From the NCBI RefSeq assembly GCF_008831285.2, contig NC_045139.1:22982412-23046411 (forward strand): a stretch of 64,000 nt of DNA, given 5' to 3'. A program made the position numbers and the translations under genes. The DNA comes from Nymphaea colorata (lineage: Eukaryota > Streptophyta > Magnoliopsida > Nymphaeales > Nymphaeaceae). This document shows, one piece after another, positions 1 to 64,000 of this stretch (positions are counted from its first letter, which is position 1; each line of letters begins with the position of its first letter). The notes beneath the pieces were generated by a model. The model ran no database searches and had not been told where the DNA came from. It saw nothing but the letters and a program-made list of their open reading frames with translations.

Positions 1-629
1 TTCTAGGGATGTACAATGGACCATTATTTGGTATCTACCTCCCATGTTGGTGACCTCCAACTCCTCCATGTCCTTACAACCCTGACTTGCATGCCCATCC
101 ATAATATTCACCCAAGAAACATGCGATGAGTTCTTCCATGCAGTCTGGGTTCTGCTATCCTCGATTGTTTTGCCTCCCTTTGTCCTGCCCTTTTCCGTAT
201 CCCCACGGTCCATCAAAAGCTTCTTTTTGCATCATTGATGGGCGGAGAGCCTCGCAGAGCTCCTGAGGGTATTTGGCCATCTATGCACAACGATCCTTCT
301 TCATCTCTGAGGGATAAGGACATGCAAGCTTCCTGTGGTCAGTTGGTTAACTCGAATCAGCGGCTCAGCTGTCGGAGAATTGGCAGCCATGATGGCGAGG
401 GGGCTCCTAGTCCTCGACACCGCAGGTTGAAAACCTAGCAAACTTTCTCTCACCTCCAGGTTGGGGGATTTCATCATTTAGTTTAAGATCAGACCTTCTC
501 CCTCCTTTCTTAAATAAGAGTTTTTCTCAATGCAAGATGAAAAAAATGAACCATAGATTTTGTCATGAATCTTTCACTATATCAGTTAAAACATATTACA
601 TCAGATTTATGATTTTAAATCTAATGGTT

Positions 630-1217
630 TGTTTGGAGGGAGAGAAAGAGAAGGAAAGGAAGAAGTGAAAATGAAAGGAAAAAAAAAAGAAGAGAAAGAA
701 AACGAGAAAAGAAGGAAAAGAAATGAATGAAAGAATGTGATTATAATAGAAATGAAAGAATTGTTAAAATCATGTTTGAAAATGATAGAATTTATATTAA
801 TTTACAATTAAACCACTACACCAGGCAATGAAGATGAGAAAAGATGTGTTGTGATAAAAAGATAGACAAAAAAGAGAAAAGAAAAGAAAATAGATGAACC
901 TGAAGAAACTTCTTTATTGTGATGGTTTAGGTGAATAGTGGTGAGAAGAGACTATCTAAAAATATGTTGTTATCATGTAAAACATTGTTCATGCACAAAG
1001 AGAAAGAAAGGGCATATATGATAGAAAATGATAAGTTTTTCATTTCCTTTTCAATCTCTTCAATTTTGAAGGAATTGGATTTACATTTCATTCCCTCTTT
1101 TTTGTTTCTCTCCCTTTTACAACCAAACAAGTTTTTTACTCTCATTTCTTTTTTTCTTTTTAATTAATCAACCAAACAATTGATTGTTTTTTCCTTCATT
1201 TTCCTTAGATCCAAACA
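630..1217. repeat. Possible small terminal-inverted-repeat element
   Basis: TGTTTGGA at 630-637 is mirrored by TCCAAACA at 1210-1217. Between them the left part is GA-rich and the right part CT-rich, so the halves could fold back on each other. No target duplication was resolved, so this is a weak call. Confidence 0.3.
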
Positions 1218-1284
1218 GGACGTAAGTAATTAAATGCCTTCTATTCTATGAGGTGTTTAGCAATCAAAACAATCACAAGCTGTT

Positions 1285-1286
<2 letters not shown>

Positions 1287-1321
<35 letters not shown>
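1287..1321. repeat. (AT)n microsatellite
   Basis: About 35 bp of uninterrupted alternating A and T. Confidence 0.95.
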
Positions 1322-1323
<2 letters not shown>

Positions 1324-2183
1324 AATTATTATATGTCCAGTTACGAGTGTCGTTCGAACAAAACCAGGTGCTTTAGTTGTCTAAATAAAAAAATATAAGC
1401 CGTGTTTGGATGACAAGCCTAAATAGCGTTTCAGTTTTGCCTTTGAAACAATGTTTCACGTATGTTTGGGTGTCATCGAAACCCAGTGAGGTAAAAAACT
1501 CGGATTGCTTAGGAGGGTGAAAAACCTGGACCCCCGGGTTTTTCACGCAAAATGACGATTTTGGGTTGATGGTGGGACAAGAAGGTTTATGTGAAGGAGC
1601 AGGAGAGAAAAGCCAGAGAGACCTAGATTGCCCCCTCCCTATATCTATCTGGCAGTAACTTCCCCGCCTACAAACCCATTTTGACGCTTCCACCGCTGCC
1701 TTTGCCCTCCAAGTTCATGCCCACAATAACCGAAACAATCTTGGAGAGGGAGATCTACGATCCAATGACATTCCAAAGTTGATGCCCACAATTTTCACAT
1801 AGTTACTGCCTTACATCGATACTTATCAAGTTCGATTGTATGCATTTGTTCAACTGTTATCCAACTGTATTCAACATTCATCTGAACTTTCATAAAAAAA
1901 ACATGAACGGCGGGAAAACCAGGTTTTGAGGGGTGCCGTCGAGTGTGCTTTTAAAACGTCTGTCCTCGTAAAACAAACAATCCTGCCTGTGGCCTCGGGT
2001 CGGTTAAAACGTTTAAACGGTTCGGGTCAAACATCATTTCCAGATCCAGTTAGTAACTTGGAAAGGGGGATTCCTCTGAGCAAAAGAGTGGGAAGGAAAG
2101 GGAGAAATCCTTCGATTCGTAGCTTCACTCTCTCTTGTGCAGCCGTGCTTCTTCTTCGTCTCCTTTCGGGAAAGCTGCTGGGA

Positions 2184-2192
2184 TTAGGGTTT
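2184..2192 (+). promoter_or_regulatory. Telo-box-like motif in the PBA1 leader/promoter
   Basis: TTAGGGTTT (reverse AAACCCTAA) lies 109 bases before the PBA1 start codon, in a pyrimidine-rich stretch that looks like a 5' leader. Teloboxes are common near the transcription start of plant genes for growth and housekeeping functions. Only the motif is seen; the function is inferred, and one such match can be chance. Confidence 0.35.
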
Positions 2193-2300
2193 CTTCTTCC
2201 TGGTTCTTTCCTGTGTTTGCGTCCGTGCACCTGCGGTTGAGTTTTCTTTCTTCTTCGTCTTCTTTTCGTCGCATCGTTGCGGGATCCAGAAGGAGGAAGG

Positions 2301-5300
2301 ATGGACGTGAATCTGAATGCTCCCCACTCCATGGGCACGACGATTATCGGAATCACCTACGACGGGGGCGTTGTTCTCGGCGCCGACTCTCGGACCAGCA
2401 CTGGTACGCTCATTCTCTTGCAGACGGCTTTTTTCTTCTCGCTTTTGTTCATTGGTTCGTTTCATTTCTTCCTGGTTTTGTACTGAGTTCTTGGTCCCGA
2501 TGATTTATCCTCCTATAGATTCCGGTACGCTTGGGAATTCTGTGTGTTGCGCCATGGTTGATCGAGAATGTAGTCGCTGGTATTGATTTTCGTAGTGGTT
2601 GCATTTGATTGAAGTAGATAAACAATTTGATCAGTTGAAAAATGTAGTTCCTCGTGCGGTATAAATCCACATATTGTTAGGATTACGTCTGGAAATAGAA
2701 TTATGTTTCTTAACAGAATTCATCTCCTTGATGGTGATAAGAAGGTTGTGTTTTTGCGGATACTTACGGATGGTTTTCGAGATTATGTTTTTCTGCAATT
2801 GCTTGATATTTTTACCCGTTTTAATTCTTGATGGCCAAAATGAAGAAATTATTCTCAATTTTGAGTTTGAGAGTGATGAAATTATATCTGTGGCACTAGG
2901 GATGTACGTTGCAAACAGGGCATCCGACAAGATCACGCAATTGACTGACAACGTCTATTTGTGCCGCTCTGGATCGGTAACACTTCTTTCTTTCAATCTT
3001 TATTTGTACCCAAGGTTTGGGCAATGAGCTTCATTATTATTAGTTATGGTTGTAAGAGAGGTAAAAGGATGAAACATCTGGTGATTTTTGAAGCATCGGT
3101 TGCTTCTTTGGAATATAGGTACTTTTTTAGTTTCGCTTTTATATATAAGTTGCCTCTGCTTATCTTAAACTGAATTCTTTTGCTTATAATGTCAGAAAAG
3201 GAAAAGATTGCCCAAAAAATGTTGAATGCCGTGTGATACGTCAGTTATAGAAAAGGAAGATATTACCGAAAAATGCTACATACTTTGTGATGCGTTAGTA
3301 ATAAGGTGATAGAATGGATACAAAATTATCAGACTGTTCTTTTGCCAGTTAAAAACATGCCTAGACACCCGTCTGGGCCAGCGGAGGCACTGGGTGGTAT
3401 TCTAAAGACCTGGTATGAGGAACCTAGGCTGTCCAAATGGAGAATATTAATTTTTTAGAATTTTAACCCTAAAACTTTCTTTTTTCTTTTGTTTAATCTT
3501 CTAGTATGTTGATGGAAGTGGAATTTCCTTAAAGCCCTTGTTTGGCTGTTATCCTATTTTTCTTTTTTTCTCTCTTTATATTTCCCCTCCTTTTTTCTAT
3601 GATTTTTTTTTTTGCAATTTTGTAGCTCATGCATGATTGTGCACACACATGCCCTGCCATACCTCATACTCATTTTTTCAGAATAGCCACATCCAAACCC
3701 GTACCTTTGTATCTGCACTGGTGTATCTGCACTGGCGCCTGCACCCATGTGACTTAGCATGTTGTTTTGCACTACTTATTCTTTTCCTTCTCCTTTTTTC
3801 TTGCAGGCTGCTGATTCACAGATAGTTTCTGATTATGTTCGATACTTTCTTGATCAACACACGTAAGTCTTTTGCAGTCCACCTCTCATTATGCTTATTT
3901 TCCTGGTTAGAACTCTTGTTTTCTTGGAGTAATGACACAAGATTTCAAATTCCGTTCCACAAAGATGGTTTTTTGTTGGGAATATCCTGGAAAATTGGAA
4001 ATAACGATTCATAAACTATACATAACATGTACTAGATACGAATATGTTAGAGGTCACCATTTTCGAAATAGGTTGTTGAAAATGATATGTTTTCATGGGA
4101 AATGTCATGCTAAATCAATGTCATGAAATTGTGCGTAACGTAACCCATACTAGTAGGATCTAAAGTTAGGTACATATCCTGATATGATGCAAAAAAATTG
4201 CACATTTAACTTTTTAAATAAATTTTTTCTAAAAATAAAAACCAGAAAAATATAACATAATAAGAAAATTTGGAAAACTAGGAGAAAATCTCCTTATGAA
4301 AAAACATGGGGTGCATAAAGATAAGAAAAAAAAAAGCATATGCTACCTACAACATGCTCGCTTTCATTTGGAGTAATAAAAAATTGACTACTTAAATTAC
4401 TTAATGGGTACCAGAATAAATAAGTTTTTATGCATTATGCTCTCCTTAAACAATTTAATGGTTATAAAGTTTGAACTTTTTTTAGTTCTGAGTGCAGATC
4501 TAGGCTACTACAAATTTATAACAAAAACCATGAACATTCTTGTTTTTTGTATGAAATTAGCCATAAACTTTATGTTTTTGCTTTAAATTTGTAAAAATGC
4601 CTTTCATGTTGAACTTAATAGTCAGCCTTAAGAAATTTATATAGTCCAAACAAAACTTTTTTTGATAATTTTTACGTTTTGGAAAAAGGGGTGGGGGGTG
4701 CACGCTTGTATTGTAAGTTACAACTATGGTATAGTTACACTCCTGAAACTACTTTAAGCTGTGTATCATATTGTTTCCTTCATATGATATGCTCTGTTAC
4801 GTGTTACAGTGCATCAAATCAGTGATATTTTTGAAATATCAGTCATGTTGGTGAGTATGTGCTCTATCCTGTTCTTTTAAACTGAAGGATGTTACATGGC
4901 TAAATTGCCTATTTGCTGTTAGTTGCTACATAAATTAGTTCTACTCAACCTTATGCTTGGCTATCTGTTTTCATGTTTTCTTATACTGTTACTCATTGGA
5001 CTTAAAGACATACAATCAAGATAACAGTTCTTGATTGCAGAATACAACTTGGACAGCCTGCTACTGTTAAAGTTGCTGCTAACTTAATACGGCTTTTATC
5101 TTACCAAAACAAAGTAAGTGATTTCCCATGATCTTGTAATAAGCTTTATGTAATTTTCATTAATGAATATCTTGGAATTCACCATTTATATCTGTTTCCA
5201 TGTAATCAAGAGCTACCTTTGGTTCCTAGGAGGTCAAGTGTCTAGACAGAACTTGGCAGCCCAAGAGCTACCTTTGGTTCCATGTAATCAAGAGCTACCT

Positions 5301-6916
5301 TTGGTTCCTAGGAGGTCAACCATTTTGTTTACTTGTCTTGGTCTCCCTCCTCATTTATTTTCCTCTTGATCTTCTCATTTCTTTCTTTCTTTCTTGCTGA
5401 TTGGGATGAGGTGCTGCCTAAGCTCCACAAAACCTTTTCACTGGTTATATTGTATAGGTCCCACCTGATGTTTTTGACTAGGTCTGTATGGTTGTGCACA
5501 TGCACAAAAGTACATGCTATTATTTGGATATACAACTTGGTTTCTTGTATTTGCATAAGTAAGAAGTCTTTATTTTGTATCTTGCCGTATCACCCATATG
5601 ACATTCACATCTTATGTGACTCTACCTTTTTTGCTGTCATTTGGTAGAATATGCTGCAAACTGGCCTGATTGTTGGTGGGTGGGATAAGTATGAAGGGGG
5701 ACAAATATTTTCTATACCCCTTGGAGGAACTATCCTGCAACAACCTTTTGCTATCGGAGGTATTCATTAGTATGTTGGCTTGTTAGACCCTCTTTGGCTC
5801 TTTGTGCACTGGCTTTTTTCATTTGAATAGATGCATATAGTTATTGGCTCTCTTTCTTTTCTCTGGGGCTAAACAAGAAGATAAATGTCTTGTTGGAAAA
5901 GAATGGTGAGAAGCACCCAGTAACATGGTTAGAGTTCGATTCACAATCCCGTAACCTGTGATGCTGAGAAAGGCATATCAATGTGATTCTCATTCTTGAG
6001 AGATTTATATTCCTCATGTTGGACATAGCGCTACTCCGAGATTGCCAAAATGTCTACATGGTGAATTTCTGGGACTGTAAGTCTGTAATATATTGATTCA
6101 AAATAGTGGTCCTAAATCCTGAAAACTGCGGATCTTGTACTGTTGCCAAACATATTTGATGAATATCTATGCATTGATTGATTGGTACATGTAGACTGAG
6201 AAAACTAAATCAATAATGACATATTAGAAAGGATCTTATTTTTGGAAGGTCTAGCGGTCCTTATTATTAAATCTCAATGGAGTGTCATGATCTTTGTTTT
6301 AATGCAAATTTTACTTGGTTTCTGTTCTTAGCTCCAATTCCTTTAGGTACTTTTTGTTAATTCCTCATGCATGAATAGAATTCTTGATTTCCCACAACCA
6401 ACTAATCTTGCTTTAAGTAATGGAAGATTGGTTTGAAGTTTAATATGGTCCCAAATAAGTAATAACTATATTAGCCTGTTCACATTGCAGGCCTGAGCTG
6501 TTATCAAATTGTAGTTGTTAGGCACCCGGTATAAAATGGATCGGATCCTCACTGGACTGATCCAAGAGTGCTTATAAATAAGGTCAAAGGACCTTAGTTG
6601 AGGAGGATGAAGCATATTTGAGCGTTTTACCTTCTGGGAAGACCCAATTGAGAGTAAGACCCAGCCCTGCCACTTGTAAAAGTAACCCCTAAAGGACCCT
6701 CATGATGAGTATTTTCAGGATGAACCTCTTCATGTGTATCCTTTCTCAAGGAAGAAGACCTTGAAGAAACAGCTGCTGCAGCTTGAGCTTCTCTAAATCT
6801 TTTCTCATTCCGTCTCTATCTATGTCACATAGGTATGGGTACCGGTGCCGGTTCGGGTATCAGTGCGGGCATGAGTACTGACCATTTTCAAAAAACTTGG
6901 TTGTGAGGGTACGGCC

Positions 6917-6982
<66 letters not shown>

Positions 6983-9900
6983 AATAAGAAATACTTAGAA
7001 AATATGTATAAAAATAAAGAATATACGTCAACATAAACAAATAAATAACATAGAAAATATATATCAACGGCTCTTGCAGCAGTGTGTTTAAGAAACCTAT
7101 GAAAAACTTTAAACATATGGACAAAAAGATGTACAAAGGAGACTTGATAGTGGTATCGTCCAGGAACCCACAGTATCCCCATAGCCAGCATAAGTGTTAG
7201 CTCTCAGTGTCAACCAGCATGGTTCTTGCCAAGAATTGCAAACCTGAGGAACTGTTATCTTCACATCCAACAACTTGTTCACTTAAGGGAGAAACTAAAT
7301 CTGAACTCCCAGGCAATAATGCCATGTGGCCCCTCTAAGGTCATTTCCCAACTCCCCTAGTAGCAGGTCAGCAAACGCATTGCATCCAGATCTGCCTCTA
7401 GCATGTATGACGATTGAGCCTTGGCTATCATGAATTGGCAGCGATAATACCTGCTGCCATGAGAGAAATTTGTGTAACTTCTGCGAAACATGATTTTGGG
7501 CATTTCTAGTTTGGAACCCACACTTGAAGGCACCTTAATGTTCTTGGTCTCCACAATTCTTTCAAATGTGAACCTAGCTCCTCCCAAATGAAACCAGTGT
7601 GATTCATGCAAGATGGTTTCCACTCAGGCACTAATTGAGATCAACGAAATCAATGAGCTCAGCAATAAACGTAATGTCCTGGTTTGAGATGTCCAATTGC
7701 TCCACCATCTTATTGGCAACTGAAAGTGCAATATCGCCATCAAGGTATAACGGGAAGTGGACATCCTTCCCTTGTTGTGTATATCTTTGATCGCTCCATG
7801 TGGCTGCTGCCAAACTCTCCATGACTATGGGTTTGGTTGCAAAATCCCACATTGGTAGCTCTCAACAGAGCCGATCCACACACACTCACACCCCTGCGAA
7901 CCCCAGTTTCGATTAAGGGAAGAACTCAAGTTTCATTTCTTGCTTAGGGTTAATCTCCACTGAGGCAATATACTTATAGTTCCTCACGGGTGGGTTATTA
8001 CAGGATCCACTTATGGGATCAGCGTCCATCTAATGACCCGCTCCTTTCATCCTATTCCTGAAGACAACAAAGAAACACAAACAACCTGAAAATAGAACAA
8101 AACAGAACCAGTAAGAGAACTCTGACAACAAAGACCCAATATGCATAGCTGCTGCCGTAACATGGGGCCTAACAAATATTCCCCCCCAGGAGGAACACCA
8201 TGTCCTCAAGGTGTGAAATCGGGAAATCTCTTTTGTATGTCTTCAGCTAGTTCCCAGGTGGCTGGAATATCCTGGTGGTCTGACCATTCAATGAGCCATT
8301 CCAATTTCCTTCCTGCCCTCTTTAATTACAGACCTGGACCCCAACCTGCGATAGGGTGTATGCTGGGTATTTCACTTAAGGCTGGGGCATTAGCTACTTC
8401 ACTCTGGCTATCTCCTGCGAGCAATACTTAAGCTTTGACACATGGAAGGCAGGATAGCACTCCCTTCTGGTAACTGTAATTCATATGCAAGTGGCCTTAT
8501 ACGCCTCAATATCTTGTATGGACCAACATACTTAGATGCAAGCTTGGCGTGTCCCCTTTTTGAGCTAAATCTTGTCCCTTGAATTGACCTGCATAGGTAC
8601 ACCCAGGACCCCACCTCGTGCTACTGATCCCGATGCCTATTGTTGTATTGAATGACCATGCGGTTCTTGGCTTGCACTAGATGCTGCTTCAGAATCTCAG
8701 GTCATGCAAGATGTCATCGCATCAACGAAGGTGAATTATCAACTGTGGCCTCCTTGGCTATTCCCGGTTGATATTGTCTAATGTCGGGCGGGGGTCTCCC
8801 GTAGACAGCTTCAAAAGGACTAACACTGGTAGATGAGTGCCAACAAGAGTTGTACGAAAGTTCAGCCCATGACAGGTAATCGGCCCATACCTTAGGTCTT
8901 TGGCCAGCAAAGCATCGCAAATAGGTCTCCAAACAATGATTGACAGCTTTCATTTGCCCATCAGTTTGAGGGTGATAGCTTGTGCACATTTGCAGCTTCC
9001 AGCCCTGCATTTGAAAATATTCCTTCCAAAAATTGCTTAGGAACAAGGGGTCCTTATCGCTGGTGATCGATCTAGGCATTCCATGGAGCCTTCCCATACG
9101 ATCTTGGAATGTCCTAGCAACAGATTTTGTTGTGTAGGGATGGGCCAAGGCAATAAAATGGGCGTATTTAGAAAGTCTGTCCACCACCACTAGAATGACT
9201 GACTTTCCATGGGAAGAGGGTAATTCTTCCATTAAATCCATCAAAATGTCTTCTCAAATCTGTTCTGAAATTGGTAAGGGCTGTAAGAACCCTGCTGGCC
9301 TCATCATTTCATACTTGTTGCGTTGGCATGTGTCGCAGTTCTTGATGAAATCCCTGGCCTTCTTTATCCCGGCCAGAACAAGGTGTCACGTATCCTTCGG
9401 TATGTGCCCTCTACCCCATCGTGACCTGCTGCCTTGGTCCCGTGGTAGTGAGCCATGAGGGTCTATGGCAGTTCTGTCTCAGGAGATATGTAGATGCATC
9501 CCTGGTAACTTAAAATAGGGGTCTGTCCACTGGTAACTATAGCAACACAAGGGTTCTGCGTTCAACCGTTTCCTAATCTCAAGAACTGAGGCTGCATTCT
9601 GGTGGTAACGCCTACAAAAGAACTGAGGCTGCATTCTGGTGGTAACGCCTACAATTCCACCTGTATGCTAGACAACGTCATCAACACATGAGCTGGAGTT
9701 ACCTTTGCACGTGATAGGCCATCAGCTGCCAAATTTTATTTTCCTCTTCGATACTGTCTCAAAATCGAAACCCAATAGCTTGGGCATCCACTTTTGGAGT
9801 GTGGTTGTCAAGCCTTGCTATTGCAAACAAAATCGTAAGTTGTTGTGATCAGACAAAATCGTAAGCTGTTGTGATCAGTAAGCACTGTGAAGCGCCTGCC

Positions 9901-12900
9901 CATTAGGTAGTGCTTCCACTTGGTGACCGCAAGAACAACAACTATCAATTCTTGTTCGTAGGCGGATTTGGCAGCAAAAGTCACTCCCATTGCCTTGTTG
10001 AAAAAGGCTATGGGGTGCTATCCTTGGCTAAGGACTATGCCTACCCCCAAATCAGAGGCATCCGATTCTACAACGAAGGTCGTCTGGAAATCAGGCATCC
10101 TTAGCACTGGTGCTGTTGTCATAGCCTCCTTTAGGCCTTCAAATGCACCCTCAGCCCTGTTGTCCCATGAGAACTTTCCCTTCTTGGTCAGTGCTGTTAG
10201 TGGGGCAGCTAGTAATCCATATCCCTTAATGAACTTGCGGTAATATCCTGCCAGTCCCAAGAAGGCTCTTAGTTCCTTCATGGTGGTAAGGCTTTTCCAA
10301 TTTCTCACCGCTGACACTTTCTCATTTTCCATCCTCACTTGGCCATTACTGATCACGTGTCCCAAGTAGGATATTTTTGTATTGCCAAATGAACATTTGG
10401 ACAGCCTTGCCTTAAGCTGGTGCTGGACCAACAAGGACATCATTGCACAGGTGTGCTAGATGTTCTAGCTCATTCTTGCTATAGATGAGTATATTGTCAG
10501 AAAACACAAAGATGTACCTGCATAAAAATGGTCAGAATATATCATGCATGACCAATTGGAAGGTAGCAGGCACATTGGTCAAGCCGAAGGGCATGACCTT
10601 GAACTCATAGTGCCCCTCCTACGTGTAAAATGCTGCTTTCGGCACGTTCTCCTTGGCTACCCTGTCTTGATGATACCCTGAACGCAAGTCTAACTTTGAG
10701 AAGTAAACAACTCTATGTAATTTGTTTAGAACGTCTTCGATGATTGGGATAGAGAATCCGTCTTTCACGTTAACGGCATTCAATGCGCGACGCTAATTTT
10801 TGCCCTTTTTATGAACCAATAGGAGTCGAGAGGCAAACAGACTGTGACTTGGTTGAATGATGCCCTACTTGAGCATCTCCTGCACCAAACCTTCCAAGGC
10901 CTCCCTCTGCATTCGATTGTACCTGTAGGGCTTCAGTCTCACAGAGAGGCCAATTCGATTGTACCTGTTGATGTTGCCTGTAGAAACAGTAAAAGCGAGA
11001 AGAACACAGATGTAACGTAGAAACCCATCAACAAGAGAGAGAAAAACCACAAGTGGTGAGGAGGTCTGGTGCCCACTAGCCGCCAGACTCTTTCTCTTTT
11101 AAAACTTCATTCACTCCAGAAATTAGGGTTACAAGTCTTTAAGTAAGGCCCAACAAGGGCTACAAGGTGGATCGGGTCTGGACCAGTCCCAAGACCCATC
11201 TTTACATGCTTCAACACTCTCCCTCAAGTTGGGCATACATATCAAACATGCCCAACTTGGATACATTTCTCTCAAAAGAAGTTGAAGATAGAGCTTTAGT
11301 CAGAACATCAGCGGTTTGGTTTTCAGATTTCATGTAAGGTAAGATTCTCCCGTAGCAATAGCTCTATACTCAGCCTCTGCATTAGATCGAGAACACACAT
11401 CTTGCCTCTTGCTTTTCCAGATAGCAAGGTTTCCTCCCAAATAGACACAGTACCCTGAGGTAGACCTTCTAGTATCAGCACAACCTGCCCAGTCAGTATC
11501 GGAATACCCTTCGATCTCAACAGGCTCTTGTTTCACATATAAGAGCCCTTTGCCTGGATTCCTCTTTAAATAACACAATATTCTGTCCACAGCCTTCAAG
11601 TGTGCATCAGTCGGGGCATGCATAAATTGACTCAGTACATTCGCAGCAAAAGTGATATCTGGTCGAGTGAGGGTAAGATAAATCAACTTCCCAACAAGAC
11701 GTTGATATCTTCCTTTGGCTTCTTCACAAAGCAACTCCCCATCTCTAAGGCTCAACTTGTGCCTAGCATCAAGAGAAGTAGAAGCTGGTCTACACCCCAG
11801 CTTACTGGTCTCCTCCAATAGATCTAGTGTGTATTTCCGTTGATTTAACACAAGGCCGGTACTGGACCTAGCAATCTCAATACCAAGAAAGTACCTCAGT
11901 TTACCAAGATCCTTGAGATCAAATTCGACAGCCAGTAACACTTTTAGCTTTGTGATTTCATCCTTATCATCACCTGTAACAATCATGTCACAGCCAGTAA
12001 CACTTTTATCTTTGTGATTTCATCATTATCATCACCTGTAACAATCATGTCATCCACATAAACAAGTAACAGAGTGACTTTCCCTTCTTTCCTCTTCACA
12101 AACAGAGTGTGGTCTCCATTCCCTTGATTATAGCCATAATGTTGCATTACTCGTCTGAGTCGTTCGAACCATGCTCTGGGCAATCTGAGGCCATATAAAG
12201 CTTTTTTTAGTTTACAACATTTTTCTGGTTTTTCATATCCTGGGGGCATACGCATATACACCTCCTTTTCGAGATCGCCATTGAAAAATGCATTCTTAAC
12301 ATCCAGTTGGTACATCCTCCACTCCTTCATCACAACTAGGGAAATAACAACTCTAACTGTCTTCATTTTCGCAACTGGAGCAAAGGTCTCTAAGTAATCA
12401 ATCCCATATTTCTGACTAAACCTTTGGCCACAAGACGAGCTTTGTATCATTCAACACTTCCATCTGGTTTGTATTTGATGGTGTAGACTCACTTGGATCC
12501 AACCAAGTGAGTTGCCTCAGGGGTCTTTACAACTTCCCATGTCATGTTTCTTCTCAGGGCTTCCATTTCTTCTTGCATCGCATCAACCCACTTGGAATCA
12601 CCTTGAGCTTCAGCAATAGTCTTGGGAATCACACCCAAAGAAAAAGAAGATACAAAACACTTGTAATCTTTGCTCAGTTTAGAATAAGATATGAAATTAC
12701 CAATAGGGTGTTGAGTATATGACCTGACACCCTTTCTAAGAGCAATGGATAAATCTAGGGCTGAACACGAGTCGAGTCGAGCCCGAGCTCGGTCAGCTTG
12801 AACTCGGCTCGACTAAGTAAGACACGAGCTCGACTCGGCTCGAGCTCGAATATAGCTCGACTATCCTGACTCGAACTCGACTCGATAGTCACTTGTCGAG

Positions 12901-15900
12901 CTCGAGCTCGACTCGATTAAGCTCGATAAGCTCGTTTACAGAAATCCATACTTGTTGAGCTCGACTAAGGCTCGAATACGTGAGCTCGATTAAGGCTCGA
13001 CTAAGGCTCGAACCGATATTTTAATGACGAGCCGAGTTGAGCTTTAATGAGTCCACTTGAGTGAACTCGAACTCGACTTGATTAGTTAAACGAGTCGGCT
13101 CGTGAACTCGAGCTCGACTCGTTTAACTAATGAAGCAGCTCGAACTCGCTTATGAGTCGAGCTTAAACGAGTCGAGCTCGAGTAGCTCGACTCGTTGTGC
13201 AAACCTAGGTAAATCTTCACTTTTAGCCTCTGCCTGAGTACCTTCAACTGACATCTCTTGGGCACGACTTGGGTCATCCAGGGAAGGAGTAGCATTAGGA
13301 TTTGGAGTAGGATTTTTGTCACCAGAGGGCATCGCTTCGTCAGCTTCATCAGTGGGTCCTGCTGCAGGCGACTTTCGCCTAGAGTAAACCTGCCCAAACA
13401 AATGGTCATGTCCCTCCTTATCCACAGTTGAACATCTATCATCCTCATTGTGCTCTAGAGGGTTAGTAACCTCAATCTCTTCCTTCTTGTATTCCAAAAA
13501 ATCTCTAAACTGAATCTCTTGATTGGGAGAATACTCTTCTCTCATTGTAGACTTTTCCCCTGAAGAGAATTCTCACCAAAATATGAAGCATGTTCTAGGA
13601 AGGTGACATCTTTGGTAACATAGGCATGACCTGTGGAAGGGTCTCGACACTTATATCCTTTTTGAGTGGGGGAATAACCTAGAAAAACGCCCTTAACTGA
13701 CCTAGGATAAAGCTTTTTAATATTAGAACTGTGATTGTGAATAAAACAAACACATCCAAAAACTCTAGGTGGAGGAGAGAAAGGTTCATAACTCCCCGGT
13801 AACATAGAGTGAGGGGTCTGCCCATTCAACACACGACTAGGCATACAGTTAATTAGATAAGCACTGGTCAACACAATAACCCCCAATATTTTTTTGGAAC
13901 ATGACGTTGAAAAAGAAGTGCCCGAGTCATATTCATTTGGTGATTCTTTCGTTCAGCAACTCCATTTTGATGAGGAGTATAACTACAAGAAGTCTCATGA
14001 ACAATTCCCTTTTTTCGAAAGAAGCTATCAACAGACTGGCACGTATACTCACAAGCATTGCAAGACCGAAAGGTCTTAACAGATGCTCCATATTGAGTTT
14101 CCACATAAGCAATGAAAGTCTCTATGACAGTAGGAACTTCAGTACGGTCTTTCAGCAAATAAACAATGGTGTTACGAGAACAATCATCTATAAAGGTGAT
14201 AAAATATTGAAAACCATGACAAGAAGGAATTCCCGAAGGCCCTCATACATCAGAGTGAATCATGGCAAACACATCGTTAGAACGATGGATAGACACAGGG
14301 TATGAAGCCTGAACATGTTTGGCCAGGTGACAGATATCACAAGACACCATAGTCATATCTAACCTGCAACACAGATCAGGAAATAACTGTCTTAGAATTC
14401 CAAAAGGAAGGTGTCCAAGGCGCTCATGCCAACGCAGAATCGATTGAAGGGAGTCCTCTCTACTCTTCGTTGTTTTGCTGGCAGTTGTCATGAGGGCAGT
14501 AGCAGCACGCATAGGTAAACAATATAGCCCTTCAGAAGAACAAACCAATCTCAATCCTCTTCCCTGTCACCAAGTCCTACAGAACACAACGATCAACAGA
14601 AAAAATAAGTTCACAATTCAACTCTTTTGTAATCTTGCTAACCGACAAGAGGTTCAAGGGAAGATGAGGAACATGTAGAGCATTGTGGACTAAGAACTTG
14701 TTCAAAAGTGAGAGACTCCCTTTTCCAGCCATAGAAATAAAGGAACCATCGGCAAGAGACACCTGTTCCTTTCCTGACAAAAGCTTATACCCATGAAATA
14801 CCTTATGATCGCCAGTCATGTGGTGGGTAGCACCACTGTCAATAATCCACTCCCCCATATGAGAATCCGCCACCACGTCGGGTTCACCAAAGCATAAAAG
14901 GCCTAACCAAGAAACAGGTACAAAGAAGGAACAACAAACGGCAACCGGAAACAGCAGACGGGACAATGTTGGGTGGTGACGCAAGGAGCTGACAGGTCAG
15001 TGTGACAGATCTCCACGGGCAGGAAGAAAACAGCGGCAACCGACACACACCAGACGACGACAAACAGCAAGGGAGGCATCAGGCAACAGCAACAGAGCAC
15101 AAAATGGCGGGCGACAGTGAGCGCTGAGCGATGGACGACGCTAGGCATTGACAGATGCTGAGCGACGGGGACTTAGGGTGACGGCAGAGAAGGCGGAGCT
15201 GTGCTGCACTGGTGATGGAGCACGACGGGCGTGAGCTGGGAAACGATGCTGGGCTGCAGCCAGAAACCAGCAGCAGGAGCAACTGGAATCGGCAGCAACA
15301 ATGGAAGCGGCGGCAGCAGCGGCGGCGGCGGAATAAGAGCAGCGAGCGATGGAAAGGTCAGGGCCGGAACTTCACGGCCGGCAAAAATTTCCACAAACTA
15401 GTCACAGCTCTGATACCATGTAGAAACAGTAAAAGCGAAAAGAACACAGATGTAATGTGGAAAACCCTCAACAAGAGGGAGAAAAACCATTGGTGAGGAG
15501 GTCTGGTGCCCACTAGCCGCCAGACTCTCTCTATCTTAAAACTTCATTCACTCCAGAAATTAGGGTTACAAGTCTTTAAGTAAGGCCCAACAAGGGCTAC
15601 AAGCTGGACGGGTCTGGACCCAGACCCGGTCCCAAGACCCATCTTTCATGCTTCAACATTGCCCAATTCTGCTACAACTTGCAGAAGAACGAGTCTTTTG
15701 GGCACAGTTCGTTTAAAATAGCTATGGGGTAAGAACCACTAATGGCACACACTTTTGCTGCCCTTGAAAAGGGAAGGCCGACATTTACCTAATAGTTTGT
15801 CAGGGACTGGCAGGAGTAGACAGAACTCCCCAAGGCATTCTTGCATAAGGCTGCCAAGAAGATGAAAAATGGGCTGACAAAGATTGATAACTTGTCGAGT

Positions 15901-18900
15901 TTCGAGTTGAAGACTAGGTGCTCGTGAAGCTGTATCCTAATCGCACGGGTATTTTTCTTAGGCGACACTGTGTTTTGATCTGGCAGTATGAAGGGTCATT
16001 CACTATGATCAAGAAGATTGAGAAGCTAGCATACAAGCTAAATCTGTTGCCAGATTTCCATCCAGTATTTTACATATGCAACTTGAAACCCTTTTATGCT
16101 GATGTTGAAGATCAAAAGAGGAGCCAATCTTGCAAAGAGCACCTTCAGGCAAGCGTGCAACAGACAAGCAGTTGGAGCAAATTCTTGCACAAGATCAACT
16201 ATCTCGGCATGCCGAAAAAGTATTTTGTCAAGTAGGCAGATGAGGAGCAGCCTATGTGGGAGTATGTGTTTAAGATGAAGCAGTGCTACTTAGAAGAAGT
16301 TAGGGCATACCACAACGCAGTTGGCACTGAGGACGACACATGATTTGAAGGGAGGAGCTTGTTTTCCTGTGTTCGTGTCTGTATAGTCTTTCTTTTGTTT
16401 ACAAGGCTCATTTGTATATGCTTGTTCACTTGTAAGGGTGTACCCTCCCACCTGTCTAAGTGTCATGTTTGAGATTCCTTTCTTTGGGTGTTCGGCATAA
16501 GGATCCTTGTATGAGTCTTCAGGCATATAAGTAAAGTCCAGTCAATCTCCTTGTTTGCCTTCTCTTGTGATGTAGTACGTTTCTAAGTGAATGAAACAAC
16601 TCATTATAAGTTATTCTCCTCTTTATGTCTCTTTATGCACTGTTTGTTTTCGAGTTATCTGTGCACTCGCTTACCCCATTAAGCTTGTGCTGGTTTGAAG
16701 AGCTGTTGGACTGCATGGGGCGTGAGAACAGTCGCCCCGTGACGGACATGATTAACAAGAAATTAGAGACAATAAAGAAGAGAGAGAGAGAGCAGTTTCT
16801 CCTCAATGAACAAAAACTTAGTCCCATTGCATTCTTTCATTAACTCAGCCTTTATATCATGTGGCTGAGTAAAGTGGGTCTAGCATGGGGACCAACATAA
16901 TTTATTACATCGTGACCTTACCCAGGGCTATTATTTACTTTTATGTTTTTAACTTACTATTTTCCATTTTTTTATTTTTATAATTTTTTAATTTTTTTAT
17001 TTGTTGAGATTTTCCTTAGAGTTTCTAAGAAATACAATTTTGCAGTATTATATCCAAGAAATACCTAGTCGTATAATACCCATAAACGATATATGTGACA
17101 ATGCGTTCTTGATATTGGGAATTAGGATCTATCTTAGGAGCTGGGATTCTATGTCTGTGCTGTCGAGATCCTTGGTCCTGGCTATCGGAATTCCTATTCA
17201 TGGGCATCGAATTTGATGACTAAGAATCAGTTATGTCCTGAGAAATTAAGAACTAAGATTTCCTTTTCAGAAAATTCCCATTTCTAGAGTGTGCAATTTC
17301 TTTGCGAATGAATTAAGATTCTGATGTTTCTGCTTCCTGCTTTTCTTAGTATGTCAGGTAACTATGCGGTAACCTGCCATAAACACCTGCAAGAATTCTT
17401 AACTTGATATGAGTGAAAAGGAGTGATTCAAGTGAAAAGAGCATTAAAGAATGAAGACTTGAAAAGGTAGCATTACTAAGAGGTCGTTTGATTATTGTCC
17501 ATTGGGACAGGATGTCCTATCCATCACACTACTGTCTTGTTTTTATGGACAATGATGTTTTTTGTCCATCGTTTGATGATTTTAGGAACAGAACACTATG
17601 TTTCTTCTTGTCGAGTGTTTGTTTCACATATGTTTGTTCTGTCCGTCCTGTCTAGCGTTTGTTTTTGTTCTGTCTGATCTATTCATTATATCTGATGTTT
17701 GTGTCTTCCATGGTATGTTCTTTTTGTTTTGTTTGGTGTTTGTTTATGTTTAGTTTGAACTGACTGTTCTATCCAGTGTTTGTGTTTTCTATAATCAGTT
17801 TTGGTTATTATATTTGTTTTGGCCGCTATATGAGGACAAGAATATCTTATCTTTTGAACATGTTATATCAAAACAAGTAGAAAATTCATAACAACTAACA
17901 ACATGCTATATGCAAATCAATACATTCGATAACACGAAACTAAAGAAGACGTTTTGATTTGTTAGAATTTAGAAATAATATCTATTAATAAAACAGTTAA
18001 TGTGATTACAAACAGTTAATGTGATTACAAAACATATTCAACTGCGTTGTGGTTGCACAAAGGAGAAGTGGCTGGACAGTTTGGCCTATCAATTACTCCA
18101 AAGCTAACAGAAGCGAAAGGAAGAGTTCTTCATCCTCCATATCTGGTCAAGATAAAAGAAAGATAAAAGAATGGAGTTAGATCAAAACTGCCAGTGGAAA
18201 CTGTCGCAGTATCAGCTATATGATCCCAAGGCAATCAATTTCTGGGCTATGGTCATTTTTGTGCCATCCGACAGTTCCAAAAGCACCAATCAGATTTCTC
18301 AGTTTGCTCAAAAATTGACTTCGAGATGCTATGAAGAATTGCTGCAATATACCGATGCCAAATTCACTAAAAAGGACCATAAAATCATTCAAATTCAAGA
18401 CAACAGTCCCCTCGATTCATCGCCACATGACATAGCAAGCAATGCTTCAAAGTCTCCAAATTTGGCATTAACAACAAAGAAACATAAGTGATGGTAAAAT
18501 GTATTAGTGACACTTTTTCTTCATGTTGAAGCTCCACAATTGCACGGACGGATCAATTCAACATCAGAGTTGTTGTGGGCCACTGTCGCTTCAACTTCGT
18601 GGCCCTATATATGTTAGTGTCAATGCTTCGGTTATCAGTTTTACTGATTAACAACATGCTATATGCAAATCAATACATTCGCTTTGATTATTGTCCATTG
18701 GGACAGGATGTCCTATCCATCACACTACTGTCCTGTTTTTATGGACAATGATGTTTTTTGTCCATCGTTTGATGATTTTAGGAACAGAACACTATGTTTC
18801 TTCTTGTCGAGTGTTTGTTTCACATATGTTTGTTTTGTCCGTCCTGTCTAGTGTTTGTTTTTGTTCTGTCTGATCTATTCATTCTATCTGATGTTTGTGT

Positions 18901-21691
18901 CTTCCATGGTATGTTCTTTTTGTTTTGTTTGGTGTTTGTTTATGTTTAGTTTGAATTGACTGTTCTATCCAGTGTTTGTGTTTTCTATAATCAGTTTTGG
19001 TTATTATATTTGTTTTGGCCGCTATATGATGACAAGAATATCTTATCTTTTGAACATGTTATATCAAAACAAGTAGAAAATTCATAACAACTAACAACAT
19101 GCTATATGCAAATCAATGCATTCGATAACACGAAACTAAAGAAGACGTTTTGATTTGTTAGAATTTAGAAATAATATCTATTAATAAAACAGTTAATGTG
19201 ATTACAAACAATTATGATTACACATAAATTACAAATAAAAGCAAACACTAAACTCATTCAGTCAAATGCACAAACACTTTATATACATCCAAATGACCAA
19301 AAGAAAAGGGAAACAGAGAGAAAATCCTTAAAGAAATGCACCTACTAAAAAAAGAGGCTCGTTTCAATGAAATGAGAAAAAATGACCCACCGATAAGCCC
19401 TACAAGCTGGACTGGATGACAAAAAATGAAGTGAGCGAGAAAGAGGGATGGAGACTCACTTGCAACTGCAATACTGTCCAAGATTGACCACATCCCATTC
19501 ATAGTCAAACCCTAGGTGACAACTGCAGAAAAAGGGGCCAATAGAGGAAGAGGGGGAAGGAAGAAGAAGGTAGTAAGAGGAAGAGAGAAAGAGGAGAGAG
19601 CAATAGAAAATGAGAGGGGAAGCAGCAAGAGGGTGGGATGGAGGGGCAGGGGTGAAATCGGGGGAGCTGCAACGAGGTCGGGCGACGGCGTTCCATAGTA
19701 AACCACGGAACACTAAGGAACAGAACAAAATATTTATATCGTCTGCTCCGTGTCCCATCTGTCTTGACCGTTCCGCGTCTGTTGTTTGTGTCATCATGGT
19801 AAATTCAGAACGCGAGCTGTCCATTCCGTTTGGTAGGATGGTTTTTCAAACGACCTCTAAGGTTATAAGTTGGTTGGAGATACAATTCTTGATAAGAAAG
19901 AATGGGATGGACTTCTACTCAACTTCACGTGATTGGTTCTGGGTTGATGATGATGATGAATTTCCCATTATTGCTCTCTTGTTGTCTTTTGCCTCATCTG
20001 GCATATGCCATTTGCTCATTTTCATCAAAGTAATGCCATTCAATTCAAAGTTGTGAGTACTTTGTTCAAGATTTCGCTTTGCGAGTGCTTTCTTAAGGGA
20101 CACATTGAATGGCATTAGTGCTTACCTTTGAGTCCAATTCAAGCACTCCTTTCAATCTTCTCTTGAAGGTCATGTCACGTCATAACAAAGCCTTCTTTTT
20201 CATAATTAGAGCCTAGTGCTTTTGATAAGAAAGCACTCTTTGGCTTCCCTATAGTCCATCATGTCATGCCATTTTGATAAGTCCTACGGTTCACTTTGCT
20301 CGTGACATGACGCCTTTCAAGGTCAGCATTGTAATTTGCCTATTGGCACAAAATTCAGGGACAAAGGTCAAGCAAAGCAACGTCATGTCCTTTTGATAAG
20401 CCCACAAAGCACTCACAAAGCATAGGGCTTTGCCAATGCTGACAAGGCCCCTGGGCCTACTGGGACAAATTCAACAGCCATCTCTGAGTGTCTGAAGAGG
20501 TTTAATGACAAGGTATTGACATTTGATACTTTATGGTTCATCTTGCAGGATCTGGCTCCAGTTACCTGTACGGTTTCTTTGACCAAGCTTGGAGGGAAGG
20601 GATGACAAGGGACGAAGCTGAGGTATGCGTAATCTAATTCTGTAAACTATGGTCGTGCCTTGTGTTCTTTTGGAAAAACTTTTCACCTCAGTCATTTGCA
20701 GTTATAGGAAAAATCTAGTATTGCTTATGTTGGAAGTTGCCACTTAAATGTAGATATGTACCTTGTGCTATGTCTTCTTCGTCCCTTCCTGCCTTGGTAT
20801 CAATTATCAAATTACTGAACCAGAACGTCTTTCCTATAGAGAAGGCAATCTGTCCTTTCTACTGCTATGCTTGTGTTGTGAATGTCTAGATCTGGCCCTT
20901 TGATTGCCCAGTGGCCCTCCTTTAAAGTCACGGGGATCCATCATGACCCCATTAGACTTGCGTAGAACTTAGGCCACTGGTTGTTTTCCAGTTTTTGTAA
21001 TATTAATCAACAGTTGTCCCCCTTTAGCATGAGGCCAATATTGGCTTGTGCATGTGAATTTAAGTTGTTGAAGAACAATGTCTTTTATCAACTGTTCCAC
21101 TTTAATCCATCGGCAACCTTATTTCATTATGGAACTGGTCACTTTGCAAGATCAACATTTGTACCCCTTGTGCATACCAAGTATGTCTAAAAAAAGGTTC
21201 AACTTAGTAAGATCAGGAATCTGTTCTTTGAAAGGAAAGTTGCAGTTCATTCAGGTAAAAATACATCCAACAGGGCAGCTATTGGTGAAATGAGCTCACT
21301 GTCATACTTTCTAACGTTCCATACTTAACTGCAGAATTTAGTGGTGAAGGCTGTGTCTCTGGCCATAGCTCGAGATGGAGCTAGTGGGGGAGTTGTGCGC
21401 ACCGTCACTGTGAGTGTTTTCCTCACAATCATGGCTTGTATTACTGCATCTTTAAGCACCCCTTTTCAGTATCTAGATTTGCTTGTTAAAGCTTTGTTAC
21501 TCCTGTTATCTAGTGCCCATGACATTTTATTGTTTAGTGGATTTATTTGCTTATGGCCATGATAACATTTTCTTCGTCCTCTTTGTCAGATAAACTCTGA
21601 GGGCGTTGCAAGAAAATACTATCCAGGAGACATCCTCCCACTATGGCACGAGGAGATTGAGGCAACCGGCTCTCTGCTGGATTTGCTTTGA
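2301..21691 (+). CDS. PBA1: 20S proteasome subunit beta type-6 (beta1, caspase-like), 8 exons
   Basis: This is a catalytic beta1 subunit of the 20S proteasome core, which cleaves after acidic residues in cytosolic and nuclear protein turnover. Exons are 2301-2403, 2900-2976, 3807-3862, 5041-5113, 5648-5759, 20549-20622, 21335-21409 and 21590-21691. All introns are GT-AG, phases join cleanly, and the product is 223 aa. A 12-residue propeptide ends in HSMG, so Thr13 becomes the N-terminal nucleophile. Numbered from that Thr, Asp17, Lys33 and Arg45 (the acidic P1-pocket residue of beta1) fall where the family has them, in GADSRTS, ASDKITQ and LCRSG. Later motifs [20 protein letters not shown] and [12 protein letters not shown] are intact. 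The start is the first ATG in frame, fitting the short plant propeptide. Intron 5 is 14.8 kb and full of transposons. Plant homologues, as I recall them, run about 10 residues longer; here a TGA stops the protein just before that tail. Identity is very secure; functional status of the tail is open. Confidence 0.95.
6918..6979. repeat. (AT)n microsatellite, about 62 bp
   Basis: Uninterrupted AT dinucleotide run. It follows a short GGTAC/GGTGC-rich segment (6835-6915) of a dispersed repeat family also seen near 25.4 kb. Confidence 0.95.
7200..7852 (-). pseudogene. Fragment of a WNK-type protein kinase gene (C-terminal regulatory region)
   Basis: On the minus strand, 7852-7631 reads through a segment with [20 protein letters not shown] followed by a [18 protein letters not shown] stretch. 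This matches the conserved domain after the kinase in plant WNK kinases (FPF..DTALSVA.EMV.QLD...DV..IAE.ID). After a frameshift the next frame gives VPEWKPS, the usual continuation of that domain. Farther down (7600-7200) further reading frames are broken by stops. No kinase catalytic motif is present. The fragment begins exactly where the neighbouring gypsy LTR ends (about 7853), so the retrotransposon probably inserted into it. It cannot encode a working kinase. Confidence 0.6.
7853..8174 (-). repeat. 3' LTR of the minus-strand gypsy remnant
   Basis: On the minus strand a G-run polypurine tract (8190-8175) is followed directly by TGTTAGGCCCC at 8174, a typical LTR start. A candidate CA end is at 7854-7853, giving about 322 bp. 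TATA-like AACTATAAGTATATT occurs inside. The second LTR is absent, so the borders are partly inferred. Confidence 0.55.
9581..9879. repeat. Two short tandem duplications in the gypsy remnant
   Basis: A 36-bp word is repeated at 9581-9616 and 9618-9653 (period 37). A 26-bp word is repeated at 9828-9853 and 9854-9879. Neither period is a multiple of three, and the second breaks the RNase H frame after LTDHNSLRF. Confidence 0.85.
10979..11216 (-). repeat. Copia 3' LTR (238 bp)
   Basis: Nearly identical to 15419-15658, differing by a small number of substitutions and short indels, which suggests a fairly recent insertion. The minus-strand purine tract lies immediately outside it at 11217-11230. 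Confidence 0.9.
11928..12051. repeat. 62-bp tandem duplication inside copia RT
   Basis: Copies at 11928-11989 and 11990-12051 differ at only a few bases. Since 62 is not a multiple of three, the RT frame is shifted; the YVDD-downstream segment (VTGDD..DEITK.KVLL) is encoded twice in different frames. Confidence 0.9.
12757..13209. mobile_element. Nested non-autonomous element rich in GAGCTCGA words
   Basis: About 450 bp of repeated GAGCTCGA / ACTCGAGTCG words interrupt the copia pol region between integrase and RT. TAAATCT occurs at both borders (12750-12756 and 13210-13216), an apparent 7-bp target duplication. The ends are imperfect inverted repeats: AGGGCTGAACACGAGTCGAG on the left, and AGGTTTGCACAACGAGTCGAG-like in reverse on the right. 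No coding capacity is seen. Related sequence occurs near 61.2-61.6 kb and 63.18-63.5 kb. Superfamily is uncertain (hAT-like MITE or SINE-like). Confidence 0.65.
15419..15658 (-). repeat. Copia 5' LTR (240 bp)
   Basis: Partner of the LTR at 10979-11216. The initiator tRNA-Met primer-binding site lies directly inside at 15407-15418, which fixes the element's orientation as minus. Confidence 0.9.
15659..16343 (+). mobile_element. Plus-strand Ty3/gypsy remnant: integrase end with chromodomain-like tail
   Basis: The plus strand reads [20 protein letters not shown] at the start, then [12 protein letters not shown], then from about 15918 [26 protein letters not shown] and [18 protein letters not shown]. 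This is the integrase C-terminal region of plant gypsy elements. A chromodomain-like tail follows (FVK[19 protein letters not shown]), with TAG at the expected chromodomain Trp, and ends at the TGA at 16341-16343. Several internal stops make it non-functional. Its orientation is opposite to the gypsy remnant at 7853-10978, so the two are different copies. Positions 16344-16620 may be its 3' LTR (a purine-rich stretch comes first and TATA-like words follow), but no partner LTR is present. Confidence 0.8.
16716..16843 (+). pseudogene. Possible retrotransposon gag start
   Basis: An ATG at 16716 begins [20 protein letters not shown], continues KKRERE, and stops at 16843. It follows the presumed LTR-like sequence of the plus-strand gypsy remnant. 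Position and charge pattern suggest a gag start, but I recognise no diagnostic motif. Confidence 0.25.
17487..19210. repeat. 528-bp direct repeats flanking the Argonaute fragment
   Basis: Copy 1 is 17487-18014 and copy 2 is 18683-19210. The offset is 1196 throughout with no indels, and I count only about seven substitutions. A 33-bp internal word at 17896-17928 recurs at 18649-18681 directly before copy 2, and again inside copy 2. Confidence 0.92.
18068..18491 (+). pseudogene. Captured Argonaute gene fragment (linker 2 / start of MID), AGO7-like
   Basis: 18068-18157 translates as [20 protein letters not shown] then [11 protein letters not shown], matching the segment after the PAZ domain in plant Argonautes (QFGI.V...MT...GRVL.PP.L). 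A stop and one-base frame change follow. Then 18171-18491 gives [26 protein letters not shown] and [12 protein letters not shown], matching the (R/Q)WN....I..WA.I.F linker and the following SRC segment. A later [10 protein letters not shown] resembles the AGO7 kind of MID region. There is no PIWI catalytic triad and no start region. It is a non-coding capture inside the TIR element; the subfamily is a judgement from memory of AGO7. Confidence 0.65.
20032..20116. repeat. Short fold-back (13-bp arms)
   Basis: AATGCCATTCAAT at 20032-20044 pairs with ATTGAATGGCATT at 20104-20116. Repeated words such as CATGTCATG and GATAAG continue to about 20460, so this may be the edge of a small decayed element. 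Confidence 0.5.
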
Positions 21692-23761
21692 CATTCTAGT
21701 CCTGAGCCCATGACCTCTTGAGGCTTTTTGGCTGCCTTCATGGGTTTCGTGCTTAAGAAGTCAAACTCCTCCTCGGGTTATTGATCCTTCAGTTTCATTG
21801 GTTGTCTTTCTACTTGTTCAGGACCAAACAGCCATGTGTTACTCTTTTCTCTTCTTAGTGACAAATGAGATTGCTAATACACTTATTACTTTTGCCTAGT
21901 CTTCAGGCAACCATGGGGAGGCCTGCAAGTTCTTACCGTTTTCTTCCATGAGATTTTAGGACGTGATTTGTGCCCTTGTATTGGGGAAAAATCAAAGGAA
22001 TGCTCGTTCTGTTAATTAATTTTTTCTTGGTATTTTGTGGCACATGCATGCACGTGTGTATGAAAATATTTACTATCTATCCTCATCCTCTTGGAACCCC
22101 ACTTCCGAGATCACCAAACTGAATCGGAATAAAGAACACTGATTCTCTTTTCCAAGTCCTCAACGCAATGCTGGTTGGCCTCCAGCCAGTAGAACCCATG
22201 ATAAGTCTCCTGCCGTCACTCGACTTTGGCTTTTTCTACAAGAGATGCATAATGATGCGGACTGATTGAATTCGAGCGGTAGTGAGACCTGGTTCTTTAA
22301 ACTTTAAAGGCTGGGCCAACCTACCAGCACAACTTAAGAGAGAACATGGGCTTCCGTACTAGAAGCTATGGAGGCCGCACCTTGTCAGCTATTTGTCGAA
22401 AACGCAAGTCTTCATGTGACGTATAGCCATGTAAATGTCTTATTTAATTGAATCTTAGCGACTTGATTAGAGGCTAAATGAGTCTTAGGATGATGATCTT
22501 CTTGGTATTTGTCCTTCAATTCATCGGTTTTTTATAGGTTAGCTAAACACTTGGGATCGAAGGCGCACAAGTATATCCAAAACTTCAAATGTTTGTTATT
22601 TTTTGCAGAATTTGGCCACAATTCTCGAAGGGTTGGTTGAGAACCGTAACAGTTATGTATTTGTCTTAAAAATAGGTAGATTAATGAAACACTTTTTAAA
22701 GTGTCTAATCAATCCAATCAATACGTGATAGTAGGACAATGTTATCATTTCTAAACAGTCCCTTAGATTACGGGATTTTTTACTGCATATGGGATTTTTT
22801 ACTGCATATGGCATTTTTTGTGACTCAAAAATTGAGCCAAAAAATGGACTTGAAACCTAATTTTTATCAAATCAACCATACATGACAAAAGTGGGCAAGA
22901 AATTGTCATTCTTCTAAAAGGAATGTAAGAAACTTTTTCCCTGTTTAAAAATCGTACAAAATCCTCCGTCTATTAACTCTTAAATTTTTGCAACTGTTTA
23001 CTTCACATGATTATCCAAAAAATTGGTTTTACGTATTCTTTTATTAACTATTCTGATGCCAAATAACAAGCTATGGTGGCGCTCCCTTGACTAAAGGAAA
23101 TTCAACAAAGAGTGATCCTCGCATAGTTGTTCAAGTGGATCACTTTCTATTTATCTGTAGGTTATTGTGAAATTTCAGCCTTTTGATTCATATTTTGTGT
23201 CAGAACTATATTAGTATACCATCCAGAGCATCTGCGATTCTGCGACAATTGCAGGTTTTTTTTTTCTTTAAGAATTTACAGTTGAAAGAAATTGAGAATC
23301 GATACCTGCTATATTTGGTAGTCGATTAGCAGCATGTGATGTGGGGGGATGACGTTGTGCTTTTTTTCAAAGCATTTCCAAGGCTAGAACAAACTTTTGA
23401 CTGTATTGATCCGATGGGAACAATTAACAATCTCTCTTCTTCGTTCATGTACTTTTTCTTTTCTGCAACGTGGCTGCTGGAGATGAAGTTGATCTATCTC
23501 ACTTTGTTGTTGATATGTACAATTTTATCTCACAAAATAGGCGGGCATAGCGATGATCATGCACAGGTTGTATGGAGCTTCCATAGATTCTTTTCTTTTC
23601 TTAACGAGCCAGCCATTTCTAAGCGATGGGAATCGATTATGTTCTGGTAAATAAACAACGCGAGAAAAACGCTTTTTTCAATGTTAAAATAAGCTTTTAA
23701 AGATATAAAATGAGTCGCAGACGTCGTGCCATTGGAGAGAGAGCGAGGGAGATAGATAGAT
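21692..23761. other. Intergenic between PBA1 and the AIG2-like gene
   Basis: The first few hundred bases are the presumed PBA1 3' region and include an in-frame continuation of the protein tail (21692-21721). A 17-bp word ending in ACTGCATATGG is repeated at about 22775-22811. A TATA-like TATAAAA at 23704-23710 lies 52-58 bases before the AIG2-like start codon. No other gene was seen. Confidence 0.6.
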
Positions 23762-26700
23762 ATGGCCGTCTCTTCATCTCCGTCTTCTGCACTCCATAAC
23801 GTGTTTGTATATGGCACCCTGCTTGCAGACGAAGTCGTGCATGTGCTGCTGAAGCGTGTGCCAGACTCTGCTCCTGCTATCCTCCCCAACTAGTGAGCGA
23901 ATGAATCTTGCCTTTTCTTTTCTCTTTTCTTCGACAGTACGAACCTTCTTAGTTTCGTTTTTTTTTTTTTTTTTTTTTTTTGGGTTAACGCGACCATATC
24001 ACCATCAACGATTTGGTTGTCCTTGATCATTTTTCCCCATGCCTTTCGAATTAAGCTTCTTTCTGTTAACGGGTGAAACTATCTTTTTTATGTTATGCAC
24101 TGAATTTATGGACATCATGTTTCCGGATGTTGTTTTGCGCAAAATCCCATCGAAAGAATCGTACCATGAAGACCATGAAGAAGTTCTTGGATCGATTCTT
24201 TGGTAAGAACTTTTTTGTGCCGTAATTGTAGCTTTGTTCTTTGTTTTCCTGTAGAAATTTTTTCAATTGGATCTTTACTACCACTTTCTGCTTTCTTTGA
24301 GTTGTAAGTTTAGTCTATTTTCTTCTTTCGACTTTACAATCTCTGCTGAAAAGTGGGATAATCTTCTTTTCTGTTTTAATTTTCTGGATATCATGAATTC
24401 CTTTTCGGTTTTGCTGGAATTTTATATATTGAGAAAGAACATGTATCTACTTCTTAATGATGTGTTGGAGAATGGTGTAACACCATCTCCTTTGATTTTT
24501 TCCTTTTGGAATAAAATTCCATTAAAAATGTCCTCATGAGCCTACTTTGCATTCCGTCTTTAAGATATTCCTCCTTTGGAGGACATTCATTTATGAATGT
24601 TTTTCTTTTGAAACATGTAAGGTTCTTAAGCTTTTCCTCCAAAATCTTTTGCCTTGAACATGTTGATTCTTTTTTCTCCTTTGCGATCTTGATGTTTCTC
24701 TTACTCCTGAATTTTGACTTAGATTCACTTGTTTCTTTTCAACCTATAATTTTTGGCGTTCCATATTTTGATAGCTTTTGCGTTGCAATTTTATGTTTAG
24801 TGGTAACTCTGCTAGATTGAAGCTAGTCTGATTCATGTTTCAATTTCAGATAATTGTTGCTTTGCAGTGCAGCCTGCTCATTGCAATAAATTGCTGCAAA
24901 CAATCCTTTGTGACTATTCCAGTCACATCTTTTTTAGGTTATTCTGCTGATATGAAATTTATATTACAGCCATAGGTATAGTATCAAGAATCGCGTTTAT
25001 CCAGCTATTTTACCTGTTGATAAGATAGAGGTAATTGGAAAGGTACGTAGTAGAAGCTCTCCATCTATGAGCTAGAAACTCATAGCCCTTCAGTGTTTCT
25101 TACTGTTGTGAATTCACATAATAATCTTGAAGTTAGAGTACAATGATCTCCCTTAGCATGCACATATTTTTATTGGGATCTGAAGTGTCAACTGTCTACT
25201 GTGGTCTGAAGGTGGTACTTGTCTGAGGTTGAGCTATCTGATATCTTACAGGCTGTAAGCCCCACCATATTACATGTCTCGATTCTTTGGCAACTATTTT
25301 GATGGATAACCTGTTTGTCCACATAAAATGTGGTCTCAATTCAGATTCTGCAGCTTTATTTGTAGATTATCTTTCAAATTTCATGCCTTTCAATTGTGTT
25401 AAACATATAGAAGTCAGCTATGTCACATGGGTGCGGGTACGATACGGGTACGGGGACACGGCAATTTTCAAAATTTTTGCACATGCAGACATGACAAATT
25501 TTATACTCAAAAATGAAAAAATGAAAAAAAAAACATTAAACTAATAGTTCACTCTTACAATCTCCTAAGAAAGTTTGTTTTAGCACAAAAGTGCTGAGTA
25601 TTTGAAAGGATTGTTCATGGAAATAATTGGATGCATCACAAAAAAATGATAAAATGAGAAAAAAATAAATTAATAACTTTTATTTTTTGGTGTGTCCCAG
25701 CTGTGTCCCGTGTCGGGATCCGTGGGCAGTCTAGCTGTGTCCGTGTGTCATAGGAAGTCAGGCATGGTTCGATGCTAGAAGAATATAGTACAGGATATTA
25801 TGATGAATATCATTGATAAAGTGAAAAATGAATTTGTAAAGAAGAATATACTTAATGGTTTCGTGGGAGTTTCTCTAGCTGGATGAACTTTTTTGTTGTC
25901 TCGCTTGAGGATAATGAAGAATGCTGTCGGAATTGACAAAGGTTTTATGAAGGTTGCCAACATGACATGCTTAGGACAAATAGACATGGATGTCCTGGTT
26001 GCTTTAGTTAATCTAGCTTCCCTCAATTGTTGAACCATGCAGGTCCTTTTTGGGATTACAGATCCTGAGCTATGCATATTGGATGAATTTGAAGATTTTG
26101 AATATGAAAGGAACGTTGTTGAGGTGTCTTTGGTGGTAAGCTTTCCGATTCTACTTTTGTCATATACATTGGTTAGAAGTATGCAATTGGATGTTTTAAT
26201 TGGCCTTGTTCTGAATGCTGATGGATGGGAATATGTACCATTGACTGAATTGTAAGCTAATCAAATTAGTTATTAGTTGGACCCCATTTTATGTAGAAAG
26301 TATCTCAGATTGGTTGAGGTGCATTGTATCTTCACTGATTGAGTTTCTCCTGGTAAGATAATGAAGTCGGTTAACTCATGTCAAGGCACTATGAATATCC
26401 TGTCTCAAAGCTTTCAAACCATCAAGTTATATTTTTTACTGTTAATGATTAGATCCTAGACCACACAGTTCTTATTGGCTGCATGCACACACACACACAC
26501 ACACAGAGGGAGAGAGATACGTGAACTGGTCATCAACTTACCAGCTGTAAAAACAAGATTGGATAACTTAAATTGTTTCACCAAGGAAGTAACCTATGTT
26601 CTGCACTAAATGATTTCAAATGAAGTATCAGCCATGTCCTATGCAGAGAGATAAATGTATGGATGTGAAATTTTTTGTACCTGCACTCGAAAATGATATG

Positions 26701-27540
26701 TGGAGTTTGAAGGTAAAAGTATTGATTGCACATAACTTAGAAGTATCAAAATTGCTGGAAGACATAATGCTTCAAACCCCATTAATAAGTCGAACATCTT
26801 TTGTTTTCACAGAACATGTTGACTTGGTAATATGTCTCTGTCCACGTGGATATGGCGAGTGTGTTTAGGGAACATGCCTTCAAGTAGCTTAACGTGAGTC
26901 GGTTCCTCTTGGTTCCTAAATTCATCTCGATGAATGAAGTCAAAAACTGTTCGCAGAGTATACCTGTAAATGTTTGGTTGACTGACCACTACTGTCCTTT
27001 TATGTTGATGATAAAAAGTAATGCATGCAATTGCAGGAAAGTTCTGAAATATTGCAGGCCTATGCTTATGTGTGGAGGAACAAATCAGATCCAGATTTAT
27101 ATGGAGATTGGGATTTAAAGGTAAATGCCCTTCTCTCTCTATCTATCTCTCTCTCCTTGTGACCACCAACCGGAATGTATAATTGTAAATGTGCTTAAGT
27201 GATATTCTTTCACTCTGCACCTGGTCATGCTTAATTAGTGATTGAAATGGAATCACTACAGTGCCAACACCTTCTAGTACTGATACGAGCAAACAAGGCC
27301 AAATGCTGTTGACCGCAATATTTGATTTTTCGTGTCTAGATATAATAGCGAATAAAGAACAGTGAAAGGCGTTATTTTCATCAGTCATATGATTGCCATG
27401 TGTTTGTGTCCGATCTGTACATTATGCGCTTTTCATTTCTTCATCATGCTATTTTGCAGGAGTGGAAGGAAAAACATATAGACAATTATCTTGTTATGAC
27501 CTGTAGTTTTGCAGCTGAACTTGAGGAACCAGAATGCTAG
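23762..27540 (+). CDS. AIG2-like protein (gamma-glutamylcyclotransferase fold), 5 exons
   Basis: Exons are 23762-23892, 24970-25042, 26043-26135, 27037-27120 and 27460-27540, all GT-AG, giving 153 aa. The family is the plant AIG2-like group of the gamma-glutamylcyclotransferase superfamily, small single-domain cytosolic proteins thought to act on gamma-glutamyl compounds. Residues 15-21 are VFVYGTL, the substrate-loop motif. RVYPAILPVD, then KVLFGITDPEL and ILDEFEDFEYER, follow in family order; a Glu in the last motif is the likely general acid/base. YVW..N..DPDLYGDWD and EWK lie near the end. The start is the first ATG before the motif. The usual ending R-V-A-x-Y-E is present only in the next frame after the stop, so the C-terminus looks frameshifted. 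The gene is convergent with the ARF gene. Which substrate it uses cannot be told. Confidence 0.88.
25420..25770. repeat. Dispersed repeat in AIG2-like intron 2 (GGGTACGGG / TGTGTCC words)
   Basis: GTGCGGGTACGATACGGGTA is followed by AT-rich sequence and then TGTGTCCCAGCTGTGTCCCG. Similar words occur at 6835-6915 and, in reverse, near 34650-34720. A decayed dispersed repeat is likely; no coding sequence was seen. Confidence 0.5.
26484..26505. repeat. (CA)n microsatellite in AIG2-like intron 3
   Basis: About eleven CA units followed by a short GA run. Confidence 0.9.
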
Positions 27541-27928
27541 GGTGGCTGCCTATGAGTGCTCCTTCCATCAGGGCTCATGATTCATGGAAGTGGTTTATGA
27601 AGTTAGTTTCAACTTCAAAAAGCTTCATATTGTTTGAGAAATTTAATTTATCACTCTAATTTGTATGTAGTTATCATCTTTGAGTGTTTGCTTTTCACAT
27701 GCAAAACATGTCGAGTGGTTGGTTGACACCCTCAAAAACTGGCTAATTGTGAAAACCTGGTTTACCTGTTTGAATGACAAGGCAAAAACTACGTTTTCAC
27801 TTTCTGAAACCTGGTTTTTCTTTGGATGACAAAAATTGAGTTTTTGAGGGTGCTTATAAAAAATAAGTTCAGTTGGATGTTTAACATCAATTATGTTGCA
27901 ATTATAAGTATTATATATATGTGGGTGG

Positions 27929-27961
<33 letters not shown>

Positions 27962-30556
27962 AGGGAGTGTGTATATATGTAATACATATATATTCAAATA
28001 AAATAGAGCGAAAGTATTCTTAAATGTAAGTTTCATTACATACAGTCACTGTTTAGTTGTATGAATCATTTATTTACAAGAAATAGATAGGGACAACATC
28101 AAAAGCCACGTAGTCCAAATTATGTAATAATGTAAAGTGCACCAATGTAAAGTATTGTAAATTTGTGTTTTCATTAAAAAATATGAAAAAAAAGAAAAAC
28201 AAAAAAAAAGAAGAAGAAAGAACTAGGAAAAAGAACTAGGAAAAAATAATAAACTATCATTCTTATGGAAAATCAAGATGGAACATGTCCTACATAAACA
28301 GAGCAGAGTAACAAAAAGCAATCATACTTTAACTTAAAGTCATTGTCACAAAAAACACGTTTTTTTTTAAACTTGATAAATTAAATTTCAATTTAAACGC
28401 GTTTTTTTTTACTTTAAAAACGAAAAAAATACGTTTTTAATGGTTTTTTCACGTTTTTATGCTTTTTTTCATTTTTTCATGTTCTTTTAATGCCAAAAAG
28501 TTTTTTTTTTCATTTTCTATTTTTTATTTGTTTCAAATCTACTTATTTTTATGTTTTTGTTATTAGTTTCTTATTTATTTTATTTTTCCTCCATTTTTAG
28601 TTTTTTTTTTAAAAAAATTACCATATTATTTTCATTTTTTTTCGAGCTTGCTGTATTATACCTGAAAAACACCGTTTAAAACTCTGGAACGTCATTTGTA
28701 ACTATGGTCCAAATGAACATAGAAAAAATGGAACGCAAGTATACCACCAAGCTTTTACATCTCCAACAAAAGAGCTTGTCACAAGAACTGATGAATGTTA
28801 GACTGGAAATCATCATAAATGTATTTATATTTTGCCAAAGCGTGATACATGATAACAACTGGTATATATCAAATAGGAAATCAGTTTGTTTCTTTTTTTA
28901 GGTTAATTTCCACCCAAAACTGTTTTGGATGAAAAACCTAGGGGTTACAGGTTTTTTGTCTTCATATGAACACACAGTTTTGTGAAAAGTGAGTTTTCAT
29001 AAAGGACTGTTTTATGTCATCCAAACACCAAGAAAAAAATCTGGTTTTGCTTCCAAAACCAGGTTTTTAGGTTGCCAGCCGAAAGGCCTAAGGTAGGAGT
29101 GGGGTTGGGTACTGAAGCAGTGCTGATTCAAGTGAAGCGGACCCTGACTTGATTCATTTTATTTTTATTTTTACTTTGTTTATTTACTTTATTTGTTTTG
29201 GTTGGGACATGTTATTTAGTTTCTGCTTTGGATCCAAAAGATCCAAATCGTGTGGAAAACCCTATCAAGGGTACCTTGGGATGAAAATGAAGATTGATTG
29301 ATTGTAACTAGCCATAATCCCTTTCTCCTTTACGTTCCTTTCCCTATTGTCTTCGTTTAGTTTGTTTCCCTATCAAGGGTACTCTAATAGTTTGCACTTC
29401 CGCAACTATTAGAGTGTGGAACTCTAAAAACTCTAATCGCTGCATCAGGTACCCAAACTCAGTAGTTGAACTAAGGTGATGTAGGTCCTTCTCATTTAAC
29501 ATCTAATTAGATTGGGTCCTGAAACTCAAATATGATTAATAATAGGTACAGTGTTTTCTTAACAGCCGTGTTACTCAGACATATGCTACTGTAGTTCAAT
29601 CCCCGGGTTACTGACCAGCACGTGGTCATCTCATCAAACTAGTGAACTGAATCAAGATGGAGGCTTGGCAGGACATCAGCTGAGTCCAATGCATATGCTA
29701 CTCTAGTTCAATTCCCGGTCCTATTCAGTAGTCAGATTGCCATGAATCCAGTCAATCATGACAATATAATGTAGACGTCAGCACAGAAGTTTTCTGATGG
29801 ACCGATATATAGCTTGTTTGCAGTACCTTAGACAGTTGACAAAAGATGTTTACCGTGTGGACTACAGGATCATAAGTAGAAGCCATGATGTATTAACCAC
29901 AAAAAATTGTCGTTCTTATCATTATTTACTTGCTAGTGATTGAGTATGCCGTAACGAATCATCAATGTAAAAAAAAAAAAAAAAAAAATACTGCACAATT
30001 TTTCATCATTTCACTAAGCAACAGCTTCCCAAACCCATGCCTGCACAATTTCTGGAAAGTATTCTTTTCATATGAAGTAGGTTACACCAGCGCACTGACA
30101 AAAGAAAAAACATCTACATTGTTTTTGTACATTTAGAGCCTCCAGTACAAGTTTGATAAGGGCTTCTAATTTTTGAGAAGTTGAAATATCAGAAGCCAAT
30201 GCTTACAAGCATGGTACCTGAACAATCAGGTATATATCTACTGTGTTAAATCTGGCCTTGGTCCATCCTCACAAAATCGCACGTTGCATAATGGCAATTG
30301 CATTCTTGCAAACCAAGTATGAATCTTCTGCTCCAGTTGAGGATTAAGGCTTGGTATAGGTATGAACCTCTTGTGTGCTTTAATCTAATAACAGTAACAT
30401 GTCATAGTATAAATTAATCCCCATGCATAAGTAGTGGAAAGGCATAAAGGATCCCCTAAAAGAAGTATATTAGGTTGTTTAAGATTCGAGAAGCCTCCAG
30501 TTCATATTTATGAGTGATCTCCCTGGTCCATATTGTAAAAAATTGAACTCCAAACT
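27541..30556. other. Intergenic between the convergent AIG2-like and ARF genes
   Basis: It holds the two 3' regions, a 126-bp fold-back at 27727-27852, GT and GA microsatellites near 27925-27965, and an A/T-rich simple region (28180-28680). A sequence at 28905-29085 shares TTGGATGA and AACCAGGTTTTT words with the fold-back. A 27-bp word with CATATGCTACT and TAGTTCAAT is repeated near 29580 and 29692. No gene was recognised. Confidence 0.6.
27727..27852. repeat. Fold-back (MITE-like) with 14-bp arms
   Basis: CACCCTCAAAAACT at 27727-27740 is the exact inverse of AGTTTTTGAGGGTG at 27839-27852. The interior has two near copies of AAACCTGGTTT followed by TTTGAATGAC or TTTGGATGAC. Confidence 0.55.
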
Positions 30557-33500
30557 TTAGTGCTCAAATGATCCGGCAGAGGGGTTGCTGGAGTTTTGAT
30601 CACATTGACCCCTCCATGCATGACCACCATCTGAACTACTACAGGCCTGATTCTGCAAGACGTTATTTGTAATCTCACCATCCAAGCTCATCTGTTGAAC
30701 TTCTGTAGGTGATAGAATCCTGATGCATCGTACACAGTTCACAAATTCCCTGAGGCATATGACCAACACATCAGTTGCAGCTGGTGAGTGAAAAATATAC
30801 TCAAGTTATTGATTAAGACCCATATAACTGGAGAAAGAACCGTCACTAGGGTAGTTAGGTTGTGTGATACATCAACGCAACTCATTAGTTGCCACTAACA
30901 TTAGAGAAACTCCAATTGCAAACGTAATTGAACTTTAACCAAACTTCAAATGCAGGTTCTACCTGAAGACTCAGTGGGACTAGTTCCTACTGTTAACTAA
31001 TTCATATTTGAAAAAGGAAGAAAGATGAAAGGATCATCAAACTTACTCCCAAGGATCATCACCAACGAGTAGGACATCATTTTCGTGATCCACATAGACC
31101 AGTTTCCAACCAGTACTTTGAGGATCCTCAAGCTGGCCTTCTATTCCAAACATTCGTGCAAGATCATGCTGGAGCTCCTCATATCCTTTGTAGCGACTAA
31201 CATCTATGGATCTGCCTACTGCACCTCGCTTGTAAACCTTCAGAGCAAAAGAATCGAGTCAGCCATCATCAGCTCAAAATAATAGATATGTACATATTTT
31301 GTACTTAGAAACAAACCTTTGTGAATGTTCTCATTCTCTGATACTGTGGTTGAATCACCGACCCTCTGTTTAAGAAGTTGCCATCATTGATACTTGAATC
31401 CACAGAAACTCTTGAATTAAAAGCCATTGAAGGGACACCATATGGCTGGGAAACCACGGAGGATGACAATTCAGGTTGAATTTCCTTTGGGTTATTGAAA
31501 TTATTCACAATGTTCCCCATTGAAATGTGGCTTTGAAAATCATTTGCAGAGGTCAAGCTTCTTGTAAGCAATGGATCAGGTGAAATAGGGACGCTTAATT
31601 GGTTATCAATGTTGATTCCGAACAGGACACCATTTCTAGGATCATTCTGCACGTCCCCAACGTCTGATGTATTTCTGAACATCATGGGTGAGAGGTTGTA
31701 GGAATTAGGCATAAAGTTCTGCTGAAGAGGCCCATCTGTCTGAGAAATGCAGACAGAAGTTCCAGAAGATGATGAGTCGAGGTAATCTATCTGCATGGGA
31801 TTCGTGTGTATCTGAGAACTAACTTGGTTATGTGCCTTTGTGAGAGGCACTGATAGCTTGGCTTCAGTTCTTGGAAGTTCTTTGACCAAGTTGTTTCCAT
31901 TTGACATAGCATCCAAGACACTGGGACTCAGAACGGTTGCCACAGGTTGCCCGATTTCCTCTAACAAACCAATACTTCGACTACTCTTTGTGATGGTTGA
32001 CTGATTAGCTAAAGGAGCACTGTTTGTGGAAGGTGATGTAGAACAAGATGGCACATCATCTGTGACTACGGATGGTGTCCCATTGGCCATTACACTATTA
32101 GTAGACACTGACATAAAATTAGTTGCTGATGGCAGCGCCAATCCAGCCAAGTCCATCAACGGGCTTGGTTGCTGCTGAAATTTTTGCTGCAGAGGTTGTA
32201 AAGTTTGGACCCATGTCTGTGAGTTCTTTGCAGCATCCTGCTGTTGTTGCACCGGTGTCACTTGCTGGGTTTGCTGTTGAGCCATCAACTGCACTTGTGA
32301 AAGTTGTGGTGTGTCCAACAAAAGCTGCCTTTGTTGCTCAAGCAACTGGGTTGTTTGAGACTGTGTGACAGTAGATTGTGACATCAGCGACTGTTGCTGA
32401 AGTTTTTGCAATAATTGCAACTGAATCTGTTGTTCCGACTGCTGCAACTGCTGCATGTGTTGTGGTAGTTGCTGGACGGCTTGGTGGGTCAGTGCCTGTT
32501 GTTGCAAAAGGATGGTTTGGACGGGGATCCTGTTTTGCTGCTGGCTCTGAACATTTATTTGTTGAACTGGCTGCTGCTGCTGCTGGTTTTGCATTATACT
32601 AGGTATCCCCTGGGACTGCAGAAGCAACTGTTGCTGTTGCAGGTGACTTGGAGACAGGAGTTGAGATTGTAGAAGTTGTGTTTGGGCTGGAGTCTGCATA
32701 AAAGCTTGGCTAGCCAAACATTGTTGCTTCTGCTGCTGCTGTTGATTAATTTCATCTATTTGCTGCAGTTGCTGCTGAGGACGATTTACTGCCCCAGGCT
32801 GGCTTACTGTGGGTGGTAGCTTCTGCAATTGATCAACCTGTTGTGGTTGCTGCAGCTTTGGAGGGTTGAGCTGGAAATTGTTCTGCTGCAACATCTGGGA
32901 TTGCAAGCCCAGTTGTCTTGACACATCAGCTGTGTTCCCAAGGCCTTGTAGTAGGGGTGAAAATGGTGATGCTAATTGCCGTAAGTAGTCAGGCTGGAGG
33001 GCCATATTTGGAAGGTGCGAGTTTTGCTGCATGCTCATCCACTGAACCAGGCTTAAGCCAGGGATGATGGAATTCTGAGTTTGAGAATCCTTTATGCAAA
33101 TTTCCTCATTCAGCCATGGCATAGTTCTTTTAAGAAGGCTCTCCATATCAGACTCGTCATCTGCAGAAGCAGTTCTACAGAAGTTTGGTTAGTCATATCA
33201 TTTCCCCTTCTACTAAGATATCTACCCTCTCTTATATATGCTGGCTCCTGTGGTCCAGCAAATAAGAACAAGTACTTCAGTGTTTGGGAGTTTGAAAACT
33301 CAGTCCGGATGTGGCTCCAAAAAATCACACTTGAAGGCCTAGAATGACTGATCATCATGTCCATGAAATATATTGAAGTACATCCAAGATACATAGATCG
33401 TAGCTTCTTCATGACGTACCTGGCATGCCTGGTTGTCTAGGACGCTTTGATCTGAAAAATGGAGGTGGACAAATGAAGAAAGGAGCAGCAACAGGTTCAA

Positions 33501-36500
33501 TTTCCCAAATTGAAACCCGAGTACGCCTTTCACCTGCAGCTGACTCATCCCAGGCGACCTGATTCAATAAGTAAAATGTTAACAAAATAACAGGAAATAA
33601 TATTCAAACATGGGCATGTCTTCCACCATCTTACCTGCAGGTTTCGCCATTGTGAATTTTTCCACCGAACAGGGTCTATATCGCTGATACCAGTAATAGT
33701 GCCCATGTATCTGTGTGACAAGAGTAGTTGCATCATACACTAAAAATTATGGAACATGAGTTGCGGCCTATTCTTGTGATAATCAGGAAAATTCAGTAGC
33801 ATAAATTTGAGATAAAAGTCTGGAGAATTCGGTAATAATAATAAAATCTGATTACCTCCGTGTCCCAGATTCTTCAGTTTCAAACATCATTCGGAAGCGC
33901 ATACCCAGAGAGAGTTGATTAGTGTACACTGCCTTGTTGTACTTGGCTAACGGAATAACAAACTCTGAAGGGCTTGCCCTGTAAGCATAAAGCGTTCAGC
34001 ATCTAGATTCTCACTAAATGAAAGCAATATATACCTAGGGTGGAGAAAAATTGGAACAATGATAGGCATGCATTGATAAAAAAATGTGAAGAATTTGGCC
34101 ATAAAATTAGAGGAAGCATGATACAAAATTAACTACATCGAGGAAAATTAGAAGAGATGCTAATCTGTGACACCTAAATTTCACTGTACAAGCCAATATG
34201 GGAAACACACACCACCTGGTAACTAACCTGGGGTTGTAGAACACAGTGAAAGGACTACTGTTCGCAGCAGCATGAGCTGCAGCAGCAAGAATTCCAATGT
34301 GCATGCTGTCACTCGACAAAACTGATGAGGATATGTTTGTGGGCTGCCTATTAGCCCTCCTTATACCCAAGAGAAGCTGTGATTTCTCATCCCTGCTCAT
34401 CACCAGAAAAGTGAAAACGTCAACTCTGGCAGTGACTGAATAGCAAAGAACCAACATCACGCTATCGTTTTCCAACTTGTTTAGGAAGTGAAGTATGGTT
34501 TGATTTTTTTGTGAATTCAGGTGGAACTAACCTGAAAAAATTTCCATATGAAGACATTTGGACACATTTGCAGCAGAAAGGAGCTTCTTGAAATTAATGT
34601 TAGTTGAGCTACTTTCTTCTTCGATAACCCAAGTCACACAGATGTAAAAAAGATGGTGTCGCACCCAAGTCAGACACGAGTACGGGTGTGCCCCCACAAG
34701 GCACCCGACTCTGCTGACCGACCGGCCCTTTTTTCTCTTGTTTTTCTTTCCTTTTTTTTCATTTTCTCTCTTCCTTTTTCCCATTCTTTCTATCATCCTC
34801 AACTTTTCCCTCTTATTTCTCTCTTTCCATTTTTCCCTCTCTTCTCTCTCTCTCTCTTTTCTATGGAAGAGTCCTTTTCAAACGATCAGAAACTTGAAGT
34901 CTTTTTTAAAGACATCAGACTTTATTGGTCTACGTTTTAATTTTTTAATGAAGGTTAAAAGTCTGCTTATCCTTTTTAAACAACTAAGAGTGTTGACTAC
35001 CTTCCTTTAAGGAGGACGACCAGGCCTCATCATTCTATTATTTTATTTAATATCTGTATATGAGGTTAAGGTAACCAGTAACCAAGACAAAAATATATAG
35101 AGAGATAAATAAAATTACTTACATAACAGATTATATATATATATATATATATATGCAATCGCCGCAGCCACACCCAATGTGATATAGTCGACAACTTGTA
35201 TATGACATCTTGCACCCATGTGATATAGTCGATAACTTGTATATGACTTCCACCCAAGCTGCTCAGGAAGAACGATTGCCAGGTCTCTTTCATTCTAACT
35301 TCAGCAAATGGGAAAGCTGTAGCTAACGCTACTAGAAGAAGATCAAGGGTGGGTATTCATTCAAGTTCTATTTACCGGGTTATCCGACTTGCAAACTTTG
35401 AGAATTAAGAGACTTGAAGGTTCTCCTATTTCATGGTCTTTTGCCAAAAGAAAAAAAAAAAAAAAAAAGGTTTTAGGGCATCAAGTTCCGATTCCTCACT
35501 TAGAAAGGATACGTCGTTGATCATACCTTATAAATAAAACAGAATCACCAGCAAGGAGCCTCTTGCCACTAACGAACAAGCTCCACCCGGTTGTCAGAAG
35601 ATGGCGTTTTGGTTGACCTGCAGAAAGAAGCAAAATAAAATTCTTTAGGCACAGACGCTTTAAAACATCAACCGATATGAAACGGTATCCAGAGCCACAA
35701 AATATCAGTATCATAATGGATCGTGTCTGAACACTTCGTCAATAGAGAAACCAACTTAAGAACTTACCCCTGTAGATGTGGCGAAACGTCCAAGAGTTAT
35801 CATGCAAATCTCTCGCGACAAGCTCCTGTGCAGGTGGTTGCATTGCGTAATCCTGACTCCAGAAGAAGTTATGAGTGAAGATAAAAAGTCTACTAGTCAA
35901 CTAATCAAAAAACAATAGGTCCATATATTCACTTACAAGAGGGGGAAAGATCTTTTCTGCTGCACGACGGGGAACAGAAAATCCACCATGTGTGCTTGTA
36001 TCACTTGCTGTCAGAGTCTTACAGAAGAACTCAGTCTGTGGCTTGTTTTGCTTGAGTGCCAAATCAGACGCCAATAATGCCTCCTTGTCATACTGGTATA
36101 TGAAAAATCAAGTCCTAAGGTGAGGAAACGAAGAATCAAGCTGTGGACTGTCAGACACAGAGGACAGTGTTTAAGTGTGAAAAAAAATGAAAGCCAGACA
36201 GCATAACAAACCACTGCAATGGATTTTATTTTCATTGGCTTAACCTATGCAAAAGACCATGACGACTATGAGTAACTTCTTTTATGCTTTGGTAAGCATT
36301 CTTTACATGTTACAATACAAATGAAAGGAAATTTGTGCGCAGTGGTGTGTGTGTGCACGCATGCACTGACGTTTACCTAGCTAATTTATTACCATCCGTA
36401 GGTCATAAAGTAAGTATGTCAACGCACCTCTGCAATCAACCTCATGTTAACATGATACTTGCGGAAAAGGGAAGGTCGATATGTTCTAGTGTACTAATGA

Positions 36501-39500
36501 GCTCATAAACGTCCTGTTTGATATTAAGAGTGCCCATTATAAGACAGACAGTAAGTTCTTCCCCTGGCCTCTGCAACCAACCTCCAAACAATGAACCTCA
36601 TGTTTAACAGGATAACTTGCTGACGCAAAAGGCAAGTGGAAGGTTGACAAGGTTGACATATCCTCGTGTCCTAACAAGGCTAAAAAACATACCGCTCAAT
36701 GTTAAGAGTTCCAGTTACAAGGATACATTCTAGGATCTTACGCCCATTTCACTTTAATAGCTAACGTGTCTTTGCTAATATGTACACCATTTTTTTCTGT
36801 CTAGACTCTAGACTTATTTCTACTTCATATTCCTTTTCAAAACTAACACGTCACATCATAATAAAGAGAAGTATTACTTCAATATAATATGATGCATTCT
36901 TCAAATGACAGAGCCAGGCAAACAATATCTAACCCTTTCGCTAGTATTCCATGCAAAACAAGTAGGAAGGTGCTCACTGTATTGACAGGCTGCAAGGTCA
37001 TCTGAGCATAGACTTCATCCGTTTCTGCATCAGCCTGGTGAAAAGGAAACATAAGGAAAACAAAACCTCGCCAAGAGAACTATAAGCCATTTCTATAAAA
37101 GCCTGTGGCTTTCGAAAATTATAGATTTGCAAAGGAAGCCAAAATTTAAATGGAATACATGCAGTGTCACATTATGAAGCAGGCAAATCAACTTTGTTGG
37201 AAGATTTGGATAGTTAGGTATCTGGGGTTCGCTGCCCTTCTGCATAGAAGCTGCAACCTGAAAATTGTAAAAGGAAAATATCAGGGACTTGCAAAGCGTA
37301 AGATCTCCAAGAATAACAGGGAAACAGCAAGTATCATTAGCTTATGGCTACGAAAAGTGAAGGTTGAAGAGTGAAGATCTAGGGGCGTTCATTAAGAAAA
37401 CAACGGAAGAACCAATTGTCTGACGAAGAACGCCAATATACAAAATCTTTTTTTACTCCTCTAGCCACAAATTATCACATTCTCCCATATCAGAAACAGG
37501 CGCAAGGTAACAGAGCGTAACCTCTCTACCCACCTAATAAAACCATACTAGGCATAACCGATTTGGATCATTGTGGATCCACCTTGGATTTACTTGGCAA
37601 GAATGAGCTCATTAACTGACCAGCCATCGTTGGAAAATTTCTTCACAAACATATTATTGGCCTCAAATGCTTCTCATCATGCACTAGGACAAAGCAGGTC
37701 CTTAAGTATTAAGCACAAAGTATTGCAGATGACGGGATATCACGAAATTAAACGGTAAGTCCTTTCTCTCATTTTTAAATTTTACTTCTATTCAAGATTG
37801 ACATAGTCCGATGGCACTACTTGATCGATGTTTGAATAGATAACAAATTTAAATGCTAGCATCTTCATGTAAAATTGCTATCATTGCGGATGTGCCCAAT
37901 CTTCATGTTTCTTAAACTTTCACGATTACAGATTGGTGGTGAAGCTGTTATGAATGAAAAGCCAGCTATCGCCCTTTCTCCATGCATATGTATATCTATC
38001 TATGTGTGTCAGCGGATGTGTGTGGCCAACTAACAGTAGTAAAGCAAGCCAGGCGCGCTTATCCAATCTCAGCCATGCTGGCCATTTTCTGCGTATAAAA
38101 CTTTAAATTTCATGACGATAAAATCTAATCGAAAGAGCACAAAGGATATCTCAGCCATGCTGGCCATTTTCTGTGTATAAAACTTTAAATTTCATGACGA
38201 TAAAATCTAATCGAAAGAGCATAAAGGATTTTTTTTCAAAAAGTAGCAGATTAATACAAACTCAAGTTTAAAAGAACAATTTTTTGTTTTTTTTTTTTTA
38301 AAAAAAAGAGAACCACAATATCTTTTTAGATCCTCTTCAAAGACCAAAAAAAAGGAACACAAGACTCAAAGAGAGAAAAAAAAAAGAAAGAAAAAGTGAT
38401 ACGCGTCACTACATCTGATCCCAGCCGCTGCACCGAATATCTGAAACACAGGAGGCAGCATAGCAATGGCGCACAGATTAAGTTTCCCCTGACCGCATTC
38501 CAGCATCCCCACTGCTTCCGCACTTCAATGCCGTGCGATGCTCCGACCCTGCAACTGCACAAGCTTGTTTTTATGGGCTAAATCAAGCCTCCCCACGGAC
38601 ACGCGGCCGGCGCTTCAGCACGGAAACCGGAAACCTATTGTGTACTGCCCCACCGCGTTGCACCCCAAAAACAAACCCCCACGCTTTGATGCTCCACCGT
38701 GGTGGATGGGATCAAGGGTTTCGCGCAGTATGATGCGTATTTAGACCTCTCATAATAAAGCGTAGCTTGACCGACTTAAAAAAAAAAAAAATTGCTACTG
38801 TAGCTTGAAAATTGCTAACATTGAAGTATTATTTATAACCAAAATCAAGAACACTACTGTAGCTCCGCACATACTTCCATGTATGGCCAGCCTCTCATTT
38901 TGTTTTTGCTTTTTTTTTTCTTTTTTCAACCAAAACCTCTGAATCATAGTATTTTAATGGAAAAGCAAAGTCTTCATTTTGAATAAGCCGCTGCCCAGTT
39001 TGTTTTAGACAAAGAGGGATGCCCGCCGATCGAGCATATCGACGAAGTCATGAGCTTTTGGGCTTCTGGTTCGGGTAATGCAAAAGAAGAGTTGCGAAAG
39101 ACAACCATGGATCGATCGAGTCCACGTCGGGTCTCCCTGACTCTGCAGATACAGTCACCTCCCATGCATCGCAAAAGGAAAAAAAAAGAAGGAAGGCAAT
39201 TTTAAGGAACCACTAATGAGGGGGGTGGCGGGATGGGGAAGAGAAACGGCAAGCCATGCATCATTCATCGGGAGGGGGACCATGGGCACTTTGGTCATTT
39301 TATCGCGCACCCCTAAATTAATCTTCTTCCCCGGCACGTCCCTTTCCTTTGTACAAGTTGAAGAAAGGGGAAGGGGCCGGGTGTCGACCACCCGACGTGG
39401 TCCAAGAAAGGCGTAACGAACCCGCGGCGCAGCCAGGATTGGCCGGAAAACCCCCAAAAAAAAAAAGTGGTTGTTTCCAAAAAGGGCAAGAATGATCGGG

Positions 39501-40726
39501 AACGTTCCACAAATAGAGGGGCAAACCCCTCCATTACTCCCCAAAGGGCAATTCGGTCAACCGCGGAAAAGCCAGAAGAGAAAGCCTTCCACGTCGGCCC
39601 CTGAGGAGGGACGAAGACGTCATTTTCCTAGACGACTGGCCCACTGAGGGGACACCGAATGCCATTAAACCCCCCATAATGGAAGGCTTCAGAGGCGTTT
39701 TGAATCATTAATCCTACTTAATCAACTCTTAATCATAGTAGCTGCCGTTCTTACCCTTAAGAAAGCTTTAAATGACCAGTGAAACCCGTGGACTTCGACT
39801 GGAGCGAAAAGCACCTCCTTTTTTCGCAACCTGATGACTCCGTCCCTTTAGACCACCCACTGTGAACTGAACGACCATAGAATAGTTACAGTTCTCGCCA
39901 ATATTACGATGCTTTTTTGTTAAGCTCTTCAGTTTTTCCGGAAAGAAAAGTCCGTGGAAATATGTAAAAATATATATATAAACAAAACTATACGACAACA
40001 GGAAAGAACAGAACAAAATCTGCTTAATTTGGTGTAAAACAATGAAGTTTTCAAAATAAGGATCGTGTTTTTCCCGAGCATTTAGCGAAAAAAAAAAAAT
40101 CCAAAACTTAGAAACAAAAGGCCGGTGCTTGTAAAACCAAGTGGTGAACACGCAGAATGCTGCAGAGAAACGAGGGAAGAAGACGACGCGGGGAAGCTAC
40201 AAAGTGAGGGTCCCAGTCAAGCTCGAGGCGAAAGAGAGGAAGGACGACTCATCTTGTCAGCTAGGTGAAAATAAAGATGTAATTAACGGGTTAAAAACAA
40301 TGTCGGGGGAGTGGTGGAAGATGAAGGTTGTTGAAAGGAAAGAGAAGGGGCAGAAGAAGGGTGTGATCACCTGCTCGCTGTGGCCCTGTGGGAAGTAAAC
40401 GACGAGGCTGCCCACCGGCGGCAGCAACACCAGCGGGCCGGCGCAGGCATGCCACAGCTCGGGGTTGATGCTCTTCCGCTCCCCTACTCCATCACATGAC
40501 ACGTGTCAGCCATCCATTCGCTTCGATCGCCGGCAGCGCCGCCGCTTAGAGTTCCATCCCGTCGGCGTCGCCTCTCCGGCAATCGAAGGGAAAAAAAAAA
40601 ACGGCGGGGAAAAAACCGAACAGGAAATCAGAAAGAAAGAAACGTTTGCCTCCCTCCCTCTCTCTCTCTCTCTCACTCACCTTCGACGGGATTAGCTGGT
40701 GCGGCGGCGTTGGCCGACGCCTTCAT
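30557..40726 (-). CDS. ARF19: Auxin response factor, ARF7/ARF19 type (class A activator), 14 coding exons
   Basis: This transcription factor binds auxin response elements and activates auxin genes when Aux/IAA repressors are degraded. Coding exons: 40726-40681, 40483-40371, 37257-37159, 37034-36978, 36092-35937, 35852-35768, 35617-35527, 34392-34228, 33978-33856, 33710-33635, 33558-33420, 33160-31317, 31237-31047, 30749-30557. All are GT-AG with matching phases; product 1125 aa. The start exon ([16 protein letters not shown]) joins to [17 protein letters not shown]. The B3 domain is about 126-228 ([20 protein letters not shown]). The ARF ancillary domain is about 252-335. The middle region (384-998) has [12 protein letters not shown] and a dense Gln stretch, the mark of ARF5/7/19 activators. 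The PB1 domain is 999-1082, with the basic K-R face at its start and acidic D-x-E-x-D at 1049-1053. No defect was found. The symbol could equally be ARF7 or an orthologue of both. Confidence 0.93.
32150..32870 (-). repeat. Glutamine-codon repeat tract of the ARF middle region
   Basis: Within the 1.8-kb exon 12, CAG/CAA runs encode many Gln stretches (about residues 480-720). Such tracts in ARF7/19 act in activation and condensation of the protein. The complement (CTG/TTG runs) gives false plus-strand reading frames here. Confidence 0.85.
34393..35526 (-). other. ARF intron 7, repeat-bearing
   Basis: It contains a pyrimidine-rich block (34720-34865), a segment with CACCCAAGTCAGACACGAGT that resembles the GGGTACGGG dispersed repeat, a short AT microsatellite (35132-35154) and a duplicated TGATATAGTCGA..AACTTGTATATGAC word (about 35177-35210 and 35220-35247). 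Nothing coding was seen. Confidence 0.5.
37258..40370 (-). other. ARF intron 2, 3.1 kb
   Basis: This is the longest ARF intron. It has an 82-bp tandem duplication (38066-38229), A/T runs, and two GC-rich blocks (38400-38720 and 39000-39660). The second includes GACGTCAT and a GGGCACTTTGGTCATTTT phrase of the kind seen in plant intergenic DNA. No protein similarity was recognised in any frame. Confidence 0.6.
38066..38229. repeat. 82-bp tandem duplication in ARF intron 2
   Basis: 38066-38147 and 38148-38229 differ at only about two bases (GCGTATAAA/GTGTATAAA and GCACAAAGG/GCATAAAGG). Confidence 0.92.
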
Positions 40727-40759
40727 TGCACCGGACTATTGGCCACGCCCTCCCGCCAG

Positions 40760-40986
40760 TCAAGCGAGCGGTCTCCCTCTCATTCTTCGGAACGCCGGAT
40801 CCCCCAATTCCCGGCCGAGCGGAAAAGGCGAACTAGAAAACAAATAAAAAATAAAAACTAGAAGAAAATCTCCAGGCGTCCGAAGTTCCGGCCGCTTGAC
40901 GTAGTAGAGCAGCGGAAGGCAGGAACATGCCCCTCCGTCCTGGCAAAGAACACCTCGAGATTGGGCACGTTCCAACGCGATAGCAT
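40760..40986 (-). other. Three upstream reading frames before the ARF start codon
   Basis: Minus-strand ATG frames are at 40986-40858 (42 codons), 40928-40833 (31 codons) and 40783-40760 (7 codons). All stop before the main ATG at 40726, and the last ends 33 bases from it. They lie in the presumed leader; whether the transcript starts above 40986 is not shown. Upstream frames that reduce translation are known in several plant ARF mRNAs. Confidence 0.45.
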
Positions 40987-41600
40987 AAGGACTTCCAAAA
41001 GCTCGCCGGAAATTTTTCTTCTTTCAGTGGGAGAGGGGAAAAGGAGAAGATTGTGGCCGGAAAGGTCGCCGGCAAATGGGGGTGGAAGAGAGAGAGAGAG
41101 AGAGAGGGGCGGGTTTTAGTAGCCGACAAGGGAGGGGAAGGAGGGCAGAGGTTGCTCTCTTGTATTCGGACCAGAGAGGCTCATCTTTGCCGTTAACCAA
41201 GCCAACAACCCAACATCCTTCCCTTTTTTACTTCCCCAACTCTTTTGTCCCCAACAATTTTCGCTTTTCCTTTGTCTCTGGGTTTGGCCCCTTAACCATG
41301 GTTAATTACTGTTCTTCTTTCCATCCCTTCCTCATTTTCCCCTTTCTTTTCTAAAACTTTATTTTGATATATAAAAATAGCTTCTTTGTCGAAATTGATC
41401 GAATGGGCAGCGCAGCGGTAAAAGCATTTTGCTTTTTGTGTCCGCCTTTTTGTGAAAAAGACTGGGACACTGACCACCCCCTTTTAAGTCAAAGACGGCT
41501 CGAATGGCGAGGAGGACAAATTTGGGGTTTGACCTTTTTATTCAAAAAAAAAAAAAAAAAAAAAAAACGGCGTTTATAATCAACTTCCCCTTTTATATCT
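40987..41600 (-). promoter_or_regulatory. Presumed leader and promoter of the ARF gene
   Basis: A CT-rich tract (GA on plus, 41084-41106), a TGTCTC auxin-response-element word at 41273-41278, an A-run at 41548-41570 and a minus-strand TATAAAA at 41597-41591 occur here. Any of these can be chance. If the element is real it would allow feedback by auxin. Confidence 0.3.
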
Positions 41601-44526
41601 CCATTTCACCGACGCTGCCTCATTATTGAACTCTTGACCGTCGTATCGAGTCATTTTCAATTTACCGCAGTTAACTTCGGTTAAAATAGTAAACTAAATG
41701 TTAGAAGTTAGTGCTTCAACTAAGTTTACCTCTTTACATGTGGTCCACGTGGTTGCTTGCTATATTTGATAAAAAAGGCATCTTTAAATTGCTATAATCC
41801 AAGTGAAAATCCGATATTTTATTTAACACATCAAAAATTTGATCATCTAACGAGGAAAGATAAAACATATGTCAAAAAATAAAATGACATTGGCAGCACA
41901 TGCACGTTACCCGCAACTGTTTTTGGGTGCAAAGCCGAGTTTAAGAAGCACAATGTGGGAAAAACTTTTCAAATATCGACACTTAAAAGGAATAAGCAAG
42001 TTTGCAGGAGGAGTAATTTGTGAATTAGGTCCTTTGATCTGGACGAATAACTCATACACAAAGTCATGCAACTTAGAAATTGATCTTACCAATGCAAATA
42101 TGCAGTCATTATTTTGTTTTTTATTATGATATTACCGGTAGTCAAATTCTTAAAAAGAAATGACAAATTGAACCTACCAATATTTAACGATATATATATA
42201 TATGTTAAATAACGTTCGTTTTCAGGGTTCATTCTGGTTGATCTTACGTTCTGAAACTCGAGGAGTCTGCTTTATTTTCCAACTTATCTGCTTTATTTTC
42301 CTTGTGAATTTGTTGTGGACATGGACACTTTCCGTGTTTCCGCAGTCGAAGGTCGAAGAAGAAGTGATGGGAAAAGGGTGGCAGTGTGATTGTTAACCAA
42401 CGGTGAGGGGTATATGAGTCATTATACTGTTGCAGAGATCCATCTTTTCTGTGTCACCCTCTGACACTCTTGCCGGTAGAAAAAGACCAATTTATCCATC
42501 CCGATGGACCCTCCTTAACTTGGATTTGGATTTTAATAGATAAGGAATTTCGGACGTTGATGATGGCATGTGTTTTCCCTTGATAGTCATTTCATTTTCA
42601 ATGAACATTGAAAATTTGAATTATATATATATATATATATAGTATACGGTTCAATATGATTGATAACAATTGTTATTGAATAACGAAACCAAGCATGCAT
42701 GAATTTCAGAAACGAAGAGAAAGCATAATAAAACATGTGGGATTTAGAAGTACAATTTGCATGGGAAAACCATGACCTATATATATTAGAGGGAGTTATT
42801 TCAGTAGAGTGACGTCAACATGTTTAGACAGTTAAGTTTGTAAAATGAAATATCGAGTTGCTTGGTAATTTCTACTAAACGTCAACCTTATGCTTTTACG
42901 ACCAATACAATGATGTATATGACTTCTCATGTTTTGCAATCTCAGTTTCCTCATGCATGCTTGGCTTTCCTCAAGTTAAAAAACATTTGAATTTGAAAAT
43001 TCAACCCCAGTAAATCTTTTTAAAAAAATATTATTTGACCGTCGTCAAAATTTTAGAAATACTGTTCGAAAAATCTAACTCCGCCTGTAAGCGTTGACAC
43101 GGAGAGAGTTTGCCTTAACCAACGCCGGACTCTTAAATTCAAATTCATTTGGAAGAAGCAAATGATTCATAAACTTTATACTTGGACCATAAGAGGTGGG
43201 CCGTGGCGGGGTAAATTGGTACTTTGGTGAGGGAAGGGACGTGGCCCCCGGAGGCCGGCCGGGAAACGCGGCGCCGCTCGCTCACATGCCTTTTGGCTTA
43301 AGGGGCTCCCATGAATCCCTCCTCTTATTTCTTTATTCACTAATTTAATCTCGTGCGAATTTATTTATTATTTGTTTTTCACAGTAACACAACCCCTTTA
43401 TTTTGCGGTCCTCATACCTCGTCTGGAGAAACGGGATTCGCAATTTTTAAAAATTTCGAAATCTCCTTTTTCCTTGGCAATTCTCAAGATAACCTCGAAA
43501 CAGAGTTTTTTTTTTTTTTTGTTTCACATCAATCAATGGGGATAGGTACGCTTGAAAAGCATTACAATTAGGTGCTAAATGTGCTTTTAATTTGAATTTA
43601 GAAGATAGATGGAGGGAGGTCTCACCGTTAGTATTGTTGGCCACACTTATGAAAATGGTAAAATTCAAAGGGCTTCTATGAAATTAGGATTCATTTAGGC
43701 GTTCGGCGTGCTGTCCAACACTTGCACGAGGCCCAACTCTCGCAATTCCTCCGTCATTTTAGAATATTAAATAGAGAAAAGAAAAAAAAGGGAAGCGGGG
43801 AGCAGTCTCCTCTCTCCTTTCTTAAAAGAAGTTAGGCTTTTTGGGGAATGAACAAAGGAAAAGGAAAGATGCGAATTTTCGCTCAGCGTGACTTTTTTAA
43901 AATTACGTAAACGTCCACTCGTGTCAGACTTTTTTTACCGTTCACTGTTCCTTTTTACGGGGGTCCGACGACTTCACATGCACGCTTCCATCCGTTTCCT
44001 TAAAATTATAATTTACTCACCAGCGAGTTTCCGAATTCCTTTAAACAGTTCATCGGAAAATATTAGAAGAACTTAAATTTGGTACTTTTATGTGGACCCC
44101 AAAATTGAAGATGGAGGAAGCGAAGACGGTCGGTCGATTCACAACAAACGCCGAGGTCGACTCAAACCCAACTTATTAATAAACTAGTCATCAAGCTCGA
44201 ATACAAATGTTTGTTCAAAAGAGTAAAGTTTTGTGAGTAGACAATGAATATTGAATTGTAACATTAACACATATATAATTTTGGGGAAAAAAGGATCTCG
44301 GGTGATCTTAGTTTAAAATAATATGTTGTTTACTATTAAAGAAAACTAATTAAACATAAAAAATAAAAATTGTTCACTTTTAATGGAACCTTATGTTATT
44401 TGATGCACAAAGTGGCGCAATTGAACTTGAATTTTTATGGATGGAGAAATCTTCCAAGCTCTCACAACACATAGTAATATCGAATGGTCGCGATTGAACG
44501 AAAGGTCCAAGTAGCTAGAGGATTTC

Positions 44527-44557
<31 letters not shown>

Positions 44558-46359
44558 AAGAACCATTTCAGCCTTTGTTTTTTTTTTTTTTCTAGATTAT
44601 AGGTTCACAAAAAAGAAAAAGAAAAATTGTGAATTAATACCAAATGACAAAAATACCCCATCTTCGTATATTTGCATAAACATAACAATTTCAATTCAAT
44701 CATGTCAGTTAATTTAATTACAGCTCTTATTTCAAATGTGTTTTGTCAAAACTGATAAAGAAAAGTGAACTCAATTACTAGCTGGTATTAAATTCAATAT
44801 GCAATTTCATGAACAATCCGATGTAGATTCGATAAAGAAAAGATCAAGTCCGAATTTGATATAAATTTATGATCTCATGCTATCGGGATTTTACAAAGTT
44901 ATCTATTTCCAAGAAAAGTGAAATCCCGTAATCTTCCAACCCTAGATTTGACCAACAAAAAATAATATTATAAAATGAATTCCCCAAATCCCCTATTGTG
45001 GAATTGACCAGCAAAAATAATTATGATTAGCGTTGATTTTGGTTGTTTAGTTGCTTCACGGCAACAGCAAGAAGAACAAAGCGACCCTTTTCACTGCCTT
45101 GTAAATTTCCACACGTCTTCTAACTTGCGAATAAATTTCTTTTAAAAATTTCACAATCTTGCTAAGTGCTATTTGTTGATTCATCAATAAAAGAACTTAA
45201 CTATCCATTCTGTCAAGAACATGGGTGCTCAAAAACTCACCCCAAAAAAAAAAAAAAAATCATTTAAGGTGCATCATTTCAAAGTAAATATAAAATGATA
45301 CAGACTGAAAAAATGAAATAAACTAGTCTTCTTTCGGCATTGAAGGCCACATCAAGGTATGTGAGTGGCAGAGGAAAGGGCACATGGGCCGGAGTTAGTA
45401 AGTTCCTGAATTTCCTTAGAGTTTTCTATTCACACTAATGGCATGGGTGCCACTAAAACCCTGCTTTTTTTTTGGGGAGGATTGAACGCCTTCGTATCAT
45501 AGATGAACGAACTTTTGTCTTGTCAAACCTATGGCCGAACACTGAATTTAGACGTTTGTATCCATTTAGATAGAACGAATCAAACATGTTTTTAAAACCT
45601 TTCAAGTCGTCCAAGAACTACTCCATTTCTAAGTGAAATCCTTCAATGAATTGAAGAATCTTAGATACCATCTTCCTCTTTATATATACCAAATCGGTCA
45701 TAAGATTCATAGAGTAAGGTTTTATGAAGTTTTGACCCATAGTCTTACTTTCGGCCGATGATGACCGGCATCCTCTATATAGATTCAGGTCGATGGATTG
45801 GCGATGCTTTTCTTAACCTAATGTCCCTGATGTAATCGGATTCACCTTGGTCACATCTAAACCATCGATAGCATGGATTAATTAATGGTGATTTTCTTAA
45901 CATATATATATATATATAAGTTTAATATTAATATTTAATCCATCCCAAGGGATGGTTCTCTTGGTATACCATTTAAGAAGAGTAAACTGAAAGAGATAGA
46001 GAAGATGGCAAGTGATGCAAGGCACATATGATATGGCTATGAATTAGGTGTAATTCATAATGAGGAAAAGACTAGTTGGCCTAACATTTTAAGGGATCGA
46101 CCTGGCCGTTCAAGAAACCCGGACTTCTAAAGCTACCCAGCCGTCAAACTTTGACAAAGCCATCATATCATGCACTTCATTTTCCTCCTCCTCCCGTAGC
46201 GTCACAGATATCGCCAACTTTGAAGTTGGCCACTACTGTACCTTGCAGGAACTTAAGTTGAATTGAATATATATGCTCCTTGGCAGAGCGTTAGAGATTA
46301 GAGCCGGCTTTCACCACTAATGGTGAGGACCATGGCACCAACTATACTGATACAAGTAG

Positions 46360-46510
46360 GTCTGGGCATCGGGCCGGCCCCAATAACGAGTCAGCTTGGG
46401 TCGGCCCAACACCCGAATCGAACATAGTCTGACCCGATGCAGGCTGAGTCGAGCCGAGTGCGAGGTATTCGTTGGGTACACGACCCGATGCAGGCTTAGA
46501 TACGAGCCAT
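46360..46510. repeat. Dispersed repeat fragment (GGGCATCGGGCCGGCCC / GACCCGATGCAGGCT)
   Basis: GACCCGATGCAGGCT occurs twice within 75 bp, in a GC-rich island inside AT-rich DNA. The wording resembles transposon ends common in plants. No partner end was found. Confidence 0.4.
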
Positions 46511-48068
46511 AAATTTTTTCATGAAAGGGCCCCTGTTATAATAGAAATTTTTAATTTCAAAATTTGTAAATAACACATGATTTTTTTTAAAAAAAACTTA
46601 CATGCAAATTATCTTTTCTTTTTTTCAGGCTTGGTAACAGAATGTTTCTTGTTATATTTTTAAAATTTTGGATCAATTTTAAAACTATTTAAATTGTTTT
46701 CAAATGAAAAAGTTTTAAAAGAAAGCAATATTTTACCCAAGCGGCAGTTTAATCTCAATTCTTTTTATAACGCGATAGAGAACCTCAAGGATCTTACCAA
46801 CTAGAGGTTAAGCAAAATGAAGTTCATTATCACAGACAAATTTTTTTTTTCTTGTTTTCTAAGTTCTTTCAACTTTTGCTCGAAGTCTGATAATTTTTTT
46901 AGTAGAAACCTTCTGAAACACTCTATCACAATATTTAATTTGGCACTTGAAGAACTACGAAGAACGATAGGTGACAACTTGTTATATATTCAATCATAAT
47001 TAGCAGTGATATATTTTTTTCAATATTTAAAATATGATGGAATCCTTTTTTTTTTTTCAGAAAAGGAGCATGTTTTACCCATCAATTATATGTTTGATCT
47101 GGAGAGCCTCAGTGGATTGAAGATCAACACAATCCATACTTCAAGAATTGCAAGAGTCTCAACAACGTTAAAAAAAAAAAAAAAAAATTATAAGGCTCCA
47201 CCTCCAAAGAAAATGAATATTCTACACTAAGGGCATCCTTATCTTCTCATCCTATTCTTGAAGAAGGTGCACTTTATGTTAATACTTTTTTTAATGCTTT
47301 TCATATTCGAGAGGTCAGTCTTTCTAGAAGCATGACAAAGACTTTGGTATTTTGTTCTAGAAGATGCAGTTAATATTTAAAAGAAGCTTCCTCTAATAAC
47401 TATAGACAAAACGTTCGTGTCGTAAGCGCCAAAAAAGCTCATGATGTGTGTTGTACCAGCAAATATGAATCAGCCCCAGTTGTTCGTAGTGGATGATGCT
47501 GAGAATGTAGGTGACAGGGGTTGGAGAAGTTATGTTAAGTGGGATACATGTTCCCACATGATTTTCGTTCTTGTCTGTGAAAAAATGCAACCAAATTCAC
47601 TGCACTCCATGTAAATTGTAAAAAAGAAAAGGTCATGCTCTGATTCAGGCTTTTCCTTGGTTCACGTGTGCCGTCTGGGGGGGGGGGTTAAAATAATATG
47701 TTTCAAGCAATTTTCGATGACTTATGTTCATAGTGACTAAAGTAATCTAGGTAAGTAAACATTAGCATCTATTAAAGGGATTGAACTTAAGGTGTCCAAA
47801 ACTCATAGTTGGACAAATAGGTGGCTTAGTTAATGTCTTCAAGTTCAAGAAAATCACCAAGGGAGGCTCTGATTCTGATTGGCTCCAAATATTTAGTTTA
47901 ACTTGTGATGCAATAAAATTTGGTGCATTGGTCTGTTCCGGAGAGACCAGAAGGAAATAATGGTTGTGTCTAAAGACGCCCTGCGGAAAAGGAGATTGAA
48001 AGCTGAGATTGGAGGAGGAAGGAGGAGTTGGCCCACATGATGGCGCAGCCGAAGAAATCTAGTGAGCA

Positions 48069-48091
48069 AGAGAGAGAGAGAGAGAGAGAGA
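48069..48091. repeat. (GA)n microsatellite
   Basis: About eleven GA units within the presumed LTR of the decayed copia. Confidence 0.9.
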
Positions 48092-48299
48092 ATAGACAGA
48101 TGATACTTTTTTAACGTGGTTCAGAAACTCGTCTTACTTCCACGATCTCAATTATCAAAGATTGGATGATTGGTGCCTTTCTCCAATGCTTTTATATAAA
48201 CCCATTTATAATTCAACTTATCATTCGTTTCCTTGAATCTCTCTTCTTTCAATTTGGTGAATCGCTGGCCTCCTAATGTCTTCATGATTTAAATCTCCC

Positions 48300-50640
48300 T
48301 TTCCATTTGAAACTGATGGTATCTTCAACGGCTGATTTCTTAACGTCTCCATGCGATGCGATGTTTTGTAGAGTTGCCTTAGCTAGCTGTTGTGTGGTAC
48401 CATTATCATCCCCTCTCAACCGAAAGGGTAGGGTACAATACCAATATGGCAAACAAGGAAATTAAGTTTCTTTTGGCTCAGTAAATAAGTCAGCAAGCTG
48501 ACGAAACATGCTTTTATACTGCCCAAAGCAAAAAGCAGGCTCTATAGTGGTTTCAAGAGCTGAAATATTATCACAAAATAACACTGGAATTTTGGATAAA
48601 TAAATCCCAAGATCCCAAAGAATGAAAGTAATCCATGTGAGCACGGTAATAACGACGGCTAGAGCTTCATACTCAGCTTTGCATGATGACCACAGTGACA
48701 ATTGTCTGTTTCTTGGAGATCCAGGAGATGCAATTGAGACCCACCTATTGTAGAGTGGTGTGTGCCAAGGCATTTAGCTCAATCGGCATTAGAGAAGGCA
48801 TGAAGCGAGAAATCCTTAGATTTGAAAAGTTGAAAACGACAATTTAAAGTTCCCTGAACGTATCAAATAATGTGCTTAAGGAGTTGAAAACATTTCATTG
48901 TTGGAGTATGCATAAACTGTTATGCATAATTAACTGCATAAGAGAAATCTGGCCGTGTAAGGGTGAGATATTGAAGTGCTCCGGCAAGGCTGTGGTACTC
49001 AGTAGAATAAAAATAAATCTCGTTTCTTTTGACAAAAGATACAATCGGCGTAACAGTAGAGTTGCACAACTGCATGTTGGCACAAGAGATAATATCGCGA
49101 GCATATTTATATTGATGCAGAAACAACCATGTAGAATGCTATTCAATTTCAATTCCCGAAAAATAGTTAAGATCCGGAAGATCATCCGTAGCAAATTACT
49201 GTTGAACCTCAGTGATAAATGATGAGAGAAACTCGGTAGAGCAGTCAATGAGAATAATATTGTTATTATATAACAACAGAATAGTGACAACTTTATCTTG
49301 ACACGGAACAAACAATGAGGAATCAAATATGCAGGCCTAAAAACCCTTGAGAAAGGGACCTGCACAGAATGATCATACCAGGCACTCAACACTTGTTTGA
49401 GACCATAGAGTAATCTATTGAACCGTCAAAGATGATGAGACTTATTTGGATCCTTAAAAGCATGATGATTGTTCAATATAAACCAATTCACGAAGATGGT
49501 CATTAAGGAATGGAATGCATTTTTGACATCTAATTGTTTAAGTGGTCAATTAAAAGCAAAAATAATAGAACGAACCATCAGAACAGTAGCAAATTTTACA
49601 ACTAACGAAAAAATTTCCAGAAGTCAATCCCTTAAATGTGATTGTACCTTTGAGCAACAAGTTGAGCTTTGAGTCTTTCAAGCCGCCCATCTCCTCTCAG
49701 TTTAGTTTTGAAAACCCAAGGACTTCCAATAACATGCGTGTTGGGAGTCCGTGATACTAAAGCCATGTGTCACTGGTCTGGAGAGCAGCCCTTTCGTCCT
49801 TCATAGCTTGGGTCCAGCTGAGATGTTTGAGAGCTTGAGAATAGTGGGGGGTTGGTTCCGTATGTATTGAACTAGTAATGAGAGCAAATTTATGCATGAA
49901 CTAGCAATGAGAGCATATTTTGGATTGGGTTTGACAATACCATATTTTTTATGGATAACCATTGGATGAGATAGAGGAGCAATTTCAGAGGAGATAATGG
50001 ACTTAATGATCTAGAGGCTGATGGAAAAATTGAAGGTTGAACATCATAATGTAAATGAAAACTAGGTAGATCACTAGGTGCCTCCTCTTGATTGTGCATT
50101 TTTGCTACACGTTGGGCATCAAGATAGTTGTCATGTGGGCACTTGGAAAAGGAGACAAAGTTTGCTTAAAAGTTGATCGCTTTAGGCGATAAATCTAAGA
50201 TTTGAAAAGGAAAAGGGGTTCATCAAAAACAACATGGAGGGAGATATAAAATCGACTTGTGGTAAGGTAAAGGCATCTGTACCCTTTGTGATGGTCACTA
50301 TAGCCAACAAAAACACACAGGAGGGATTTAGGCCAAAATTTATGGTTACTGTAACTGCGAATGTATGAAAAATCGACTCCCAAAGCTCTAAGACATGAAT
50401 ACTTTGGACACTTTTTGAAGAGCATCTCATATAGATGGTGTATATGCAGTGTTTGAGAAGGAAGGTGATTTATGAGTCACACTGCAATAGAGAAGGCCTT
50501 GATCCAATATTGTGCTGGGATGCCACTATGAGAAAGCATTATAAGCCTCAACTTAGTGACAAATCTATGCTTGTGCTCAATAATGCCATTTTGCTCAGGC
50601 ATTTTGGGGCTAAATTTTTTTAATGTGTAATCTCAAGTTC
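48300..50640 (-). mobile_element. Decayed Ty1/copia retrotransposon
   Basis: On the minus strand, from high to low coordinates: integrase (about 50620-50190; PEQNGI, then VDFSY, CVFVGYSDHHKGYRCLYLTT and HVVFDE), the start of RT (about 49730-49650; WVFKTKLRGDGRLERLKAQL), the late RT segment [16 protein letters not shown] (about 48980-48930), and RNase H (48773-48462; CKAEYEAL, LFCDNISA, LADLFTEP). The frame changes many times. A polypurine-like TTGAGAGGGGATGA (48420-48405) and GTGGTTCAG words near 48115 suggest the 3' LTR at about 47970-48410. Gag, protease and the 5' LTR are missing. It is a dead copy, older than the copia in PBA1. Confidence 0.8.
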
Positions 50641-52154
<1,514 letters not shown>

Positions 52155-52159
52155 TATAT

Positions 52160-55100
52160 ATAGTATGCATATATATACATTTCTCTATCTCTCTCTCTCT
52201 CTTAGATTTAAGACCTTCATTTTATAAATTTTCACATACGTATGTTTATACAACTATATACACACATACATATTCATCCCTCTCTCTCTTTAAAATATTT
52301 CTTTCTTCATTTTCAAAATCTCTTTCTCTTTACTTTTCTCTTTATTCCTTTTACTTTAAAAATTTTCTTTTATTTCTTTCTTTCTTTCGAATATTTCTTT
52401 CTTAAGATTTAAGATTTAACTCCCATTTATCGACTTGATTAAGTCCAAAACTCAAGTAATTACTCAATATTGAAATAATGCTTGATGATCTACAAACCCA
52501 TTTTACTTTCAAAATTTTTGATTTTTCATGAGAATATTTAAAGCAACTATGTAAACAAGTCTAGATGTATGTGATGATAGGGACATCTTTAGATGGATAA
52601 TATGGTAGGAATGAATAATTTGTTTTCAGTCATATAAAATCAACACATTCATGCATTCACATTCACTTGTATAATTCACAAATGATTACAAACACCTCTC
52701 TAAAAGAACTTAAGCAAAATGCAATGGAGCTTTATCTAGGTAGTAATCGAATTAGAGCAAAATCTTAAACTTACTTAATTCTTGAAGAACATTAAATTGA
52801 CTTGTGATCTTCAAAATACCCATATTATCTTTCAAATCTTTCCAAATGATATTATAAAGATTTCTTAATTCAAAATCTTCGACATCAAAATGGTTTATAC
52901 TCAAATGATTTTTCAAATTTTTCTCATCCAAAAATTTGAAACTCATTTAGAATAAAAATGATGTTTAACTACAAAAAAAATGAAATGCATAAAAAATAAG
53001 CATAACCCTTGGTTTGGTTACCCTGGTAAAGGCATTAGAAAGGACCAATCATCGTACCGATGAGCAAGTCCCTTTCTCTCTCATTTTAAAAATAAAATTT
53101 TATATTTCTAAAGCACCCCAAAAACCAAAATAAATTTTAAAAATGCAAACAGATACAAAAGGAACGAATTGGCAAAACAGTTAAGAAGAATGAGAATAGA
53201 CAAAAGAAGTAGAAGAAGGGACTCAAAGATCGATACTACTGCATTTGGCATGTTTCAAAAGATGCTTCTAAAAAATGATGAACAATAGTATGAATTGTGT
53301 TGGAGCATCCAATTTCAGGAGCAGAAAGGGTTTATCAAAAGGAATCTCCCATAAATCTGCTGACACCATATTGTCATAGATCGAGGAAATAGAGAAGACC
53401 ATCTAGAGAATCCACAACTAAGACAAGCATGTCTATACCTGAAAAGACTTGTATGAGGGTTTAGTGATGAAGACCTCGTTGGCATGCCTCATGAGTTTAG
53501 TAAATTTAAAGGCACTGAAAATCCTCATGGCCATCTTGTCATCTTTTGTATATAATGTAGGAAAATCCAGATTAATGACAAAACTCTTTTCATTTGTTTT
53601 CTCAAGAAAATCCTGCAGCGAGTTACACGAAAGAACTTGGTCTCAACTCTTTGCAAGGCTAAATTCATGCTTAGCGATAGGGAGGTTTGGAAAATTTCTT
53701 TTCTTTTCTTCTTACTTAGCAATATGTCTTATGTTTTATTGTTTTTGTTTTTCTCATGTTTAGTATAATTTTTATTTTCTATTCTAGGGTGCTTCTGTGC
53801 TTATGTTTATTTAATTCTTTAAGCATGTTCTATGCTAGTTTCCTACCTTTTTAGTAGGAATTTGAATTTCTGTCTCTAGGCTAGGCATGAAGGTCAGATA
53901 TGCCTCATTCTCTCTCCTTCTCAGTTTCAATTTCAATTTAAAATTTTATTTTCTATATGAGTCATATAGTTTTCTTTCTATTTATATTTATCCCACATAA
54001 TCTGGGTATGAATATGTATTTTATTTTTATGATGCAATATACACAATTTGTCCAAGAACTAAAATGAATATAAAATTATCATACTATTGACGACAGTCTA
54101 TATATATGAAAACTCACTTTTATTTTAAATTCTAGATAATCTCACTTTATAAACCATAGTTTTAAAATAATCTCTAACATCATTATCAAAATGTTCTCTA
54201 AAATCCTACGTCCACACATAGTAAGGATGTAACCTAGGACTAACCTATATATAGCTCTTATAGGGCTTAGCTCAGACCGGTCATATAACTCCCAAATGTA
54301 AATCAAACTAGACCTAGGTCATTTTGCCGACTCCTAAGAACCGTACTTCAATGCCTATCCTAACTTAGTGTTGAAGCCAACTACATGAAAACCCTAGTCT
54401 AGTTTTCCAAGCCAATATACATAGACTAGGAAAAAAAATTAGACCAGACATAATTAAATTTGAACTCTATGACTTGAAAGAAGACTTTTCCATCTTCAAT
54501 TTCTATTTCAACTTGGAAATCGACTCATGACCAATAAACTTTTTTACTTAGATGCAAAGTTGAGCCTTTGTAGTGCGTTAAACATTTGATTAAAGCCCAC
54601 ATGTTTACACATTAGCATGAAGGCAACAACAGTGAGAATACTCTCATTCCAAATGCATAATTATAAAATTTGGAAGGTGGATCGAGAGTTTCACTTGGCT
54701 AATTTCTTTTACCTTCATTGGTTATCCTATCCACCATTTATTAGCCATTAAAACACGACTGCACACCATTTGTGTGTCACGAGTGAGGATGATGCTGAGC
54801 TCTTCCTATGAAGAATGAAGATGCTCTTAAAGGAAGTTTTCATTTCCAACCCTTGTAAAACAAATTAGTAGAGGATCTGGCCACAACTTCCTTAGGTATA
54901 CAGATGTAATCAAAATCGCTTTTCCAGTTTTTGCTAGCAAATGCAGCTATAATAGCAAAAGTCCAACTAGTGAGTCATTTCCCTGAGTTAGTTTGAGGAT
55001 GAAAAGCCGTTTTTTTCCTACAAATGGTGAAGAGCATGAAAGATCTATGTTTGTTTTGCTTCTTCTATAATTGAAACCCGCAATCACATCGAATCAAAAC

Positions 55101-57495
55101 CTTCGATCAAGGATCACATCTTAACTCTCTTCCAATGAGCCAAAACTTGCTCATCTCCCATCATATTAATCTCAACATAAACCTAGACCCCATCAAAAAG
55201 CCCCACTTGCATCCAAAAGGATCTGCTGGAACTCCACCACAGTTCATCCCCCAAGAGGGGAGGGATGATGCCGGCATCTTTACCAAAAGAAGCCCTAAAA
55301 CACCTATTTGTAGAATGTGATTTTTTGTATCTTCAAATTAAAGTATCTTGCTAGAAATCAAGTATTTGAAATCTTAAAATCTAAGATTTTGTATAATCTC
55401 ATATCTTGGATTTGAGGTAACTAAATGCCCCTTAAGGGTTTCATAATTGGGGATTAATGTTTCTCCTATTACATGCTAACACAACAAGGTGAGTTTTTGA
55501 TAGGAAAATTGGTAAAACAAAAAGTTTCTCAAATAAACATAGTTCAAACAAAGACCCTACACTATGAACAAGATGCTAATAAGTGTCACAAGGGGATGTT
55601 AAAAAGATTCAACACCCGACCTTGACTTTACATACCCCATGTTTCAAGTGGAGAGCAGATGGTCAAACAGGATTTTGAAGGGCATTAAGCTGAAACCCTA
55701 GCGATCGATCAAGTCCCAATCTTACAGTTTGTGCATTTTTATGGTATTATGTTTGTGGCTCACTTGGATCTTTTTTCCCTTTTAGAGGACTTCATTGTTA
55801 TCTGCAAGGTATTATTTTAGCAAACAATAATTAAGTACAAAAAGTTGCTGCTCATTTTTTTTTTATTGTCCATTTTTCAAGAAGTTTTTGTGTGGCAGAT
55901 GAGGGACATTTTGTCTCCACCATTGCAAATCAAACATGGTGGAAGGTATCCTACGACACCCTTCACTGAATCATGTCAAGGAAGGCATTTGCACCAAATC
56001 TTTTCTTACCCCTAGGAAGTGTGACAGAAAAGTTGAAGAAAAAATGTCAAGAATTTCCCACCACTCATAGAGACACAATCTTACATTGGTGGCTTGTGCA
56101 CATGTTTGTAAAGCAACCAATCAACATTGGTAACATTCTGCCCAAGAGAAAGCATAATTGTTTGCCATTGGAAATCCATTTTCAAGGAGCTAAAAAACTT
56201 ATAAAAGAGATAAGGATTAAGAACTCAGTTCTGGAAGGGGAAAGACAACATTGACAGAAAATATCTGGGCATAAGGGTTGGTGGTAGCAGTGGAGCCGAT
56301 GACAAGAGAAACTTTATCTTATGATAACTTCTTATAAGAATCACTTGGTAGCATTTGAATCGTGCAAAAATGAACTCAATTGCTTCTGAAGAAAAAAAAA
56401 AAAGAACAAACGAGAGGAAAGAGGCGATTCCTTTTGAAAACGCAGCCTGAGTCAAACCAAATCTTTTGGCAGATCATAAGGAATGAGACTCAAAACCACT
56501 TTGTCCTCTACAAGTTGAAGAGGCTTTTCAAAATCGGACTCAAAAGTTGCTCTTAAGTTTTGGATTTCATTAATAGGAAAAGTCAAGATCTATTTGATTT
56601 ATTACCATGAACAAACAAAAAAAAAGGAAAAAGGAGTACTTTGTGGCAGTCACTGTTCAAAGATTTCAGTTTGCATTAACATTTTTAGAGGAAACTTGTT
56701 CACATTTAAAAGCTAATCTAGGTCTTTATCAGATGTTAGAACTTAAGAGCAAGGTGTTCATAGTTTTGAAAGGCTAAATCAGTGTGACCAAGTCTCACTC
56801 ATGTAATGAGTTTTTCATTGACGGAGGACAAAAAAAAAATGAAGAAGAAAATTTGTAGTTGGTATGTCCATGTCAAACTGTATTGTTTTAAGGATGAATT
56901 AGAAATTTTTACTGTGCACCATTAACCTGGACTACCATTGCCTCTGTCAAAAGTTTGCAATTTTGATTTCTTAAAATCCAGTTTCACGTGCATATATCAA
57001 ATAAAACAATAGTCGTTAGCCAGTCAATAGCAAAAGCCAGAAATTAATTTAAAAAATTACTTGCCTTTAGGGACACAATTATATATGGATAATCAAATAC
57101 CTGATTATCACAATATGAAAACAAAGGTATTTAGCAGGGCTGGTGTGGGCAACTGCCAACACTAGCCTACATGTGCCTCCACCATTATAGTCAGTAACAA
57201 AATACCTGTCCATTTGTTTCACTCAATTTGTTGTGGCTGTCGATTCGTATTGTATCAATGCTTCAAATTGTATGAATCGGTTCTCATGTTTTCCAACATT
57301 AAATTTATGTGGTTTGTTTCTGAGTGTTAAACGAGAGCTTTGCGTACCTGCCAAAATGTGCTTGACCTGGCCTCATACCATGCTCGTTACTCCACATTCT
57401 TTCTTTTCCACTAAAGATGGGGGCCTACAGCCCTTTTTTCTAATCCATTAACCAGAAAGCAAAGGGGGAATTTAAGGGCTGTAGACTTTCTTTAC
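52160..57495. other. Intergenic, no recognised gene
   Basis: AT-rich with many stops. Frames at 53449-53763 and 55973-56254 are open for about 100 codons but show no family motif. They may be worn retrotransposon pieces. Confidence 0.5.
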
Positions 57496-57496
57496 C

Positions 57497-57538
57497 TATA
57501 TAATATAATATAATATAATATAATATAATATAATATAA
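57497..57538. repeat. (TAATA)n pentanucleotide repeat
   Basis: Eight units of the five-base word. Confidence 0.92.
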
Positions 57539-57869
57539 GCTATAGAAGCTGCTTAACTCACGTGAAATATTAAATAACATACTAAATTAATTCAAATATA
57601 TTCAAAATTAAAGTTACTTTTAGAGAAAAAACAACCTGTGAAGTGATTTGCATAGATTTCTTGCATCATTTTTTAATTCTGCAAAAAAAGAGTCTCTTGT
57701 TGTTGAATTTCCTAATGTGCCATTGAAGGGAGATGATTCCTTAGGTCAGTCATATGAGGGAAGGGCGTGAAAGCTCCTCCCTACTTAGGATTTCTCTATC
57801 GCCCTCCCTCACAAGCACATGTGCATAGAAAAATGGCAGGCTTTCATGTCCACCTTTTTATGATTGAAT

Positions 57870-60800
57870 CAGGGCTGAGTCAGAAATTTTTCATGAGGAG
57901 AGCCAATTAAAGTTTTTAAATTTTGACAAGAGCCAAAATATCATTTTTCAAAGTTTTTATATAGGACAAGTAAAATTTACATGTAATTTTTTTTTTTTTT
58001 TTTGGAGGGGGTGCAGGGCCCCCCCGCCCCCTGATTGCACATGTAAACTGCTCTCCCTGATTGAAGGCGGTCAAAATAAATAAGTCCGGAGGTTGAGGAT
58101 TCCTAATTTTGAGAAAAAGGAAAGCTTGAACACATTTTCGTGTCCCCCAGCATAAAGAAGGTAAAAGCACTACAATGTAAGTCTTCAACCAAGTCAAGTC
58201 AAGAAAAGTAAAATTTACCTTCTTATTATCTAATTGGTGGTCTTTCGCACAAGTTGTGGCACATTTTGGACAAATTTTAATAACGAGACGACTTTCTTCC
58301 GAAATATTTTTTAATCAAAGGTAAACTTGAGGAAAAGAGCGATCCCAACATGGAAAGAAAATCTATCTCATAAAATGTGCATATTGTAAAAATAAATGGG
58401 GCGAAAAAAAGGAAAGAAAATAGCTCTTACAGAGATGCTAACAAGGAACATGTTGATAGGATTGTGGAGAAAAAGAAGTAAAGAAAAAGGAGCAGCTGCT
58501 TGCTTGGGTATGAATGAAAGCGCACAAGCCTTCAATAATAGTGGCTCATAAAAAGCGGTTCTGGCTTTTCCTTTTCAACTTACACTAAATCACCATTATC
58601 CTTCATGATCTCCCACTTACCTTCATGTTAATGTCGTCGACAGTAGTAATATTTTGCAAACATACCCATAATTGAGTCTTCATTTTTAGGCCTGCTTTTC
58701 GTGCTTTACATGTGGGAAACTATTGAAAAGGACACCTAAAACTTTGACAATGTACAGAAGGCTGCTCTTGAAGTTTGTTATCCCTTGGCTAACAAACTCT
58801 GCTGCTATCTGATTTTTAATAGCTTTGCAGACAATCATCTGGTAGCCCAATCCTCTATATTGGCCCTACATATATCTAAACCCAATTGACCATAGCATAG
58901 TTCCTACCTCAAATTTTAAAAACTTTAAAAATTTATATGTAAATTTCAAAAATTTTAGTTTAACATGTATAAAAAAGAATTTAGAAAATTTTCTTTTGGC
59001 CGTTGTTGAAATTTTGAAACTATAGTTTGGCCCCTGCTATGAAAAATTTCTTGCTCCGCCCTTAAGGTTAAGGGCCGTCTTGCCATTTTACCTTGGCGAC
59101 AACCCAACCCTCTCTTCCTTCCTTTTGTAAATCAGCTGCACAATATGCACATCAAGCCCACTATCTTTATTCCAAATCCGTCCTTCCAAAACGCTTCTGT
59201 GTAACAACTATTGTTGTTGCTTGCTAGATACGTGAGCAACTATTTTAAACAAAACTTTATCTTCGACAGTTCTTTGTGTAAATTTTTTTTGAATTAAAAC
59301 TTTAGTCAACAAAGAAATGGATAAGTTGGTTATATGCACCACCAATATGCACAATTTTATTAGGGTGACTAGAATGCCCCTGTGGCAGAGCCACCTATGA
59401 AAATTACTGTATTTCCATATTGATACCTCCTTAGTTTTTTTATTGCCCACTGCATATGTGTCCCTTAAAGTTTAAAATTTAAATTCTTGGTGCCCCATAG
59501 CTAGAGATTTCCCATGGGTCTATGCAATGAAGAAGTCATCCTATGAGGACAAAAGATGAAGAGTGAAGAAAGAAAAAAAACTCCAAAATTTCCATTTCTT
59601 TTTCAAAAATGGCTAAAATGCCCTCAAATCCCCCACCATTGTGCGTTACTGAAAGCCCAATGGAAAAGAAGAATTCTTTTGACCTCTTGAGTCAGTGGTG
59701 CAATATATGGTAAGTGTAGTCATCTCATCTCAAACTCAAAGTGAATCGGCAATTTAATATTTTTGGCACTTTCTTAGCAACATGGCCCCGATCGTCGCAG
59801 TCCTGAAACATTAGTGTAAAAGGCCACAAACATTAGTTACTAAAGAAAAAAAATATAAATTACGGTGAAGTAATACTTTCTCATGCCGTTTTATAACAAA
59901 TTAGTATGAAAAGAGAGTGAGAGACAAACCGAACACACCCATCTCCATTTCTTTTCAAAAGGAAATGTAGAGTTTCCTTTTACTGGAAGAGGGAGGAGAG
60001 AACAGCCATAGAAAGAGTTGATAGGCCCTTCATAATTTAGTGGATCTGTTGTGAATCGGGTAAACATATCAAAAAATCACTTAAATTTTTTTTTTTAAAA
60101 AAAAGTATACAAAAAAGAAATTAAAATACAAAATAAAATATATTAAATTAATTAGCATTTCACGCTTGGCACTCTTGAATTGGCCACATATCATATCAGC
60201 CGATTCCAATATGATCGCATTTTTTGTGTCAATAACTTGAGACGTATATGTGTGCGTGCATATTCACAGATCTCTTTAAGTACTTCTCAAGAAAAACTAG
60301 TTACGCATGCAGAGAGAATTTAACTGCATAAAACACTAAAAGCATTAAAAAACACCATAGGTTTTGAAGATATGGATTGAATTTTAGAAACAAAATGTCT
60401 ACTGATGAGGCCTTTAAAATCTTATTTAGGAATAGATGATGGTGAAGTTTCTCCTGAGGTCAACTCGTCACATGGTATCAAAGCCAGAGTGCAATGGTTG
60501 ACTGTGAGGTTGAGAAGAACAGCAATGGAACAAAGTGGAACGAATTATCTACCTGATAAGGATGGTAACAATACATAGGTGGAGGAGCTAGAAATTTTTC
60601 ATTGGCCGAATTAAAGTTTAAAAATTTTGACTAGGATCAAAATATCATTTTTTAAAATTTTTGTATGAAACAAGTGAAATTTTCTAAAATTTATATATAT
60701 ATATATATATTTTATTTTGAGGTGGAGCCAAGTCACGGCCCTACCTTGGCTGGTGCGGCGGCATGGCATGGTAAAAGTTGCCTTTTACCAATGTCCGTTT

Positions 60801-62245
60801 CTCCATGCATCGGTCAATCTGTCTTTCTTTGTAGTGACAGTCTTTTGGCTTTTAATTCAAAAACAAATACCTGCTTTGGTTGTGAGGGAATTGGTTTCTC
60901 AACCAATGAGAGGTAAGGGATGGGTCCATCCATGGCAAGTTTCCGTTGTCAAGTAGTGAGGCTTGGGCATCCGCTGCCCACTAAATTTGGAAAGAGATCA
61001 AAGATTATTAAAAAATAAACAAATTCCCCAATACTTAAAGTTGCTCCCCAGTTTAGACTTGATTTGGCTGCTAAGAGGTTTGCAATCACATCTCAAAACG
61101 CATCATTAGATGTATGAAACTAAGAGATGAAATGGACACACTTAGGTAGCGCCAGAACCTTGGCTAGCTGCAACGCATGGGTTGCCCTAGCAGTTAATCT
61201 GCAAGACTCAACAAGTCAAGCGGCGCGCTCGAGGTCTACTCGAACTCACTCGTCAAAGCTTGACTTGACCTAAACTCATTTATAAACAAGTTTAGTTTGA
61301 ATCAAATGTATGTTTGAAATGTTAAATGCGTTGAGTTTGGGTGGTAGGAAATCGATTCATTTAAACTCGACTCAACTGAAGTACATAATTATAATGGTGG
61401 GGTAGTTACAAAAATAGTAATTCAATGAGTTAAAAAAAACTAGTTAAACAAGTCGAGTTTGAGTTGTGCGTTGTATTGTGGAGTGAGATCAAGTTTGTTC
61501 CATCAAGCTCAACTCGAGTTCAAGCTAGATTTTTTGGAGCCGAGTCGAGCAAAAGCTAGTTCATGTGCAGCCCTAAAAGTTTGTACTAGAATTGTATAAA
61601 TATTCCCCAAGATTCGACTGCGAATTACAATAAAATCTCAATAATAATGGTCTTAAAATTTAAGAGCTCATGAAACATTATACATTAAACTCTTGTTTTA
61701 TATATTTCAAGCATTTCTGCACGGTTGAACTTTTAGAAATTAAACAACTTGAATGAGGACGTATCAGGAATGGGCGAAAGCGGTGAATGTGCAGTGCTGC
61801 CGAAGAGAAAAGAGGAAAACCCTAAAAACCCGGGAGTTGATGGGCAGATGAAATGGCCGGCGGGGCGCGAGCGCGACCTGCTTCAAAATCATCCAACTTT
61901 AAACTTTAAAAGCCAATCATGACGTTGTCTCCGCATGCTAAAAAGGAGAATCTGTAACAGGAAAACGAGAATAAGTAGCACATGGTGTTGAAAAAAAAAA
62001 AGCAAATGATGATCATGATGCAGTAGCAAGCATGCAGCACGGATCAATGATGATACCGTTTGATCATGCATTTATGTAGGGGGCGGTGGCATGCCCTCTT
62101 CAAATTTAAAAAAAAAAAAAAACAAAAAATTTATATATAAATGTTAAAGATTTTAATTTAACTTATAAAAACATTTAAAATCGGTCTTCATTCAAATTTT
62201 GAAATTATAATTTAATTCAAAAATTAATAGCTCAACCCCTCCATT
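57870..62245. repeat. Four-copy dispersed repeat family (AGAAATTTTTCAT type)
   Basis: Plus-orientation copies are at about 57870-58035 and 60585-60765; inverted copies are at about 58900-59070 and 62075-62245. They share GGAGC(C)AGAAATTTTTCAT, an AAATTTTGAC or AAATTTTGAAA word, and a G/C-rich end (such as GTGCAGGGCCCCCC). The spacer is A/T-rich. Between copies I see no gene. Confidence 0.65.
61195..61580. repeat. Copy of the CTCGA-word element family
   Basis: Begins near GCGCGCTCGAGGTCTACTCG and ends GAGCCGAGTCGAGC..CATGTGCAGCCCTA, resembling the ends of the nested element at 12757-13209 in inverted orientation. The middle is diverged. Confidence 0.5.
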
Positions 62246-63147
62246 TATGGCAACTGAATGGTAGCCGTGGGATTGAGTGCTCTTTGCTTCGCATTATAAA
62301 TACTAATCCTGCCATTTCCTTCCGGGGTCGTCTCATATGTAACATATAAAAGAGGGCTAATTTCTTATCATAAATGCTACATTTTTGGAGTGAGTCATGT
62401 CATGTCATGTATGGTCGAATGAGTAGTCGACTTTTAATTTTCATGAGAATTTGTCCTTTTTAGTTCTTTTTTGTGCAAATGAAAGGTAAGTGCACCTCAA
62501 GAAAGATAAGGCTCAACCAAAAAAGACTGGTAGCAGTACTGTTGAGATAAGGATAAGGGCTGATGGCTGATTTTTCCTCTTCAATATGTAAGGAAGGCCA
62601 GCAATTGCAGCGACTGTTCACATGGCTTTTTTCGCTTCAACCCTCGTATAGTCGCTTTTACCTTAAGCCAACATCAGCTTGGTCCCAATGGCCACACACA
62701 CACATATATATATATATATATCCAACTTTGCATTATATATGTTTTCAAGCAAGAAGACACTACAATATTTTGCATGTTCCAACTTCAAAATCCAACTTTC
62801 AACTGGTATGAATCAGCACTGTGAAATTAATCTGATCTCAAGGTCTATTGCTCACAGGCCACCCTTGAAAAATGCCATGTTCAGGTCAGTCTTGGCTGCT
62901 ATACTTTATTTCCCTCTTGTCTTGAAAAGGGTAGGTGCCCTCCAACTCCATGCCCACGCACCCATGCAAATGCACAACGAGAGGGGTATCTTGGTCATTT
63001 TGGAAATGGACATAATTTCCTTTGTTGCCCTCACATGGGAGGCTTTTCATTTTATAGATAAGAACTTTGTGGTCATTTGACTCCACCCATAGCTACCGTG
63101 CATGGAACTCCAATCCAAACCCAAAACTGGAACAGATTGGATTGAAT

Positions 63148-63168
63148 CCCCCCCCCCCCCCCCCCCCC
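63148..63168. repeat. Poly(C) run, 21 bp
   Basis: Twenty-one consecutive C, next to the edge of the CTCGA-word element at 63176. Unusual in this AT-rich DNA. Confidence 0.95.
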
Positions 63169-63175
63169 AAAACAG

Positions 63176-63510
63176 TAGGACTGCACATGAGCGGAGTCGA
63201 CCTTGAGTTGGGTCAGCTCAAGATCAAACTCAACTTCACACAAAAAAGTCGAGCTCAAAGCTCGATAGGACAGGCTCGAGATCAAACTCAACTCTTTAAC
63301 TCATTTAGTTGTTACTTGTTTAACTATATTTTTCATTATAATTTAGCATTTATTATGTAGTTGAGCCAAGTTGAGTTTAAACAAGTTGGGTTTTTACAAT
63401 TTCAACTCAACTCATTTAACATTCGAACATACATTTGAATTCAAGCAATATAAACAAGTCGAACAAGTCGAGTTGTTAGATGAGTGAGACTCGAACTCAC
63501 TCGACCTAGT
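63176..63510. repeat. Third copy of the CTCGA-word element family
   Basis: Starts AGGACTGCACATGAGCGGAG, has GAGCTCAAAGCTCGA and AGTCGAACAAGTCGAGTTG words, and ends near CTCGACCTAG. The start matches the reverse of the 61.2-kb copy's end (TGCACATGA). Confidence 0.5.
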
Positions 63511-64000
63511 AGCAAATCAACCAGCGTCCTTCCCAAGCATTGAATGTGGCCCCACCTAGGTCACTGGAGCCACTGGAGGACCAAACCAAACCAAGGCCCA
63601 CGGTGCACTGCAGCACTAGACACATATGCCCCTCAAATAGGGAACCCATCTTTCACAAAGTCGTCGTATATAGATAATGATTCGGGCCCACCCGTCTGTA
63701 CGATAAGACATTTCTGCATTTCTTTTCTAGTTTAAACGTTTTTTTTTTTTTCCTTTTAGTCTTCTTCTTCCATGTGGAATGTCTGTTCCATTGTCTGGTA
63801 GGCCTTCTGGCACCACGGCCAAAACATCAGTGCTTTGAAAGATAGATGCGTAAATCTCATAGACCATTTAGGGCCATTCAACTAGTGTCTGCAACTTTCT
63901 CAAATTACTGTTGAGATAATATCTAGAGAATTTAAAATATCGAGAGAGAAAAAAAAAAAAAAGAAAAATCGGTATATGACACCTTATCTTGGTGTTAAAG

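What the first reader, a model, noticed from the sequence alone, without database searches (positions are those of the whole stretch)
18068..18491. Argonaute gene fragment captured inside a TIR transposon
Seen: two adjacent frames with GQFG....GRVLHPP and QWK....INFWAM.IF...SRC patterns, inside perfect 12-bp TIRs with TAA flanks. Known: such patterns mark the linker/MID start of plant Argonautes, and TIR elements can capture gene pieces (Pack-type elements). Inference: a Pack-PIF-like element has picked up part of an AGO7-like gene. Small RNAs from it could match the parent gene of the silencing machinery itself.
Basis: partly seen in the sequence, partly recalled or inferred. Interest (0 to 1): 0.7.

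Follow-up and report, generated by a model that had tools for sequence, protein, structure and literature searches.

The report
Transposon carrying a dead Argonaute-gene scrap
A small plant jumping gene has picked up a short, no longer translatable piece of an AGO2-type Argonaute gene; gene pick-up by this class of element is already known, and any effect on the plant's silencing machinery is untested.

Summary
In detail: window 17480-19857 has perfect 12-bp inverted repeats and TAA flanks, and 18040-18335 is a piece of an Argonaute gene (86% DNA identity, E 7e-93, to contig C14). The donor is AGO2/3-like, not AGO7: the two C14 genes carry a D-D-D triad, the C14a exon fits Arabidopsis AGO2 best among plant MID domains in the PDB, and the fragment's pieces are 68-80% identical to C14 proteins but 30-33% to this genome's AGO7-like gene. 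A second copy on C4, elsewhere and with its own TAA flanks, keeps about 140 bp of inferred donor intron, so capture was from DNA. Both copies are dead as protein. The window copy looks like a tandem fusion: 17487-18029 recurs at 18683-19222 at 98%. It is a Pack-PIF-like element. A different repeat unit (four copies, C5/C1) holds a piece of the same exon. Small-RNA effects are possible (54-nt perfect match to C14a) but untested.

The parts
17477..17479 (.). left target-site duplication TAA
17480..17491 (+). left TIR GAGGTCGTTTGA, 12/12 with right TIR
17480..17937 (+). element 5' region A, shared wholly or in part with many places in the genome (listed matches 75-85%)
17938..18031 (+). start of the 3' region (b1), a second copy of 19134-19225
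18040..18335 (+). Argonaute (AGO2/3-like) fragment: about 20 bp of inferred intron end plus start of the last exon (linker 2 / start of MID); inferred splice acceptor AG reads AA at 18059-18060; reading frame broken
18331..18458 (+). segment F2, read as transposon sequence; matched in C4 and C9; overlaps the AGO end by the 5 bp ATGAA
18457..18650 (+). segment F3, read as transposon sequence; followed closely by the start of region B on C9 and C2 (three places), without AGO
18649..18681 (+). 33-bp copy of the tail of region A (17896-17928, 100%)
18683..19222 (+). second copy of 17487-18029, 98.0% over 543 columns (8 mismatches, 3 gaps); lacks the first 7 bp of the TIR
19127..19857 (+). element 3' region B up to the right TIR
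19846..19857 (-). right TIR TCAAACGACCTC
19858..19860 (.). right target-site duplication TAA

Best explanation
A non-autonomous PIF/Harbinger-type element (Pack-PIF) took up, from genomic DNA, the end of the last intron and the start of the last exon of an AGO2/3-like gene. SHOWN: TIRs and TSDs; a second AGO-bearing element at another site sharing the AGO/F2 junction; donor sequence upstream of the exon kept in the C4 copy; broken reading frame in both copies; a 98% duplication inside the window copy. INFERRED: the composite moved by transposition after the capture; the right AGO/transposon junction was made at a 5-bp microhomology (ATGAA); the window copy was later rebuilt by fusion of two same-orientation elements of one family, giving A-b1 / AGO-F2-F3 / A'-B, so that only the outer TIRs remain; an unlinked transposase mobilises it. 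It makes no Argonaute protein. If it does anything, it would be through small RNAs, which is untested.
For: Perfect TIRs and TAA TSDs. The C4 element (L024 rc 3492-5855; C4:2536046-2538407) has the same AGO/F2/F3 order and AGO/F2 junction, TAA on both sides and TIRs 10 of 12; in a comparison that held 79 bp of left and 93 bp of right window flank, similarity stopped within 8 bp left of the element and at the right TAA. AGO homology in C4 reaches upstream of the exon: L025rc 3823-4235, 85%, last exon inferred to start at 3965. TAA or TTA stands beside the TIR at one readable end each of L002, L003, L005 and L006. The window copy needs two frames, the C4 copy has in-frame stops. Duplication 17487-18029 / 18683-19222 at 98.0%. 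Pack-PIF elements in maize, fused tandem elements in rice Pack-Mariner, and one model for all such superfamilies are described in PMC8903248 (section 9 read). Another family member, L003, holds a laccase-like piece (PF07731, E 1.2e-8) between its A and B regions.
Against: No PIF transposase was located; that search did not complete. No empty site was found; the flank search did not complete. About 200 bp before the AGO piece in the C4 copy are of unknown origin, so the left junction of the capture is not resolved. The donor itself is not identified: in a tree of eight rows the transposon copies fall outside the C14a+C14b pair with weak support, and over the right part the window is closer to two of the four C5/C1 copies (95.1, 94.5%) than to C14a (92.7%), C14b (90.9%) or its sister element C4 (89.6%); the other two C5 copies give 91.7 and 90.2% over 132 columns. 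The 33-bp extra piece at 18649-18681 is not predicted by simple tandem fusion. The C9 and C2 loci with F2/F3 show no complete TIR element in what I fetched, so calling F2/F3 transposon sequence is an inference.
Confidence: 0.85

Rival explanations
1. Template switching during repair of an excision gap (not fusion of neighbouring insertions) inserted the AGO piece and duplicated the A-b1 segment.
For: Shared letters at the AGO/F2 junction (ATGAA at 18331-18335), a 33-bp patch of A tail at 18649-18681 and a second 22-bp unit at 18010-18031 look like a patchwork of copied pieces.
Against: Two same-orientation element copies with the inner TIRs missing are what the published tandem model predicts. 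The microhomology was judged by eye, without a chance control.
Confidence: 0.4
2. The AGO fragment is a processed (cDNA) copy that later landed in the transposon.
For: None found; the last exon is open over this stretch, so the exon part alone would not tell.
Against: C4 keeps about 140 bp and the window about 20 bp of donor sequence upstream of the inferred splice acceptor.
Confidence: 0.03
3. The element produces small RNAs that act on the AGO2-like genes.
For: Perfect 21-mers: window 39 of 276 to C14a and 30 of 276 to C14b; C4 copy 27 and 13 of 394; C5 copy L027 42 and 4 of 270; longest window match 54 nt. [quoted passage not shown]
Against: No small-RNA, methylation or expression data were available. 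No inverted AGO pair was seen in or beside the window element.
Confidence: 0.1
4. Chance or low-complexity similarity, no Argonaute relation.
For: Pfam matches are under the gathering scores; with the two frames phmmer listed no Argonaute in the PDB up to E 10.
Against: DNA match of 296 bp at 86% to a locus with ArgoN, ArgoL1, PAZ and Piwi domains.
Confidence: 0.01

Closest known systems
Pack-PIF / Pack-TYPE elements of maize and rice (PMC8903248)
   Same: PIF-type ends, internal host-gene piece, more than one member; fused tandem structure as described there for rice Pack-Mariner
   Different: donor here is an AGO2/3-like gene; another plant; only two AGO-bearing copies seen; transposase source not found
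AGO2/AGO3 clade of plant Argonautes (donor lineage)
   Same: C14 genes have the D-D-D triad and an RG-rich N-terminus; C14a MID is closest to Arabidopsis AGO2 among plant MIDs in the PDB list
   Different: the captured piece covers about 98 codons, is frame-broken and is not a gene
AGO7 clade
   Same: same Argonaute superfamily; here too linker 2, MID and PIWI lie in one open frame
   Different: 30-33% identity to the genome's AGO7-like gene against 68-80% to C14; D-D-H against D-D-D

Membership tests
PIF/Harbinger non-autonomous element | 3-bp TWA/TTA/TAA target-site duplication (definition recalled) | tested here: met
   TAA on both sides in window and C4; TAA or TTA beside one end in L002, L003, L005, L006
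PIF/Harbinger non-autonomous element | terminal inverted repeats | tested here: met
   12/12 in window, 10/12 in C4
PIF/Harbinger non-autonomous element | related autonomous copy with a DDE_4-type transposase | not tested
   search asked five times, never answered; frames of 110 aa or more in the C9, C2 and C4 loci were printed but not scanned against Pfam
Pack-TYPE element | host-gene piece between the TIRs | tested here: met
   AGO piece 18040-18335
Pack-TYPE element | composite present at more than one site | tested here: met
   window on C2 and C4, different flanks
Pack-TYPE element | built by fusion of tandem insertions | tested here: inconclusive
   A-b1 / AGO-F2-F3 / A'-B layout fits; no intermediate found; 33-bp patch unexplained
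AGO2/3 origin of the fragment | best match to an AGO with a D-D-D triad | tested here: met
   (triad read by eye); meaning of the triad from PMC5407642 passages
AGO2/3 origin of the fragment | donor-lineage MID closer to Arabidopsis AGO2 than to other plant MIDs | tested here: met
   C14a exon: 'argonaute 2' MID chain 4g0m 64.9 bits, 'argonaute 1' and 'argonaute 5' MID chains about 46 (species recalled); no AGO7 chain in the list; C14b was not searched
AGO7 origin of the fragment | best match to the genome's AGO7-like gene | tested here: not met
   30-33% against 68-80%

The most novel reading that the evidence does not exclude
Pieces of one AGO2-like exon have been taken up by two different mobile or repeated units (a Pack-PIF and a C5/C1 repeat unit); small RNAs from them act on the AGO2-like genes, and the genes' MID segment escaped by amino-acid-only change (C14a against C14b: 0 synonymous and 21 non-synonymous differences in codons 42-98, against about 29 and 61 in codons 99-478; Fisher p 0.0016).
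Probability: 0.05. Interest if true: 0.65.

Novelty: new member of a known kind. Interest (0 to 1): 0.3.

Why it matters
Plant transposons are silenced by small RNAs loaded into Argonautes (established knowledge), so a transposon that holds a piece of an Argonaute gene could couple its own silencing to that of the machinery. Here the precondition (perfect 21-24-nt matches) is met, so the idea is testable with small-RNA libraries. The captured pieces also serve as outgroups that show how the living AGO2-like genes have changed.

Tried and rejected
AGO7 as donor: rejected. cDNA capture: rejected because donor sequence upstream of the exon is kept. F2/F3 as further captured host exons: this was my reading; I dropped it because F3 is closely followed by the start of region B at loci without AGO, and the translation around F2 on C9 has no long open frame; a host origin of F2 is not strictly excluded. 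C5/C1 loci as the parent gene: rejected, since they are four copies of a long repeat unit with only about 290 bp of AGO and no long coding frame noticed around it (those frames were not scanned against Pfam). PDB search with the two window frames listed no Argonaute. Paper searches for an earlier report: 'Pack-TYPE + transposon + Argonaute' gave 2 papers and 'Pack-MULE + Argonaute gene' 1, seen as listings only; 'Argonaute + captured + Helitron + gene fragment + AGO2' gave 0; 'Nymphaea colorata + Argonaute' gave 4, listing only. This is too thin to say that it is not in print.

Full report
WHAT IS THERE. The window lies at G000:C2:22982412-23046411 of a 408-Mb genome in 783 contigs. The element spans 17480-19857, with TIRs identical over 12 of 12 bases and TAA on both sides. 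Over the outer 61 bases the two ends agree at 25 positions, the 12 TIR bases included. A search with the whole element gave 47 matches; of 391 candidates only 40 were scored, so counts are lower bounds. A search with the C4 element gave 57 matches, 40 of 371 candidates scored.

THE ARGONAUTE PIECE. A search with 18025-18660 gave 16 matches from 14 candidates, all scored. By place, sites matching the Argonaute part are eight: the window; C4:2537014-2537437; C14:3086166 (C14a) and C14:3071419 (C14b); and four repeat-unit copies, three on C5 and one on C1. Five further places (C2 three times, C9, C4:17.8 Mb) match only F2 or F3. Window 18040-18335 is 86% identical to C14a and 85% to C14b.

DONOR LINEAGE. 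C14b has open frames for an RG-rich N-terminus (by eye; no Pfam match), ArgoN-ArgoL1-PAZ, and ArgoL2-MID-Piwi. C14a shows a frame break in the PAZ region, by eye. A Piwi search (36 matches, 51 of 51 candidates scored) listed three near-full-length matches without stops: C11, C14b and C14a. C11 carries YYAHL (D-D-H), C14 YYADL (D-D-D); the name AGO7 for C11 is my reading, partly from memory. The two window pieces are 68% identical to both C14 proteins (first piece) and 73-80% (second), against 33% and 30% to C11. The genome's other Argonautes, in many exons, were not compared as protein. In the PDB the C14a exon scores 64.9 bits with the MID chain named argonaute 2 (4g0m) and about 46 with the MID chains named argonaute 1 and 5 (that these are Arabidopsis proteins is recalled). 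Longer chains score higher because they cover PIWI too: 'Protein argonaute-2' up to 294 bits and 'Protein argonaute 10' 286.5. I conclude AGO2/3-like.

CAPTURE FROM DNA. In the C4 copy the homology runs over L025rc 3823-4235. The last exon is inferred to start at 3965, after TTGTACAG (sequence), so about 140 bp are intron. The window keeps about 20 bp, and its acceptor AG reads AA. Exon borders are inferred from sequence; no RNA was available.

NO PROTEIN. Between the two halves of the window piece the alignment to C14 is off by a net 4 bases, so two reading frames are needed. The C4 copy has in-frame stops.

STRUCTURE AND MECHANISM. The C4 element runs: about 660 bp of 5' region shared with other family copies, about 200 bp of unknown origin, AGO, F2, F3, B. 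The window element runs A-b1, AGO-F2-F3, a 33-bp patch of A, then A'-B. A-b1 and its second copy are 98.0% identical (8 mismatches, 3 gaps in 543), while A is about 81% identical to the C4 copy. The duplication is thus probably younger than the AGO capture, whose AGO/F2 junction both elements share. Fusions of neighbouring same-orientation elements are described for Pack-TYPE elements (PMC8903248, section 9). Template switching remains a rival, because of the 33-bp patch and the ATGAA overlap.

RELATIONSHIPS OF THE COPIES. Over the right part (18172-18335) the window is 95.1% identical to the C5 copy L027 and 94.5% to the C1 copy (163 columns), 92.7% to C14a, 90.9% to C14b and 89.6% to C4 (164 columns), and 91.7 and 90.2% to the other two C5 copies (132 columns); over the left part it is 84.4% identical to C4 and 78.9% to each C14 gene (128 columns). 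A tree of these eight rows groups C14a with C14b (97/98) and leaves the other copies outside with weak support (66/72). The simplest reading is capture from an ancestor of the C14 pair or from a lost paralogue.

A SECOND CARRIER. Four repeat-unit copies (C5 three times, C1) hold about 290 bp of the same exon. Pieces of the units are 86-99.5% alike between copies. One C5 copy also holds a family A-like stretch about 10 kb from its AGO piece, inside a part that the C1 copy lacks, so contact between the two families is not excluded. What kind of repeat this is was not settled.

RESULTS AGAINST OR LIMITING. Pfam scores are under gathering. No transposase and no empty site could be sought, because the genome search did not complete. 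Naming the superfamily rests on TIR form and TSD length, partly recalled. F2/F3 as transposon sequence is an inference. The small-RNA idea has only its precondition shown.

A SIDE RESULT. Between C14a and C14b, codons 42-98 of the last exon (the captured MID stretch) show 0 synonymous and 21 non-synonymous differences, codons 99-478 29.3 and 60.7; codons 1-98 together 2 and 23. Fisher p is 0.0016 with rounded counts for 42-98 against 99-478, and 0.015 against numbers of sites. Neighbouring 57-codon windows score equally high, so the excess is not confined to the captured stretch, and C14a may be a pseudogene. Polarised by the majority of four transposon or repeat copies (window, C4, L027, L028; the two other C5 copies were left out), 22 of 23 assignable changes in codons 1-98 are non-synonymous and 2 are not assignable. 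This may be selection, relaxed constraint or chance.

VERDICT. A real Pack-PIF-like element with an AGO2/3-like, not AGO7-like, fragment; ordinary in kind, with an unusual donor.

Noticed in passing
L003 about 1296-1460 (locus C2:17104396-17108001): A member of the same element family holds a laccase-like (PF07731, E 1.2e-8) piece between its A and B regions; its 3' TIR was not found.
   Followed up: partly
L027 5190-5479 and L028, L034, L035: A long repeat unit (three copies on C5, one on C1; pieces 86-99.5% alike) carries about 290 bp of the same AGO exon, in L027 bounded by TTTTTTTAG and CTGCAG.
   Followed up: partly
L025 and L026 last exon, codons 42-98: Two AGO2-like loci about 15 kb apart on C14 differ there by 21 non-synonymous and 0 synonymous changes.
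   Followed up: partly
L025rc about 3150-3290: C14a shows a frame break in the PAZ region where C14b is open (by eye).
   Followed up: no
window about 31100-33188, minus strand: Glutamine-rich open frame and a PB1-like start of what looks like an auxin response factor gene (named by eye and recall), about 11 kb from the element.
   Followed up: no
window 8717-14996, minus strand: Pieces of Gypsy- and Copia-type LTR retrotransposons (named by eye from open frames) near the element.
   Followed up: no
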